Assembly (NCBI GenBank): GCA_947038195.1
Contig: CAMQVI010000001.1
Span: 62,001-126,000, forward strand
Origin: an uncultured Brevinema sp.
GTDB taxonomy: Bacteria > Spirochaetota > Brevinematia > Brevinematales > Brevinemataceae
Direction: 5' to 3'
Length of the DNA stretch: 64,000 nucleotides
The translations under genes were made by a program, and so were the position numbers. The notes beneath the pieces were generated by a model. It made no database searches. It worked only from the letters and a program-made list of their open reading frames with translations, and was not told the DNA's origin. The stretch's first letter is position 1; the number at the start of each line of letters is the position of its first letter. Of the stretch, positions 1-64,000 are shown piece by piece.

Positions 1-1453
1 CCCCAGCAAAAATACCTTCTTCAATGGTTTTAAAGATTCCTTTTTGTTCAATGATTTTAAGAAGCTCTGTAGCTTTTTGAAGTACTTCACTAGCTCTGTT
101 TACAATGAGTCCACCTTCTTTGAAGGTGATTTCATCACCGAAATCTTTCATGTTGTTGAAGATATATTTAGCATTTTCAATAGATAAAGCTCTATCAGAC
201 ATAAGAGGTGTGTGAATAGCCTCTGTAAGCATTCCCAAAAGATGCACTTTTTGACCTGTCATAATAGTAACCATATTGAATAAAGTGTCTTGTATATGCC
301 CTTTGAAGATATTACCTGTTTTGAATTTAGTAGGAGGCATATATTTTAGGGGAGCTTTAGGAAAAATTTCTCTTGCCAATTGAGCTTGAGATAATTCATA
401 AAGGAACCCATTTTCTGTTTGAGGATCTATTTCAAAAGCATGTCCTAAGCCCATTTGTTCTTCAGGAAGACCAGCAGATAAGGCAAATTGCTCGTTGATA
501 AATTGAGATGCCAATACGGTATGAGCTTCTTCAATGGCATCAGCCGTTGTAAGATAGTTATCTTCTCCAGTATTAATGATAACCCCTGCATAACCGTTGA
601 TAATACGGGAGAAAAATTGGTCAACGAGAGTTCTTTGCATATTAATATCTCTAAAGAGAATACCATATAAAGCATCGTTTAACATCATATCAAGACGTTC
701 GATAGCACCCATAGCAGCAATTTCAGGCATACATAGTCCAGAACAATAGTTACAAAGACGTACATAATGTCCTATTTCTTCTCCGACTTTATCTAAAGCG
801 GCTCTCATAATATTGAAGTTTTCTTGGGTAGCAAAAGTACCACCGAATCCTTCTGTAGTGGGTCCGTAAGGAACATAATCTAGTAAGGATTGTCCTGTCG
901 TACGAATTACGGCAATAACATCAGCTCCCTGTCTTGCTGCGGCGACTGCTTGAGTGATATCTTCATAGATATTACCAGTGGCTACAATTAAATAAAGGAA
1001 AGGACCTTCTGTATCTCCGTATTTTTTTAGGTAAGATTCTCTTGTTTCTCTATTGCCTTTGATTTTAGATACCATATCTTGAACAAGGGGCTCTAAAACC
1101 TTTGTGGTGTCAGCAACATCAAACCAATCTAATTTTGTGATATCTAATTCACCATTAGATACTTTTTCGGCAATTTCTTGAGGGGAAAGTTTAGTATGTA
1201 ACATTGCATTACCAATATACCTAGTAATACCTAGACTTAAATCACCATGTTCTTTAACATAGTCTACAAGGACGTTAGGAAGAGGCACTTCTACGCTATC
1301 TACTCCGTCAATTCCCAACAATCTACATATAGTTCTTTCTACGGTAACGGTACTATGCTTATCAATAAAACCCTGTACGTCGTTAGTGATTTTCTTGGCA
1401 GAGGAGCGAGCTTCGCTGACTAACTCCCAGTCGAGATTAAGCTTGTTTGTCAT
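1..1453 (-). CDS. kamD: Lysine 5,6-aminomutase alpha subunit (3' part missing, runs off left edge)
   Basis: Open minus-strand frame from ATG at 1453 (MTNKLNLDWELVSEARSSAKKITNDVQGFIDKHSTVTVERTICRLLGIDGVDSVEVPLPNVLVDYVKEHGDL...). Not in the ORF track because it has no stop in the window. Sits in a lysine-fermentation operon. Confidence 0.85.
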   Translation of the reverse strand, partial: MTNKLNLDWELVSEARSSAKKITNDVQGFIDKHSTVTVERTICRLLGIDGVDSVEVPLPNVLVDYVKEHGDLSLGITRYIGNAMLHTKLSPQEIAEKVSNGELDITKLDWFDVADTTKVLEPLVQDMVSKIKGNRETRESYLKKYGDTEGPFLYLIVATGNIYEDITQAVAAARQGADVIAVIRTTGQSLLDYVPYGPTTEGFGGTFATQENFNIMRAALDKVGEEIGHYVRLCNYCSGLCMPEIAAMGAIERLDMMLNDALYGILFRDINMQRTLVDQFFSRIINGYAGVIINTGEDNYLTTADAIEEAHTVLASQFINEQFALSAGLPEEQMGLGHAFEIDPQTENGFLYELSQAQLAREIFPKAPLKYMPPTKFKTGNIFKGHIQDTLFNMVTIMTGQKVHLLGMLTEAIHTPLMSDRALSIENAKYIFNNMKDFGDEITFKEGGLIVNRASEVLQKATELLKIIEQKGIFKTIEEGIFAG

Positions 1454-1456
1454 TTT

Positions 1457-2914
1457 TTACTCCTGTATATATTCTTTTTGTATAATTTCTTCTAGCTCTT
1501 TATCCAATCCTATTAATTGGGCTACGTGAAGGGCATCTCTAGGTACTATCTGACTATCTATTTTTTCTAGTCTATAATCCATATATTCTTGAATCACATT
1601 CAAAGAAGAAGAACCTAAAGAAATTTTCTTTTTCAGTTTCTCTAAATTGATATTTTTCAATCCCACTATTTGGTAATGGGCAGCTTTTGAATCAATAACA
1701 CCATCAAAATGGCTGGTAATAACAGAGATAGACGAAAATTTATTGAGGAAAGTAATAAGACCTTTTACAAATTTTTGACCTTCTTGAGGGTTGGTACCTC
1801 GAGCAAATTCATCAAAAACAACAAAACATTGTTTTAGTCTAAGTAAAGGGTAGATTCTTTTAAGTTTATAGATTTCAGCTCCAAAAGAACTAATACCTTG
1901 AGTAACATCTTGCATATCATCAGATACAAATTCAATAAATTCCATGAGCGATAATTTAGCCTCTTCCACGGCGACAAAAAATCCATAATGAAAGAGTAGT
2001 AGATTTTCTACAATTGTAGATAAGGCTACCGATTTCCCCCCCATATTGGCTCCTGTAATTACCGTAGTACCAGCTTTTAAGGAAATATTAATAGGAGTAT
2101 ACTGTTTTTTTTGATTTTCTAGCATTTCTTTTACTCTAATATTTACAAAACCTGTTCCTTCTACGAGAACTTTATCGTGTATAATAGTAGGTCGTTTACA
2201 CTGGTATTGTTCGGCGAAACGAACCTTAGCCATTGCAAAATCTAATTGAGCAAGCTGATTGATATTATGAATAAAGTCTTTAAGATGTACTTTCAGCTTT
2301 TCTGATAAACTTAGCCTAACTTCATATTCTTCTTTTTCTTCTCTAACAAGAATATATCCTCTTTCTTGAAGAAGGATTTTTTTAACATCCTCATCATCTG
2401 TTTTGAATATTTTTTGTTCTAAGACCTTTTTTTCGTCTCTAATCCCAGCTAACTTACTAGAATAAGCATTATAAAGATGGAAATGACCAATTTTTTCGTC
2501 ATTCGGGTCTAGGATTTTAATAACTTGTTCTAAGGATTTTAGAAAGTAGGATGACAGTTTGTCACCTTTTATTTTTAGATCCAAGCCTTCTACTATCATG
2601 GCTTGACCCTTGATTTCAAAGAGATCTACCTCATCAAAAATATAATTTTTGGTTCCATTTTCTAGGAGGTTTTTAATATTTTTAAGGGCAGACAAGTCAT
2701 GTTCTATTTCTTCAACGATACCTATATTTTCTTGTCTAAACAGAGATAGTTTTTCGAGTTTATCAAACTCTGCCTCTAACTTGTTTTCTTGACCTTTAAT
2801 AAAAGGCTTAATATCAACAAGTATTTTTTTTCCATAAGGAGAAAAAGGTTCTACTCTATCAAGTAAATTCTGGAAGGATAGGCGATCCAAACTCTTTTTA
2901 TCAATGAATCTCAT
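1457..2914 (-). CDS. kamB: MutS-like ATPase of the lysine-fermentation cluster (KamB-like)
   Basis: Walker A GANMGGKS, MutS-type VVFDEFARGTNPQEG and ITSHFD motifs; overlaps the upstream gene by 4 nt; inside the kam cluster. Confidence 0.7.
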   Translation of the reverse strand: MRFIDKKSLDRLSFQNLLDRVEPFSPYGKKILVDIKPFIKGQENKLEAEFDKLEKLSLFRQENIGIVEEIEHDLSALKNIKNLLENGTKNYIFDEVDLFEIKGQAMIVEGLDLKIKGDKLSSYFLKSLEQVIKILDPNDEKIGHFHLYNAYSSKLAGIRDEKKVLEQKIFKTDDEDVKKILLQERGYILVREEKEEYEVRLSLSEKLKVHLKDFIHNINQLAQLDFAMAKVRFAEQYQCKRPTIIHDKVLVEGTGFVNIRVKEMLENQKKQYTPINISLKAGTTVITGANMGGKSVALSTIVENLLLFHYGFFVAVEEAKLSLMEFIEFVSDDMQDVTQGISSFGAEIYKLKRIYPLLRLKQCFVVFDEFARGTNPQEGQKFVKGLITFLNKFSSISVITSHFDGVIDSKAAHYQIVGLKNINLEKLKKKISLGSSSLNVIQEYMDYRLEKIDSQIVPRDALHVAQLIGLDKELEEIIQKEYIQE

Positions 2915-3927
2915 GATTTCTCCCTCATGTTAATAACAGGTACAGAGATATTTTGTTCTAAAGAATCTTTAAATCCTTGATTGTCAAAATAATAATTACC
3001 TTTAGGACTGTAGGGGTTATAGCTGACAAATAATAGATTTAAGGGATTAATAATCTTAAAATGAATACCACAGGCTAGAGATTTTTTGTAGTTGGAGTGA
3101 GAAATGAAAAACTTAGTCCCATCTAAGGCAATACAGTCTATATCCTTAAAACTTTTCCTATGTTTAATAAGATTTTCTATGAACATATCTGTAATAGCAG
3201 ATTTAATGGCTATAGCTTTAGTATTTTCGCTTAGTACCAACTTTATTTTATTTTGCACGTCTATGATTCCTGTGACCTCAATAGGGGTACAAGTATTATC
3301 GTTATCAATGACACATAAAGAGTGTTTTTCAAATAAATCTAGTATAGAATCTCGCAATTTCGGGTCTACTTTGGGTAGAGATAGTGTTTCTACTAGCTGA
3401 GTGGTTTTATCGACTACAGTATGCATATTCTTAGAAAGACTAGCTCCTGTCGCTAATATTGTACCATCAGATACAATAGCACTAGAACTTCTACTTAAAG
3501 CACCATCTAAAATCATCAATTCACAGCCCAATTTTTTCATTTTTTCTAAGACTTTTTTATTTTGACTATTAAAAGAAGCCCCCGCCAAATCTATATATCC
3601 AGCAGATAAAGCTCTTACGATAATAATTTCTCCCATAGGGGTAGTAAAGCCTGTAGAATAAAGAATTTCTTTAGTAATATCACAAGATTGAAGACAATCT
3701 CTTGCAGTAGCAATAATGGTATTAGGATAAACGTAAATACGGGGTTTGGCTGTGCTAGTAACAACATCAACTTCCTCCCCGTCTCTACCTATAGAACTTA
3801 ACCCTATAATTTTTTTATCACCGATTTCCTCGATGAGTCTATTTAAACTAGTAGTTTTGCCTGTATTTTTATCCATACCAATAATTGAAATGTACTGACA
3901 CTTTTCAATTAATTGATAAATGGTCAT
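2911..3927 (-). CDS. kamC: P-loop protein of the lysine-fermentation cluster (KamC-like)
   Basis: Walker A-like GMDKNTGKTTSLNR near the N terminus; position between kamA and the MutS-like gene. Confidence 0.6.
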   Translation of the reverse strand: MTIYQLIEKCQYISIIGMDKNTGKTTSLNRLIEEIGDKKIIGLSSIGRDGEEVDVVTSTAKPRIYVYPNTIIATARDCLQSCDITKEILYSTGFTTPMGEIIIVRALSAGYIDLAGASFNSQNKKVLEKMKKLGCELMILDGALSRSSSAIVSDGTILATGASLSKNMHTVVDKTTQLVETLSLPKVDPKLRDSILDLFEKHSLCVIDNDNTCTPIEVTGIIDVQNKIKLVLSENTKAIAIKSAITDMFIENLIKHRKSFKDIDCIALDGTKFFISHSNYKKSLACGIHFKIINPLNLLFVSYNPYSPKGNYYFDNQGFKDSLEQNISVPVINMREKS

Positions 3928-3935
3928 CTCATCCC

Positions 3936-5171
3936 CTAATGGTGTGATCTATCTCTTCGAGCTAATTCTGTTGGCTCAAGATTTAACAATGCACCACTAA
4001 GAAGTTTAGATACCCCACCGTTTGTTTTATGAGCTTTACAATCAGGACATGAACATTCGGATTTATAAGGTTCTGGCTCTGTATATGTTGCAATAACACC
4101 TTCAAAGTTTCTTAGGACGACTCTTTGAGTTCCTTGAGAAATGATATATTGAGGCATTACAGGGATTTTACCACCACCACCTGGTGCATCCACCACAAAA
4201 GTAGGGACAGCATATCCAGAAGTATGACCTCTTAATCCTTCTATGATTTCTATTCCTTTAGATACTGTTGTTCTAAAATGTTCTAATCCATTAGATAAAT
4301 CACATTGATAAATATAATAAGGTCTTACTCTATTTTTAACAAGTTCATGTACTAAGTTTTTCATGATATGGATACAATCATTTACTCCTCTGAGTAAGAC
4401 GGATTGATTTCCTAAAGGAATACCTGCATCAGCTAATAATTGGCAAGCACGTCTTGTTTCAGGAGTTATTTCATTAGGATGGTTGAAGTGCATATTTAAC
4501 CAAATAGGATGATATTTTTTAAGCATATCTGCAAGCTCTGGCGTAACACGTTGAGGACATACAATAGGAGTTCTAGTACCAATACGGATAATTTCAACAT
4601 GGGGAATAGCACGTAATTTAGAAATAATATCTTCTAAAATTTCGTCGGATACCAATAGAGCATCTCCACCAGAAAGAAGAACATCTCTAATTACAGGTGT
4701 TTTTTTAATATATGCTATAGCTTTATCGATTCTTTCCATAGGCATTCCTGCATCTTGTTGACCTACTAGACGTCTACGGGTACAGAAACGACAATACATG
4801 GAACACATATCTGTAATAAGTAATAAAACTCTATCAGGATAACGGTGTGTTAATCCTGGGACTGGAGAATCACCATCCTCATGTAAAGGATCGTCAATAT
4901 CAGCTTCGGAATGATGTACTTCAGCTTTTGTAGGGATTGATTGTCTTCTAATAGGACAATTTTTATCTGCTGCATCAATAAGAGAAAAATAATATGGTGT
5001 TACTCCAAATTTCAAAGTTTCCATTGTTTGTGTAATACCCTCAGCTTCTTCTGGGGTAATATTAATGCGACTAGCAACATCTTCTACTTTACTAACTCTA
5101 TTTTGTACTTGCCAATGCCAATCGTTCCATTGCGCATCAGTTACATCTGGGAAATATTTTTTTCTAGACAT
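3936..5171 (-). CDS. kamA: L-lysine 2,3-aminomutase (radical SAM)
   Basis: CSMYCRFCTRRR radical-SAM motif, DVLLSGGDALL, YYIYQCDLSNGLEHFRT, PTFVVDAPGGGGK. Confidence 0.95.
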   Translation of the reverse strand: MSRKKYFPDVTDAQWNDWHWQVQNRVSKVEDVASRINITPEEAEGITQTMETLKFGVTPYYFSLIDAADKNCPIRRQSIPTKAEVHHSEADIDDPLHEDGDSPVPGLTHRYPDRVLLLITDMCSMYCRFCTRRRLVGQQDAGMPMERIDKAIAYIKKTPVIRDVLLSGGDALLVSDEILEDIISKLRAIPHVEIIRIGTRTPIVCPQRVTPELADMLKKYHPIWLNMHFNHPNEITPETRRACQLLADAGIPLGNQSVLLRGVNDCIHIMKNLVHELVKNRVRPYYIYQCDLSNGLEHFRTTVSKGIEIIEGLRGHTSGYAVPTFVVDAPGGGGKIPVMPQYIISQGTQRVVLRNFEGVIATYTEPEPYKSECSCPDCKAHKTNGGVSKLLSGALLNLEPTELARRDRSHH

Positions 5172-5213
5172 GTTTGTCTCCTTGTTTGTAGTATTTTTTA
5201 ATCAATCTGTATT

Positions 5214-6251
5214 TTAAAGATATAATTCATGAAAAATATCTCTTAAAGCTTCGTTTTCAACAAGCTCGGAAAGGGTGATTTCAGCATGGTCTTTGGTATA
5301 ACCATTTCCCATAATCATAGTTACGTCTTTTCCAACGCCTTCTGCACCAAGAGCTGCCTTGGTAAACATAGTAGCCATAGAGAAGAAATATGCTACACCA
5401 TTATCCTTAACAGGCAATATAGTAGACATTTCGGTATTTCCTACGTTTACACAGTTAATAGCAAGATCAACTTCTTGACCGTTGTTATGTTCTAAGACAC
5501 TGTTCAACACATCAAGAGATTTAGTAGCATCACCAATAATAATAGTAATACGTTTATCAACACGAGCTAAAAGAGCTCTTTCTTGCTCGTTTCTTACGAG
5601 AGCGAGAACTTTCCCTGTAGGACCAACTCTTTTAACAGCTTCATAACAACAAAGCATACCAGATTTGCCTGCTCCACCTAATATAAGGACGGATTGGCTG
5701 GGTTTAACCATTTTGGCGACTTGTGCAGGAGCACCAGCTACGTCAAGAGCTGCTAGAGCAAGGTTTTCAGACATATCTTTAGGAAGGATAGCATAAATAC
5801 CACTTTCAAAAAGAATCGCTTTACCTTTAATCTCTACTCTGTCAATATCAGGTTTAATATCGATAATTTTTTCTATTTTTAGAGGGGTAAGAGATAGGGA
5901 TACTAAAGTAGCTATCTTATCACCTTCTTTTAAGGGGATTTTGCCTTTCAAATCAGCACCAATTTTTTCTACCGTACCAATAAGCATTCCACCAGATCCT
6001 GTGACTGGGTTTTGCATTTTGCCTTTTTCTTCTACAATTTCGAGGATTCGTTTTTTTATTTTTTCGATATCCTCATGACACTCTTCTTCTATTTGGGTAA
6101 AAGAAGCTGAGTCAATATTGAGAGCTTGCACATCGATTAATATTTCATTGGAAAAAATTTCCATGTTGTTATCAATCTTTGTGGCAGCTTGAGGAAGAGT
6201 AGAGCTAGGGGTAATAACTCTGTGAGTCCCATATTTACAAGCTTTTTTCAT
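5214..6251 (-). CDS. kdd: L-erythro-3,5-diaminohexanoate dehydrogenase
   Basis: MKKACKYGTHRVITPSSTLPQAATKIDN, NAD-binding ILGGAGKSGMLCCYEA; operon context. Confidence 0.9.
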   Translation of the reverse strand: MKKACKYGTHRVITPSSTLPQAATKIDNNMEIFSNEILIDVQALNIDSASFTQIEEECHEDIEKIKKRILEIVEEKGKMQNPVTGSGGMLIGTVEKIGADLKGKIPLKEGDKIATLVSLSLTPLKIEKIIDIKPDIDRVEIKGKAILFESGIYAILPKDMSENLALAALDVAGAPAQVAKMVKPSQSVLILGGAGKSGMLCCYEAVKRVGPTGKVLALVRNEQERALLARVDKRITIIIGDATKSLDVLNSVLEHNNGQEVDLAINCVNVGNTEMSTILPVKDNGVAYFFSMATMFTKAALGAEGVGKDVTMIMGNGYTKDHAEITLSELVENEALRDIFHELYL

Positions 6252-6274
6252 TATATTACCTCTTTAATATTATA

Positions 6275-7108
6275 TTATTTTTTGAGTCCTAAAATCTCTC
6301 TTGCTTCTTTAGGAGTAGCAATTTCTCTTCCTAATTCTTTGGCAAGACGTACGATTTTTTGAACTAATTCTCCGTTGGATTGAGCAAGTTTTCCTTTTTC
6401 TATGTAGATATTATCTTCTAAACCCACTCTTACATGTCCACCATTAATAATAGCAGCGGCAGCAAGAGAAAATTCAAATCGACCTATCCCAGCCACAGAA
6501 AATGTAGAATTAGCAGGAAGGCTCTCTTGTAGAAAAATAAATTCTCTAAGAGTTCCACCAATACCACCATTGATTCCCATAACAAAACTAAAATGCATAG
6601 GGCTATTAATATAACCTTTTTTAGAAAGACGAATCGCCGTATCGATCATGCTTTTATCAAAACACTCAATCTCAGGTTTCACCTTTTTTTCTTGCATTTT
6701 TTTAGCAAATTCAATGATTGTATTTTCAGAATTGACAAAAATCTCATCGCCTCCGAAATTAAGGGTGCCACAATCTAAAGTAGCCATTTCTGGAGATAAT
6801 TCCACAGGCTGTAAGCGTTCACTACTGGACATACCTACAGCACCTCCTGTAGAAACTTGTACAATTGCCTCAGGACATTTTGCTTGAATAGCTGTAATAC
6901 ATTCTTTATATCTTTCTTTAGATTGAGTGGGGGTGCCATTATCTTCTCTTACATGAAGATGGATAATGGCTGCCCCTGCCTCATAAGCAGAATAAGCTTC
7001 TCGAACACATTCTTCTACGGTATAAGGTACAGCAGGAGAATGCTCCTTCGTAACTTCTGCCCCAGATATAGCAGCAGTAATAATTAATTTTTCCATGTAA
7101 CCACTCAA
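6275..7108 (-). CDS. kce: 3-keto-5-aminohexanoate cleavage enzyme (BKACE family)
   Basis: EKLIITAAISGAEVTKEHSPAVPYT, AAIIHLHVREDNGTPTQS, HVRVGLEDN; operon context. Start may be the internal Met at MEKL. Confidence 0.92.
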   Translation of the reverse strand: MSGYMEKLIITAAISGAEVTKEHSPAVPYTVEECVREAYSAYEAGAAIIHLHVREDNGTPTQSKERYKECITAIQAKCPEAIVQVSTGGAVGMSSSERLQPVELSPEMATLDCGTLNFGGDEIFVNSENTIIEFAKKMQEKKVKPEIECFDKSMIDTAIRLSKKGYINSPMHFSFVMGINGGIGGTLREFIFLQESLPANSTFSVAGIGRFEFSLAAAAIINGGHVRVGLEDNIYIEKGKLAQSNGELVQKIVRLAKELGREIATPKEAREILGLKK

Positions 7109-7110
7109 AT

Positions 7111-7494
7111 TTATTTTTTTCTTTGTTTGGCTTTAGGAGTAACACAAGTACCACTAGCACGACAAACAATAATAGGCGCATCTAAAACATCAGCAGCTGA
7201 ATCAGAAATGTCAGGTCTAGGGACAATGACTTTTCTTGCTTCAAAAACCATTTTTCGGGAGGAATTGCCTGTTTCGACAATCTCTCCGACGGCTTCAATA
7301 AAATCTCCAGCATAGACAGGGGCCATAAACTCTACAGAGTCATAAGCTTTGAATAAACCCTCGTCTCCGTCTTGTAAAATGAGTAATTCTGTAGCTACAT
7401 CTCCAAATAATTGGAGCATTTTAGCTCCGTCTACAAGATTTCCCCCATAGTGAGCATCGTGTAGGCTCATACGCATTCTTATCATTGATTTCAT
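7111..7494 (-). CDS. kal: 3-aminobutyryl-CoA ammonia lyase (hot-dog fold)
   Basis: [34 protein letters not shown]; operon position next to kce. Confidence 0.85.
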
Positions 7495-7511
7495 TGTATC
7501 TCCTTAAATAA

Positions 7512-8945
7512 TTATTTTGCTAAAGAAAGTTTTTCTTGTTCTGCTTTCTCTTGATCTATAGTAGTCATAGTCCATCCAATATAAGCAACAAAGATAGAGA
7601 AAATGGGCATTAAGATGTTAAAGAAAGAGTAAGGGATATAGGTCCAATTTGCTAATCCTAAAGTAGCGATAAAATAAGCACCACAAGTATTCCAAGGAAC
7701 AAATACAGAAGTTATTGTAGCAGAATCTTGTACGGCACGGGATAGATTTTTGGATGCTAAATTGTATTTTGCATAAGTTTCTTTGAACATTTGGGAGTCC
7801 ATCAAAATAGCAACATATTGATCAGGAACAAGGAAATTTAGGAGGAATCCTGTGAAAACAGTAGCTCCAACCAAACTACCTACACCATGTACTAATTTAA
7901 TAATAGCTTCGGTAAGAAGGGTAGTTACTTTTGTAACTTCAAAGATACCACTTACAAATGATACGCCCATAATTAAAGCAATAGTATTAGCCATACCTGC
8001 AAGTCCACCACGGGAAAGAAGGTTATCGATCATTGCATTTCCTGTGTCAACACTAGTACCGTAATGCATAGCACCGATAATCTCAGACATGGTAATTCCT
8101 TCTTGGGCAAAAAGAGCCGCAACTCCACCTAAAAGAGCACCACAAAATAATCCTGGGATAGCAGGAACTTTCATCATTACAATACCAATAACAATTACGG
8201 GAACAAGAAGTAACCATGGGGAAATGTTATAGTTAGCTTGTAATACTTCTAACATGGTTGTAATAGTATCAGTTTGAGCAGCTCCTCCTGGAAGATTAAA
8301 TCCAAGTATAAAGTACCCAATTAATGCTATTATAAATACAGGAATAGATGTTTTAAGCATGTGTTTGATATGTTCGATAAGGTTAGATCCGACAATAGCA
8401 CAACAGAGGTTGGATGTGTCAGAAAGAGGGGATAATTTGTCTCCGAAGTATGCTCCAGAAATAACAGCACCACCTGTCATGTAAAGAGGAACACCTAATC
8501 CTTCTCCAATACCTACCAAAGCAACACCAACAGTACCAGCAGTAGTCCAAGAAGACCCTGTAGGAACGGAAACACAAGCACAAAGCAACATAGCGGTAGC
8601 TAAGAAGTATTGAGGGTGGATTAATTGTAATCCATAGTAAATCATAGCAGGAACAACACCAGACAAAATCCAAGTGGCAATTACCATACCAATAATATAA
8701 AGAAGTATCATAGCAACAGAAAGAGAGCGAATAGAATCAAAGATGGCTGATTCCAATACTTCCCATCGGTATTTCATAACAAAAACGGTATAAGCAGCAA
8801 TCATCATTCCTGCTACAAATAGCAAGGGGTGAACTTCTACTTTAGCAACAACTAGCCCGTAAGCGAGACAGGCGACAAGAATGCCTAATAGTACAACCAC
8901 ATCGAGCATTGTCGTGGGTCTGGGGGAATTTTTTTCGTGATTCAT
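7512..8945 (-). CDS. NhaC-family transporter, first gene of the lysine operon (Na+/H+ antiporter or LysW-type lysine transporter)
   Basis: Polytopic protein with NhaC-type segments (FGDKLSPLSDTSNL, VPWNTCGAYFIATLG). Confidence 0.85.
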   Translation of the reverse strand: MNHEKNSPRPTTMLDVVVLLGILVACLAYGLVVAKVEVHPLLFVAGMMIAAYTVFVMKYRWEVLESAIFDSIRSLSVAMILLYIIGMVIATWILSGVVPAMIYYGLQLIHPQYFLATAMLLCACVSVPTGSSWTTAGTVGVALVGIGEGLGVPLYMTGGAVISGAYFGDKLSPLSDTSNLCCAIVGSNLIEHIKHMLKTSIPVFIIALIGYFILGFNLPGGAAQTDTITTMLEVLQANYNISPWLLLVPVIVIGIVMMKVPAIPGLFCGALLGGVAALFAQEGITMSEIIGAMHYGTSVDTGNAMIDNLLSRGGLAGMANTIALIMGVSFVSGIFEVTKVTTLLTEAIIKLVHGVGSLVGATVFTGFLLNFLVPDQYVAILMDSQMFKETYAKYNLASKNLSRAVQDSATITSVFVPWNTCGAYFIATLGLANWTYIPYSFFNILMPIFSIFVAYIGWTMTTIDQEKAEQEKLSLAK

Positions 8946-9379
8946 AATTGAATCCTCCTATAAATAGTATATAAAATCAAATTTTAATTTTTATAACTTG
9001 TAGTGGCTTTTCGAAAATGATTACTATTCCAAGCCTCTTATTGAACATTCTAAAATTCTCCCATAAGGAGAGGCTAGTATTATTGCTAAGATAAATTCTA
9101 ATTTTTCACAGATTTCTTCCTGAAAATAAAAAAACTTTAATCTTATTTATACAGGACACTAAATTTAAAAATAAAATACTCAATCAAAAACAATCTAAAA
9201 TACCTTGAAATAAAGTTATAATAGATATTTTGACTAATATCAAATTTTATAGGCGGATGTAGTTAGAAAACAACTCTAATTTAAAATACTACTTTACTGA
9301 GGTCTCCCCCTATGTGTATACAAAAAGCACCAAAATCTTCAGGAAAAGCCCCGATATTAATTTTATTAAAACCTCATTG
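8946..9379 (-). promoter_or_regulatory. Long (~430 nt) structured 5' leader of the lysine operon
   Basis: Lies between a consensus promoter and the nhaC-like start; contains complementary arms TGAGGT(9298-9303)/ACCTCA(9371-9376) and AGCCTCT(9032-9038)/AGAGGCT(9069-9075). Confidence 0.55.
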
Positions 9380-9385
9380 TTATTA

Positions 9386-9413
9386 ATTATAAGGTATTTT
9401 TTATTTTTGTCAA
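9386..9413 (-). promoter_or_regulatory. Sigma70-type promoter of the lysine operon
   Basis: Minus strand TTGACA - 16 nt - TATAAT. Confidence 0.8.
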
Positions 9414-9483
9414 GCCTTATTTGCTTATAGGTGAAAATCCCTACGTGGCTTTATTAATCCTATCTATAAACATGTTTTTATTA

Positions 9484-9517
9484 AAAACCCTGCCTATTTT
9501 ATAGGCAGGGTTTTTAA
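9484..9517 (-). terminator. Rho-independent terminator (can work in both directions)
   Basis: AAAAACCCTGCCTATTTTATAGGCAGGGTTTTT, downstream of the 9573 gene. Confidence 0.8.
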
Positions 9518-9572
9518 TAACTAATAATTAGTATATTATCGAAAAAATGAGCAAATAATTAAGGAATTTTTC

Positions 9573-10178
9573 TTATTTTTGAGTATCAGAAAAACTAGTA
9601 AAGGCATCTATGACATTGTATTCTGTTTGTTCTAAGATAATAAAAACAGAATCTAAAAGAGTAGGGTCTTCAAAGGCTTTAAGGTATAAAGGTTCGTCTT
9701 TGATCTTTTGCTGGAGTTCTACCATAATACCTCCTACCGCTTTCTTTCTTTCTGTAGGATTTAAGGCTAAAATCTCAGCTTTTTGTTTTTGACTATTTTG
9801 ATGAAATTCTTCGCTCATGTCTTTAAATAGAAGACCTTTTAGGGTAATATTAGTGGTAGAGAATCCTTTAGCAAAGGCTAGGGGGATTTGGAGGATACCT
9901 GTTATCAATCCTAGAGCATAGCCCCTATAAACAAAGTCTATATTAGGAGGGATATTTTCTAAGTCGGCGATAATATCTGGAGCCTCTTCACTTTCTTGAA
10001 GGAAGTCAGCTGTAGTCACTGTTTTACTAAATAATAGAGCTAAAAGCAGGATCTCTATATTGATTTCTGTGGTTAGTGTTTCTGCATAATTAGTATTTTC
10101 GGAGACGGGAGGAGTTTGTCCCCAAGTTTGGGTGGAGATAAATAGTATTGCTAACATTAGTATTTTCATTGTATACAC
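9573..10178 (-). CDS. Hypothetical exported protein
   Basis: ORF with a signal-peptide-like N terminus (MKILMLAILFISTQTWGQ); no family recognised. Confidence 0.65.
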   Translation of the reverse strand: MYTMKILMLAILFISTQTWGQTPPVSENTNYAETLTTEINIEILLLALLFSKTVTTADFLQESEEAPDIIADLENIPPNIDFVYRGYALGLITGILQIPLAFAKGFSTTNITLKGLLFKDMSEEFHQNSQKQKAEILALNPTERKKAVGGIMVELQQKIKDEPLYLKAFEDPTLLDSVFIILEQTEYNVIDAFTSFSDTQK

Positions 10179-10422
10179 TCTTTTATAGGAATTTTATGCC
10201 ATCATTATATACGATTATATTAAGATAAGTCAATAGTAAGCTATTACTATTATTGTAATTAATGATAAATTAAAACTATCTATGTGTTTTTTTAAAGATA
10301 AAATTTCGTACGCTTATCATATTCTTTATACTTCTAATTATTGGTTATTTCAATCAAAATAGTCCCAATCACGATATATAAGTATCACAAGGGGATTGAT
10401 ATTGGGAATTGTTTAAAATTAA

Positions 10423-10462
10423 AAAAAGCAAATCTTGATATTTTCAAAATTTGCTTTTTTTG
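10423..10462 (-). terminator. Terminator after tRNA-Leu
   Basis: AAAAAAAGCAAAT...ATTTGCTTTTTTT inverted repeat just downstream of the tRNA. Confidence 0.7.
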
Positions 10463-10481
10463 TACCTTGATAGGCAAGCTG

Positions 10482-10562
10482 TACCCGGAGTGGGACTTGA
10501 ACCCACACACCAAAGGCGGCAGATTTTGAGTCTGCTGCGTCTACCAGTTCCGCCATCCGGGC
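10482..10562 (-). tRNA. tRNA-Leu (CAA)
   Basis: Reverse complement GCCCGGATGGCGGAACTGGTAGACGCAGCAGACTCAAAATCTGC...GGGTTCAAGTCCCACTCCGGGTA; anticodon loop CTCAAAA; cloverleaf with a variable arm. Confidence 0.93.
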
Positions 10563-10574
10563 TCAATATTTTAT

Positions 10575-10603
10575 ATTATAAAGGAAATTACTCTCTTTGT
10601 CAA
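10575..10603 (-). promoter_or_regulatory. tRNA-Leu promoter
   Basis: Minus strand TTGACA - 17 nt - TATAAT. Confidence 0.8.
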
Positions 10604-10610
10604 GATTAAC

Positions 10611-11372
10611 TTACTCTTTCCCTATAAAATAATAAGCTGCTCCAAGACTGGAGCCACCTACAATATTTCCAAAAGTAGACCAAAAAAGGTTGTAAGAAAT
10701 CCCCACTAAAGAGACTTCGGTGCCCCCTGAGAGAAGGTAACTCACGGTAAATAAGGACATATTGGCGATACTATGTTCGTAGCCAGAAGTGATAAAAGCA
10801 AAGAGACACCAAAAAATCATAATAAGTTTAGCTCCCTCCTCTTTTAGACGTATATAACAGAGAGTTGCTAAACAGACAAAAATATTACAGAGCACTCCTT
10901 TAAAGAAGATAGCAGTGGGGGTAAGAGATATTTTCATTTCTGAATAAGAAACCATAAAGTCGCCTACATCTCCAGCCCCTGATTGAGAAAGTACAAATAA
11001 AGTTCCAATGAGTATAGCTCCTATGAGATTGCCTAAGTAACTGGTACCCCATATTTTGATGAGGTCAAGGATAGAAGTCTTTTTACTAAGGGTGCTAGCT
11101 ATCATAACAAGGTTAGTTCCTGTGAAAAGCTCAGAGCCAGCCATAACAACGAGACTTAAAGCCATTCCAAAAGATAAGCCCATAAAAATACGGTAATGTC
11201 CCGCTCCACTTATTTTAGTGATAGAGCCTACTATCATAATGAGGAATATTGCTAATCCTACATAGGCACCTGCTAGTAGAGATGCCATAAGATATTTTGA
11301 AAAGCTTGTATTGTAGAGATTGGTCTTTGCTAGAGCATTATTAATGAGTTTTTCTAGAGTTTCTGAATACAT
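10611..11372 (-). CDS. focA: Formate/nitrite transporter family protein (FocA-like)
   Basis: FNT-type polytopic protein (SELFTGTNLVMIAS, WGTSYLGNLIGA), next to pflA/pflB. Confidence 0.85.
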   Translation of the reverse strand: MYSETLEKLINNALAKTNLYNTSFSKYLMASLLAGAYVGLAIFLIMIVGSITKISGAGHYRIFMGLSFGMALSLVVMAGSELFTGTNLVMIASTLSKKTSILDLIKIWGTSYLGNLIGAILIGTLFVLSQSGAGDVGDFMVSYSEMKISLTPTAIFFKGVLCNIFVCLATLCYIRLKEEGAKLIMIFWCLFAFITSGYEHSIANMSLFTVSYLLSGGTEVSLVGISYNLFWSTFGNIVGGSSLGAAYYFIGKE

Positions 11373-11392
11373 AATTTATTCCTTCAATAATT

Positions 11393-12121
11393 TTAAATAG
11401 GGAGACCTTGAGCCCTAAAGATAGCCTTGGCTTTTTCTAGTAATTCAGGGGAAGGAGGCAAAGTATCTTTCAATGGGTAAGGAATATTCAGTTGTTCCCA
11501 TTTAACTTCCCCCAATCTATGGTAAGGGAGGATTTCTACTTTTTCTATATTTGTAAAAGGGCTTAAAAATTCGGCTAATTTTTGTAGATCTTCTTCTTTA
11601 TCTGTCCACCCAGGCACTAAAACATGGCGAATCCAAATAGCTTTGTTAATAGATTGAAGATAGTTAGCAAACTCTAGAATAGGAGCAAGTTCTACTTCTG
11701 TTAATTCCAAATGAGTTTTAGGATTGATTGATTTAATATCTAAGAGTACCAAATCAGTATATTCAAGGGCTTCTTTTACGGTATCATTAAAAATGTACCC
11801 TGAAGTATCTACTGCAGTGTGTAGTCCTTCTTTTTTACAGAGCTTGAAGAATTCTAAAGCAAAGGTAGCCTGTAAAAGCGGCTCCCCTCCAGAAAGAGTG
11901 ACTCCTCCATTTTGGATGTAGGGTTTATAACGCAGTACATCTTTCATGAGCTCTTCAGACGTTTGGGTGAGTTTATGGTCGTCATGATTCCAAGTGTCGG
12001 GGTTATGACAATATTTACAACGTAAACGACAGCCTTGCAGGAAGATCACATAGCGTAGTCCAGGCCCATCTACGGTACCACAGCTTTCGTGAGAATGGAG
12101 CATTCCTTTGAGTTTACTCAT
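11393..12121 (-). CDS. pflA: Pyruvate formate-lyase activating enzyme
   Basis: Radical SAM CRLRCKYCHNPDTW, HSHESCGTVDGPGLRYVIFLQGC. Confidence 0.95.
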   Translation of the reverse strand: MSKLKGMLHSHESCGTVDGPGLRYVIFLQGCRLRCKYCHNPDTWNHDDHKLTQTSEELMKDVLRYKPYIQNGGVTLSGGEPLLQATFALEFFKLCKKEGLHTAVDTSGYIFNDTVKEALEYTDLVLLDIKSINPKTHLELTEVELAPILEFANYLQSINKAIWIRHVLVPGWTDKEEDLQKLAEFLSPFTNIEKVEILPYHRLGEVKWEQLNIPYPLKDTLPPSPELLEKAKAIFRAQGLPI

Positions 12122-12145
12122 ATTTTCATCCTTTAATAAAAATGT

Positions 12146-12181
12146 AAAATAAGGAAAATCACTAAGGATTTTCCTTATTTT
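12146..12181 (-). terminator. Strong hairpin between pflB and pflA (attenuator or 3'-end stabiliser)
   Basis: Perfect 15-bp inverted repeat AAAATAAGGAAAATC-ACTAAG-GATTTTCCTTATTTT. Confidence 0.65.
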
Positions 12182-12207
12182 AATTAATAATGTGCTTAGA
12201 ATTTAGA

Positions 12208-14439
12208 TTAGAATTTTTCGTTAATAGTACGGGAAATAACATCTAACTGTTGTTCTTGAGTAAGTTTAGTAAAGTTTACAGCATATCCAGATACACGAAT
12301 GGTCAATTGAGGGTACTCTTCTGGTTTAACCATAGCGCTTTCAAGTAAAGCACGATCAAATACGTTCACATTAAGATGTTGTCCTCCATTAGGAGTGAAA
12401 TATCCATCCATTAAGCTGACAAGGTTTTTGATTCTATCTTGTGATCCTTTACCAAGAGCTGCAGGAGTAATTGCAAAAGTATAAGAAATACCGTCATTTG
12501 CATCTTCAAATGGCAATTTAGATACAGAAGAGAGAGAAGCAATAGCACCTTTGGTATCTCTTCCGTTCATAGGATTAGCGCCAGGAGCAAAAGGCATACC
12601 TGAAGGTCTTCCACAAGGAGTTGCACCTGTTTTTTTACCATAAACAACGTTAGAAGTAATTGTAAGAACAGATTGAGTAGCACGGGCATTTCTGTACATT
12701 TTATGGGAACGAATGAAGTTCATAAATTTTTGTGTATATTCTACAGCAACCTTGTCTGTAGCATCGTGGTTATTTCCGTAAGGGATCCAGTCGCCATCAA
12801 TTTTATAATCAACAGCCAATCCGTCTTCGTTACGAATAATACTTACTTTAGCGTCTTTAATAGCAGTAAGAGAGTCAGTAATGATGGATACTCCAGCAAT
12901 ACCAAAAGCTTGTGTTCTTTCGATTTCTAAATCGTGAAGAGCCATTTCAAATGCTTCGTAAGCATATTTATCATGCATATAGTGGATAATATTGAGAGAA
13001 CGAACATAGACACCAGCTAACCATTCAAGTGTTTTGTCAAATTTAGCTTTAACTTCGGCATACTCAAGAACGTCTCCTGTTACTGCTCCGAAATCAGGAC
13101 CTACTTGGTCTCCACTTTTTTCGTCTTTACCACCGTTAATAGCATAAAGCATAGCTTTAGGTAAGTTTACACGAGCTCCGAAAAACTGCATTGCTTTACC
13201 GACTTTCATAGGAGATACACAACAAGCAATAGCATAGTCGTCTCCAAATTGAGGTCTCATAAGGTCATCATTTTCGTATTGTACAGCAGAAGTATCAATA
13301 GACACTTTACTACAGAATTCTCTCCACCCTTCAGGGGATTTAGTAGACCAAAGAACAGTAAGATTAGGCTCAGGTGCTGGCCCTAGGTTGTAGAGGGTTT
13401 GGAGGTAACGGAAACAAGTCTTGGTTACAAGAGTAGTACCATTAGTAGCTTCTCCACCCAATACTTCTGTAGTCCATGTAGGATCTCCAGAGAAGAGTTG
13501 GTTATATTGCTCTGTTCTTAAGAAACGAACAATACGTAATTTCATAATGAAATGGTCAATAAATTCTTGAGCTTCTACTTCGGTAATAAGTCCAGCTTGG
13601 AGGTCTCTTTCGATATAGACATCTAAGAAAGTTGAAGTACGTCCTAAGGACATAGCTGCACCATCTTGGTCTTTAATAGCTGCAAGGTAAGAGAAGTATA
13701 CAAATTGTACAGCTTCATGAGCATTTTTAGCAGGCTGGGAACAATCAAAACCATAAGAAGCAGTCATAGTACCGAATGCTTTAAGGGCTTTAATTTGCTC
13801 AGAAACTTCTTCTCTAGCTCTAATAATGTCTTCTGACATTTCTGCCACATCTAAGCTTTTGAGCTGAGCTTTACGATCTGCGATAATATAATCAAGTCCG
13901 TAAAGAGCAATACGTCTATAGTCACCTATAATACGTCCACGTCCGTAAGCATCAGGTAGCCCAGTGATAATACCACTACGACGACAGTTTTTAATCTCAT
14001 CTGTATAAGCAGAAAACACACCATCATTATGGGTTTTTCTATATTTAGAGAAGATTTCGGCTGTGGAAGCATCTAGTTCATAACCATAGCTTTTAAGAGA
14101 GTTTTGAACAGTTGTGAGTCCACCTTTTGGGAAGATAGCTCTTTTGAGAGGTTTATCTGTTTGAATACCAACGATTTTTTCAAGCCCTTTATCTATGTAT
14201 CCAGGTCCATAGGCATCGATTGCAGAAGGTATTTTAGTTTCAGCATCGTGAATACCTCTTTCTTTTTCTTCTTTGAACAATACTGATAGTTTATCCCAAA
14301 GCTGGATAGTAGCGGGTGTAGATTCCACTAAGAAACTATCGTTTCCTGTATATGGGGTATAGTTTGTTTGGATGAAGTCACTGACATTAATTTCCTTTTT
14401 CCAAAGGTCACCCTTAAATCCTTTCCAAGATTCAGACAT
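12208..14439 (-). CDS. pflB: Formate acetyltransferase (pyruvate formate-lyase)
   Basis: [22 protein letters not shown] active-site region and C-terminal glycyl-radical RVSGYAVNF. Confidence 0.97.
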
Positions 14440-14582
14440 AATTGCCTCCTAATATTACTCCGTAGAGAATATTTATAAAAATTCTATATAGTTTGAAACT
14501 CTCATTGAATTAGTATCAATAAAGGGTTGTTAAACAAACATATTATACTAAAATTATACCATTAAATTAAAAGAAAGCAAAT

Positions 14583-14624
14583 CAAAAAATGCTGTTTTTT
14601 TAAAAACAGCATTTTTTGATTTTA
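14583..14624 (-). terminator. Terminator downstream of the amino-sugar operon
   Basis: AAAAAATGCTGTTTTTTTAAAAACAGCATTTTTT. Confidence 0.8.
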
Positions 14625-14677
14625 ATACATATAAATTATTATGTATTATATAATTAAAATCAGTGAGGAGTAGGGAA

Positions 14678-15820
14678 TTATTTTTGGAAGAGATTCCCTT
14701 TTTGGTAAGTGTTTTTTAATTCTAAGGTGGATTCTTCTAAAATAGAAAAATCAGCAAAAGCATAAGGAACAAGAGATCCTATCACATCTTGTAATTCTAA
14801 AGCTTTAGCAGGGACAGAAGAGTAAGAAGAAATAGCTTCACTGAGACTGTACTCACAGTGCCAAACAAGATTTTGTAGGCACTCTATAGGGGTAATCATA
14901 GATCCTGCTAATCCACCGTAATCCCCTATGCAGCGATTTAGTTCATCAATATGTACATTTTGAAACCCTATTTTGAAGGTTTTCATATCTGTACCCATAG
15001 CAATAATTCCATCGGTAATAGTGATCAATCTATCTTTCAAGAGCGTGTGAGCCATTTTTACAGATTCAAAATCACTATGATTGCCATCAGGAATAATAGA
15101 AGAATACATCGTTTTACTGGTAAGTAAAGCCCCTACAACATTAGGTTCACGAGAATTAAATCTACTCATCCCATTGTATAGATGAGTTCCTAAATTAGCC
15201 CCGTAGCTCTCTGCTTTTCTAACTTCTTCGAGGGTAGCATTGGTATGGGCGACAGACACGTGGATACCAGAGTCCACAAGAGTAGAAATATATTCATTTG
15301 GTGCCACTTCTGGCGATAAAGAAACGATAGCGACCTCAGATTCACAAATTTTAGCTAAAAGATCCTCACTAATGACTCTAATTAATGCAGGATTGTGAGC
15401 CCCTTTGTGTTCTTGGGAGAACATAGGCCCTTCTATATGTAATCCTAAAATTCCTAATTGGTTGAGATTATCCATGGAGTTAACAAGGTCCAAAGCTTTA
15501 TTGATATGCTCGTCTGTACTGGTAATAAGGGTTGGGCAAAAAGAAGTACACCCATAAGATGCTAAAGTTTTAGACATTTGGGTGAGGGTAGCTTCAGAAA
15601 TACCGTCTCCATAGAAATCAGCAGTACCAGCTCCATTAACTTGGATATCTACAAAACCTGGGATAATGGTGTAAGGGGTGGTAATAATATCAGTAACATT
15701 ATATTTTTCGAGAAGGTTTTTATGACCTACAGCAACGATATATTGATCTTCCCATATAAGAACAGCCTCTTCTATGAAATAAGAACCTGTATATAATCTT
15801 TTGGCTTGTATAGCTTTCAT
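14678..15820 (-). CDS. nagA: N-acetylglucosamine/galactosamine-6-phosphate deacetylase
   Basis: PGFVDIQVNGAGTADFYGDG, HIEGPMFSQEHKGAHNP, VSVAHTNA, GTHLYNGMSRFNSREPNVVGA. Confidence 0.9.
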   Translation of the reverse strand: MKAIQAKRLYTGSYFIEEAVLIWEDQYIVAVGHKNLLEKYNVTDIITTPYTIIPGFVDIQVNGAGTADFYGDGISEATLTQMSKTLASYGCTSFCPTLITSTDEHINKALDLVNSMDNLNQLGILGLHIEGPMFSQEHKGAHNPALIRVISEDLLAKICESEVAIVSLSPEVAPNEYISTLVDSGIHVSVAHTNATLEEVRKAESYGANLGTHLYNGMSRFNSREPNVVGALLTSKTMYSSIIPDGNHSDFESVKMAHTLLKDRLITITDGIIAMGTDMKTFKIGFQNVHIDELNRCIGDYGGLAGSMITPIECLQNLVWHCEYSLSEAISSYSSVPAKALELQDVIGSLVPYAFADFSILEESTLELKNTYQKGNLFQK

Positions 15821-15900
15821 AGTAATTATCCTTAATATAAAAAATAAGATAGAGGATGTAAAAACACCCTCTATCTATAAAACTTAATGGTTTATCATGC

Positions 15901-16698
15901 TTATACAATTCCAAAGAAAGAACAGACAAGACTGAAAGCAATAATTGCCCAAATCATTGTAGTAGGAGCAACTCCTTTTTTAGCAATGAAATGATAAATA
16001 GTAAGAGTAAGCACTAATGGTAGTAAGTTTGGCATAATGGCGTCAATGATTTCGGTTTGTACATTAACGACTTTTTCACCGACATTAAATTCTAATGCTA
16101 ATTTGAATCTTACGAAAGAAGCAATAAGAGCACCAACAACGGTAACACCAATGATGTTAGCTGCTTTTTGTACATGTTTTGTTATATTTTTAAGGGTATC
16201 AAAAGCTTGTAGTCCAAAACTGTAGAAATAGTGCATCAGACCAAATCTTAATGGAAGGTGAACTAAATTAAAAAGAATAAGGAAGAGAATAGGCCCAATG
16301 ATATTTCCTTCTAAAGCGAGTCCAGCACCCAAAGATGCGGTAATAGGAATTAAGGTAAACCAAAAAATAGCATCACCGATACCACCCAAAGGTCCCATAA
16401 TAGCTACTTTAATAGCACGGATAACTTCTGGATCTTCTTTTTTTTCTTCCATAGCAATAATAATACCTGCAATAGCAGTTACAAGGAAAGGGTGGGTGTT
16501 GAAGAATTCCATATGACGATTAAGGGCAGATTTCATACCATCTTTATCATCTTTAAAGATTTTTTTCAAACCTGGTAATAAGGTAAATGCCCAACCACAA
16601 GCCTGCATTCTTTCGTAGTTAAAAGAAGCTTGTAAAAACATAGAACGAAACGCAATAGCGTTTAGATCTTTTTTATTGAGAAGTTTTTTAGATTCCAT
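15901..16698 (-). CDS. PTS mannose/fructose/sorbose family IID component
   Basis: MESKKLLNKKDLNAIAFRSMFLQASFNYERMQACGWAF...MGPLGGIGDAIFW. Confidence 0.93.
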   Translation of the reverse strand: MESKKLLNKKDLNAIAFRSMFLQASFNYERMQACGWAFTLLPGLKKIFKDDKDGMKSALNRHMEFFNTHPFLVTAIAGIIIAMEEKKEDPEVIRAIKVAIMGPLGGIGDAIFWFTLIPITASLGAGLALEGNIIGPILFLILFNLVHLPLRFGLMHYFYSFGLQAFDTLKNITKHVQKAANIIGVTVVGALIASFVRFKLALEFNVGEKVVNVQTEIIDAIMPNLLPLVLTLTIYHFIAKKGVAPTTMIWAIIAFSLVCSFFGIV

Positions 16699-17470
16699 CT
16701 TCGTCTCCTTGTGTGTTTTTAACAGGTGTAGCGCTTTCTATTTCTTGAGCTAGATAAAATTCTATTCCAGCAACAATGACAGCAATACCTGCTACAGGTA
16801 AAATTTGTGCATTAAAGAAGGTTACAAGAATGAAACCTAAAGCAAGATAGATAGCATAACGAGCAGAAAACATGACTTTTAAGAGAATAGCAAGTCCAAC
16901 AGCGGTAAGCATACTACCACCGACAGCTAAACCGTCTGTGATCCATGCTGGGAATTGAGAAACAATATTAGCGCTATGGGTTCCCCCGACTGTTAACAAT
17001 CCTGCTACAAATCCGTACATGATGAAAAGGGTAAACATTCCGAATAAGTTAGCTTTAACAATAGCGTCTTCTCCATTATAAGCTTCGATTTGAGTGTCCA
17101 CTTTGTGCATAACAGGTACAAAAATAGTGAAGTATAGGGTAATAAGACCTTGCATAAATACAGCAAAAGGTATAGCAATACCTACTGCAGCCATGGGATC
17201 TAATCCTGACGTGATAGCTAGAACTGTTCCAGCTACACCACCGATAACAACGTTGGGAGGCTGAGCTCCCCCTACAGGCATAGCTCCAAGCATAATAAGC
17301 TCTAAGGTAGCCCCTGTAATCAAACCTGTTTGTATGTCTCCAAGAATAAGTCCAATAACCATTCCTGACACAATAGGTCTGTGGATATGAAGTAATCCAT
17401 CAAAAAGATCGATCCCAGCAATCCCTGCCCATATAACAATAAGGGCAATTTGAATAATAGTCGGTTCCAT
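16688..17470 (-). CDS. PTS mannose/fructose/sorbose family IIC component
   Basis: QTGLITGATLELIMLGAMPVGGAQPPNVVIGG; overlaps the IID gene. Confidence 0.93.
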   Translation of the reverse strand: MEPTIIQIALIVIWAGIAGIDLFDGLLHIHRPIVSGMVIGLILGDIQTGLITGATLELIMLGAMPVGGAQPPNVVIGGVAGTVLAITSGLDPMAAVGIAIPFAVFMQGLITLYFTIFVPVMHKVDTQIEAYNGEDAIVKANLFGMFTLFIMYGFVAGLLTVGGTHSANIVSQFPAWITDGLAVGGSMLTAVGLAILLKVMFSARYAIYLALGFILVTFFNAQILPVAGIAVIVAGIEFYLAQEIESATPVKNTQGDEDGI

Positions 17471-17511
17471 AACACTCTCCTGTAATTTTTAGAATTTCAG
17501 TTTTATATAAT

Positions 17512-17994
17512 TTATAGCTCTTCTACAACTTTATTAATGTTTACAATAGAATCCACAGGGAGTTGTTGAAATTCTAGCTTGACTCCTAATGAAGATAATT
17601 CTTTTAAAGCTGCTATTTCAGCATCTGAAGCATAAGCTGCTTTTGCGAGAGCTTTTTTACCATCACCACCGTGCATATTACCAATGTTAATATGTTCTAT
17701 GGGGACTCCATTTTTTTTAAGCCATAAAGCGTCAATAGGGTTTTCTACCACTATCAAGATATTCTGAGATGAAGATGCTTTGTGGATAACCTCTGCTGTT
17801 TTTTGTAGGGAGAAAAAACGAGATTGAACATGTCCAGGGATGATTGTTTCCATGAGGCCTTGTCTCATAGTGTTAGTAGAAACTTCGTCATGTGCAATAA
17901 GTACGAGATTTACTTTAGAGTGGGGAATCCAAGAAGTAGCAACTTGACCATGCACAAGTCTATTGTCTATTCTCACAAGATTGATATTTGGCAT
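17512..17994 (-). CDS. PTS mannose/fructose/sorbose family IIB component
   Basis: INLVRIDNRLVHGQVATSWIP with phospho-acceptor His. Confidence 0.95.
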   Translation of the reverse strand: MPNINLVRIDNRLVHGQVATSWIPHSKVNLVLIAHDEVSTNTMRQGLMETIIPGHVQSRFFSLQKTAEVIHKASSSQNILIVVENPIDALWLKKNGVPIEHINIGNMHGGDGKKALAKAAYASDAEIAALKELSSLGVKLEFQQLPVDSIVNINKVVEEL

Positions 17995-18022
17995 ATATAG
18001 CTCCTTAAATGTTTTTTAATAT

Positions 18023-19165
18023 TTAATAAGGGTAGATATTAACCCCTTGAACAACTCTATTAATGGTACCAGAAGCACTAGGAGCGTCTGGATTAAGGTT
18101 TAAGGAAAGGCTTTTGAAAAGCCCTAATAATTGTAATACAACAATAGCTGGAAATAGTCGATAAAATTCTCCTAAGCCCGTTGTTTCGATAGCAACAAGA
18201 TTAGGAAGAGCAACACTGTTAGAGCCTTTTCCAATAACAATATAAGCATAGCCCTGTTTTTTAGTTTTCATTTCATTTAATAAATCAAACTCATATTGAC
18301 GTATATAAGTATCTTCTGATAAAATAGCTACAACAAGAGTATTTTTATCAGTAAATACTTGAGGTCCATGTCTTACACCTAAGAAAGAATCCACTCTGGT
18401 AGCTGTTTTTCCATCTGTCATTTCTAACATTTTAAGATGTCCTTCGGTGAGAAGTCCCTTAGCATCAGATGTCCCTAAATAATGGACCCTATTAACATTT
18501 TGAGCTGCAATAACTTTTTCTATAGAGTCGGCATGAGTATTTAAAACTTCTTCTGCATAATCACATGCTTTATTTAAAAAGCTAGATGCTTCTGTTTGTT
18601 TTTCAAAACATAGGACTGCAGCAAGAACCATAGAAGAAAAAGAACTAGTCATCACAAGGGAAACATCGTTAGTTTCTTCTGGTAAGAGAACAGCATAGAT
18701 ATTACTGTCTGTCTGAGCATTTTTAGCTAAGGAACCATCTTTATTACATGTGATTATAAGATGCTTAGTGGAAGGAGAAACTTGTTTTATGAGTTCCACA
18801 GATGCCACAGATTCGGGGCTATTCCCAGAACGAGCAAAAGATATCATTAGGGCAGGAGCATTAGGGATATTATATTTAGTAGGATTAGTAACAATGTCCG
18901 TAGTAGGGGCATTAAGAACACGTCTATTACTTTTTTTACTAAGAGTATCTAAAATACTTTGACCAACAAATTCGGAAGATCCAGCTCCAGACACAATAAT
19001 GGGTCTATTTTCATCAGCAAGAGCAGATTGGATAAAAGACTGTAAGGTTTCATCTTTGAAAATAATATCCAGGGTTTTTTTCCAACAGGAGGGTTGCTGA
19101 CGAATTTCTCTTAGGGTATGCACATATTTTTTATCTTCAGGTGCGTTGATTATTGTTTTCCACAT
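18023..19165 (-). CDS. agaS: SIS-domain sugar isomerase/deaminase (AgaS-like)
   Basis: SIS motifs IVSGAGSSEFVGQS and MISFARSGNSPESVA; operon with nagA and a Man-type PTS. Confidence 0.85.
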   Translation of the reverse strand: MWKTIINAPEDKKYVHTLREIRQQPSCWKKTLDIIFKDETLQSFIQSALADENRPIIVSGAGSSEFVGQSILDTLSKKSNRRVLNAPTTDIVTNPTKYNIPNAPALMISFARSGNSPESVASVELIKQVSPSTKHLIITCNKDGSLAKNAQTDSNIYAVLLPEETNDVSLVMTSSFSSMVLAAVLCFEKQTEASSFLNKACDYAEEVLNTHADSIEKVIAAQNVNRVHYLGTSDAKGLLTEGHLKMLEMTDGKTATRVDSFLGVRHGPQVFTDKNTLVVAILSEDTYIRQYEFDLLNEMKTKKQGYAYIVIGKGSNSVALPNLVAIETTGLGEFYRLFPAIVVLQLLGLFKSLSLNLNPDAPSASGTINRVVQGVNIYPY

Positions 19166-19186
19166 AATTTTGAAACCTCTATAATA

Positions 19187-20467
19187 TTATTGATTTTTTG
19201 TAGCGTTAAAATATTTTTGAATAATACGTTCTACAGACCATATTAAAATCTCTTGAGCAGAAAAATTGGTCTTATTGTTTTTTTCGTTGTATTCTAAAAC
19301 CCACGGAAGGTATTGAGACACAAGAGAATAACTAAGAGCCTTGTTATAATTAGGTATCGCTTTATCGACAGCTTCTGTGAGTGTAGGGCTAGCCCAATAG
19401 TAACGAATCCTATCACTTAAGCTATATATTCTTTTAAAAGAAAGCTCTACATCAGTTCCTTTGTAGTAAGGAGCCCAATTGGTAGGATTTTCCAACATTT
19501 CTTTATCTACCGTATCTCTAAGATTGCTTTTCAAGGAAATAGCAGGGTTTTCTTTTTCTATCATATCAAGAGCAAATAACGCTTCTCTCCATGCGAAAGT
19601 TAGCTCTGGACCTACTTTTAGGATACCAAAATGGTCTTGAACAAGCCCATTTAAGGATAAGGTCGTTTGGTAGTCTGTAGAATGAGCTTCATAAACGAGG
19701 TTTGGGTAAGGGGTAATAACATCAATAAGAGCCTTAGCATTGTCTTTTTTATAAAGGAAGACAAAATCATCTCCAAATTCAACACCAGGTTGAACAACAA
19801 TCCCCCGCACTTTATTCCAAATAGGGGATAGATTGTACTGCTCAAAAGCTTCTTTAATAAGACGAATAGTTTCTTCAACTTCATGGGGTGGAGTAATAGA
19901 AATATGGTCTTCAAATTCTTGAGAACCACCTGGTACAGGTACTTCTGTTCCTACAACATAGAATAAACGGTCAGAGTTACCAAAAGTAGCCACAGCTGTT
20001 TTTTCAGCGACTTCTACCATCATAGCTGTTCGCTCAGCAATAGTTGCTATAGAAAGAGGCGTGGGGTCATCACTACAAGACATACTTGGGTCTATATGGA
20101 TTTTAGTATACCCAGCTTTAACATACTCCTCCACAAGAACGAGGCTTTTTTTCATAGCCTCTTCAGCCGCAAGGTGTTTCCAAGCATTAGGACCCAGATG
20201 GTCTCCTGCTAAAATATAAGATTCTTTAGGGATATTATATTTTTCTGCTATTTTATAAACCATAGCCACATAGTCTTTTGGTACCATGCCTGTGTAGCCT
20301 CCATCTTGGTTTACTTGCTGCACAGTACTCTCTATGGACAAGCAGATAGTAGGATTTTTTTGTAAAAAAGAAAATGCTGCTTTGATAACATCTTGATGAG
20401 CAGAACAAATGCAAATAAGAGCATTTTCCTTGGACTGACGGTTGGTAGTGACAATTTTCGCTATCAT
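19187..20467 (-). CDS. Tagatose-1,6-bisphosphate aldolase non-catalytic subunit (GatZ/KbaZ family)
   Basis: LICICSAHQDVIKAAF, GDHLGPNAWK, THIDPSMSCSDDP-type region (KIHIDPSMSCSDDPTPLS). Confidence 0.88.
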   Translation of the reverse strand: MIAKIVTTNRQSKENALICICSAHQDVIKAAFSFLQKNPTICLSIESTVQQVNQDGGYTGMVPKDYVAMVYKIAEKYNIPKESYILAGDHLGPNAWKHLAAEEAMKKSLVLVEEYVKAGYTKIHIDPSMSCSDDPTPLSIATIAERTAMMVEVAEKTAVATFGNSDRLFYVVGTEVPVPGGSQEFEDHISITPPHEVEETIRLIKEAFEQYNLSPIWNKVRGIVVQPGVEFGDDFVFLYKKDNAKALIDVITPYPNLVYEAHSTDYQTTLSLNGLVQDHFGILKVGPELTFAWREALFALDMIEKENPAISLKSNLRDTVDKEMLENPTNWAPYYKGTDVELSFKRIYSLSDRIRYYWASPTLTEAVDKAIPNYNKALSYSLVSQYLPWVLEYNEKNNKTNFSAQEILIWSVERIIQKYFNATKNQ

Positions 20468-20506
20468 ATAATCCCCTTTAGTATTATTATACTAATATTA
20501 TAATTC

Positions 20507-20549
20507 AATTTGAAATAAAATCAACACTATATGGTTTTATTTTCAAATT
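20507..20549. promoter_or_regulatory. Long imperfect palindrome, candidate operator
   Basis: AATTTGAAATAAAATCA-ACACTATA-TGGTTTTATTTTCAAATT between divergent gatZ-like and deoR-like genes. Confidence 0.55.
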
Positions 20550-20639
20550 ATATATAAATTGTTGTATTACAATTGATTATGTTGTTGAAATGTGTGTTTA
20601 TATTTCTATTTGTTTTTAGTTTGACTTTTTATATTTTTA

Positions 20640-21452
20640 ATGGTATACTTATTGAAACAAGAGGTTTTTATTATGCCTAAAAAAGTCTTAAATATTGATA
20701 ATGAAATATTAGATCTCCTTAATAAATATGATACTATTTCCTTTATAGAGCTGAGTAAATATTTTTCTTATAGCTTACCTGTAATTAGAAAAATGTGTCA
20801 AAATCTTGCAGAAAAACACAATATAGAATGTTTTAGAGGCTACATTAAGTACTTTGATAATACTCACTATAATAGTAATCCTATTTTTAAAAAAAAGAAT
20901 AAGGAAAAAAAGGCAATTGCAAAGAGGGCAAGTGAATTTATAAAAAATGGCGATACTATATTTGTAGGGGCGGGAAGTACAACTTCCTACATGTGTCGTT
21001 ATCTTCGTGCCTTTAAATCTCTTACGGTGATAACTAACTCCATCCCAATAATGAATGAGTTAATGCATATGCCCCATATTACAGCGATTATCATCGGTGG
21101 GATACTGCAATTACAGGACCAGGCTATTGTTGGAGAATTTTCTGAAATATTTATCAGGAATTTTCATGCAAGTAAAATATTTCTAGGAACAGAGGGTTTG
21201 AGTATTAATAAAGGGGCTTCACGTTCTGTAATACAGAAAAATATGACAGAAAGCACTATTAGTACCTTAGAAGGACAGAAAATTATTCTTGCTGATCACA
21301 CCAAATTTGGTCAGATAAAAACGTGGGCATGGCTCCCTATAGAAAATATTGATACTGTCATTACAGATAGTAACATAAGCCTTGATTTTAAAAAACAATT
21401 TTCAAAAAATAAAAATTTTCTAGTAATTGCTCCTGTAGATCAAGAGGATTAG
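20640..21452 (+). CDS. DeoR-family transcriptional regulator (likely start at 20673, MPKKVLN)
   Basis: N-terminal HTH, DeoR C-domain FVGAGSTTSYMCRYL, VITNSIPIMNEL, ILADHTKFGQ; divergent from the amino-sugar operon. Confidence 0.85.
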   Translation: MVYLLKQEVFIMPKKVLNIDNEILDLLNKYDTISFIELSKYFSYSLPVIRKMCQNLAEKHNIECFRGYIKYFDNTHYNSNPIFKKKNKEKKAIAKRASEFIKNGDTIFVGAGSTTSYMCRYLRAFKSLTVITNSIPIMNELMHMPHITAIIIGGILQLQDQAIVGEFSEIFIRNFHASKIFLGTEGLSINKGASRSVIQKNMTESTISTLEGQKIILADHTKFGQIKTWAWLPIENIDTVITDSNISLDFKKQFSKNKNFLVIAPVDQED

Positions 21453-21565
21453 ACTTCAAATAAGATATTTGGGAGTGGTTGGTGTATATTTTTATAGTTT
21501 GGAAAAATGGTAAAGGTATTGAAATAATAGCTTGAAAATTATGTGATTGTATTGAGGGGTTTGAA

Positions 21566-22876
21566 ATGAGAATTTCATCAGTAGTAGTATTACTGCTATC
21601 ATTACCCACTTTATCATGGTCTGTATTGGACTATGATAAGCAAGTGACTATGATACAGGCAGTGAGTAATGATAATAAAATGTTGATATTGGAAGAATTG
21701 GCTAAAGGAAAAGACATAGATGAGGAAGATGGCTGGTTTAAAAACGCTCTTCAACATGCCATTGTGCTGGAAAAACCTAATATGGCAATGCTTCTAATAG
21801 AAAAGGGTGCAGATGTTAATAGACATGGTATTATAAATATGATATTACGTATGGGCAATGAAGATGTTTTAGAAACAGCACTAACAAATAAAAATATTAC
21901 TCAAGAAACCAAAGATATTGCGTTGATTGAATCAGTAGAAATAGGGAATGAAAAGCTTATTAATAGGTTCCTAGCAAATAAAAATATTACTCAAGAAACT
22001 AAAGATAGTGTGTTGATTAAATCAGTAGAAATGAGGAATAAAAAGCTTATCAATAGGCTTTTAGATTTAGGAGCTAATATTAACGGATATAATTATACAG
22101 AATCTCCTTTATCCAAAGCTATGTATGGCTTAGAGCAAGCAAAAGATCCTAAAATTATAGCCGAGTATTATGAATTAATCGATTTTTTAGAATCTAAAGG
22201 AGCAAAGGGGACCCTTAGGGTTTTTCAGATTGCACTATCGATGGATATAGAATTAGTTAAAAAATATCTTCCTGTCGTGGTGGATACGGGAGACATATAC
22301 AAGGTGAGAATTGGTACTCGTATTGATCATTCTCCAGAGGGCTTGGAAATAGCTAAAATACTTCTAGATAATGGAGTAGATGTAGATGCTTTCAGATATA
22401 TAGATGAATACGACGAAGAAACGGCTTTAATGACAGCGTCTTATTGGGACGGTGGGATTCCTTTTGCTCAATTACTGTTGGATTACGGGGCTGATATTAA
22501 TAAGCAAAATTACCGTGGAGAGACGGCTATATATTATGCAATATATCATAAACAAAAAAAAATGATAGACTTTCTCTTGAAAAATGGAGCTGATATCCGT
22601 ATTGATAACACATGGGAGCCTTTTATCCTAAGAATGATAGTACGTAAAGATATAGAATTTGCTGAATTTTTACTAGAGAGAGGCGCTAATATTGATGCAC
22701 AAAATAAAGATGGTAGGAGCGCGCTGCACTACGCCGTATCTGAAAGACAGACAGATGTAGTGAAATTTCTTTTAAAAAATGGAGCAAATAAAAATGTCTC
22801 TAACAATAAAGGGGACACTCCTTTAGAACTTGCAAAGAAACTTACAAGGAAAGAGATTATAAAACTATTAGAATAG
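21566..22876 (+). CDS. Exported ankyrin-repeat protein
   Basis: Signal-like MRISSVVVLLLSLPTLSWS and C-terminal ankyrin repeats (NIDAQNKDGRSALHYAVSERQTDVVKFLLKNGANKN). Confidence 0.85.
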   Translation: MRISSVVVLLLSLPTLSWSVLDYDKQVTMIQAVSNDNKMLILEELAKGKDIDEEDGWFKNALQHAIVLEKPNMAMLLIEKGADVNRHGIINMILRMGNEDVLETALTNKNITQETKDIALIESVEIGNEKLINRFLANKNITQETKDSVLIKSVEMRNKKLINRLLDLGANINGYNYTESPLSKAMYGLEQAKDPKIIAEYYELIDFLESKGAKGTLRVFQIALSMDIELVKKYLPVVVDTGDIYKVRIGTRIDHSPEGLEIAKILLDNGVDVDAFRYIDEYDEETALMTASYWDGGIPFAQLLLDYGADINKQNYRGETAIYYAIYHKQKKMIDFLLKNGADIRIDNTWEPFILRMIVRKDIEFAEFLLERGANIDAQNKDGRSALHYAVSERQTDVVKFLLKNGANKNVSNNKGDTPLELAKKLTRKEIIKLLE

Positions 22877-22941
22877 AATATTTTTCATTAGTATTATAGC
22901 CTGAAAGCATATAATACACCTTATGTTTCCTAAGTAATACA

Positions 22942-22982
22942 AAAAACCCTCATAGCATTACAAAACTATGAGGGTTTTATAT
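22942..22982. terminator. Bidirectional terminator
   Basis: AAAAAACCCTCATAG...CTATGAGGGTTTT between convergent genes. Confidence 0.8.
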
Positions 22983-23016
22983 TTTTATAAAATGTTATCA
23001 TAAAATAAAAAGTTCT

Positions 23017-23448
23017 TTATATACCATCATCATCATTATTAGAACTAGCTTTCGACGTATCTTCACCAAAAATTTTAATATTCTCAATAGCTATTTCTTT
23101 GGCTTCTTTTACGATTTCCTTCAGGTCTGTTTTTTCTTCCATTAGATCAAGAACCGTGAAAATGTAGGGGATATTAATGCCCCCTACTACAGCTCCATTT
23201 TTCCCCTTAGTGTGGAGTAGTAGAGCAGATTGGTTAAAAGGAGTGCCCCCAGCAATATCCGTCAAAAAAATGACTCCATCAGGAGATATATCATAAATCG
23301 CTTCTAGTTTTTTATAAAGGGTATCAGAGTTAAGATCCTCTGTAAAATCAACAAATTTCAAATGATCAGGGACACCTAGCACTAAATCTAACATAGATTT
23401 TATCCCTGTGGCATAATTCCCATGCCCAGTAATTACCACAGTGGTCAT
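23017..23448 (-). CDS. PTS mannose-family EIIA protein
   Basis: VVITGHGNYATGIKSMLDLVLG, VIFLTDIAGGTPFNQS. Confidence 0.92.
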   Translation of the reverse strand: MTTVVITGHGNYATGIKSMLDLVLGVPDHLKFVDFTEDLNSDTLYKKLEAIYDISPDGVIFLTDIAGGTPFNQSALLLHTKGKNGAVVGGINIPYIFTVLDLMEEKTDLKEIVKEAKEIAIENIKIFGEDTSKASSNNDDDGI

Positions 23449-23566
23449 AATAATTCTCCTAAAACAGTATTATATCTATTATTATAACGGATTTTGTAAT
23501 AATGTCTAGTGTTTATTTTAGTTTTTTTGTGATACAAGAATGGGAACACATTAATAAATAATATGA

Positions 23567-23980
23567 TTAGGATAAGTTTACTAACTCTGTTAGATTTCCA
23601 CTTATTTTAATACTTTCTATAGCTACTCTTTTAGCATCTGATACGATGTACATAGGGTCAGATTTTTCATTGAGCTGTTCTAGTATTCTTATAATAAGAG
23701 GTATATTGACACCACCTACAACAGCCCCCTTTATCCCTGTAGCAAGTAAAAAAAATACTGCTTGATTGTAAGGGGTACCTCCTGCTATATCTGTAAGGAA
23801 GATGATACCTTGTGGTGAAGTATACTCTATATGTTCGTATTTATTATAAATAGTAGCAGCTGATTCCCGTCCCTTTAAATTAATAAAACTTACGTTCTTT
23901 GGAATCCCCATAATGGTATCTAAATTTGATTTGATTCCTCGAGCAAAATTTCCATGCCCCACGATGATAATTTGTATCAT
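23567..23980 (-). CDS. PTS mannose-family EIIA protein (second paralogue)
   Basis: IIIVGHGNFARGIKSNLDTIMG, IIFLTDIAGGTPYNQA. Confidence 0.92.
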   Translation of the reverse strand: MIQIIIVGHGNFARGIKSNLDTIMGIPKNVSFINLKGRESAATIYNKYEHIEYTSPQGIIFLTDIAGGTPYNQAVFFLLATGIKGAVVGGVNIPLIIRILEQLNEKSDPMYIVSDAKRVAIESIKISGNLTELVNLS

Positions 23981-24100
23981 GATACCCCTCTGTAAGATAT
24001 ATATCTAATTCAAATTTAATATTGTATCCCTTTTTTGTCCATTTTAAATAGATTTTCTAGGGCAATTTAGGATATAAAAGATGAAAAATATAAAAAAAGA

Positions 24101-24129
24101 TTGACAAATAAATTAAAATAGACGATAAT
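24101..24129 (+). promoter_or_regulatory. Promoter of the SBP-amidohydrolase transcript
   Basis: TTGACA - 17 nt - GATAAT. Confidence 0.65.
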
Positions 24130-24157
24130 AAAAAATCGACAGAAATAGGAGTTTGAT

Positions 24158-24196
24158 ATGAAGTTATTACATTGGAGGTATCTTCGCCCTTTCTAA
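24158..24196 (+). CDS. Putative 12-aa leader peptide MKLLHWRYLRPF
   Basis: AGGAG Shine-Dalgarno 7 nt before ATG; lies just downstream of a promoter and upstream of an amino-acid SBP gene. Confidence 0.45.
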   Translation: MKLLHWRYLRPF

Positions 24197-24354
24197 GCTA
24201 CCCATAACAGAGTTGTTTTGGAGTTCTTGGAGGTGTCTTCGCACTATCCTATTTTAATCTCCCCCCACCTTTTTCTTAATATTGGTCTTAAAATTAGTGT
24301 CTAAAAATATCAGTTCGATTGTGAAATCGTTTTTATCAATATAGGAGAAATAAG

Positions 24355-25107
24355 ATGAAAAAATTAATGTTATTGCCATTGTTATTAGTAGTGGTATCTT
24401 GTCAAAGCGGAAAATCAAATAAATTAAAAGTAGGAATTAATGCTGAATATCCACCTTATGAGTATGTTGTAGGGGATGAGTTAGTGGGATTTAATATAGA
24501 TGTTGTAACGGATGTTCTAAGTAATGCGGGGATAGAGTTTGAGTTTGTTAATATGGGATTTGAGGGACTTTTATCTGCTTTACAAAGTCAGAAAGTGGAT
24601 TTAGTAGTAGGAGTGTCTCCTACGCCGGATAGAGCTAAAATAGTGGATTATACAGAAAGATATTCTTTCCCTAACGATGAGGGACATTCTCTGATAGTAC
24701 ATAAAGAAGAAACTGCTAATATCTCTATTGATAATCTTCAAGGAAAATCAGTAGGAGTTTTACTAGGAAGTATGCAAGAATCTATTCTCAAGGATATAGG
24801 GGGGATAGAGGTAAAACTTTATAATAATTATACAGGGGCTTTGTTGGATCTTAATACCAAAAAACTGGATGGTGTGGTGGCTTCCCAAAAACCTGCAGAA
24901 GAATATCTTAACCAAAATCCAGAATTAGTATTTATGGGATTAGTTAAAGATACTACAGGGGGCGGTGGTTATGCTGTGGCTCTTAATAAAGGAAAAGATG
25001 AGCTTAAAGAAAAACTAAATGTAGAGATTCAAAAACTCCTAGACAATGGAGTGGTACAAAAATATAGAGATAAATATAAGTTAGACGAATTAGAGAAAAA
25101 AGAATAA
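24355..25107 (+). CDS. Amino-acid ABC transporter substrate-binding lipoprotein
   Basis: Lipobox VVVSC; SBP family 3 pattern LKVGINAEYPPYEYV...GFNIDVVTDV. Confidence 0.88.
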   Translation: MKKLMLLPLLLVVVSCQSGKSNKLKVGINAEYPPYEYVVGDELVGFNIDVVTDVLSNAGIEFEFVNMGFEGLLSALQSQKVDLVVGVSPTPDRAKIVDYTERYSFPNDEGHSLIVHKEETANISIDNLQGKSVGVLLGSMQESILKDIGGIEVKLYNNYTGALLDLNTKKLDGVVASQKPAEEYLNQNPELVFMGLVKDTTGGGGYAVALNKGKDELKEKLNVEIQKLLDNGVVQKYRDKYKLDELEKKE

Positions 25108-25115
25108 GGGGAAGA

Positions 25116-26291
25116 ATGATGAATATTTTAGATAAAGTTTTAGAACAAGAACAGTATGTCATCCAAACGAGACATTATTTACACCAAAATCCAGAACTAA
25201 GCATGGAAGAAAAAGAAACTTCTGCCTTTGTACAAAAAGAGTTAGGTAAATTGGGGATTCCTTTTGAAGTAGTAGATTATGGGATACTAGCGGTGATAGA
25301 GGGACAGAATAAAAACCAAATGGTCATGTTAAGAGCAGATATGGATGCGCTTTCTATTACAGAGAACAATGACCACCTCCCGTTTACTTCTAAAAATACA
25401 GGAGTTATGCATGCTTGTGGGCATGATGCTCATACTGCTATGTTGTTGGGAGCTGCCCATATCTTAAATAATATGAGAGAAGAATTAAATGGTTCTGTTT
25501 TATTATGCTTTCAACAAGCAGAAGAAACAGGGGAAGGAGCTTTGAAATTAATTAAACCCATGGAGAAATACCCTGTGAAAAGCTGTTTTGCGGTACATGT
25601 AAGTTCCAAATTAGAAACAGGGCTCATTAATATAGGAATAGGGACTACCCATGCTGCAAGCGATACTTTTACAGTAACTGTAAAAGGTAGTGGTGGTCAT
25701 GGGTCTAGACCTGATCTTTGTAAAGACCCTTTACTCGCTTGTGCTGCTATGGTAACAGATATTGCCAGAGCCAGAGCCAATGAGACGAATCCTTTTATAC
25801 CAGTTACTATTAGTGTGGGTTCTCTCCATGTAGGGAATCAAGACAATGTTATAGCTGATTCAGGGTACTTTCTAGGTACTATACGGTCTGTTTCTAAAGA
25901 TTCTCGAAAAGAAGTGTTAGATATGCTTGATCGAGTGGTACAATCTGTGGCTAGTGCGCATAGAGTGGAGGCAGAGATTGTTATCTCTAATAGTACCAAA
26001 ATAGGCTATAATACTCCAGAACTTGCAGAGCTGTGTCAAAAGTCTGTTCTAAAATTCCTTAGTGAAGATAAACTAGGAGTAGCAGAACCGAGCTTAGGGG
26101 CAGAGGATTTTTCTGAATATACGGACGTTTACCCTGGGGTATTTGTTAATATAGGCACAAAAAACGAAAAATTAAATACTCATTATCCCCATCATCATCC
26201 TAAATTTAATCTAGATGATGATGGTATGAAAAATGGGGTAGCACTTCATGTCCAATATGCCGTTGATTACTTGAATAGTCTTGAAAAATAA
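25116..26291 (+). CDS. M20-family amidohydrolase/aminoacylase
   Basis: RHYLHQNPELSMEEKET, MHACGHDAHTAMLLGAA, PSLGAEDFSEY. Confidence 0.92.
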   Translation: MMNILDKVLEQEQYVIQTRHYLHQNPELSMEEKETSAFVQKELGKLGIPFEVVDYGILAVIEGQNKNQMVMLRADMDALSITENNDHLPFTSKNTGVMHACGHDAHTAMLLGAAHILNNMREELNGSVLLCFQQAEETGEGALKLIKPMEKYPVKSCFAVHVSSKLETGLINIGIGTTHAASDTFTVTVKGSGGHGSRPDLCKDPLLACAAMVTDIARARANETNPFIPVTISVGSLHVGNQDNVIADSGYFLGTIRSVSKDSRKEVLDMLDRVVQSVASAHRVEAEIVISNSTKIGYNTPELAELCQKSVLKFLSEDKLGVAEPSLGAEDFSEYTDVYPGVFVNIGTKNEKLNTHYPHHHPKFNLDDDGMKNGVALHVQYAVDYLNSLEK

Positions 26292-26371
26292 GCTAAGAGA
26301 GATTGACAAAATAATAGAATCTTTCTATAATGAACGAGTTATAAAGGAAAGATTTTTGGATTGAGTTAGAA

Positions 26372-26875
26372 ATGATTAAAAAAATTAGTATATTAGTTAT
26401 GGTGGCGTGTTTTACGGACATAGATAGCTACACACAAGAAACAAAAACCCATCATATAGGGACAGGTTTTAATTTACAGTATGTTCCCGATAATATTTCT
26501 TTTATGATAGACGCTTATTTTTTCTTTAATTCAAAGGGCGATTCTTATAATAGAGGCTTGACGAAAATAGGAATGGGTTTTAATAAGGATCTATCTTCTT
26601 CTGATATGGGCTATCGGACCAGTATAACGATAGGTATAGGGGCGATCAGCATTATTCCTGTGTATAGTTTGTATTTAAAGAGTTTTGGACTAGGAGCCAG
26701 CGTAGATTATTCCATGGTAGCTTTCAGTGATCATGGAATAGGCGGCACTTTTTATATGCTTTTTGATATGTATTTACTAGGCTTTGGAGTGGGTGCTGTA
26801 CTCACGGAAGAAGTCATTATAGGTTCTGAACCAGCTAAGGTCTATGGTCGATTTAGTTTCGCTATTGTATTTTAA
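26372..26875 (+). CDS. Hypothetical exported protein, possible small beta-barrel
   Basis: Signal-like N terminus; alternating Gly/aromatic pattern, C-terminal Phe. Confidence 0.55.
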   Translation: MIKKISILVMVACFTDIDSYTQETKTHHIGTGFNLQYVPDNISFMIDAYFFFNSKGDSYNRGLTKIGMGFNKDLSSSDMGYRTSITIGIGAISIIPVYSLYLKSFGLGASVDYSMVAFSDHGIGGTFYMLFDMYLLGFGVGAVLTEEVIIGSEPAKVYGRFSFAIVF

Positions 26876-26892
26876 TGATTTTAATAAAAATT

Positions 26893-26930
26893 AAAAAAGC
26901 TCTAGGTTTTAAGCCTAGAGCTTTTTTTTG
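26893..26930. terminator. Bidirectional terminator
   Basis: AAAAAAGCTCTAGG...CCTAGAGCTTTTTTTT. Confidence 0.8.
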
Positions 26931-27006
26931 TGAAAAATTATTTCTAAAGTAGAAAAGAATATAGTAGTTATCCCCATACATTAGGTAGGTTGAATGACCT
27001 GATTCT

Positions 27007-27672
27007 CTAATAGCTTGAGGGGTTTATGGTAGAATTTTCCATAAGAGCGACACCAGAGCTAGTACCCAAACGCATCACACCCATATTAATATAATCTTGT
27101 GCTGTTTGAATATCTCTGACTCCCCCAGCTGCCTTAACAAGGATTTTCCCTTGTACTTCTTTAAGCATGAGAGTGAGATCTTCTGGGGTAGCACCATTAC
27201 TATTAAATCCAGTAGATGTTTTGATATATTCTGCACCTGAATCAATAACGATGTGACACATTTTACGCTTTTCATCATCAGTTAGAAGGCATGTTTCTAT
27301 AATGACTTTGAGAAGATTGTTTCCTATTGCTTTTTTGATTGCTGTGATTTCTTGTTGGATGAGATCATATTTTTTGTCTTTTAGAAAGCCAATATTAATA
27401 ACCATATCAATTTCTGTAGCACCATCTTTGATACATTGTTGAGCTTCAAAAACTTTGGATTCTGTGCTCATAGCACCAAGTGGAAATCCAATAACAGCAG
27501 CGATTTTGACATCACTACCTTTTAATAATTGTGCTGCTAAAGGAACATAAGATCCATTAATACAAATTGCATAAAATTGATGTTCTAGGGCTTCTTTACA
27601 TAGTTGTTGGATTTGTTTTTCTGTAGTATCAGCTTTGAGGACGGTATGATCTATATATTTATTAATAAGCAT
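27007..27672 (-). CDS. deoC: Deoxyribose-phosphate aldolase
   Basis: IDHTVLKADTTEKQI, GAVIGFPLG, EIDMVINIG, KTSTGF, VKAAGGVRD. Confidence 0.95.
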   Translation of the reverse strand: MLINKYIDHTVLKADTTEKQIQQLCKEALEHQFYAICINGSYVPLAAQLLKGSDVKIAAVIGFPLGAMSTESKVFEAQQCIKDGATEIDMVINIGFLKDKKYDLIQQEITAIKKAIGNNLLKVIIETCLLTDDEKRKMCHIVIDSGAEYIKTSTGFNSNGATPEDLTLMLKEVQGKILVKAAGGVRDIQTAQDYINMGVMRLGTSSGVALMENSTINPSSY

Positions 27673-27779
27673 AAATAACTCCTTTATTATTAATTATAGA
27701 ATAATTAGTTAAAAATAGCAATAATGATACCAAAAAAGCACAAAAACTTCTCGTCTTTTTTGATAAATATAATGATTAA

Positions 27780-28040
27780 TTACTCCGTAGCTCCAGCATC
27801 TTTAAGAAGTTTAATCATCTCTTTATTGTCAAAATCAAGAGATGCCCCTAGTGCTGTTCGTCCTTCACTAGATTTATAATTAACATCTACCCCATTGTCT
27901 ATTAATAATTTTACGATAGCAACATTTTCTATAAAAATAGCACTATCCAAAGGATTATCATAATTTTCATTTATAGCATCAGCACCTTTTTCAATTAAAA
28001 CCTTATAGATGATAACAAGATAATAACTAACAAACTCTTA
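27780..28040 (-). pseudogene. Ankyrin-repeat gene remnant lacking a start codon
   Basis: Open minus frame ...YKVLIEKGADAINENYDNPLDSAIFIENVAIVKLLIDNGVDVNYKSSEGRTALGASLDFDNKEMIKLLKDAGATE*; no in-frame ATG/GTG/TTG before an upstream in-frame stop. Confidence 0.6.
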
Positions 28041-28045
28041 TTGTC

Positions 28046-29299
28046 TTAAGATAACTTGTTTTTAATCCAGTCTTTACCCTCTAGTATTCTTGTTACAAGC
28101 ATAGAGGCAACGGTATCTCCTGTTGCATTAATCATCGTTGCAGGGGGATCTACTAAATAACCTATAGTAGCTATGATAGGGAAAGCCTCTGGTGGAAAGC
28201 CGTACATGGAAACAATAAACATCTCACCTATAAGTCCACCCCCAGGTACTCCAGACATTACAACTCCGCCTGCTAGAGATAAGAACAAAGCTGTTATAAT
28301 GGTTTCTGGGCTAGTAAAAGGAATCCCGTAGATTCCAAAAAGAAAAGATATCTTAAGGATGGTACTAAAAACAGTCCCGTCCATGTGAGCGGTAGCTCCA
28401 ATTGGGAGAACAATATCTCTAATATCTTTGGGAACTCCTATTTTTTCACAAGCTTCAAGATTGACGGGGAGGGTAGCTATACTACTCTGAGTAGCTAGAG
28501 AAGTTATAGCTGGTGGTATAATATGTTTTAAGGAACGAACGCCGTCCATACCTCCTGCTATATAGGCATAAATAGGGAAAGCAATAGCGAAATACAAAAA
28601 ACATAGAGGGTAATAAATAAGCATAGCTCTAGCATAAGAACCAATTAAATCTTGTCCATATTGTCCTACTAAAGCTGCGAAGTATGCTCCTAAACCAATA
28701 GGGGCGTAAAACATAATAATATGTACCATTTTTAAGAATACAGCTGCTAAAGAATCCAGAGCCTTTGCTATGGGTTTACCTTTATCTCCTGCGAGATTGA
28801 TACTAAGCCCAAATAATAAGGCGAAGATAATTAAAGGGAGCATGTGTCTTTTAGAGATTAGATCTGGAAAGTCTGTTACGGTAAAGGTAGCAACGATTTG
28901 TTCCCCTGTGTTGAAGGTTTTTAAAGCTTCTGCTGGCGGGATGTTTAACTGCACTCCTTGAGCAGGGGGAAATATTATAACCAAAGCAATAATCAGGATA
29001 GCTGCAACAGTCCCTGTCCCCACAAATACAAATAACAAAGTCCTTAAAATATTACCCAATCTTTTAATATTACTCATACTAGCGATAGAGCTACTGATAG
29101 TGGTAAATACTAAAGGCACCACTATTGTAAACATCATGTTGATAAAGAGGTCTCCTAGGGGTTTGAACACGGTGGCGTCTGTTCCCATCATTAGACCAAT
29201 AATACTTCCTAAAAAGATAGAACATAAAAGAATAACAAGAAATCGATAAGATTTCCATAGCTTGTGTTTGTTGGATACTTCAGTCATTTGTGTCTCCAT
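28046..29299 (-). CDS. Dicarboxylate/amino-acid:cation symporter (DAACS/GltP family)
   Basis: PLGDLFINMMFTIVVPLVFTTISSSI, ATQSSIATLPV, GATAHMDGTVF, GVPGGGLI. Confidence 0.93.
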   Translation of the reverse strand: METQMTEVSNKHKLWKSYRFLVILLCSIFLGSIIGLMMGTDATVFKPLGDLFINMMFTIVVPLVFTTISSSIASMSNIKRLGNILRTLLFVFVGTGTVAAILIIALVIIFPPAQGVQLNIPPAEALKTFNTGEQIVATFTVTDFPDLISKRHMLPLIIFALLFGLSINLAGDKGKPIAKALDSLAAVFLKMVHIIMFYAPIGLGAYFAALVGQYGQDLIGSYARAMLIYYPLCFLYFAIAFPIYAYIAGGMDGVRSLKHIIPPAITSLATQSSIATLPVNLEACEKIGVPKDIRDIVLPIGATAHMDGTVFSTILKISFLFGIYGIPFTSPETIITALFLSLAGGVVMSGVPGGGLIGEMFIVSMYGFPPEAFPIIATIGYLVDPPATMINATGDTVASMLVTRILEGKDWIKNKLS

Positions 29300-29432
29300 A
29301 ATATATAAATATGACTTAGTATAAAATGAAATAGTACTAAAGTCAATTTAATTATTAAGTATAAATCTATCTTGACAAAAACAGGTCTTAAGTAATATAA
29401 TATTATGATAAGTATAATAAGGAATTGTTATT

Positions 29433-30431
29433 ATGGATAATAAATTAATCTCTCTCGTTTTACCCTGTTATAACGAAGAGGCAGTCATTAAAACCACATT
29501 AGATGTTTTGGCAGAAAAGATGAAAGAATATCAATTTGATAATTATGAAATTGTTTTAGTAGACGATGGCTCTAAAGATAAAACACTAGAACTTATAACA
29601 AGTTACGCTGAGAAAGATAGTAAAATCAAAGTCGTTTCTTTTGCATCTAACAAAGGGCAACAAGTGGCTTTTTATGCAGGAATGTGCTATTGCTCTGGAG
29701 AAGGGGTCATCTTAATGGATGCCGATTTGCAAGACCCACCAGAATGTATTCCTGAAATGTATCGTTTATGGCAAGAAGAGGGCTATCATGTCGTCTACGG
29801 CAAGAGAGCTCAAAGACAAGGAGAAAGTTTCTTGAAAAAATGGACCGCTTCTCTCTTTTATAGAACCTTAAATTTTCTTTCTTACACATCTCTTCCCGAA
29901 GACGTAGGTGAATTTCGTCTTATGGACAGGGTAATTGTAGATATTGTAATAAATATAGAAGAAAAGAATCGTTTTAACAGAGCCTTGGTGGCATATTTGG
30001 GCTTTAAACAGACAGAGCTTCTTTTTGAAAGACCAGAACGATTTGCTGGGGAGACTAAATTCGGCTGGAAAGAAATGATAGGTCTAGCGAAAGATGGCTT
30101 ATTTTCTTTTAGTTACGCTCCTATTACCATAATACAATTTTTGGGTGTATTTGCCCTGTTTTTATCAGGAGTACTCTTGATTTATACTATCATGTCAAGA
30201 TTTACAGGGCACTATTCGGAAGGGTGGTCTTCTTTGATGATAGTTATTACTTTTTTTGGGGGAGCAATGCTTTTTGCTTTAGGTATAATAGGGGAGTATA
30301 TAGCACGTATTCATACAGAAGTTGTAAAAAGACCACTATTTATTACAGCTAAGACAGTAAATTTACAAAATCATAAATTACCAGAGTATATGGCTCAATT
30401 TATAGGTAAGAACAACCAAAATCTCAAGTAA
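29433..30431 (+). CDS. Family 2 glycosyltransferase (ArnC/DPM-like) with C-terminal membrane segments
   Basis: LVLPCYNEEAVI, VLVDDGSKDKT, MDADLQDPPE, EFRLMDR. Confidence 0.92.
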   Translation: MDNKLISLVLPCYNEEAVIKTTLDVLAEKMKEYQFDNYEIVLVDDGSKDKTLELITSYAEKDSKIKVVSFASNKGQQVAFYAGMCYCSGEGVILMDADLQDPPECIPEMYRLWQEEGYHVVYGKRAQRQGESFLKKWTASLFYRTLNFLSYTSLPEDVGEFRLMDRVIVDIVINIEEKNRFNRALVAYLGFKQTELLFERPERFAGETKFGWKEMIGLAKDGLFSFSYAPITIIQFLGVFALFLSGVLLIYTIMSRFTGHYSEGWSSLMIVITFFGGAMLFALGIIGEYIARIHTEVVKRPLFITAKTVNLQNHKLPEYMAQFIGKNNQNLK

Positions 30432-30443
30432 AGGTGGAATATT

Positions 30444-30950
30444 ATGAAAACTATTGTTTTAGCAGGGGGGTGTTTTTGGGGAGTGGAGAAATTTCTTTCC
30501 CTAGTACATGGGATTACATTTACAGAAACAGCCTTTGTTAATGGAAACACGGAAACGACCACTTATGAAGAGGTTTGTAAAAAAGATACAGGGTATGCGG
30601 AAGGGGTTAAAATACAATACGACCCATCTTTTATTTCTTTAGAAGAAATCTTAGATTTGTATTATCAGATTATAGACCCTACCTCACTTAATAAACAAGG
30701 AAATGATGTGGGTACTCAATATAGAACAGGGATATATTATGTAGATGTAGTAGATGAGCCTCTTATTAAAGATTCTTTAATAAGATTGCAATCACAATAT
30801 AAAACACCTATAGCTATTGAATTAGAGCCCCTTAAGATTTATGTTTCTGCAGAAAAAGTTCATCAAAAATACTTAGATAACAATCCTAATGGCTATTGTC
30901 ATATAGGTCCTAAATTTTTTGAGCTGGCAAAAAATTATAAAAAGAAATAA
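30444..30950 (+). CDS. msrA: Peptide methionine sulfoxide reductase A
   Basis: AGGCFWGVEKFL; YYQIIDPTSLNKQGNDVGTQYRTGIYY. Confidence 0.94.
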   Translation: MKTIVLAGGCFWGVEKFLSLVHGITFTETAFVNGNTETTTYEEVCKKDTGYAEGVKIQYDPSFISLEEILDLYYQIIDPTSLNKQGNDVGTQYRTGIYYVDVVDEPLIKDSLIRLQSQYKTPIAIELEPLKIYVSAEKVHQKYLDNNPNGYCHIGPKFFELAKNYKKK

Positions 30951-30975
30951 ATATAAAAATTATAGAATATTATAA

Positions 30976-31014
30976 AAAAAGAGTGAAGTAATTATTACTT
31001 CACTCTTTTTTATT
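30976..31014. terminator. Bidirectional terminator
   Basis: AAAGAGTGAAGTAATTATTACTTCACTCTTT near-perfect palindrome. Confidence 0.8.
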
Positions 31015-31016
31015 TT

Positions 31017-31676
31017 TTAGACTTCTACAATTTTGAAGTTAGGTGACACTTCTATATCAGCATCGATAGTACCTAAGACAAATTCTTTGGTATAGGGAGC
31101 GAAAACTTCTTCTAGCACAAATTTCCCATTATTGAATGTGAAATAGGCAGCATCAGTAACGATAATACTTACTTTTCCTACACCTGTTAAGGGTAAGGTA
31201 CATTTTCTTTTTAGTTTACAATCCCCTGTTTTATCAAGGTGATGACCTACTGCAATAACACATTTGGCTCCAGCTACAAGATCCATAGCACCACCCATTC
31301 CTGGTACCATTTTACCAGGCACTTTGTAATTGGCGATATTGGCAGTTTGATCTACTTCTAAAAAACCTATTACGGTATAATCTAAATGCCCACCTCTCAT
31401 CATACCTAAGGCAATAGAAGAGTCAAAGAAACATCCGCCAGGAAGGATAGAAGAGGGGTTCCCACCTGCATCGGTGAGGTCTTTATTGATGTTTTCTGTG
31501 GGGGCAGGTCCCATTCCTAAAAATCCATTTTCTGAATGTAAAATAATAGTTCTATCGTTAGGAATATCCCCAGCTACAGCAGCAGGAATTCCGATACCAA
31601 GATTTACAACATCCCCATGTTGGAATATTTGAGCAACTCTTTTAGTGATAATTTTTTTATTGTTTTCGTATTGCAT
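31017..31676 (-). CDS. atoA: Acetate/acetoacetate CoA-transferase subunit beta
   Basis: VVNLGIGIPAAVAGDIP, HSENGFLGMGP. Confidence 0.9.
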   Translation of the reverse strand: MQYENNKKIITKRVAQIFQHGDVVNLGIGIPAAVAGDIPNDRTIILHSENGFLGMGPAPTENINKDLTDAGGNPSSILPGGCFFDSSIALGMMRGGHLDYTVIGFLEVDQTANIANYKVPGKMVPGMGGAMDLVAGAKCVIAVGHHLDKTGDCKLKRKCTLPLTGVGKVSIIVTDAAYFTFNNGKFVLEEVFAPYTKEFVLGTIDADIEVSPNFKIVEV

Positions 31677-32365
31677 TAGTTTCCTCCTAAAACAAGGTAA
31701 TGAACGAAGATAAAAGGAGTTTGAATATGGTTAGGGTCCAGTTCTCCAATCTCGACGATTTCTTCTACTTCGGCAATGACGATTTTGGCAGCCATGGCAA
31801 GGATAGGATTGAAATTTCTTGCAGCAGCTTCGTAAATGAGATTCCCTGCTTTATCAGCTTTTTTAGCTTTGATGAAAGCTACATCTCCACTCAGAGCTTC
31901 TTCGAGGATGTATTCTTTTCCTTGAATGACTTTGATTTCTTTTCCTTCAGCTACTTCTGTTCCCAATCCAGAAGGAGTATAAAATCCTCCTATACCGAGT
32001 CCAGCTGATCTGATTTTTTCTACAAAAGAACCCATTGGAAATAAATTAACGTCCATTTCCCCTGATTTCATTTGTTCTTGAGTGAAAGCATCTAATCCTA
32101 TATGACATGAAATACATTTATTAAATAATTTAGCCTGTACCATGTGGGCTACACCGTTGATTCTTCCTATATCGGGTTTCCCCCAAGAGTGGTCACTGGC
32201 GATTAGGGTAAGATCTTTATGTGGGCAATGCTCTGCCATTGCTTTAGATAGGGTTTCGGCTGCACCGGCTCCCATAAATCCACCACACATAACAGAATTG
32301 CCGGCTTTGACTAAAGCGACAGCTTCTTTGGGAGTAATAATTGGTTTTTCTATCATTATGTACAC
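31676..32365 (-). CDS. atoD: Acetate/acetoacetate CoA-transferase subunit alpha (start may be MIEKP)
   Basis: GNSVMCGGFMGAGAAETLS, GLGIGGFYTPSGLGTEVAEGKE. Confidence 0.9.
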   Translation of the reverse strand: MYIMIEKPIITPKEAVALVKAGNSVMCGGFMGAGAAETLSKAMAEHCPHKDLTLIASDHSWGKPDIGRINGVAHMVQAKLFNKCISCHIGLDAFTQEQMKSGEMDVNLFPMGSFVEKIRSAGLGIGGFYTPSGLGTEVAEGKEIKVIQGKEYILEEALSGDVAFIKAKKADKAGNLIYEAAARNFNPILAMAAKIVIAEVEEIVEIGELDPNHIQTPFIFVHYLVLGGN

Positions 32366-32426
32366 CTCATATCCTTATTTTATTAGACTTATCATAGTAA
32401 TAAGTTTGTTATTTTTATAATAGATT

Positions 32427-32454
32427 ATTATAAATGATTTTAAGATTTTGTCAA
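32427..32454 (-). promoter_or_regulatory. Promoter of atoDA
   Basis: Minus strand TTGACA - 16 nt - TATAAT. Confidence 0.7.
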
Positions 32455-32556
32455 GCAAAAATAGATATTTAAAAGGTTTTAAGGATAATAATGGTTTACA
32501 AAAATTTTATAGTATGCTATGATATAAGTATAACAGTATATTTTTAAGGAGTTGTT

Positions 32557-33915
32557 ATGAAATTTTTAGCGGATATTTTCACAAGATTTATGAAAAAATA
32601 CATGCCAGATGCTTTTATTTTTTCTATCTTATTGACAGTCATAGTCATTGTGGCGGCATTATTTGTCCCCAATTCCAAAGGTACCAGTAATTCTATCTTC
32701 GATATTATTACCTATTGGGGTAGTGGTTTTTGGGGGCTTTTAGGATTTGCGATGCAAATGGCTCTAATCGTAGCTACAGGGACAGCCCTAGCTAGTAGTA
32801 AACCAGTAAATGCTCTTTTGGGTAAGATAGCAGATCGTTTAGATACGCCTGTTAAAGCTATTGCAGGGACTGCTATAGTTGCTACTATTGCTTGTTGGTT
32901 ACAATATGGATTTGGGCTTATTGCTGGTGCTCTTTTAGCTCGTAAAGTAGCTACTCGTACCAAGGGAGTGCATTACCCAATCTTAGTAGCTGCTGCTTAT
33001 AGTGGTTTTCTCGTATGGCATGGAGGACTTTCTGCCTCTATTCCTTTAAGATTGGCTACACCAGGGGTAGATGCTGCGCTCAATCAATACTTGGGAGCAG
33101 GATCTTTTATTCCTGTTACTGATACTATTTTTAGCCCTTTCAATCTTACCCTCTCTTTAATATTATTGATCACTATTCCTATAACCTTTATATTGATGAT
33201 GCCTAAAGATCCTTCCGAAATCGTTGAACTATCTGAAGAAGTTAAACAAAAATTTCTTGAAGAAGAAAAAGAAGTACCAGCACCTACTGGGAAGTTGAAT
33301 TTTGCTGAATATTTAGAGCATACCCCCTTAATTACAGTCATTGCTTGTGTTTTAGGGTTTGTATATCTCTTTTTATATTTCAAAGCTGGAAAAACTTTAT
33401 CTCTTGATAGTGTTCTTATTATCTTCTTGTTTTTAGGTCTAGCCTTGCACAAAACACCTCATAATTATTTGGTAGCTTTTAAGCAAGGTGTGGCTGAGAC
33501 TTCTGGTATCTTAATGCAATTTCCTTTCTATGCTGGTATCATGGGGATTATGATTCAATCAGGATTAGGGGCTACAATTACAGAATTCTTTATTTCCGTA
33601 GCTAATGCTAATACCTTGCCTGTGTATACCTTTTGGGTATCAGGTTTGATCAATCTCTTTGTTCCTTCTGGAGGAGGACAATGGGCTGTTCAAAGTCATT
33701 TTATTCTGGATAGTGCTGTGAAACTAGGTGCTGACATTCCTAAGACAGTTCTCGCTGTGTCTTGGGGTGATGCTTGGACAAATATGATACAACCATTTTG
33801 GGCTTTACCTTTATTAGGGGTAGCTCGTATGGACGTTAAAGATATCATGGGTTATACTGCCGTGATTCTTATCGTAAGTGGCGTGATTATTTCAGGGCTT
33901 ATTTATGTATTTTAA
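32557..33915 (+). CDS. atoE: Short-chain fatty-acid transporter (AtoE family)
   Basis: FTRFMKKYMPDAFIFSILLT, FWGLLGFAMQMALIVATG, PSGGGQWAVQ. Confidence 0.93.
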   Translation: MKFLADIFTRFMKKYMPDAFIFSILLTVIVIVAALFVPNSKGTSNSIFDIITYWGSGFWGLLGFAMQMALIVATGTALASSKPVNALLGKIADRLDTPVKAIAGTAIVATIACWLQYGFGLIAGALLARKVATRTKGVHYPILVAAAYSGFLVWHGGLSASIPLRLATPGVDAALNQYLGAGSFIPVTDTIFSPFNLTLSLILLITIPITFILMMPKDPSEIVELSEEVKQKFLEEEKEVPAPTGKLNFAEYLEHTPLITVIACVLGFVYLFLYFKAGKTLSLDSVLIIFLFLGLALHKTPHNYLVAFKQGVAETSGILMQFPFYAGIMGIMIQSGLGATITEFFISVANANTLPVYTFWVSGLINLFVPSGGGQWAVQSHFILDSAVKLGADIPKTVLAVSWGDAWTNMIQPFWALPLLGVARMDVKDIMGYTAVILIVSGVIISGLIYVF

Positions 33916-33941
33916 TCTTATAATATAAAATAAATATTATA

Positions 33942-33975
33942 AAAAAGACACCTTTTAAAAGGTGTCTTTTTTTTT
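33942..33975 (+). terminator. Rho-independent terminator
   Basis: AAAAAAGACACCTTTTAAAAGGTGTCTTTTTTTTT. Confidence 0.85.
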
Positions 33976-34430
33976 GACCTTTATTGATTTTTATTCAATA
34001 TCTCAAAGTTTTAGCTCAATTTATTGATTGTTTTTATCACTTTTTTGACCCTTTTTTGATTTTTAATCATATTTTAATCACTGTTGATCATCTTTTTTTA
34101 GGTTTTTGGGCTTATTTTTTAGATTTTTTGATAGGATTTTAAAATTTTGGGATTGGAGAGGAGAATTTGCTTTGTTAGACTTTTTTTTGGGGAATATTTT
34201 AGAAAGATCTTTGTTTTGTCTTTTTGAGAAATTTTGGATGGTGATAATGGTTTTATGATTTTGGGGAGATTTTTAGATTTTTGCTCAGGGGGTATTTTAG
34301 GGAGAGGTATTTTGGATAGGGGTTAATTTTTTAGGTTTTTGGGTGGATTTCAGATTTTTTGATAGGATTTTAAAATTTAAAAAATTTGGAATTTAGAAAA
34401 AGCTGTACTATCTTTTATTCAATCAATAAA
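33976..34430. repeat. T/G-rich, C-poor intergenic tract with an imperfect direct repeat
   Basis: TTAGGTTTTTGGG...AGATTTTTTGATAGGATTTTAAAATTT at 34098-34147 and 34331-34378. Confidence 0.7.
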
Positions 34431-34441
34431 AGGAGAATGTC

Positions 34442-35911
34442 ATGAGTCAAGATAATAATAAACTGGGAGTCGTTGCTTTAACGATGGTTATTATAAGCGC
34501 TATGATAGGGGGAGGAGTATTTAATATTCCCCAAAATATAGCCGCAGATGCTGGAGTAGGCCCCTCCCTTATAGCGTGGGCTATTACTGCTATAGGAGTA
34601 TGGTTTTTAGCCAACACCTTTCGTATTTTATCTGCCGCTAGACCAGAGGCTAAGGCGGGGTTATTCTCGTATGGGCAAATAGGCTTTGGACCTTTTGTAG
34701 GATTTTTCTCTGCTTGGGGGTATTGGATAGCTAATATATTCGCCAATGTAGCTTATGCGGTACTATTGATGGGTTCTTTAAATTTTTTCTATCCAGGAAT
34801 GTTTACAGGGGGAAATAATCTCAATTCTGTGATAGGGGGCTCTATTGTTATATGGGTGATGTATTTCATTGTGCAAAGTGGGGTCAAGAACGTTTCTTCC
34901 TTAAATACCATAGGTACGATAGCCAAGATTGTTCCCCTTGTTCTTTTTATTATTATTGCAGGCTCATTGTTTGATCTGCCTCAATTTATGACTAATTTTT
35001 GGGGTACTCAAGATATACCAGCTGCCCATGAAAAAAACCTTGGCACAATATTCGATCAAATAAAACATACGATGCTCGTAACTTTATGGATGTATCTAGG
35101 AATAGAAGGTGCTGTCGTAGTCTCTGATAAAGCAAGAAACCAAAAAGACGTAGGAAGGGCAACAAAATTAGCTTTTATTATTTCCACCTCTGTTTATGTG
35201 CTTATTTCAACCTTGTCTTATGGTATTTTTTCTCTAGGAGAATTAAGTGTGATGCAAGCTCCTTCTACAGCAGAAATTTTATTAAAGAAAGTAGGCCCTT
35301 GGGGTGAGTACCTCATGAATGTAGGAATGATAGTCGCTGTATTGAGCTCTTGGCTTATTTGGACGATTATGCTCGCAGAACTACCTTATGTAGCGGCAAA
35401 AGCTAATACCTTCCCTAAACGCTTTGCTGAGAGTAATGATAAAGGAACGGCAAGTTTCTCTATGATTATCTCTACTATTATTATGCAAGGAGCAATGATT
35501 CTCGTTTATTTTTCTCATAATGCTTGGACTTTAATGCTTTCTATGACTAGTTTTATGTTTGTCCCTTGTTATATTGTTTGTATTCTCTATCTCATGAAAA
35601 TCAGTTTCTCTTCTAAAGAGTCTTATCCTGATGATATTTTTGCGAGTAGAACATATGCTAAAATCACTTCTGTGTTCGCCTTAATCTATGGACTGTGGCT
35701 TATTTATGCAGCAGGGGTTCAATATATGTTAATTGCTTGTATTGTGTACGCTTTAGGGATTCCTATCTATTTTATGGCGAGAAAGGAAAATGCTGAAAAT
35801 AAAACAATGTTTGATACAAAGGGAGAGGGTATTTTTGCTCTAAGCCTATGTTTATTAGGAGCAGCAGGTGTAGTGTATCTAGGATTTAATTATAAAACGT
35901 TCTTAGGATAG
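34442..35911 (+). CDS. APC-family basic amino acid/polyamine antiporter (arginine:agmatine-type exchange inferred)
   Basis: MIGGGVFNIPQNIAADAGVGPSLIAW; immediately upstream of an AdiA-like decarboxylase. Confidence 0.85.
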   Translation: MSQDNNKLGVVALTMVIISAMIGGGVFNIPQNIAADAGVGPSLIAWAITAIGVWFLANTFRILSAARPEAKAGLFSYGQIGFGPFVGFFSAWGYWIANIFANVAYAVLLMGSLNFFYPGMFTGGNNLNSVIGGSIVIWVMYFIVQSGVKNVSSLNTIGTIAKIVPLVLFIIIAGSLFDLPQFMTNFWGTQDIPAAHEKNLGTIFDQIKHTMLVTLWMYLGIEGAVVVSDKARNQKDVGRATKLAFIISTSVYVLISTLSYGIFSLGELSVMQAPSTAEILLKKVGPWGEYLMNVGMIVAVLSSWLIWTIMLAELPYVAAKANTFPKRFAESNDKGTASFSMIISTIIMQGAMILVYFSHNAWTLMLSMTSFMFVPCYIVCILYLMKISFSSKESYPDDIFASRTYAKITSVFALIYGLWLIYAAGVQYMLIACIVYALGIPIYFMARKENAENKTMFDTKGEGIFALSLCLLGAAGVVYLGFNYKTFLG

Positions 35912-35921
35912 GAGATAAAAA

Positions 35922-38198
35922 ATGAAAAATAAAAAAAACATTCTATTATTAAAAGATTCTGTCATTCCCAATACAGAAATAGAATACCGATTAAATCAAT
36001 TGATATTTCAGTTGGAATCACAAAATTTTAATGTTCGTATTACGACTTCTTATGAAGATCTTAATGACATTATGATTTTAGATAAAAATTGGGATTGTGT
36101 CTTGCTTTCTTTTCCTCTAGCAAGAGCTCAAGAAAGCTTAGTGCAGGCTATAACAAAAATACATCACACTCAAGAAAATCTCCCTTGTTTTTTACTTTGT
36201 CATGATAGAGAGTCTTTACTCCATTTAGAAAGAAGTACCTTAGAAAATATTTATGAGATTATCTGGGTGCTTCAAGAAGAAATATATTTCTTAGGGGAAA
36301 GAATAGAAAAAGCTGTTAAAGAGTACGATGATTTTCTTCTTCCTCCTCTTACTAAAGCGATGCTCTCTTATAATAAAATCGCCGAGTATTCTTGGTCAGC
36401 TCCAGGACATCAGGGGGGGGTAGGTTTTAATAAAACAGCTCTAGGGCAACGATTTTTTAATTTTTATGGGGACAATATGTTTCTTTCTGATATAGGAATA
36501 GAACGTACTAGTATAGGTTCTCTTTTAGATCATACAGGAGCTTTCCACGATAGTGAAGAAAAAGTAGCAAAGATTTTTGGTTCAGATCTTTCTTATAGTG
36601 TTTTAGTAGGGACTTCTGGCTCTAATCGTACGATTATGCAAGCGGTATTGACGGAAGATGATGTGGCTTTAGTGGATAGAAACTGCCATAAATCTATAGA
36701 ACAAGGATTGATTAATACAGGGGCTACACCTATTTATATGATTCCTTCCCGAAATCACTATGGTATTATAGGTCCTATTCTTCCTTTGGAGATGACACCA
36801 GAAAAGATTGCTCAAAAAATACAAGACTCTCCTTTAATCTCGAAAGAAGATAAAAAAATACTACCACAATATTCTGTGGTAACAAATTGTACCTATGATG
36901 GGGTCGTCTATAATTCTGCTAAAGTGGAAGGTATTTTAGAAAAAAGTATTCCCCATATGCACTTTGATGAAGCATGGTATGGCTATGCTCGTTTCCACCC
37001 TGTCTATAAAGATCATTATGCAATGAGAGGAGATAGTAAGGACTACAAAGGAAAATCTACTATTTTTGCCACTCATTCTACTCATAAGCTTTTGAATGCC
37101 TTGTCTCAATCTTCTTACGTTCATGTAAGACATGGAGAAACTCCTATTTCGGAAGAGCGTTATCTTCAATCTTATAATATGCATGCAACAACCTCTCCTT
37201 ATTATCCTTTGGCAGTGTCTAATGAGATAGGGGCTGTGATGATGGAAGGAGATTCTGGTTATACTCTTATGAAAGATACAATCACAGAAGCTGTTTATTT
37301 TCGTCAACAAGTCGCTAAATTATATAAAGAATACCAAAAAAATGGGGAATGGTTTTTTAAAGTTTGGAATAATCCCAAAGTAACAGATCCTGCTACTAAT
37401 AAAATCTATGACTTTGAAGAAGCTCCTGTGGATTTATTAGTTAATGAACAAAGTGCATGGGTTTTAAACCCTAAAGATGAATGGCATGGTTTTAAAGATC
37501 TCCCTGAAAATTGGGCTATGTTAGATCCTATCAAGGTTAGTTTGTTGAGCCCTGGTATTTCTGAAAAAGGAGAGATACAAGAACAAGGAGTACCTGCAGA
37601 ACTACTATCTTATTACTTCTCTAAGCTAGGCGTGGTGCCTACAAGAACTACAGATTTTCAGGTGATGTTCTTATTCTCTATGGGTATTACGGAAGGCAAA
37701 TGGGGTAGTCTCCTCAATGCCCTTGTGACTTTTAAAGAAAAGTACGATCGCAATGAACCATTAACGAGAATATTTCCAGAATTAGTCGTCTTAGCTCCTG
37801 ATAATTATAAAAATTTAGGGATTAAAGATTTAGGAGATAAAATATTACTCTTTCTTAGAAATAATAATCCTGAGCATTATTTGGATATGGCTTATTCTTC
37901 ATTACCTACGCCCCATAGAACGCCTAGAGATGCTTATAAGCAACTCATCAAAGATAATGTGGAATTAGTCCCCTTAGATGAGCTCTATGGACGAGTAGCC
38001 GCTAATTCTATTATCCCTTATCCTCCCGGTATTCCTATGATTATGTCAGGGGAGAATTTTGGCGGGAAAGAGTCTCCTCAAATCGCTTACTTAAAAGCTT
38101 TAGAAAAATGGGACTTGTTGTTTCCAGGATTTGAACATGAAACAGAAGGCGCTGTTATAAAGGGTGGTAAATACTATATTTTATGTATTAAAGAATAA
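35922..38198 (+). CDS. adiA: Biodegradative arginine decarboxylase (AdiA-like, PLP group III)
   Basis: FATHSTHKLLNALSQSSYVHVRHGE, MHATTSPYYPLAVSNE, DEWHGFKDLPENWAMLDPIKVSLLSPG, FEHETEGAVIKGG; closely resembles AdiA from memory. Confidence 0.9.
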   Translation: MKNKKNILLLKDSVIPNTEIEYRLNQLIFQLESQNFNVRITTSYEDLNDIMILDKNWDCVLLSFPLARAQESLVQAITKIHHTQENLPCFLLCHDRESLLHLERSTLENIYEIIWVLQEEIYFLGERIEKAVKEYDDFLLPPLTKAMLSYNKIAEYSWSAPGHQGGVGFNKTALGQRFFNFYGDNMFLSDIGIERTSIGSLLDHTGAFHDSEEKVAKIFGSDLSYSVLVGTSGSNRTIMQAVLTEDDVALVDRNCHKSIEQGLINTGATPIYMIPSRNHYGIIGPILPLEMTPEKIAQKIQDSPLISKEDKKILPQYSVVTNCTYDGVVYNSAKVEGILEKSIPHMHFDEAWYGYARFHPVYKDHYAMRGDSKDYKGKSTIFATHSTHKLLNALSQSSYVHVRHGETPISEERYLQSYNMHATTSPYYPLAVSNEIGAVMMEGDSGYTLMKDTITEAVYFRQQVAKLYKEYQKNGEWFFKVWNNPKVTDPATNKIYDFEEAPVDLLVNEQSAWVLNPKDEWHGFKDLPENWAMLDPIKVSLLSPGISEKGEIQEQGVPAELLSYYFSKLGVVPTRTTDFQVMFLFSMGITEGKWGSLLNALVTFKEKYDRNEPLTRIFPELVVLAPDNYKNLGIKDLGDKILLFLRNNNPEHYLDMAYSSLPTPHRTPRDAYKQLIKDNVELVPLDELYGRVAANSIIPYPPGIPMIMSGENFGGKESPQIAYLKALEKWDLLFPGFEHETEGAVIKGGKYYILCIKE

Positions 38199-38235
38199 TT
38201 TTCACCTAATAAAAATTTTATGATATAATAAAAAT

Positions 38236-38276
38236 TGAAAAAAAACACACTCTAAGGCTAGAGTGTGTTTTTTATT
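38236..38276. terminator. Bidirectional terminator
   Basis: AAAAAACACACTCTAAGGCTAGAGTGTGTTTTTT. Confidence 0.8.
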
Positions 38277-38292
38277 GCCTATAGTAGGTCTA

Positions 38293-38970
38293 TTATTTTA
38301 AGATGCTTTTCTTTTCTCCACTACCTAGAGTGATACCAATAGTTATAGCTGTGTTTATTCCTATTGACAAAAAATGGCTGGTATTTATTTCAGCTTTGTT
38401 TCTCCATCCTATCGTAAATCCACTATCTGTCATATATTGTATGCCTGGAAGTATATAGTAGGTTCCGAAAGAGAAGTCATTATCCCCTTCGAGAGCAGGT
38501 GCTCCATTAAGATAATATTTATTATCAGTAGCTCCAAAAGCTACACCAACTCCAAGTATATCAAACATTAATCTCCCTGATTTTAATTGACGTCCTAGGG
38601 TGTATGCCATCGCAAATTCACCGTACATTTTTTCGAAATTTTGATCATAAATCTTGTCGTAGTCGCCTTTTAGAAAACTCATGGAAAAACTAGCTCTCAT
38701 GTCAAAACCGTGTACCGTATGATTTTCACGAACACTATGAAAAAGATAGCCTACTTCTGCTGTAAACATCCCTCCACCCAAAGATACTGCTGGTCGTGCA
38801 GGGTGGTGTAAAGGTAACCCAAAGAAATATGTTGTAAAGGCAGATATTTCTCCTCTATCAGATGTTTGGTAGCCACCACCGATATTGATCTGTAGATTAT
38901 GTCTTCCTATTTTAGCATAGGATGTGGTACTCATTAAGAGTAAAGCACATAATAAAGTAAAATTTTTCAT
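38293..38970 (-). CDS. Hypothetical outer-membrane-like protein
   Basis: Signal peptide MKNFTLLCALLLMSTTSYAK and beta-strand-rich pattern. Confidence 0.6.
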   Translation of the reverse strand: MKNFTLLCALLLMSTTSYAKIGRHNLQINIGGGYQTSDRGEISAFTTYFFGLPLHHPARPAVSLGGGMFTAEVGYLFHSVRENHTVHGFDMRASFSMSFLKGDYDKIYDQNFEKMYGEFAMAYTLGRQLKSGRLMFDILGVGVAFGATDNKYYLNGAPALEGDNDFSFGTYYILPGIQYMTDSGFTIGWRNKAEINTSHFLSIGINTAITIGITLGSGEKKSILK

Positions 38971-39197
38971 TCAAAAACCCCTTTTAAATAATTATATTAT
39001 TCATTAGTATAGCTTATATGATAGGGGGCTGTCAATAGTAACAAATGATGTCTGTCATTATAATTACTAAGGAGGGATTTATTTAATAATAATCTATTGA
39101 CAATAAAAGGATATATGAAAGATAAACCACAACGTAAACAAGTGATTACAAATGGATTGATTAAAAGCGTTGGTAAGTATTAATTTTAGTCTTGCTT

Positions 39198-39219
39198 TTT
39201 TTTATGTGTGTGGTATAAT
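39198..39219 (+). promoter_or_regulatory. Promoter of the ncRNA candidate (-35 TTGCTT starts about 39192)
   Basis: TTGCTT - 16 nt - TATAAT(39214-39219). Confidence 0.6.
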
Positions 39220-39226
39220 AATTCAT

Positions 39227-39363
39227 AGGACTGTTACTATATTATAAAAAATAATATCGGTTTGTTTTGTTCTGAGGGGTCATAATTTCCTACACCCTGC
39301 AGGATATACAAACTGCTTTATCCCCCTATATTTCGATTTTGAAGTATGGGGGATATTTTTTTT
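39227..39363 (+). ncRNA. Candidate free-standing structured small RNA (~137 nt)
   Basis: Own promoter; hairpin ATATTAT-AAAAA-ATAATAT (39239-39257); stem CGGTTTGT(39258-39265)/ACAAACTG(39308-39315); terminator ATCCCCC(39320-39326)/GGGGGAT(39348-39354) plus T run; no ORF. Confidence 0.6.
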
Positions 39364-39415
39364 GAATAATTAACTTATAAGATTGTAGTAAATGATGTGG
39401 GACTTGTTACACAAA

Positions 39416-39456
39416 ATAAAATACCCTAACTTATGCTAGGGTATTTTGATTTAATA
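39416..39456 (-). terminator. glnN terminator
   Basis: AAAATACCCTAACTTATGCTAGGGTATTTT. Confidence 0.75.
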
Positions 39457-39465
39457 GTAGAGAAA

Positions 39466-41634
39466 TTATACGACGCTATAGAGTAAATCTTCATAGGTGG
39501 GGAGACTCCATTGGTCTCTAGGAATCCATGTTTCTAGGGGGTCTAGGATAGCTCTTAGCTCTTCCATAGTGCTTAAAACACTATCTCTATAATAGAAAGC
39601 TCTTTCTTTATTTTTATGGGTGTTTACGGTGATTAATTGCTCTTCTAGTAGGAGGAGGAGCTGATACATATCTTTAGAGTAGTGGGTGAATTTTAGTAAG
39701 AGGGTTTCTTCTAGGGAGAAATCTAGGGATAGAGATTTTTTGAGGGAGATACTTTCTGCTAGGCTTTTTTGGTAGCGTAGGGTATCTGGGAGGATGTTCT
39801 TTTTAATCATTTCTAATAGGGTTAGAGCCTCTAAACGCACGGTTTTACAATAGGTTTTAAGGAGTAATCCATAACGGGATTCGCTCTCTAAACGGGAAAG
39901 AACATGATGTTTTTCTAATACGGCGATATTATCTTCTTTTATAAGAGCTTGGAGGGCATCGGGGGCGTTTTTATTGATGGAGAGGCCTCTTTTTTGAGCT
40001 TCTTCTTCCCACTCTTTAGAGTAGTTGTTGCCGTTGAATATGATTTTTTTATGGGTTTTAATGGTATCTTTAATGAGTTTTTGTAAATCTTCGGTGAAGT
40101 TAGTGCTTTTTTCTAACACCTCGGTAAAAGATTCTAGGGATTCTGCTACAATGGTATTGATAATCCAGTTAGGGTGAGCGATGGATAGGGCAGAGCCTAC
40201 CATTCTGTACTCAAATTTATTGTTGGTGAAGGCAAAGGGGGAGGTACGATTTCTATCGGTGACATCTCTAGGGAAATGGGGTAGGGTAGAGACGCCGATT
40301 TCTAATTTTTGTTTTTTATCGCCACAATAAGGGGTGTCGTTTTCTATGGCTTCTAAAATGGCTGTTAATTCATTTCCTAGAAAGATAGAAATAATAGCGG
40401 GGGGAGCTTCGTTCCCTCCTAGTCTATGGTCATTAGCTGCGGTGGCTACGGAGGCTCTTAAAAGGTCTTGATAGCTATCCACGGCTTTAATCACTGCCAT
40501 AAGAAATAGTAAAAATTGAGCATTGTCTTGAGGGGTGTCACCAGGGTCTAGGAGATTATGTCCTGTATCTGTAATCAAAGACCAGTTATTATGTTTACCA
40601 CTGCCATTGATTCCTGCAAAAGGTTTTTCGTGAAGAAGACAGGCTAATCCATGTTTATCAGCGATATCTTGCATGAGCTCCATGGTGAGCTGATTATGGT
40701 CTGTGGCAATATTAGCCGTCTCAAAGAGAGGGGCTAATTCGTGTTGGGCAGGGGCAACTTCGTTATGTTGCATTTTAGATAGTACCCCTAATTTTAGGAG
40801 TTCCTCTTCTAATTCTTGCATAAAGTCTAAGACTTTGGCTTTAATAGCACCATAATAATGGTCTTCCATATCTTGCCCTTTTAGAGCCTTAGCTCCAAAT
40901 AAAGTGCGGCCACAATGCAAAAGGTCTGGGCGAAGGAGAAAGAGCTCCTTATCCACTAAAAAGTACTCTTGTTCGGCTCCTACGGTGGGGATTATTTTTT
41001 GTACGTCTTTATGCCCAAAAAGTTTTAGGATACGTTGAGCTTGTTTATCTATGGCTTCTAAGGATCTAATGAGGGGGGTTTTTTTATCCAAAGCTTCGCC
41101 AGCATAAGAACAAAACATTGTAGGAATACAAAGGACATTATCTTTAATAAAAGCATAGGATGTAGCATCCCAAGCGGTGTATCCTCTCGCTTCAAAGGTA
41201 GTTCTCAAGCCTCCGTTAGGGAAACTAGAAGCATCGGATTCTCCTTTTACTAACTCTTTTCCTGAAAAGGATAGTAAAACGCCGTGATCTCCATCAGGCA
41301 CAATAAAACTAGTATGCTTTTCTGCTGTAATACCTGTCATAGGCTGAAACCAGTGGGTGAAATGGTAGGCTCCATTTTCTATAGCCCAATTTTTCATTGC
41401 CTCTGCAATGATATTAGCCATATCTAAACTTAAAGGAGATCCCATTAGTAAGGTTTTTTTGAAAGAGGCAAATATCTCTTGGGGGAGCATTTCTTTCATT
41501 ACTTTTCCATTGAAAACGTTAGTCCCATATAATTCTGTGATATTTTTAGGCATAGAATCCTTATTTTCACTCACTAGTAGTCTCCTTGATGGTTTTTCAT
41601 GTGATATTATAGACGATTGTTTGTTTTTTATCAA
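39466..41634 (-). CDS. glnN: Type III glutamine synthetase
   Basis: YHFTHWFQPMTGITAEKHTSF, NGGLRTTFEARGYTAWD, VGAEQEYFLVD, KHNNWSLITDTGHNLLDPG. Confidence 0.95.
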   Translation of the reverse strand: MIKNKQSSIISHEKPSRRLLVSENKDSMPKNITELYGTNVFNGKVMKEMLPQEIFASFKKTLLMGSPLSLDMANIIAEAMKNWAIENGAYHFTHWFQPMTGITAEKHTSFIVPDGDHGVLLSFSGKELVKGESDASSFPNGGLRTTFEARGYTAWDATSYAFIKDNVLCIPTMFCSYAGEALDKKTPLIRSLEAIDKQAQRILKLFGHKDVQKIIPTVGAEQEYFLVDKELFLLRPDLLHCGRTLFGAKALKGQDMEDHYYGAIKAKVLDFMQELEEELLKLGVLSKMQHNEVAPAQHELAPLFETANIATDHNQLTMELMQDIADKHGLACLLHEKPFAGINGSGKHNNWSLITDTGHNLLDPGDTPQDNAQFLLFLMAVIKAVDSYQDLLRASVATAANDHRLGGNEAPPAIISIFLGNELTAILEAIENDTPYCGDKKQKLEIGVSTLPHFPRDVTDRNRTSPFAFTNNKFEYRMVGSALSIAHPNWIINTIVAESLESFTEVLEKSTNFTEDLQKLIKDTIKTHKKIIFNGNNYSKEWEEEAQKRGLSINKNAPDALQALIKEDNIAVLEKHHVLSRLESESRYGLLLKTYCKTVRLEALTLLEMIKKNILPDTLRYQKSLAESISLKKSLSLDFSLEETLLLKFTHYSKDMYQLLLLLEEQLITVNTHKNKERAFYYRDSVLSTMEELRAILDPLETWIPRDQWSLPTYEDLLYSVV

Positions 41635-41682
41635 GGAAATACATTGAAATAGTGAATATAATTTTATGCCTGTTTTTTAATC

Positions 41683-41723
41683 AAAAAAAAGACTCCCTAT
41701 CATCTAGGGAGTCTTTTTTTTGA
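41683..41723. terminator. Terminator
   Basis: AAAAAAAAGACTCCCTATCATCTAGGGAGTCTTTTTTTT. Confidence 0.85.
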
Positions 41724-41731
41724 TTAATGGA

Positions 41732-42865
41732 TTATTTTTTTTGACTAATTAGTCCTGCGTGAACTTCAGGGGTGCGGACACCTGCTTTGATTTCACCAGA
41801 TACATGCCATACCATACCATCTTTCACAAGAACAGGGAAAGGACCAGCTCCTCCGTAAAAAGGAATAGTACCTACGCTATACCACTGATTTTTAGTGGTA
41901 TTGTAGACCATTTGATTGGTACTGAAGTTAAATTGTTCGGGGCTTCTGTTGAAGTAGTCTTGTCTGAAAGCTTCTAATTCTGCTCCTTTTAGGGAACCTA
42001 ACTGAGTTATAGCATCATCAAAAACTTGTTTATTAACACCACCTAATATAAGGATTTCGTCTGCAGATAGAGGTACAGCTGCACCACCACCAACAGTATA
42101 AGGTATGTTTTCCAAGGAGGAATTAGCTAAAGCAGACCATGTATTATTATCCAAATCATAAGCGTAAGAATCAACAAGAGTTAGACTGCCTAATCCATTG
42201 AAAATATAAAATTTATTATTCGCTAGTAGGTAAGGCATTTGTACTCTGGGTTCTCCAGGGATATCTGCTAGAGAAATGGATTCTTTAGTGTTTAGATTGA
42301 AAGTGTGAAGTTTATTAGAAGATTTTTTGTTCTGGCGTCCTCCAGCTAAATAAAGCACATTATCTTTAACAACGGCTGCGCCTGCTGCAAAAGTGAAAGG
42401 CAGTGTAGCGACTTCTGTCACAAGAGGTGTGTTTTCGTTAAGAGTAATAGAATAAATGGTAGCAGAATCTCCGTCTTTATTTTCTCCTCCTATAAAGTAA
42501 AGAGAATCTCCCACACTTACGGTATGTCCCGTAGCTAGTTTTTTAGGTAATTGCCCAGATCCTACATGAGACAAAGTGTTATCGCTATTAATGTCAAAGA
42601 CAAAAATATCACGGTAGAACTCTTTAGCTCCTCCCTCAATGACAGGTGCGTAAGGAAAATTAGCTCCCCCGGCGATGATTAGTTTATCCCCAATAAATCC
42701 AGAAAAAGCTCCAGAAACACCGATAGATTCTGTGAATCCAGCAGGTATGGGTAGTAGTCCAATGAGTTTCCAATCAGCCACATGGTTTTTGGGCTTAGGG
42801 GTGCAGGCTAGGGTAGTGGTAAGTGCTAGTAAGATAAGTGTTAATTTTTTCATTTTATCCTCCAA
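41732..42865 (-). CDS. Kelch-repeat lipoprotein, N-acetylneuraminate epimerase (NanM)-like
   Basis: Lipobox TTLACT; kelch motifs (LYFIGGENKDGDSATIY, LYLAGGRQNKKSSN, ILILGGVNKQVFDD). Confidence 0.75.
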   Translation of the reverse strand: MEDKMKKLTLILLALTTTLACTPKPKNHVADWKLIGLLPIPAGFTESIGVSGAFSGFIGDKLIIAGGANFPYAPVIEGGAKEFYRDIFVFDINSDNTLSHVGSGQLPKKLATGHTVSVGDSLYFIGGENKDGDSATIYSITLNENTPLVTEVATLPFTFAAGAAVVKDNVLYLAGGRQNKKSSNKLHTFNLNTKESISLADIPGEPRVQMPYLLANNKFYIFNGLGSLTLVDSYAYDLDNNTWSALANSSLENIPYTVGGGAAVPLSADEILILGGVNKQVFDDAITQLGSLKGAELEAFRQDYFNRSPEQFNFSTNQMVYNTTKNQWYSVGTIPFYGGAGPFPVLVKDGMVWHVSGEIKAGVRTPEVHAGLISQKK

Positions 42866-42959
42866 TGGGATTTTAAATATTTCTTCATTATATAGGGAAA
42901 GCTATTTTTTGTCAACATGAAAAAGGAATTAATTCTGGGCTTTTTTTTTTGATTTTTCA

Positions 42960-43001
42960 ATTTAATTTGATATATTTAATTTGACATGTATAATTTGACA
43001 T
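42960..43001 (+). repeat. Three head-to-tail 14-bp repeats overlapping the -35 of the ABC-transporter promoter
   Basis: ATTTAATTTGATAT / ATTTAATTTGACAT / GTATAATTTGACAT; promoter TTGACA (42995-43000) - 18 - TATACT (43019-43024). Confidence 0.65.
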
Positions 43002-43056
43002 AGCTAGGAATAATAGTGTATACTTTGGGTATATTAAGTTAAATGGAGGCAATACC

Positions 43057-43848
43057 GTGTCTAAAAATAGAAGTTTAATAATGGCAATGAGTGTACTGAT
43101 ATTGGGAGCTTGTGCTAAAACAGATAACAATAAACTAATCGTAGGAATGGAATTGGCCTATCCTCCTTTTGAGACTAAAGATATCGATGGTAATCCTTAT
43201 GGAGTTAGTGTAGATATAGCTTACGCTTTAGGAGAATATTTAGGAAAAGAAGTAGTCATAGAGAACACGGGGTGGTCAGGGCTTATCCCCGCTTTACAAA
43301 CTAAGAAAGTGGATCTTATTATCTCTTCCATGGGAATTACAGAGGATAGAAAAAAACAAGTAGCTTTTTCTGAGCCTTATTCTAAAGCTTCTATTGCTAT
43401 GCTGGTTAGTGCCAAATCTGATGTGCTTTCTGTAGAAGACCTAAACCAGAAAGGTCGTGTTGTTGCTGTAAAACAAGGGACTGTTCCTTTTTTATACGCT
43501 CATCGTGATTTGACCAATGCTACCATAAACTCTTTTACCAGTGAAAGTGCTGCTGTAACAGAAGTTATTCAAGGGAAAGCTGATGCTATGTTATACGACC
43601 AACTCACTATTTATAAAAATTGGCAAAGTAATCCTGATACCACTAGAATGGTGGCTATTAAGTTGGCAGATGAAGATATTGATTTTTGGGGAATAGGTAT
43701 TAATAAAAATAATACGAATCTTATTACTAATGTTAATGCTTTCTTAAAAGAATTTAAAGAAAAAAATGGTTATGAACCTATTATAGAAAAACATCTAAAA
43801 AAAGAGAAAATCCTTTTTGATGAATATGGTTTTGACTTTTTCTTCTAA
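43057..43848 (+). CDS. Amino-acid ABC transporter substrate-binding lipoprotein (GTG start)
   Basis: MSVLILGACAK lipobox; LIVGMELAYPPFETKDIDGNPYGVSVDIAYALGEYL. Confidence 0.92.
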   Translation: MSKNRSLIMAMSVLILGACAKTDNNKLIVGMELAYPPFETKDIDGNPYGVSVDIAYALGEYLGKEVVIENTGWSGLIPALQTKKVDLIISSMGITEDRKKQVAFSEPYSKASIAMLVSAKSDVLSVEDLNQKGRVVAVKQGTVPFLYAHRDLTNATINSFTSESAAVTEVIQGKADAMLYDQLTIYKNWQSNPDTTRMVAIKLADEDIDFWGIGINKNNTNLITNVNAFLKEFKEKNGYEPIIEKHLKKEKILFDEYGFDFFF

Positions 43849-43866
43849 TAAAAACAGGATGATAGT

Positions 43867-44643
43867 ATGTTCAAAAAACTTTTTTTAGAAAAAAAGGAAA
43901 TTACTAAAACTCAGAGTATTGTTAATGGTATTTTACTCATTTTCATCGTTTCTTTTTTCTTATATATTACAATACATAGACTGCAATTAGATTTAGATTT
44001 TTCTATTCTTTTTCAGTATCAAAATCGTTTTATTTATGGGCTTATGATGACTATCGTTATCAGCTTTTTTGCTCTTATTTTAAGCACGGTGCTAGGTACT
44101 CTTACGGCTATGGGCGTAAGGTCTAAGATTATTATTATATCTTACCTTTGTAAAGCTTATATTCAAATTATTAGAGGGACTCCTCTATTGGTGCAGATAT
44201 TTTTCTTCTACTACATTGTAGGAACAGCTTGGGGTATAGACAATCGCTATGTAGCTGGAATACTAATTTTATCTCTCTTTGAGGGAGCTTATATTAGTGA
44301 GATTATTAGAGGGGGCTTGGCTTCTATTGAAAATCAGCAATATGAAATCGCAAGAGCTATAGGCTTAACAAGAGGGCAAACTTTAAAATTAATAGTAATG
44401 CCTCAACTAATCATACGCATTATGCCTGCATTGGCAGGGCAATTCGCTTCTATTATTAAAGACTCATCATTACTATCTGTGGTAGCGATTATAGAGCTTA
44501 CCCAAACTACTCAAGAAATCAGCGCTATAAATTATTCTTTGTTTGAAAACTATCTATTCTTAGGGGCTTTGTACTTTGCTTTAACTTTCCCTATCATTTT
44601 ACTAAGTCAATATTTGGAGAAAAAGTACTGCTATGTATGTTAG
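43867..44643 (+). CDS. Amino-acid ABC transporter permease
   Basis: IRGTPLLVQIFFFYY; EIIRGGLASIENQQYEIARAIGLTRGQT. Confidence 0.95.
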   Translation: MFKKLFLEKKEITKTQSIVNGILLIFIVSFFLYITIHRLQLDLDFSILFQYQNRFIYGLMMTIVISFFALILSTVLGTLTAMGVRSKIIIISYLCKAYIQIIRGTPLLVQIFFFYYIVGTAWGIDNRYVAGILILSLFEGAYISEIIRGGLASIENQQYEIARAIGLTRGQTLKLIVMPQLIIRIMPALAGQFASIIKDSSLLSVVAIIELTQTTQEISAINYSLFENYLFLGALYFALTFPIILLSQYLEKKYCYVC

Positions 44644-45361
44644 ATTTGATAATTTAGGACACTCATTTTCGGAAGATGTCAAAGTTTTAAATAATATTAA
44701 TTTAGAAATAGATGCTTCTTCTATGGCTATCATAGGCCCTTCTGGAGGCGGGAAATCTACCCTTCTTCGTGTTTTAGGCGGAATGATATACCCTAGTGAA
44801 GGGGCTTTTTATTTTGATGATAAGAAAATAGATTTTCGTAAAAACCCCGAATGGCATAAAAAAATAGGCTTTGTTTTTCAAAGTAATGGCTTATTTCCCC
44901 ATTTAACAGGGTCACAGAATATTACAATGCCCCTAACAGAGGTATTTGGGTACTCTCTAGCAGATGCTAAAGAAATGGCTTTTGAATTGTTGGAGCGTTT
45001 TGGCTTGGAGCAAGATGGGTGTAAATTTCCCCACCAACTGTCTGGGGGACAACAGCAACGTATTGCCATAGCAAGAGCAGTAGCATCAAAACCTAAAATA
45101 CTCCTCTTAGACGAACCCACGTCAGCTCTAGATCCAGAATTCACCTCTGAGGTGTTGGATATGGTGGATGAATTAAGGACAGATGGGCTAAAAATCATAG
45201 TGGTTACTCATCACATGGGGTTTGCTCGACTGTCTTGCGATAAAGCAATGTTCCTCTATGGGGGGAATGTGATGGAAGTAGGGGACAGTAAGGATTTTTT
45301 CACTTCTCCCAAAAATCCAGAATTACAATCCTTTTTAGATAAAATTTTAGAATGGAATTAA
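44633..45361 (+). CDS. Amino-acid ABC transporter ATP-binding protein
   Basis: Walker A GPSGGGKST, LSGGQQQRIAIARA, LLLDEPTSALDPE. Confidence 0.96.
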   Translation: MYVRFDNLGHSFSEDVKVLNNINLEIDASSMAIIGPSGGGKSTLLRVLGGMIYPSEGAFYFDDKKIDFRKNPEWHKKIGFVFQSNGLFPHLTGSQNITMPLTEVFGYSLADAKEMAFELLERFGLEQDGCKFPHQLSGGQQQRIAIARAVASKPKILLLDEPTSALDPEFTSEVLDMVDELRTDGLKIIVVTHHMGFARLSCDKAMFLYGGNVMEVGDSKDFFTSPKNPELQSFLDKILEWN

Positions 45362-45484
45362 AATATAACTAAGTTTGATAAAAATTATTTATTGAACTTA
45401 GTTATATTAGTATATATTGTAATTATAGATTGACATAAATTGAAAAATCGTTCTATAATTAAATTAAAGTAAAAGTGTTATATA

Positions 45485-46873
45485 ATGACGGAGGATATGT
45501 TGAGTAATATTCAAATCACCGAAACAGTCCTTAGGGACGGGCATCAATCTCTATTGGCTACAAGAATGCCTACAGAGGATATGCTACCTATTATTGAAAA
45601 GATGGATGAAGTGGGCTATAGGTCTTTGGAAATGTGGGGTGGAGCGACTTTTGATGTCGCAATGCGTTTCCTTAATCAAGACCCTTGGGAAAGATTGAGA
45701 GAGATAAAAAAATTAGCAAAAAAAACCCCCTTACAAATGTTATTAAGAGGTCAAACCCTTGTAGGGTATAGACATTATGCTGATGATACTGTAGATTTAT
45801 TTGTTCGTAAATCTATAGAAAATGGTATTGATATTGTTCGTATTTTTGATGCTTTAAATGATGTCAATAATATCAAAAACCCTCTCAAAGCAGTTAAAAA
45901 ATATGGGGGTATTGCTCAGGTAGCAATGTCTTATAGTATTAGCCCTATCCATACATTAGATTTTTATCTAAATCTTGCAAAAGAATATCAAGATTTAGGG
46001 GCTGATGAAATTGCAATTAAAGACATGGCTGGTATTTTATTACCAGAGCGTGGTTATGAATTAGTAAAAGCTCTTAAAAAAGCTATGCCCAATATGCCTA
46101 TTGTTGTACATACCCATGATACGGCAGGTACAGGGTCTATGTTGTATCTTAAAGTGATCGAAGCAGGAGCAGACGTTATAGATACCTCTATTTCTTCTTT
46201 GGGGGGAGGATCCTCTCAGCCTGTTACAGAAAGTATTGTTAAATCTTTAGAAGGTAGTAAATATCCTACTAATTTAAATCAAGAGCTACTCTCTGACATT
46301 GCAGAATATTTTAAGACGATGAGAAATAAATACTTGGAACAAGGTTTAATAGATATCCAATCTTATTTTACAGAACCTAAATTAATTGAGTATCAATTAC
46401 CTGGGGGAATGCTTAGTAACCTAGTGTCTCAACTTAAATCACAAAAAGCAGGACATCGTTATGAAGAAGTGCTCAGAGAAATTCCTAAAGTAAGAAAAGA
46501 TTTTGGTTATCCTGCTCTTGTTACACCTCTTAGCCAAATCGTAGGAACACAAGCTGTTATGAATGTTCTTTTAGATGAACGCTATAAAATTTGTTCTAAA
46601 GAAGCAAAAGATTATATTCAAGGTTTTTACGGAAAAAGCTCTGTGCCTATCGATGAAGATATAAGAGAAAAAATCTGTGGAACTAAAGAAGAATATAAAG
46701 GGTCTCCTTCCGATTTAGTTAAGCCTGAGCTCGAAGATGCTAGAAAAGAATTTGCTGGAGTGGCTGATAGCGATGAAGAATTACTGTCTTGTATTCTTTT
46801 TCCTCAAGTAGCTAAACCTTATTTAGAATCTAAAAAAACAAGTGCTCCTATAGAGATAGAAATACTACCATAA
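45485..46873 (+). CDS. oadA: Oxaloacetate decarboxylase alpha (carboxyltransferase) subunit, lacking the biotin domain
   Basis: ITETVLRDGHQSLLATRMPTEDMLPI, IKDMAGILLP, VHTHDTAGTG. Confidence 0.93.
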   Translation: MTEDMLSNIQITETVLRDGHQSLLATRMPTEDMLPIIEKMDEVGYRSLEMWGGATFDVAMRFLNQDPWERLREIKKLAKKTPLQMLLRGQTLVGYRHYADDTVDLFVRKSIENGIDIVRIFDALNDVNNIKNPLKAVKKYGGIAQVAMSYSISPIHTLDFYLNLAKEYQDLGADEIAIKDMAGILLPERGYELVKALKKAMPNMPIVVHTHDTAGTGSMLYLKVIEAGADVIDTSISSLGGGSSQPVTESIVKSLEGSKYPTNLNQELLSDIAEYFKTMRNKYLEQGLIDIQSYFTEPKLIEYQLPGGMLSNLVSQLKSQKAGHRYEEVLREIPKVRKDFGYPALVTPLSQIVGTQAVMNVLLDERYKICSKEAKDYIQGFYGKSSVPIDEDIREKICGTKEEYKGSPSDLVKPELEDARKEFAGVADSDEELLSCILFPQVAKPYLESKKTSAPIEIEILP

Positions 46874-46889
46874 ACGAAGGAGATAGAAG

Positions 46890-47180
46890 ATGTTTGGAAA
46901 TGAATTGACCTTTGCTGAAGTTATGACGGTAACAGTTGTAGGGATGGGTGTTGTATTTTTTGTACTGATACTTCTTACGGGGATATTATCGTTATTTCGT
47001 TTTATTCCTAATATGGAAGAAGCTCCTGCTGTTACGACTTCACCATCAGCAACTCCTTCTCCTGTTTCTTCGGTAAATCCTTTACATAAAGCTATTATCG
47101 TAGCTGCTATTTTCGACAATGAAGATATCAATGAAAAGAAAAATTACGTTCGTATTAAGAATATTCGTAGAATATCCTAA
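46890..47180 (+). CDS. oadG: Oxaloacetate decarboxylase gamma subunit-like protein
   Basis: Single membrane span VTVVGMGVVFFVLILLTGIL; operon position. Confidence 0.75.
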   Translation: MFGNELTFAEVMTVTVVGMGVVFFVLILLTGILSLFRFIPNMEEAPAVTTSPSATPSPVSSVNPLHKAIIVAAIFDNEDINEKKNYVRIKNIRRIS

Positions 47181-47207
47181 ACAATAATAAAGATATATAG
47201 GGAGATA

Positions 47208-47570
47208 ATGATGACCAAAATTTATAAAGTAAAAGTTGAAGGAAATACCTACGAAGTAGAACTAGAGTTAGTGTCAGAATCTTCCGCTAGTATGAGTGCC
47301 CCTGTTGTAGCAACGCCTTCTGCTACTACTCCTGCAACAACAGCGGTTACTGGCACAGGTATCCCTGTGACTTCCCCTATGCAGGGAAATATTTGGAAAA
47401 TCCTTAAAAAAACAGGAGAAACAGTAAAAGCTGGAGAGACTATTTTAATTTTAGAAGCCATGAAAATGGAAAATAATATTGTAGCCCCTAAAGATGGAAC
47501 TATTACTGCTATTGCTGTGAAAGAAGGGGATACGGTTGATAGTGGAGCACTATTGGCTGAGTTAGCGTAG
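47208..47570 (+). CDS. Biotin carboxyl carrier protein of the decarboxylase
   Basis: VTSPMQGNIWKILKKTGETVKAGETILILEAMKMENNIVAP. Confidence 0.93.
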   Translation: MMTKIYKVKVEGNTYEVELELVSESSASMSAPVVATPSATTPATTAVTGTGIPVTSPMQGNIWKILKKTGETVKAGETILILEAMKMENNIVAPKDGTITAIAVKEGDTVDSGALLAELA

Positions 47571-47579
47571 GAGTTAATA

Positions 47580-48701
47580 ATGCAAGAATTATTATTAAAT
47601 CTATACCAAACTACGGGAATAGCACTTATGACCTTACCAGGGCTTTTCATGATATCTATTGCTTTAGTGTTATTATATTTAGCTATTAAAAAGGGCTATG
47701 AGCCTTATTTGTTACTTCCTATTGCATTTGGAATGCTATGGATAAACCTCCCCGCTGCTGTAGGGGAAGGCTTAATGGAACCTGGTGGTTTGCTCTATTA
47801 TCTTTATCAAGGAATCAAATTGGGGATTTATCCTCCTCTGATATTTTTAGGAATAGGGGTGATGACAGATTTTGGTCCTTTGATTGCTAATCCAAAAAGT
47901 TTACTATTAGGGGCTGCTGCTCAATTAGGTATTTTTGTAGCCTTTTGGCTTTCTATACTCTTGGGATTGACAGGACCTGAAGCTGCGTCTATTGGTATTA
48001 TTGGAGGAGCTGATGGCCCTACTGCCATTTATCTAACTTCTAAACTAGCTCCTCATTTATTGGGTCCTATTGCGGTAGCAGCCTATTCTTATATGGCATT
48101 GGTCCCCATTATTCAACCTCCCATTATGAGAATGCTTACGACTAAAGAAGAAAGACTTGTTAAAATGGAACAATTGAGAAAAGTATCTAAAACAGAAAAA
48201 ATATTATTCCCAATTATTGTAGCTATCGTAGTAATTTTATTAGTACCATCTGCTACTCCTTTAATAGGGATGCTCATGTTAGGTAATTTATTCAAAGAAA
48301 GTGGAGTGGTTCCTAATCTTGTAGAAAATGCTAAAAATGCTCTTTTATACGTTATTACTATTTTCTTAGGGGTTACGGTGGGTGCTACGGCACAAGCTGA
48401 GACTTTTTTAACGGTGGCCACTATTAAAATTTTAGTAATAGGACTGATTGCTTTCGCCTTTGGAACTATTGGTGGAGTGTTGTTAGGAAAATTGATGTAT
48501 ATTCTTAGTGGTAAAAAAATCAACCCTCTTATTGGGGCAGCAGGAGTTAGTGCTGTGCCAATGGCCGCTCGTGTGGTACAGAAGGTGGGTTCCGATGAGG
48601 ACCCTACAAACTTCTTATTAATGCATGCTATGGGACCTAATGTAGCAGGTGTAATTGGATCGGCTGTGGCAGCTGGGACTTTACTAAGTCTCTTTAAATA
48701 A
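47580..48701 (+). CDS. oadB: Na+-pumping oxaloacetate decarboxylase beta subunit
   Basis: [44 protein letters not shown]. Confidence 0.95.
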
Positions 48702-48729
48702 TGGATGACTTCTTAATATAGGAAATACA

Positions 48730-49581
48730 ATGGAAAAGCCTTATCTATTTATTGATACTTCTGTATGGGAAAAATATGATCATAGAAACTATATGACTCT
48801 ATTAAATTTAGATACGCGCTATCGTATTATCATAACAGAAGTCCAATTAGAAGAAATTAGAAAAATATTTTTTGGCGATGATTTTAAATTGATAGAGTTT
48901 ATAGGTGAAGATGATGAGTACAGTTATCATGTATTTAATGATTTGCAAAAAAGTAACCCTAAGCTAATAACCTTATACTATAATTTTCATATTCATCTCA
49001 TGGATTATATTGACGTTATAGTAAAAAACAATGAAGGTGATACAGATAGTGCTTATGATAGGCTCTATAATAATCATCCCCCTTTTGAAGAAATATCAAA
49101 TATTATTTCTTGGATTAATATTATTTCTTCTTCAGAAATTGAGAATGGCTATGATTTATATTTATATACAAATACAGCTACGTTCAATTTTAATGGAGAA
49201 CTGCACCCTGTACTGAAATTCGATTGGAAAGTACATAAAAAAGGTTTATTACGTTTTTTCAATATATCAAAACCTCCTGTAGAATATGTTGTGGGTGCTG
49301 TATCAGAGAAAAAAACACTTATCAAAAAATATACTCCCCATTATATGCAGGAACGCTTTAATAGCCTCATGAATCTCATTAGAGAAGACTTGACTATCCC
49401 TAACGTAGATATAGAAGATATACAAGCTATGCTGAAAGAATCAGAATATTTACTACAAAGGTTACAAGCTGGTATTCCTAAAGAAACGATACTAGATTTA
49501 AAGAGAAAGTTTTCTATTGTTTACTCTAGGTATAGAGAAGTATTACAAGCTCAAGAAAAAAATAACAAAAATAGAATATAA
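48730..49581 (+). CDS. Hypothetical protein with a PIN-like N terminus
   Basis: YLFIDTSVWEKYDHRNYMTLLNL...ITEVQLEEIRK resembles a PIN-domain start; the rest is unrecognised. Confidence 0.5.
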   Translation: MEKPYLFIDTSVWEKYDHRNYMTLLNLDTRYRIIITEVQLEEIRKIFFGDDFKLIEFIGEDDEYSYHVFNDLQKSNPKLITLYYNFHIHLMDYIDVIVKNNEGDTDSAYDRLYNNHPPFEEISNIISWINIISSSEIENGYDLYLYTNTATFNFNGELHPVLKFDWKVHKKGLLRFFNISKPPVEYVVGAVSEKKTLIKKYTPHYMQERFNSLMNLIREDLTIPNVDIEDIQAMLKESEYLLQRLQAGIPKETILDLKRKFSIVYSRYREVLQAQEKNNKNRI

Positions 49582-49610
49582 AAAAGAAGCCCTAGGGCTT
49601 CTTTTTTATA
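49578..49610. terminator. Bidirectional terminator
   Basis: AAAAAAGAAGCCCTAGGGCTTCTTTTTT. Confidence 0.8.
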
Positions 49611-49612
49611 TT

Positions 49613-50155
49613 CTATTTTATAAGTTTAGATACATTTTTAGCTTCTGGGTGAGCAAAAGTCCTCATTAGCTCAAATAAGATACTTTCTACAGAGCTAATA
49701 ATAAAACCTTCTTGTTGATAGCGATCAAAAGCAAGCTGTTTATTAGTAGGGAAGCGAGAGGATAGGGCATCTAATACCATAATAGGGGTATAGCCAGCCT
49801 CTTTTAAGTCTAGGGCAGTTTGGAGGACGCAGATATGTGCTTCAATACCACAAATAATCACATTTTTACAAGGATGGGCTTTAAGCCAATCTTTATAAGG
49901 CTGAGCATCATAGCAACTAAACTCTATTTTCTCCATTGCTTTATTGTTTGGGACAATGTTTTGAATTTCTGGAACAGTAGCCCCTAAACTTTTGGGGTTT
50001 TGTTCGGTAATGGCTATATCTAAATCTAGTAATTGCAGTCCTTGGACTAGTTGTCCTGTTTTTTTTAGAAAATTAGTGTAATCATCAATATGAGGAACAA
50101 ATTTTTCTTGAATATCTACTACCAGTAGACTAGTTTCTTTTAGGTGGATTCTCAT
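49613..50155 (-). CDS. Isochorismatase-family hydrolase
   Basis: LLVVDIQEKF, AITEQNPKSLG, VIICGIEAHICVLQTALDL. Confidence 0.9.
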   Translation of the reverse strand: MRIHLKETSLLVVDIQEKFVPHIDDYTNFLKKTGQLVQGLQLLDLDIAITEQNPKSLGATVPEIQNIVPNNKAMEKIEFSCYDAQPYKDWLKAHPCKNVIICGIEAHICVLQTALDLKEAGYTPIMVLDALSSRFPTNKQLAFDRYQQEGFIISSVESILFELMRTFAHPEAKNVSKLIK

Positions 50156-50168
50156 AGCTAACTCCTTG

Positions 50169-50981
50169 TTATTTTATTATATTTTCGTAAAATTCTTTAT
50201 CATCATCGAATAAATAAAGAGATAATTTGGATGGGCTAATAATTTTACTCATCCTATAGAGAACAATTTTCATACGGATATATTCTTTTATCATCATTAC
50301 TTGTACAGATCTCATACTTTGACAGGCTTTTCCAGCATCCATATCAGCCATGATAGAGTATTTACCATCTACTACTATTAAAATTTTATCATCAGCACTA
50401 TGAGGTATTTGGGTATCTTTATCTATATTAAAGGTGTATAATTCTGTTCCCGGTAGCTCAATATCTCTATAGGAAAATCCTATTACCTGTATTCCAGAAG
50501 CTACTTTTTTAGAAAAATCTTTTTTCAAATAAAAGGCATCGGAATTGCTGTTTATATAAAATAAAATTTCGCTTTTGGCTTTACTCGTTATCTCTAGGAT
50601 AGAGGCAATAATACTATCTCTTTGAGAGATATTCCAAAAATCATCATTGTCGTTTTCTATATCTTGGTAATGGCTAAGCCCATCAATAAGCGAGGCTCTA
50701 GCATCTGTAAATCTTTTTTCTAAACTCATTAAAAACTTTTCAGGGCTTATGGGGCTGTACAAATCTGTTTTATCTTTTACAATTTTCACCCCACCTTTTT
50801 CGACCAATCTATTGAGCATTTCATAAGCAACAGGTCTTAGAATACCACTATCTTTAGCTAATTTATACCCTGTAGTAGGGTGATTGTTTAGCAAGGCAAG
50901 GTACACTGAAGATTCGTTTCGACTAAGTCCTAGTTCTTCAAAGCGATCTAAAAAATGTGATGAGGTGTGGTCTAACATCAT
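50169..50981 (-). CDS. TrmB-family transcriptional regulator
   Basis: FLDRFEELGLSRNESSVYLALLNNHPTTGYKLAKDSGI...YEMLNRLVEKG. The ORF-track start at 51032 is probably too early: AGGAAG precedes ATGATG at about 50981. Confidence 0.75.
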   Translation of the reverse strand: MMLDHTSSHFLDRFEELGLSRNESSVYLALLNNHPTTGYKLAKDSGILRPVAYEMLNRLVEKGGVKIVKDKTDLYSPISPEKFLMSLEKRFTDARASLIDGLSHYQDIENDNDDFWNISQRDSIIASILEITSKAKSEILFYINSNSDAFYLKKDFSKKVASGIQVIGFSYRDIELPGTELYTFNIDKDTQIPHSADDKILIVVDGKYSIMADMDAGKACQSMRSVQVMMIKEYIRMKIVLYRMSKIISPSKLSLYLFDDDKEFYENIIK

Positions 50982-50994
50982 TACTTCCTGAAAA

Positions 50995-52014
50995 TTATTG
51001 ATTTCTATTGAAAAATCCTTGCCCTCCGCCAAGAATTTGCATGTTATTGGATTCTACATTTACAACAATTTCTGTTCCAAATACTTCGGACCCATCTTTC
51101 TGTAAGCGAGGGCTACCATACATATTTATGATGTCATTAGAACCATTATAGCGAGCCCAACGAGAAAAAGCTTTTTGGGCACCACTATCTTGTACCGTGA
51201 TAACATCTCCTACAAGATATCCTATTTTAGTAGGTCTTGTATACTCTATTATATTAGCATAGGAAACTGAGTTTTGTTCTTGAAAAAAGAGAAGGGGGTC
51301 CATAGTAGCTCTAAAAAATTCAGTTTTATTATCATATGATAATAAACCAGACATAATAGTAAATTTATCTTCAGGATTTACAGCCTTAACATTCCCTCTT
51401 GCAACGTAGTAAGAAAGCCCTCCATTGGTAAATTGTACACTAAGTCTATCTGAGGCTAATTTTTGTTGACCAGAAAGTGATTGAACATTACCTGTTACAA
51501 CCATTCTATTTTGTTTATTCCATATTCGAACTTCTTCCCCTGTTACGAAGGTAGAGCCGTCGTCTATTTGTATATTACCTTGTACATGGATATAAGAATC
51601 ATCTGGGTAAATAGTAATAACACGCCCCGTGATTTTAGTGGAGATATCATCATCTTGCTCAAGAAGAATCTCTGGGGTTTTTCGAAGGACTATTTTGTTT
51701 TCTTTTGTGAAATAAGTGCCTTCTTGAGCTGAGAAAAAAGTCCTATTTCCCAAATCAGCAAATCGTAAATCTCCATAAGCATAGCCAATTTTTTTCCCTT
51801 CATCGTAGATAATAGTATCAGCAATAAAAGCAACAGGCCCTTGACTAATAGTAGGCCTTCTGTTGTTAGCAGTTTCTAGAATGATGAGCTCTTCTACGGT
51901 CCTAAAAAAACTCTTTCCTGATGTTACCCCAACTGCTTGACTATTTAAAATAGTATATCCTAAAAAAGATGAGCCAATTAAAGCTAGAATATAGTATTTT
52001 ATGCTTTTTTTCAT
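50995..52014 (-). CDS. LptA/OstA-like LPS-transport protein
   Basis: Repeating OstA-type beta pattern (GRVITIYPDDSYIHVQGNIQIDDGSTFVTGEEVRIWNKQNRMVVTGNVQSLSG). Confidence 0.75.
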   Translation of the reverse strand: MKKSIKYYILALIGSSFLGYTILNSQAVGVTSGKSFFRTVEELIILETANNRRPTISQGPVAFIADTIIYDEGKKIGYAYGDLRFADLGNRTFFSAQEGTYFTKENKIVLRKTPEILLEQDDDISTKITGRVITIYPDDSYIHVQGNIQIDDGSTFVTGEEVRIWNKQNRMVVTGNVQSLSGQQKLASDRLSVQFTNGGLSYYVARGNVKAVNPEDKFTIMSGLLSYDNKTEFFRATMDPLLFFQEQNSVSYANIIEYTRPTKIGYLVGDVITVQDSGAQKAFSRWARYNGSNDIINMYGSPRLQKDGSEVFGTEIVVNVESNNMQILGGGQGFFNRNQ

Positions 52015-52026
52015 CTTGTTTCCTTT

Positions 52027-52680
52027 TTATTCAGAACTACCAAAATCTAATCCGAAATTTTTAAAATCTTGATCAGGGTCAGGGTCATTATCGGCTTCCT
52101 CTTCTGTAGTTTCTGATGCAGGGTCATTATCGGTTTTCTCTTCTGCAGGATCATTATCGGTTTCGATTTGTCCTACACTGTTATCTAATTCTATATTTTC
52201 TAATAAAGAATCTGATACCATATTATACCCAATAATTTTATGTTTAGGTCTAATATAAGTTACTAATTTATTGGTCTCGGAATAAAACAATTCTCTTGTT
52301 TGATCCCAGTAAATTTTTTCTGTTTGTAATTCGCTTTGATTGGAAGAAAATATTCTCACTTCCCCTTCGGCAATTAAATTACCGCCCGTCTGCCCTATTT
52401 GACCTTGATTGGCTACAAGGACTGTTTTTATCTGATTACTTTCAGAAAATAAGGTCATTGTGAGATTGAATAAATATACAACATCACTATCTTCATAAGT
52501 GTTAGCTTGAGCTGCTTTTACTTCCCACTCTCTAAATCCACTTGTTTCTGTAAAAGCGTAGAGAAAATCTTGCATCGAGGAAGCGGGGAGATTTCTTACT
52601 TCTCTATCATTCCGACCTAATTTAATACCACAAGCATTAATAAATAGTAGTAGAATTAATAATATATAATGGGATCGAAT
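52027..52680 (-). CDS. LptC-like lipoprotein, apparent ATT start
   Basis: The ORF-track start (52575) lacks the N terminus; the in-frame extension IRSHYILLILLLFINACGIKLGRND carries a lipobox, preceded by a TAGGAG SD. Confidence 0.6.
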   Translation of the reverse strand: MRSHYILLILLLFINACGIKLGRNDREVRNLPASSMQDFLYAFTETSGFREWEVKAAQANTYEDSDVVYLFNLTMTLFSESNQIKTVLVANQGQIGQTGGNLIAEGEVRIFSSNQSELQTEKIYWDQTRELFYSETNKLVTYIRPKHKIIGYNMVSDSLLENIELDNSVGQIETDNDPAEEKTDNDPASETTEEEADNDPDPDQDFKNFGLDFGSSE

Positions 52681-52703
52681 AATAGACTCCTAGAGGGGGA
52701 TTA

Positions 52704-52743
52704 AATATAAAAAAAGTACCTAGTGTATAAACTAGGTACTTTT
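52704..52743 (-). terminator. Terminator after tRNA-Glu
   Basis: AAAAAAGTACCTAGTGTATAAACTAGGTACTTTTT. Confidence 0.85.
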
Positions 52744-52746
52744 TCT

Positions 52747-52818
<72 letters not shown>

Positions 52819-52837
52819 GGGTTATTAATGTACTGTT

Positions 52838-52866
52838 ATTATACACTATTGAAGTTTTACTGTCAA
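52838..52866 (-). promoter_or_regulatory. tRNA-Glu promoter
   Basis: Minus strand TTGACA - 17 nt - TATAAT. Confidence 0.8.
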
Positions 52867-52910
52867 TAGTTTTAAGATATTTTTTTATTTTTATTGTTTA
52901 TAAAAACGCC

Positions 52911-54623
52911 TTAGGCATCTTCATAAACGGCTGCTTCATCGTATTCGGCATACTCTTCCTCATAAACAGCCTCCTCATCGTATTCAGCGTACTCTTCCTC
53001 ATATACTTCTGCATCTTCAATTACTGCTTCTGTACCGTCTTCTACAACTAAATCTGTGGGGGTTTTAGCAACGTCCTCTACAACATTAGGGGTTTCTCGC
53101 CCTAGAGCGCCTATTTGTTCTTCTGCGTATTTCAAAGCTAAGTACCCAATTATATCACTATAACCAAGTATATAAGCAATATCTAAAGCTGTTCTTCCAA
53201 GCTCATCTACCGCTAAAATAGAGGTATCAGCTAGTTCTATAAGGTATCTAACGCTACTATATTGTTGATTCATTACGGCTATATGTAAAGGGGTAAGCTC
53301 TTGCATGGCTGGGGTGAGAGGATTCGCTCCTTTTTCATGGAGCTGGGCTATAATATCTGTATAACCTTGTTCTGCTGCTAAATATAAAGGTGTTTTCCCT
53401 TGATAGTCTGCTAAATCATAGGAGGCACCTGCTTCTAGTAAATCTCTAACGATAAACTCGTACCCTAATCGAGCAGCCTCGTGTAAAGGGGTGCGACCTA
53501 TAGCCGTTCTAACATTAGGAGAAATTCCTTTTTCTAAAAGATATCTGACTACTTCATGATTGCCTAAAAAGGTAGCCTCAAAGAAAGCTGTCCATCCACC
53601 CTTATTACGTACGGTGAGATCACAACCAGCATTAATGAGGTGTTCTAATAGTTCTGGAGATGCTTTTCCCGCAGCTGTATGTTGTGGGGTAGCTCCGAAG
53701 TTATCTGTGGTACCTGTTTTGAAGAAAGGAAGACTCAATAAATACTGCATGGCATCAACATTATCATAAAGAGCTGCAATATGGTAGGCATTCTGCCCTT
53801 TAGAGTCTGTAGTATAGACATCCATTCCTAATTGTACTAATTTCTGAGCTTCTTCATAGCCAGGTGCATATAAAGCCTTATGCCAAGGAGTATCTTCTAT
53901 AGGCCCATTTTCTATGACATTTTGGTTGAAACGGATATATAAATCAAAATTAGAAGGGATTGTAACGAGCTGATTGTTTCTTTTATTCAATCGAGAAAGT
54001 GCAATTTCTTGGACATCAGCAGGTACAGGCTGTTGAATTTGAGCAGTGGCTAATAATTTTAGCATTTGAGGGTAGTTTTTTATATTAGCAATCCATACAG
54101 GAGAATGACCAAATCTATCTTTGACCCTAACTAAAGCGTTACCAAGCAATAATTCAGATGCACCTGCAATATTATTAAATTGGGCAGCTACATGTAAAGG
54201 GGTGCGACCTGCATTATTTCTATAGTTGGGATCTACTCCCTTTTCTAAAAGGTATTTAATAATTTCAATGTTAGAGCGTGTAGCTGCTACATGTAAAAGA
54301 TTGTTTCCATCTCCTCTTATATTAGTAACAATATAAGGATCTCTTTCTATGAAGAGTTTTAAATCATCGAAACGATTTTTTAAAATAGCGACACAAGCGT
54401 TGATAGAAATAGGGGTAATATTAGGGAGAACGAGTGTATTAGTAACGTATACGGGAGTTACATTCGTGACATTGATCGTATTCGTTAAGATATTAGTAAT
54501 GGTCGTAATAATAGTGGTTTCATCATATTGATATTCTTCCACGGGAGGCGCAATCTCAGCATCTTGGGAAAATGCAAGAGAATTAATAAAAAGTACACAT
54601 AGTACTAATAAGTATTTTTTCAT
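52911..54623 (-). CDS. Secreted ankyrin-repeat protein with acidic repetitive C terminus
   Basis: Signal peptide MKKYLLVLCVLFINSLAFSQ; many ankyrin repeats; C-terminal EEEYAEYDEEAVYEEEYAEYDEAAVYEDA. Confidence 0.9.
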   Translation of the reverse strand: MKKYLLVLCVLFINSLAFSQDAEIAPPVEEYQYDETTIITTITNILTNTINVTNVTPVYVTNTLVLPNITPISINACVAILKNRFDDLKLFIERDPYIVTNIRGDGNNLLHVAATRSNIEIIKYLLEKGVDPNYRNNAGRTPLHVAAQFNNIAGASELLLGNALVRVKDRFGHSPVWIANIKNYPQMLKLLATAQIQQPVPADVQEIALSRLNKRNNQLVTIPSNFDLYIRFNQNVIENGPIEDTPWHKALYAPGYEEAQKLVQLGMDVYTTDSKGQNAYHIAALYDNVDAMQYLLSLPFFKTGTTDNFGATPQHTAAGKASPELLEHLINAGCDLTVRNKGGWTAFFEATFLGNHEVVRYLLEKGISPNVRTAIGRTPLHEAARLGYEFIVRDLLEAGASYDLADYQGKTPLYLAAEQGYTDIIAQLHEKGANPLTPAMQELTPLHIAVMNQQYSSVRYLIELADTSILAVDELGRTALDIAYILGYSDIIGYLALKYAEEQIGALGRETPNVVEDVAKTPTDLVVEDGTEAVIEDAEVYEEEYAEYDEEAVYEEEYAEYDEAAVYEDA

Positions 54624-54689
54624 CGTTCTTATCTCATATATTATAATATATAATAGTATAATATATTATACTAAAATAATCAAAGATTA

Positions 54690-54738
54690 ATCAAAAAAAG
54701 TAAGAAATTTAGGACTACTAAATTTCTTACTTTTTTTG
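54690..54738. terminator. Terminator
   Basis: AAAAAAAGTAAGAAATTTAGGACTACTAAATTTCTTACTTTTTTT. Confidence 0.85.
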
Positions 54739-54756
54739 TTAATTTTTATATAATTT

Positions 54757-56046
54757 TTATTGTCTGTTAAAAGACTTTAAAGCTTCTGATAGAGGGATGG
54801 TAGAGCTTATATTGAAATTTAAGGTAGTTAGTAAATGTCCCATTGCTTTTTCTCTGAGAGCATCCCCTTTTATGGATTCTCTGTTTTCAGCAGAGATATG
54901 CTTTTTATAATCACTCATAGGTAAGCGATTGCTTTGAGCGTATCTGTAGTAGTGGTACTCTAACTCTTGCTCTTCTACGGTGATATTTTCTTTTTGAGCG
55001 AACTCTTCTAACCAAATAATAAAGGCCAAGCCACCAATAGCATCTGTAGGGATATTTTGGAATTTTTTGGAAAGGTCTTTGTTATCTTTGAGGCTATCTA
55101 AAGATTTTTCTTCACGAATAACGTCTTTTTCGGCTGTTTTTAATGCTAAATCTCTAACATTATTGAGCCATAAGCTTTTAGGAATTTCAGCTTTAAGCAA
55201 TGTTCCTATTTTTTCGGACAATGCTTCTGCTTTTTTGGAGTCATTGTAGGAGTTCATTGCATTTTCAAATTGTTTGAGGGACTGCTCTTTGTACTCATTT
55301 TTGGTTTTGAAAGGTGTTTTTTCTTCAATATCTTTATCTGTTAAGGTAGCCCAATCTTTAGCTCTTAAGATATCTACTAATTTTATTTCTAAAGGATTAG
55401 ATACTTTTCCTATAAATTCAGGTAAATAACCAGATAGGTCATCAAAAGCTATAGAGATAGTTTCGTCTGTTTTCTTACCAACTAATAATTCTAATTTTGC
55501 AGAATCTAAGGAAGAGGTTTTTGTGTCGCCGTTGTAGTTACTATTGAGGATTTCTATATTAACTAGGTCAAAGTCTTGGATGGTACCTGTAACTGTTTGA
55601 AATAATTGAAGCTGACGACACATGGTATCTTCTACAAATTTATCTTCAATTTCACAAGCTATATAATCAAATTTTTCTTTACTAAGGTCAACTTTATTGG
55701 TGATAGAAGGGTATATTTCGTATACAAGGGAGAATAAAAATTCTTTATCCTTGGATAGTCCACTCATAGGATTAAAACGAGGTTGTCCATAGAGAGGGGT
55801 ATTTTGTGCATCAATATAGTCATAAGCTCCTTTCATTAAAAGATCAGAAACAATATTCATGAGTTCGGGGGGATTTGCCTTAGCGATAATATCTGTAGGC
55901 ACTTTTCCTTTTCTGTATCCCGCCATAGTATAGCTTTTTTGTAATGTTACTAGAGCTTGATCGAAGGCTGTATTAGTTTCTTCTACGGAAGAGGAAACGA
56001 ATAATTGTCTTAAAGCATCTGGGTATGTTTTCAAATGAAAGGTCAT
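54757..56046 (-). CDS. tig: Trigger factor (divergent)
   Basis: AGYRKGKVPTDII N-terminal ribosome-binding-type motif; length and layout of trigger factor. Confidence 0.75.
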   Translation of the reverse strand: MTFHLKTYPDALRQLFVSSSVEETNTAFDQALVTLQKSYTMAGYRKGKVPTDIIAKANPPELMNIVSDLLMKGAYDYIDAQNTPLYGQPRFNPMSGLSKDKEFLFSLVYEIYPSITNKVDLSKEKFDYIACEIEDKFVEDTMCRQLQLFQTVTGTIQDFDLVNIEILNSNYNGDTKTSSLDSAKLELLVGKKTDETISIAFDDLSGYLPEFIGKVSNPLEIKLVDILRAKDWATLTDKDIEEKTPFKTKNEYKEQSLKQFENAMNSYNDSKKAEALSEKIGTLLKAEIPKSLWLNNVRDLALKTAEKDVIREEKSLDSLKDNKDLSKKFQNIPTDAIGGLAFIIWLEEFAQKENITVEEQELEYHYYRYAQSNRLPMSDYKKHISAENRESIKGDALREKAMGHLLTTLNFNISSTIPLSEALKSFNRQ

Positions 56047-56074
56047 TGAAATCTCCTTTGGTATTTTATATGTT

Positions 56075-56680
56075 TTATATGTCTTCTAAAAGGATTTGAT
56101 CCTGTATCGTAGTATCAGAATCAAAAGGTCTAAACTCAAGAATAAAAGTCTCTTCTACTGTTATATCATCACTATTGGGGGAGCTGGTATTATTAGAAAA
56201 TTGAATTTTTTCTAAGCTAATATGTAATAGTGGTTTTTGGGTAATTTTTTTATTTTTATTGGTTATTTCTAAGTATTTAGTGTAAGAATTTATGGTAATA
56301 GCACTATTTAATGTAGGGATAGACTGAACCTTAGGCTTTTTATATTTTAACTCAAGTAAATCTAATAAATCTTGGTAGAATAGGGAATCAGGGTTTTCAG
56401 CAGTCCATACATAGGATAAGCTACCAAGTCTTCCTTTTCTAAAACGGTATAAAAGATCCATTTTTTTATTAAAAAGAGTACCTTTATACGCTAAGATGTG
56501 TTGATTGGTTTGGGAGGCGTTTAAGGTATATTCCTTTTTTTTAGCTTCTGTTATCTGGACATAGGATCTCGTTTCACCAAACTTATACCCTCTAATACCT
56601 TCTAGCTCTTCCAAAGTATTGGCGACAAGAAATAGGGGATTTATTAAGAATAACAGTAATAGTATTATTTTATAATTCAT
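56075..56680 (-). CDS. Hypothetical exported protein
   Basis: Signal-like MNYKIILLLLFLINPLFLVANT; family not recognised. Confidence 0.55.
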   Translation of the reverse strand: MNYKIILLLLFLINPLFLVANTLEELEGIRGYKFGETRSYVQITEAKKKEYTLNASQTNQHILAYKGTLFNKKMDLLYRFRKGRLGSLSYVWTAENPDSLFYQDLLDLLELKYKKPKVQSIPTLNSAITINSYTKYLEITNKNKKITQKPLLHISLEKIQFSNNTSSPNSDDITVEETFILEFRPFDSDTTIQDQILLEDI

Positions 56681-56804
56681 ATTGTTGTATTATGAATGAT
56701 TATTGAGCTTTTTGTCAAGTATTTTCAATTAAGCTTAATATTTAATTGATTTTTTGAGTTATTTTAGATATAATATTGTTTACAAATAAGGAGAATTGAT
56801 ACAA

Positions 56805-57506
56805 ATGTTTCAATATATATTATGGTTTTCTCAATTTTTATGCACCTATGTGCTCATTATTTTCTTATTTCGATTTTGGAAAAAAGAGGGGCTTTTAGTT
56901 TGGGCTGTTTTAGCTGTGGTACTGGCTAATATGCAAGTGGTAAAACTTATTAATATCTTTGGCTTAGATGCTACTCTGGGCAACATTCTCTATGTATCGT
57001 CTTTTTTTGTTACAGATGCTATTAGTGAATTTTATGGTAAAAAAGAAGCTCAAAAAGCCATGTACATCTCTCTCTTAGCTTCTTTTTTATATTTAGTATA
57101 TGGACAATTCGCTGTAGCATTTACTCCTCATGTTTTTGATACTACGGGGCATGATGCTCTGAAGAGTCTCTTTTATTTCTCTCCTCGTATTGTCCTCGCT
57201 TCTTTTATTTGTTATTGGTTTGCGCAGACGGTGGATATTCATATTTTTCACCAAATGACTATTAAAAAATATCCTCTATGGAAAAAAAATATATGGAGTA
57301 CTCTCCTTAGTCAAGGGGTGGATTCTTTTTTATTCGTATTTATAGCTTTTTATGGAGCTTTTGATGGGTCTCTCGCTGAGCAACTTCCTATCGTTCTTCA
57401 AATTGGTCTTTCTACTTATCTTATTAAATCCCTTGTGAATATATTAGATGTGCCTTTCTTGTATTTATTGAGAAAATACCACAATGAAGAGGTAGCCAAT
57501 GGGTGA
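56805..57506 (+). CDS. Queuosine precursor transporter, YhhQ family (DUF165)
   Basis: FFVTDAISEFYGKKEAQKAMYISL, LLSQGVDSFLFVFIAFYG; ATG at 56805 preferred to the TTG at 56796. Confidence 0.85.
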   Translation: MFQYILWFSQFLCTYVLIIFLFRFWKKEGLLVWAVLAVVLANMQVVKLINIFGLDATLGNILYVSSFFVTDAISEFYGKKEAQKAMYISLLASFLYLVYGQFAVAFTPHVFDTTGHDALKSLFYFSPRIVLASFICYWFAQTVDIHIFHQMTIKKYPLWKKNIWSTLLSQGVDSFLFVFIAFYGAFDGSLAEQLPIVLQIGLSTYLIKSLVNILDVPFLYLLRKYHNEEVANG

Positions 57507-59991
57507 TTTATTTCAAGATAGCCTTTTCCCTACAGAACCTGAACCAGAACAAAAAGAGCAAAATATCCCTAAGCAATCTTTTCAAGATTTATTAAATTCT
57601 ATTGATTTAGTCGAGGAAGAGGAAGAAGGTGAGTCTCCTTTTGATGATGATCAAATATACACTCCTTATGATGCTGCTTATAATACTTCCGAGCAGAAAC
57701 ATCAATTAGACCCTAACTTTCTTGATGGTATGAATCCTGAACAAAAAGAAGCTGTATTATACGATGAAGGATCTCTTCTAGTCCTTGCAGGCGCGGGGTC
57801 GGGTAAGACAAGAGTTATTACTCATCGATTTGCTCATTTAGTACAAAAATATGATCTTTCAATTTATAATATTCTCTGTGTAACTTTTACGAATAAAGCA
57901 GCAGGAGAGATGAAAGAAAGAATAGGGCATCTCTTAGGGGTGTCTACTAGGCATGCTTGGGTAAGGACTTTTCACTCTATGTGTGCGATGCTCTTGAGAG
58001 AACATGCTCCAAAAATTGGGTTTTCTAAAGATTTTACCATATATGATACGGGAAACACTAAAAATACGGTAAAAAAAATCATGGAGCGATTGAAAATTGA
58101 TCCCAAAGAATACGTAGATAAAGCTATAGTACGTGTTATTTCTTCTGCTAAAGAAGAGTTGATTTCTCCAGAAGAATTAGAAAAGTCAGCTCGTAGTGAT
58201 TTTGATCAAGTGTGTGCTGAAGTTTATAAAGAATATCAACTTACTCTAAAACAAAATCAAGCCATGGATTTCGGTGATTTGATTACTAATACTATCTATC
58301 TTTTAGAGAAATGCCCTGATGTTAGGGAACGTTATCAAAGACAATGGCATTTTATTATGGCGGATGAGTTTCAAGATACAAATAAACCCCAATACCATCT
58401 TCTTAGCCTTCTTAGCAGGGATAAATCAAATGTTTGTGTTGTAGGGGACGATGACCAGTCTATCTATGCTTGGCGTGGGGCTAAAGTGGCTAATATTAAA
58501 CAATTCCATGAAGAATTCAAAGCTCATATTATTCGTTTAGAACGTAATTATCGTTCTTATGGTAATATTTTATTAGCAGCAAACTCTGTGGTAAAATCCA
58601 TTAAAGGACGTATGCCTAAAACGCTCAAAGCAGAAAGAGAAGAGGGTGAAAAAATCATTTTTAACTGTCTTAGTGATGATAGAGTACAAGCTGCCTATCT
58701 TTATGAAGAAATTAGAAAACAAATAGATCAAGGTCTAAAATATAAAGATTTTGCTATTCTCTATAGGACTAATGCCCAATCTCGGGTCTTGGAAGAAGTT
58801 TTAACGAGACATAATATTCCTCATCGTATTTACGGAGGACAACGGTTTTTTGATAGATCTGAGATTAAAGATATTTTGTCTTATCTTCGTATTATCGTTA
58901 ACCCTTATGATGTAGAGGCCTTTGATAGAATTGTTAATGTGCCTAAGCGTAAAATAGGGGATGTGGGTAAAAAACGTATTCAAGAATATGTAGAAAACAA
59001 TCAAATATCTTATCCTGTAGCCTGTCTTCAAGCTGAGCACATGGAAGGGATTAATAAACAAGCTCTTCTAAATCTCAATAATTTAGGAAAAATCTTACAA
59101 GAGTTAAAGGATGCTATTACTAGTGAAACACCTACTCAAATTATAAAAATATTAGTAGAATCTATACGGTATTTTGAGGATTATCTTGTTCCAGAACATG
59201 GTACCCATGAGGCTGAGGAAAGATTTGAAAATATACAAGAATTAGTCAATGCGGTGAGAGTCTTTGAAGAAGCTAATCCTGGGGCTAGTATAGCAGATTT
59301 CTTAAGAGAGGCAAGCTTACTATCCTCTCTTAATGATGAAGATATAGATGAAGATAATATGGTGTCTCTAATGACCATACACAGTTCTAAAGGATTAGAA
59401 TTTCCTATTGTCTTTGTGGTGGGGCTGGCTGAAGGGGTTTTACCTTTGTCTAGTTCTACGACAGAAGAAGAATTGAGCGAAGAAAAAAGACTTCTTTATG
59501 TGGCTATTACAAGGGCTATGAATAAATTATATCTTACCTATGAGGAGAGATCTTTACGTTATGGAGAATTTGTCTTTAATGAAAAATCTAGTTTTTTAGA
59601 CGCTATTCCTGAAGAGATTCTTGCTCCTGTAATAAAAAAATCTTATGATACCTACGAATCTAAAAAAGATAATTATAGAGAACGAAACACCTATACTAAA
59701 AGTAGGCAAGGTAGTTATTCCACAAAGCAAACAACAGCTTATAAACCTAGATCTAAAGGAAAAGATACTGTTCAAGAAATCTTAGGGATAGAAAAAGAAA
59801 GTGTGAAAACAGAATCTATAAACTCTATGTCTGAGTTAGAAGTAGGGCAAAAGATCCTACATAGTGTATTTGGGATAGGGGCTGTAGAATATAGCTCTGA
59901 TGCTATGGTGAAAATCAATTTTGATCGTTTTGGTACTCAGGTATTAATGGGTAACACTATCTTAAATTTAAAAAAAGTAATGGAGCAATAA
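57499..59991 (+). CDS. UvrD/PcrA-type ATP-dependent DNA helicase
   Basis: LDGMNPEQKEAVLYDEGSLLVLAGAGSGKTRVITHR, VGDDDQSIYAWRGA, MTIHSSKGLEFPIVFVVGL; 8-nt overlap with upstream gene. Confidence 0.95.
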   Translation: MGDLFQDSLFPTEPEPEQKEQNIPKQSFQDLLNSIDLVEEEEEGESPFDDDQIYTPYDAAYNTSEQKHQLDPNFLDGMNPEQKEAVLYDEGSLLVLAGAGSGKTRVITHRFAHLVQKYDLSIYNILCVTFTNKAAGEMKERIGHLLGVSTRHAWVRTFHSMCAMLLREHAPKIGFSKDFTIYDTGNTKNTVKKIMERLKIDPKEYVDKAIVRVISSAKEELISPEELEKSARSDFDQVCAEVYKEYQLTLKQNQAMDFGDLITNTIYLLEKCPDVRERYQRQWHFIMADEFQDTNKPQYHLLSLLSRDKSNVCVVGDDDQSIYAWRGAKVANIKQFHEEFKAHIIRLERNYRSYGNILLAANSVVKSIKGRMPKTLKAEREEGEKIIFNCLSDDRVQAAYLYEEIRKQIDQGLKYKDFAILYRTNAQSRVLEEVLTRHNIPHRIYGGQRFFDRSEIKDILSYLRIIVNPYDVEAFDRIVNVPKRKIGDVGKKRIQEYVENNQISYPVACLQAEHMEGINKQALLNLNNLGKILQELKDAITSETPTQIIKILVESIRYFEDYLVPEHGTHEAEERFENIQELVNAVRVFEEANPGASIADFLREASLLSSLNDEDIDEDNMVSLMTIHSSKGLEFPIVFVVGLAEGVLPLSSSTTEEELSEEKRLLYVAITRAMNKLYLTYEERSLRYGEFVFNEKSSFLDAIPEEILAPVIKKSYDTYESKKDNYRERNTYTKSRQGSYSTKQTTAYKPRSKGKDTVQEILGIEKESVKTESINSMSELEVGQKILHSVFGIGAVEYSSDAMVKINFDRFGTQVLMGNTILNLKKVMEQ

Positions 59992-59992
59992 T

Positions 59993-61261
59993 ATGGGTAC
60001 GAAAAAAATGCTATTAGGGTCTGCTTTCTATTCTATAGGGAGTATGACAGGAGCTGGGCTGAATATGATATATCAATTTGCCCTTATGCTTTTTTTAACT
60101 ATTGATGACTATGGAATTATACAGCCATTGCTTCAATTAGTAGGATTGCTACTACTACCAATTACAGCTTATCAATTCGCCTTAACGAAACACTATGCAA
60201 GCTTGACCCCAGATGAGATTCAAAATGAAACCCTAGATACCTCAAGAAAATCAACACTTGTCACTCTTGTAACAACTGTTATTTGGATAGCTTTAATTCC
60301 TTTTTTTAAAAATGTTTTTCATGTTGATGACACGGTGATTTTTATTTTATTATTAATATCTATTCTTATGCATATAATACAGGTGCCATATGTTAGTCGT
60401 TTACAAGCAGAGAATAGGTTTTTTACAGCTGGTTGCGCTCAAATAGCTCAGGGTGTGGCTCGTATGTCTTTGGGGTTACTGTGTGTTTGGAAGATGCCTT
60501 CTGTTTGGGGAGCGATGATAGGGGTATTGATAAGTAATCTTGCTTTTATCTCAGGAAATATTTTTGAATATAGAGAGAAAATGTTCCAAAAACTTCCTGT
60601 AAACTATAAGCCTAAGCCTTTTTCTCTAAAGCTATTATTTGTATCTTTGGGCTCCGTGGGCTTATTTTCTTTACTTATTTACTCTGATACAGTTTTAGTG
60701 AGAGCGATACTTCCAATGGACTCAGCATTATTTGCAAGCTCTAATCTTCTAGGAAAAGGAATGATTTTTTTAACAACAGGGATTTCTTTTGTGGTATTAC
60801 CTTTAATGGCAAATAAACTACATGATTCTAAAAAAGCTTTATGGGTGGGTTTTGCCTGTCTTTTAGCTTTGGTTATCTTCTATAACCTATTCTTTTTTAT
60901 TACAGCTCCTATCTTAGCTACAGTACTGTTCAAAGATGAACTTACGATATTTGAGCAATTCAAAGTGTTTATGCCTTATTATAATTTGATGTTTGTACCC
61001 TATCCTTTAATATACTATTTTCTTAACTACTACCTTGTAAAAGAAAATCCTTTTTATCCCTTTCTATTAGCTATAGGTACGGGATTTTTGTATGGAGGGG
61101 TTTTCTATTTTCATGATACAATTTATACAATAACTAATGTTATAGGGGTAGTAGGATATAGTCTACTGGTAATAGTGATAATCCACTCTCTTATCTCTAA
61201 AGATGAAGGAGCAATACACGAAGAAAGGGTAGACGAAAGTGCTATAGAAAATCTAGTTTAG
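59993..61261 (+). CDS. Polysaccharide flippase-like membrane protein (Wzx/MATE-like)
   Basis: Polytopic, MLLGSAFYSIGSMTGAGLNMIYQFALMLFLTIDDYGIIQPL. Confidence 0.65.
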   Translation: MGTKKMLLGSAFYSIGSMTGAGLNMIYQFALMLFLTIDDYGIIQPLLQLVGLLLLPITAYQFALTKHYASLTPDEIQNETLDTSRKSTLVTLVTTVIWIALIPFFKNVFHVDDTVIFILLLISILMHIIQVPYVSRLQAENRFFTAGCAQIAQGVARMSLGLLCVWKMPSVWGAMIGVLISNLAFISGNIFEYREKMFQKLPVNYKPKPFSLKLLFVSLGSVGLFSLLIYSDTVLVRAILPMDSALFASSNLLGKGMIFLTTGISFVVLPLMANKLHDSKKALWVGFACLLALVIFYNLFFFITAPILATVLFKDELTIFEQFKVFMPYYNLMFVPYPLIYYFLNYYLVKENPFYPFLLAIGTGFLYGGVFYFHDTIYTITNVIGVVGYSLLVIVIIHSLISKDEGAIHEERVDESAIENLV

Positions 61262-61546
61262 TATTTTAGCAGGAGAGTGAGTGACTTGTGCTTCTGCTAA
61301 AACTTCTTGAGCAAATTCTTTAGAATATTCTTCTGTTAGTACTTGGGTGAAAAAATCAATAAGATAGCTTAAATCCGAAGATAAAAAAAAGACACTAAAA
61401 TCTTCTACTAAAGATTGGTAAACTTTAATACCATGAATATCTTTGAAGTGAAGTTGTAGTGTGGGTGATTTTATTTGATGAGTGATAAAAACATCTGCGA
61501 TGACTAAGGCATAGAATCTATCCCAAAGAGATTTTCTGAATAACAT
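61253..61546 (-). CDS. Hypothetical protein (start MLFRKSLWDRF)
   Basis: The upstream track start at 61603 reads through an inverted repeat; AAGGAG lies 7 nt before ATG at 61546. Confidence 0.55.
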   Translation of the reverse strand: MLFRKSLWDRFYALVIADVFITHQIKSPTLQLHFKDIHGIKVYQSLVEDFSVFFLSSDLSYLIDFFTQVLTEEYSKEFAQEVLAEAQVTHSPAKILN

Positions 61547-61557
61547 TTGATTGCTCC

Positions 61558-61590
61558 TTATAATGACTATATTTAATATAGTCATTATAA
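61558..61590 (-). promoter_or_regulatory. 33-nt inverted repeat abutting the SD of the 61546 gene
   Basis: TTATAATGACTATAT-TTA-ATATAGTCATTATAA; perfect 15-bp arms. Confidence 0.65.
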
Positions 61591-61635
61591 AAAAGGATGG
61601 CAAACTTATTTTAAAATATTTATTCTAATATTTTA

Positions 61636-62502
61636 TTAAAATCCTAATTTTTTCAAAGCACTTTCTGTGGCATTATAGCCATCTTGAACTAGATCGTCTT
61701 TAATATCGGCTATATTAGTAATACTAGGGTCGTAAGAGCCATGAAATTCGATATCTATATCGGGAGTGTATTCTTGATATTCTAAGATAGACATATGAGA
61801 TTGCATAAGGTAGAAAGATCGTAAAACAAGATCAGATACAGGGAGAATCTTATAAAAGATATTATCAGAAAAATGTTTCATGATTTCTTGAGCATGAGTA
61901 CTGGATATATTATTATAAGAAATAAGGTTAGAGGCAAGAGTAGGGCCTTTGAAGTAAGATTTTAATAGTTTTAGAGGAACAGAACCTAAAACTCCACCGT
62001 CTACTAAAACTTCTGTTTCTGTTTGTTCAGGCACAAAAACTCCAGGTATGGTACAACTGGCTTTTATAGCTCTTCCTATATCACCTTTATCAAAAATAAC
62101 TTCTTTAAAATGCATAAGATCTGCTGCTCTACAAACGAAAGGAATTTTTAATTTTTCTATAGGCTTGTTACCTGCTAGTTTATTGATTTCGATGACTAAT
62201 TTATCACTACGTAAAAATCCCTTTTTATCTAATAAAGTAGGAGACAAAGTAGCTAATAAGGTAGAAACATCAGCGTATTTAGACATAAAATCTAAAACTT
62301 CTTTGGCTGAATAGCCCATAGCGTATAAGCCACCAACTAGAGAGCCTATACTAATACCAGCGATGTGTTTGATAGGGATTTTATAATCTTCAAGAGCCTG
62401 TAGTACTCCTATATGAAAAAAACCTCTAGAAGCACCTCCCCCTAAAGCGATACCTAATCCTTGATTTTTGATTCTATTTTTTATCAATATTTCTTTAATC
62501 AT
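61636..62502 (-). CDS. Patatin-like phospholipase (RssA/NTE family)
   Basis: GLGIALGGGASRGFFHIGVLQALE, GISIGSLVGGLYAMG, DGGVLGSVP. Confidence 0.93.
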   Translation of the reverse strand: MIKEILIKNRIKNQGLGIALGGGASRGFFHIGVLQALEDYKIPIKHIAGISIGSLVGGLYAMGYSAKEVLDFMSKYADVSTLLATLSPTLLDKKGFLRSDKLVIEINKLAGNKPIEKLKIPFVCRAADLMHFKEVIFDKGDIGRAIKASCTIPGVFVPEQTETEVLVDGGVLGSVPLKLLKSYFKGPTLASNLISYNNISSTHAQEIMKHFSDNIFYKILPVSDLVLRSFYLMQSHMSILEYQEYTPDIDIEFHGSYDPSITNIADIKDDLVQDGYNATESALKKLGF

Positions 62503-62540
62503 TATCTATCCTTATCTATTTTTCAGTATCAATCAAAGTG

Positions 62541-64000
62541 CTAGAGACCACTAGAAAGATCGAAAGAAAGATCAAGGTCTTCAGAAAGAGAATCATCTAT
62601 TATGTAAGGGTCATTACTAATCACAGGAGCCTCTACTAATTGCTCAGCGAGATTAACGGATTCTCCAACGACAGTATACTCTGTTTTTTGAGAAAGCTGG
62701 GCTTGAATTAATGCTATTGCATTGGGGTTTCCATAAGTTTGTGGTGTAGTTCCAGCTAAGAATAACTCAGAATAACCCATAGGATCATCTACTGTAGTTA
62801 ACAAACCTGTATAAGGTGAAACGTAAGCCGTATGCAAACCAGATTTATTAATGGTGTAGGGCAATGCTCCAGGAGGGTCTATTTTCCCAACTTGATTCAT
62901 ATATTTAAACCATGCTGGCGCTGCTACTAAGGCACTAGAACGACCTCGTCCTAATGATTTAGCAGAAGAGTCTAAGCCTATCCAAATAATAGAGGTTGTT
63001 TTATCTGTAAATCCAGCGAACCAAGCATCTGTCCAATTGGCAGATGTTCCCGATTTGCCACCTGTTTTAGCTCTATATTGGTACCCAGCTCTATTAGCAG
63101 CACCAGCACCTGTACCACGCACTACGACGTCGTTAAGAAGGCTTTGCATTAGTTTAGCTGTAGACTCTTCTATAATTTGTTTTTGAGGGAGGGCAGCGTG
63201 GGAGGTTTGGAAGTCATCTAGTAATTTTCCATTTCTATCATATACTTTTAAGATACTAATAGGGGTAACACCTTTTCCACCATTGGCAAATACACTGTAA
63301 GCTTGTGCCATTGCTAGGGGGCTAGCCGTCCCCGTTCCTAGGGCTGTAGCCATTTCGTTAGGGATACGTTTTTCTAAGCGAGGACTAGTTCCTTTTTCTC
63401 CTAGGAATAATCCTATACGTTCTATAATACGGCTATAGCCCATTTGTTTTAGCATACGTTCCCAAATCAAAATAGTCACAATATTAACACTAAGACGTAG
63501 CGCTTTACGGACTGTTATAGCTCCTTGATACGTACCACTATAGTTACGTGGTGTCCATGCTCCTCCATTAGGGAGACGATAAGAAATGATCTCATCTACA
63601 AAAATTTCGGAAGGAGTGATGATTTTATTATCTAAAGCAATAGCAAAGAGAACAGCTTTAAAGATAGAACCCATTTGGCGTTGCGCCTGAGTAGCTCTAT
63701 TGAACTGATTGGCGACGTTAAAGGTACGTCCACCCACCATAGACTGTATATATCCATTTTTAGGGTTAATGGATATTAAAGCTCCTTCTACGGAGTCTGT
63801 TTTTCTGTCCACAAGATTTTCTACCTTGTATAATTCATCTATTTCTTTACTTACGGGATCCATCCCAAGAGTAGATGCTACTAAAGATAATAAATCTTGA
63901 TCAGCAACGACAATTTCTTTAACCAATTTTTTTACACGGGTATCGGAAAAGGTGAAACTTTCCATCCCAAAACCTAATCCTACAAGGTCTAAAATATCGA
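62541..64000 (-). CDS. Class A penicillin-binding protein (PBP1A), transpeptidase part; 5' end beyond right edge
   Basis: GALISINPKNGYIQSMVGG, RATQAQRQMGSIFKAVLF (SxxK), RAKTGGKSGTSANWTDAWFAGFT; frame is open to 64000 (DILDLVGLGFGMESF). Confidence 0.92.
   Translation of the reverse strand, partial: DILDLVGLGFGMESFTFSDTRVKKLVKEIVVADQDLLSLVASTLGMDPVSKEIDELYKVENLVDRKTDSVEGALISINPKNGYIQSMVGGRTFNVANQFNRATQAQRQMGSIFKAVLFAIALDNKIITPSEIFVDEIISYRLPNGGAWTPRNYSGTYQGAITVRKALRLSVNIVTILIWERMLKQMGYSRIIERIGLFLGEKGTSPRLEKRIPNEMATALGTGTASPLAMAQAYSVFANGGKGVTPISILKVYDRNGKLLDDFQTSHAALPQKQIIEESTAKLMQSLLNDVVVRGTGAGAANRAGYQYRAKTGGKSGTSANWTDAWFAGFTDKTTSIIWIGLDSSAKSLGRGRSSALVAAPAWFKYMNQVGKIDPPGALPYTINKSGLHTAYVSPYTGLLTTVDDPMGYSELFLAGTTPQTYGNPNAIALIQAQLSQKTEYTVVGESVNLAEQLVEAPVISNDPYIIDDSLSEDLDLSFDLSSGL

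Follow-up and report, generated by a model that had tools for sequence, protein, structure and literature searches.

Among described RNAs, the closest parallel in proposed action to the element studied here is RepG of Helicobacter pylori, which base-pairs with a G-repeat in the leader of the tlpB mRNA and whose targets have been tested (PMC8295292). As that source presents it, RepG is a free-standing small RNA that pairs with an mRNA leader; here, the pairing region would be a pyrimidine-rich loop (UUUCCU) in a candidate small RNA from a genome in which no Hfq was found, and the likeness is one of proposed action, not of homology. A second comparison concerns the ornate RNAs GOLLD, ROOL and OLE (PMC12286853), since a many-copy RNA found alongside homologues of the element is likewise intricately structured and without an assigned function. 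Compared with these RNAs as that source presents them, the many-copy RNA is about 300 nt long, reaches up to 37 copies per genome, occurs in one family here and is unmatched in Rfam. The third is NsiR1 (RF02399), the best family by E-value in a permissive Rfam search of the element (E-value 0.21): both have a terminator hairpin with a C/G stem and a U-tract, but the similarity of the element is limited to the terminator and scores 18.3 bits against a cut-off of 39. The literature searched held no account of small RNAs from Brevinema-like spirochaetes.

The window, by which we mean the whole 64,000-nt stretch of DNA analysed, belongs to a spirochaete genome assembly (G000; 2.03 Mb, 114 contigs, about 89% complete), and its glnN is 75% identical to the glnN of a metagenome-assembled genome named uncultured Brevinema sp. 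Three further genomes (G001, G002, G003) are of the same genus and one (G004) is of a sister genus. The element lies in the plus strand of a 495-nt gap that separates a minus-strand ORF, for which no Pfam match was found, from glnN. The features of the locus are as follows.

38293-38970, minus strand: upstream ORF, OMP-like by eye, with a signal-peptide-like start
39192-39219, plus strand: putative promoter, with TTGCTT (39192-39197), a 16-nt spacer and TATAAT (39214-39219)
39226-39363, plus strand: small RNA of about 137 nt, its start predicted from the promoter and its end from the terminator
39239-39245/39251-39257, plus strand: marginal AT-only hairpin ATATTAT/ATAATAT
39257-39360, plus strand: region with homologues in the genus (blastn and covariance model R1)
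39258-39315, plus strand: hairpin I, predicted fold of -21.4 kcal/mol, with the 13-nt loop CAUAAUUUCCUAC (39281-39293)
39306-39317, plus strand: ATACAAACTGCT, fully complementary to the conserved AGCAGTTTGTAT strand of the many-copy RNA
39313-39322, plus strand: conserved linker CTGCT..ATC between hairpin I and the terminator, (nearly) invariant in six copies
39320-39363, plus strand: intrinsic terminator, with ATCCCCC (39320-39326), GGGGGAT (39348-39354) and U8 (T8 in the DNA, 39356-39363)
39447-39418, minus strand: glnN's own terminator
39466-41634, minus strand: glnN, type III glutamine synthetase, convergent to the element

The sequence-only reading had described a complete non-coding transcription unit at this site, and the parts that it named (TTGCTT-16-TATAAT, the hairpins, the terminator and the U-tract) are all in the sequence at 39192-39363. 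The structure of the element and its terminator are demonstrated: the predicted 139-nt transcript folds at -44.2 kcal/mol, compared with -25.2 +/- 3.4 for dinucleotide shuffles (z -5.6; 0 of 200 shuffles equally good), and the terminator, in a region with 4 terminator-like sites against 0.9 expected, is the best-supported part. The arms of hairpin I, CGGTTTGT (39258-39265) and ACAAACTG (39308-39315), enclose GGGGT/ACCCT and CTG/CAG pairs. The completeness of the unit is less firm on the promoter side. The -10 hexamer is perfect and, preceded by TGG, forms an extended -10, whereas the -35 is weak, with TTGCTT matching 3 of 6 positions. The window holds 7 instances of TGnTATAAT where shuffled sequence predicts 7.0, so the promoter is not significant alone and transcription from 39192-39219 is something that we infer. 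The hairpin ATATTAT/ATAATAT, also part of the earlier description, is present as sequence but marginal as structure, appearing when a 147-nt stretch is folded optimally and missing from the optimal fold of the 139 nt.

A coding function was rejected, as the element holds only ORFs of 21-28 codons, none of them gene-like, in agreement with the earlier reading. Rfam 15, searched at curated gathering cut-offs over the whole window, returned two tRNAs only; the element matches no family, which bears out the earlier failure to recognise 6S, SRP, tmRNA or RNase P by eye. The 6S RNA model (RF00013) had no match in the element or in its own genome, where a very divergent 6S RNA elsewhere is not excluded. 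No similar sequence was found in phage records, and pattern searches of viral contigs found nothing.

Comparison with related genomes, which the sequence-only reading had proposed as a check, uncovered relatives of the element. With the window sequence alone as query, blastn gave matches in two congeneric genomes, G001 and G002 (E 1e-8 to 3e-5): G001:C132 at 9.7e-9, with 69% identity over query positions 73-192, G001:C96 at 1.2e-7, G002:C9 at 1.2e-5 and G001:C75 at 3.2e-5. The reciprocal query from G001:C75 recovers the window element at 4e-5. A covariance model, R1, built from only three sequences (the type-1 trio of window, C132 and C75), further matched C204 (2.9e-8), C76 (2.9e-4) and C38 (0.0023) of G001, plus weaker sites in that genome. 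By this model there is one copy in G000, that of the window, about ten in G001 and one in G002 (C9), with no copy in G004 or most of the order and none convincing in G003 or outside the genus. Two weak R1 matches in G007 (best 0.015) were discounted, the better one being a GC-rich terminator-like hairpin that matches both strands.

The type-1 trio shares the hairpin-terminator fold, with three pairs changed on both sides; these compensatory pairs of hairpin I (GC/AU, CG/GC and UA/AU), coming from three sequences, are suggestive and not proof. The order of hairpin, linker and terminator is kept in 8 of the 9 modules folded, the exception being the C76 copy, which gives no clean fold. Loop positions AT.A.TTCCT..A are invariant in all three type-1 copies. 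The linker CTGCT..ATC and the terminator ATCCCC/GGGGAT, both features of the R1 module, are present in the window element; the modules of C52 and C67 have a variant linker and terminator, and CTGCTA is retained in diverged modules. The module was not found in the 296 nt beyond glnN in G002. Going by these sequence comparisons, the window element is the lone copy in its own genome of a genus-restricted module and not an isolated oddity, and it is not a conserved syntenic housekeeping RNA. That it is a real RNA element of the R1 module family, whatever its mechanism, is very probable, and its homologues set it apart from a chance hairpin.

Position behind the many-copy RNA is usual, although not universal, for R1 modules. 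The module lies closely behind this larger RNA in C75, C96, C204 and C52 of G001 and in C9 and C67 of G002, and in G001 C3 the tail behind the larger RNA is shortened. At one locus (L120, G001:C76) the larger RNA's promoter and 5' part are fused directly to the module, and at another (L021, C132) the module stands behind an ankyrin gene and an apparently truncated 3' end of the larger RNA. The window module is alone, as the model of the many-copy RNA core (R2) finds no copy there. HMM comparison detects no homology between the element's 5' part and the larger RNA's 5' end; the likeness suspected by eye between the element's 5' half and the many-copy RNA's promoter and 5' end (GTTACTAT) found no support there and was dropped. 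The earlier description of a free-standing structured RNA gene is supported, with no Rfam family, with homologues that carry compensatory changes and with neither an ORF nor a neighbour to account for it; elsewhere, the module is usually the 3' tail of the many-copy RNA. Overall the observation is confirmed and its first interpretation partly supported.

The promoter of the many-copy RNA is close to consensus, most copies having TTGACA and TATAAT about 17 nt apart; the RNA itself has a closing helix P1, assigned by eye, and two interleaved helices, A and B, that form a pseudoknot. Helix B pairs GCTCATAGCAGTTTGTAT with ATACAAACTCTATGAGC. The sequence of helix A varies among copies while its arms stay complementary: over 40 copies, the mean pairing score is 28.3 with a copy's own partner and 13.7 with the partners of other copies. 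Searches with R2, which was calibrated with a poor RNAalifold structure and acts mainly as a sequence profile, found 12 copies in G000, 37 in G001, 28 in G002, 3 in G003 (one of them weak, 0.006) and 1 in G004. The other 16 genomes had no copy, confining the RNA to one family among those searched, and no Rfam family matches it. The copies in G000 are at C44:15183-15306 (L136), C14 (L141), C46 (L145), C8 (L148), C72 (L150), C42 (L153), C32 (L156), C21 (L160), C3 (L163), C88 (L164), C40 (L165) and C71 (L166).

An ORF preceded by a Shine-Dalgarno sequence begins within 450 nt downstream of 10 of 31 copies of the many-copy RNA, with a lipoprotein-type signal start in 8 of the 10; such an arrangement is seen, for example, at L145, L153, L134, L135, L140, L147, L161 and L165. 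Some of the many-copy RNAs could be leaders or attenuators. At two loci a PF00589 tyrosine recombinase gene adjoins R2 matches (L170:27-1073 beside 1252-1377; L171:10784-11821 beside 10412-10535 and 10689-10807), and a general association with integrases was rejected, with strong R2 matches at 2 of 20 integrase loci. The 3' flanks at L123, L126 and L107 carry GGTCTAGATATTTCTAT or close variants, which are nearly antisense to GATAGAAATATTTAGA, a conserved sequence in the RNA core; it looks as though the 5' pairing strand had been placed downstream.

Our preferred reading, held tentatively as a whole, is that the element encodes a real small RNA, about 137 nt long, that belongs to a genus-restricted module and acts in trans by loop pairing, independently of Hfq. 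The transcript would run from the promoter at 39192-39219 to its own terminator, and the exposed loop CAUAAUUUCCUAC would pair in trans with Shine-Dalgarno or start regions of mRNAs, the UUUCCU within it being able to pair with a Shine-Dalgarno sequence. Pairing would proceed without Hfq; this is proposed because a search of G000 gave no Hfq match, and the absence of the gene is not certain because the genome is about 89% complete. The target test covered the ORFs of the window, comparing their start regions with internal coding sequence against 200 shuffled loops. The window loop favours start regions over internal sequence, with 5 of 200 shuffles as good, a weak and post hoc signal. The same test on homologous loops, which are not independent of one another, gave 10 of 200 shuffles as good for C76, 18 of 200 for C132 and 92 of 200 for C75, and the type-2 module, which is without the UUCCU loop, has no start-region preference. 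Both neighbours are poor targets for the loop (-6.8 kcal/mol for the OMP-like gene, -4.0 for glnN), and no specific target emerged among the window's ORFs. The chance frequency of the promoter motif, the single copy in G000, the lack of synteny and the three-sequence basis of R1 count against a trans-acting small RNA, which we nevertheless place slightly above the next explanation. The element is new as a family and ordinary in kind.

Nearly as likely is that the element is a relic, either what remains of a many-copy RNA after internal deletion or a solo 3' tail that recombination left behind. In that case the terminator would be its only working part, the promoter would have arisen by chance, and it would have no target. 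Most of the homologous modules form tails of the larger RNA, the fusion at L120 resembles an intermediate on such a path, and the module behind the ankyrin gene at L021 could be a simple terminator. To these can be added the resemblance, by eye, of both hairpin I arms to the strands that form helix B in the larger RNA, the chance frequency of the promoter motif and the single, non-syntenic copy. However, compensatory changes keep hairpin I despite sequence divergence, the linker and loop are conserved, and a perfect -10 stands just upstream, all of which count against a relic. The 5' part, in addition, bears no detectable homology to the larger RNA's 5' end, and the core model misses the element too.

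An unlikely alternative makes the many-copy RNA itself the target: the right arm of the element, AUACAAACUGCU, would pair with the conserved AGCAGUUUGUAU strand and displace pseudoknot helix B. The 12-mer ATACAAACTGCT occurs 7 times in G000, once in the element and in 6 copies of the many-copy RNA, all of these antisense, while the reversed control occurs 0 times; pairing could extend to 15 bp at -20.2 kcal/mol, and the persistence of CTGCTA in diverged modules would fit such a role. Strand exchange is nevertheless not favoured, because each partner is already held in a helix about as stable as the new pairing or more so: hairpin I (-21.4 kcal/mol) holds the arm, and the target strand's own helix has -18.8 to -24.0 kcal/mol. 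The modules at L102, L022 and L023 fail to match this strand in the many-copy RNA next to them, and if the arm descends from a helix B strand, shared ancestry would account for the complementarity with no function needed. More doubtful still is the fuller form of this idea, in which the element, having become detached, would be the trans-acting partner of a Brevinemataceae RNA class not described before and would set the fold of that class's copies via AGCAGUUUGUAU; if true, it would concern an RNA class whose helix varies by copy yet stays self-complementary.

Two further explanations carry little weight. A role in cis, as leader, attenuator or riboswitch for a gene downstream, is suggested by the succession of hairpin and terminator, and by the larger RNAs, about a third of which precede a gene, mostly of lipoprotein type; it is very improbable here, since the upstream ORF is on the minus strand, no plus-strand gene lies downstream and glnN is convergent with its own terminator, all of which supports the earlier conclusion that the element is neither leader nor trailer of a recognisable neighbour. 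Least probable is a divergent housekeeping RNA (6S, SRP, tmRNA or RNase P), which a small, free-standing RNA present once in G000 might resemble, but which is at odds with the lack of any Rfam match at cut-off (the best by E-value, NsiR1, falling well short), with the lack of conservation outside the genus and with a copy number of zero to about ten per genome.

Returning to the trans-acting small RNA that we favour, the element is a defined and testable candidate for such a molecule in these spirochaetes, and tracing it led to a many-copy RNA with an unusual helix that is variable and at the same time strictly complementary. This many-copy RNA, with its variable, covarying helix, is a more interesting object than the element itself and merits a study of its own.
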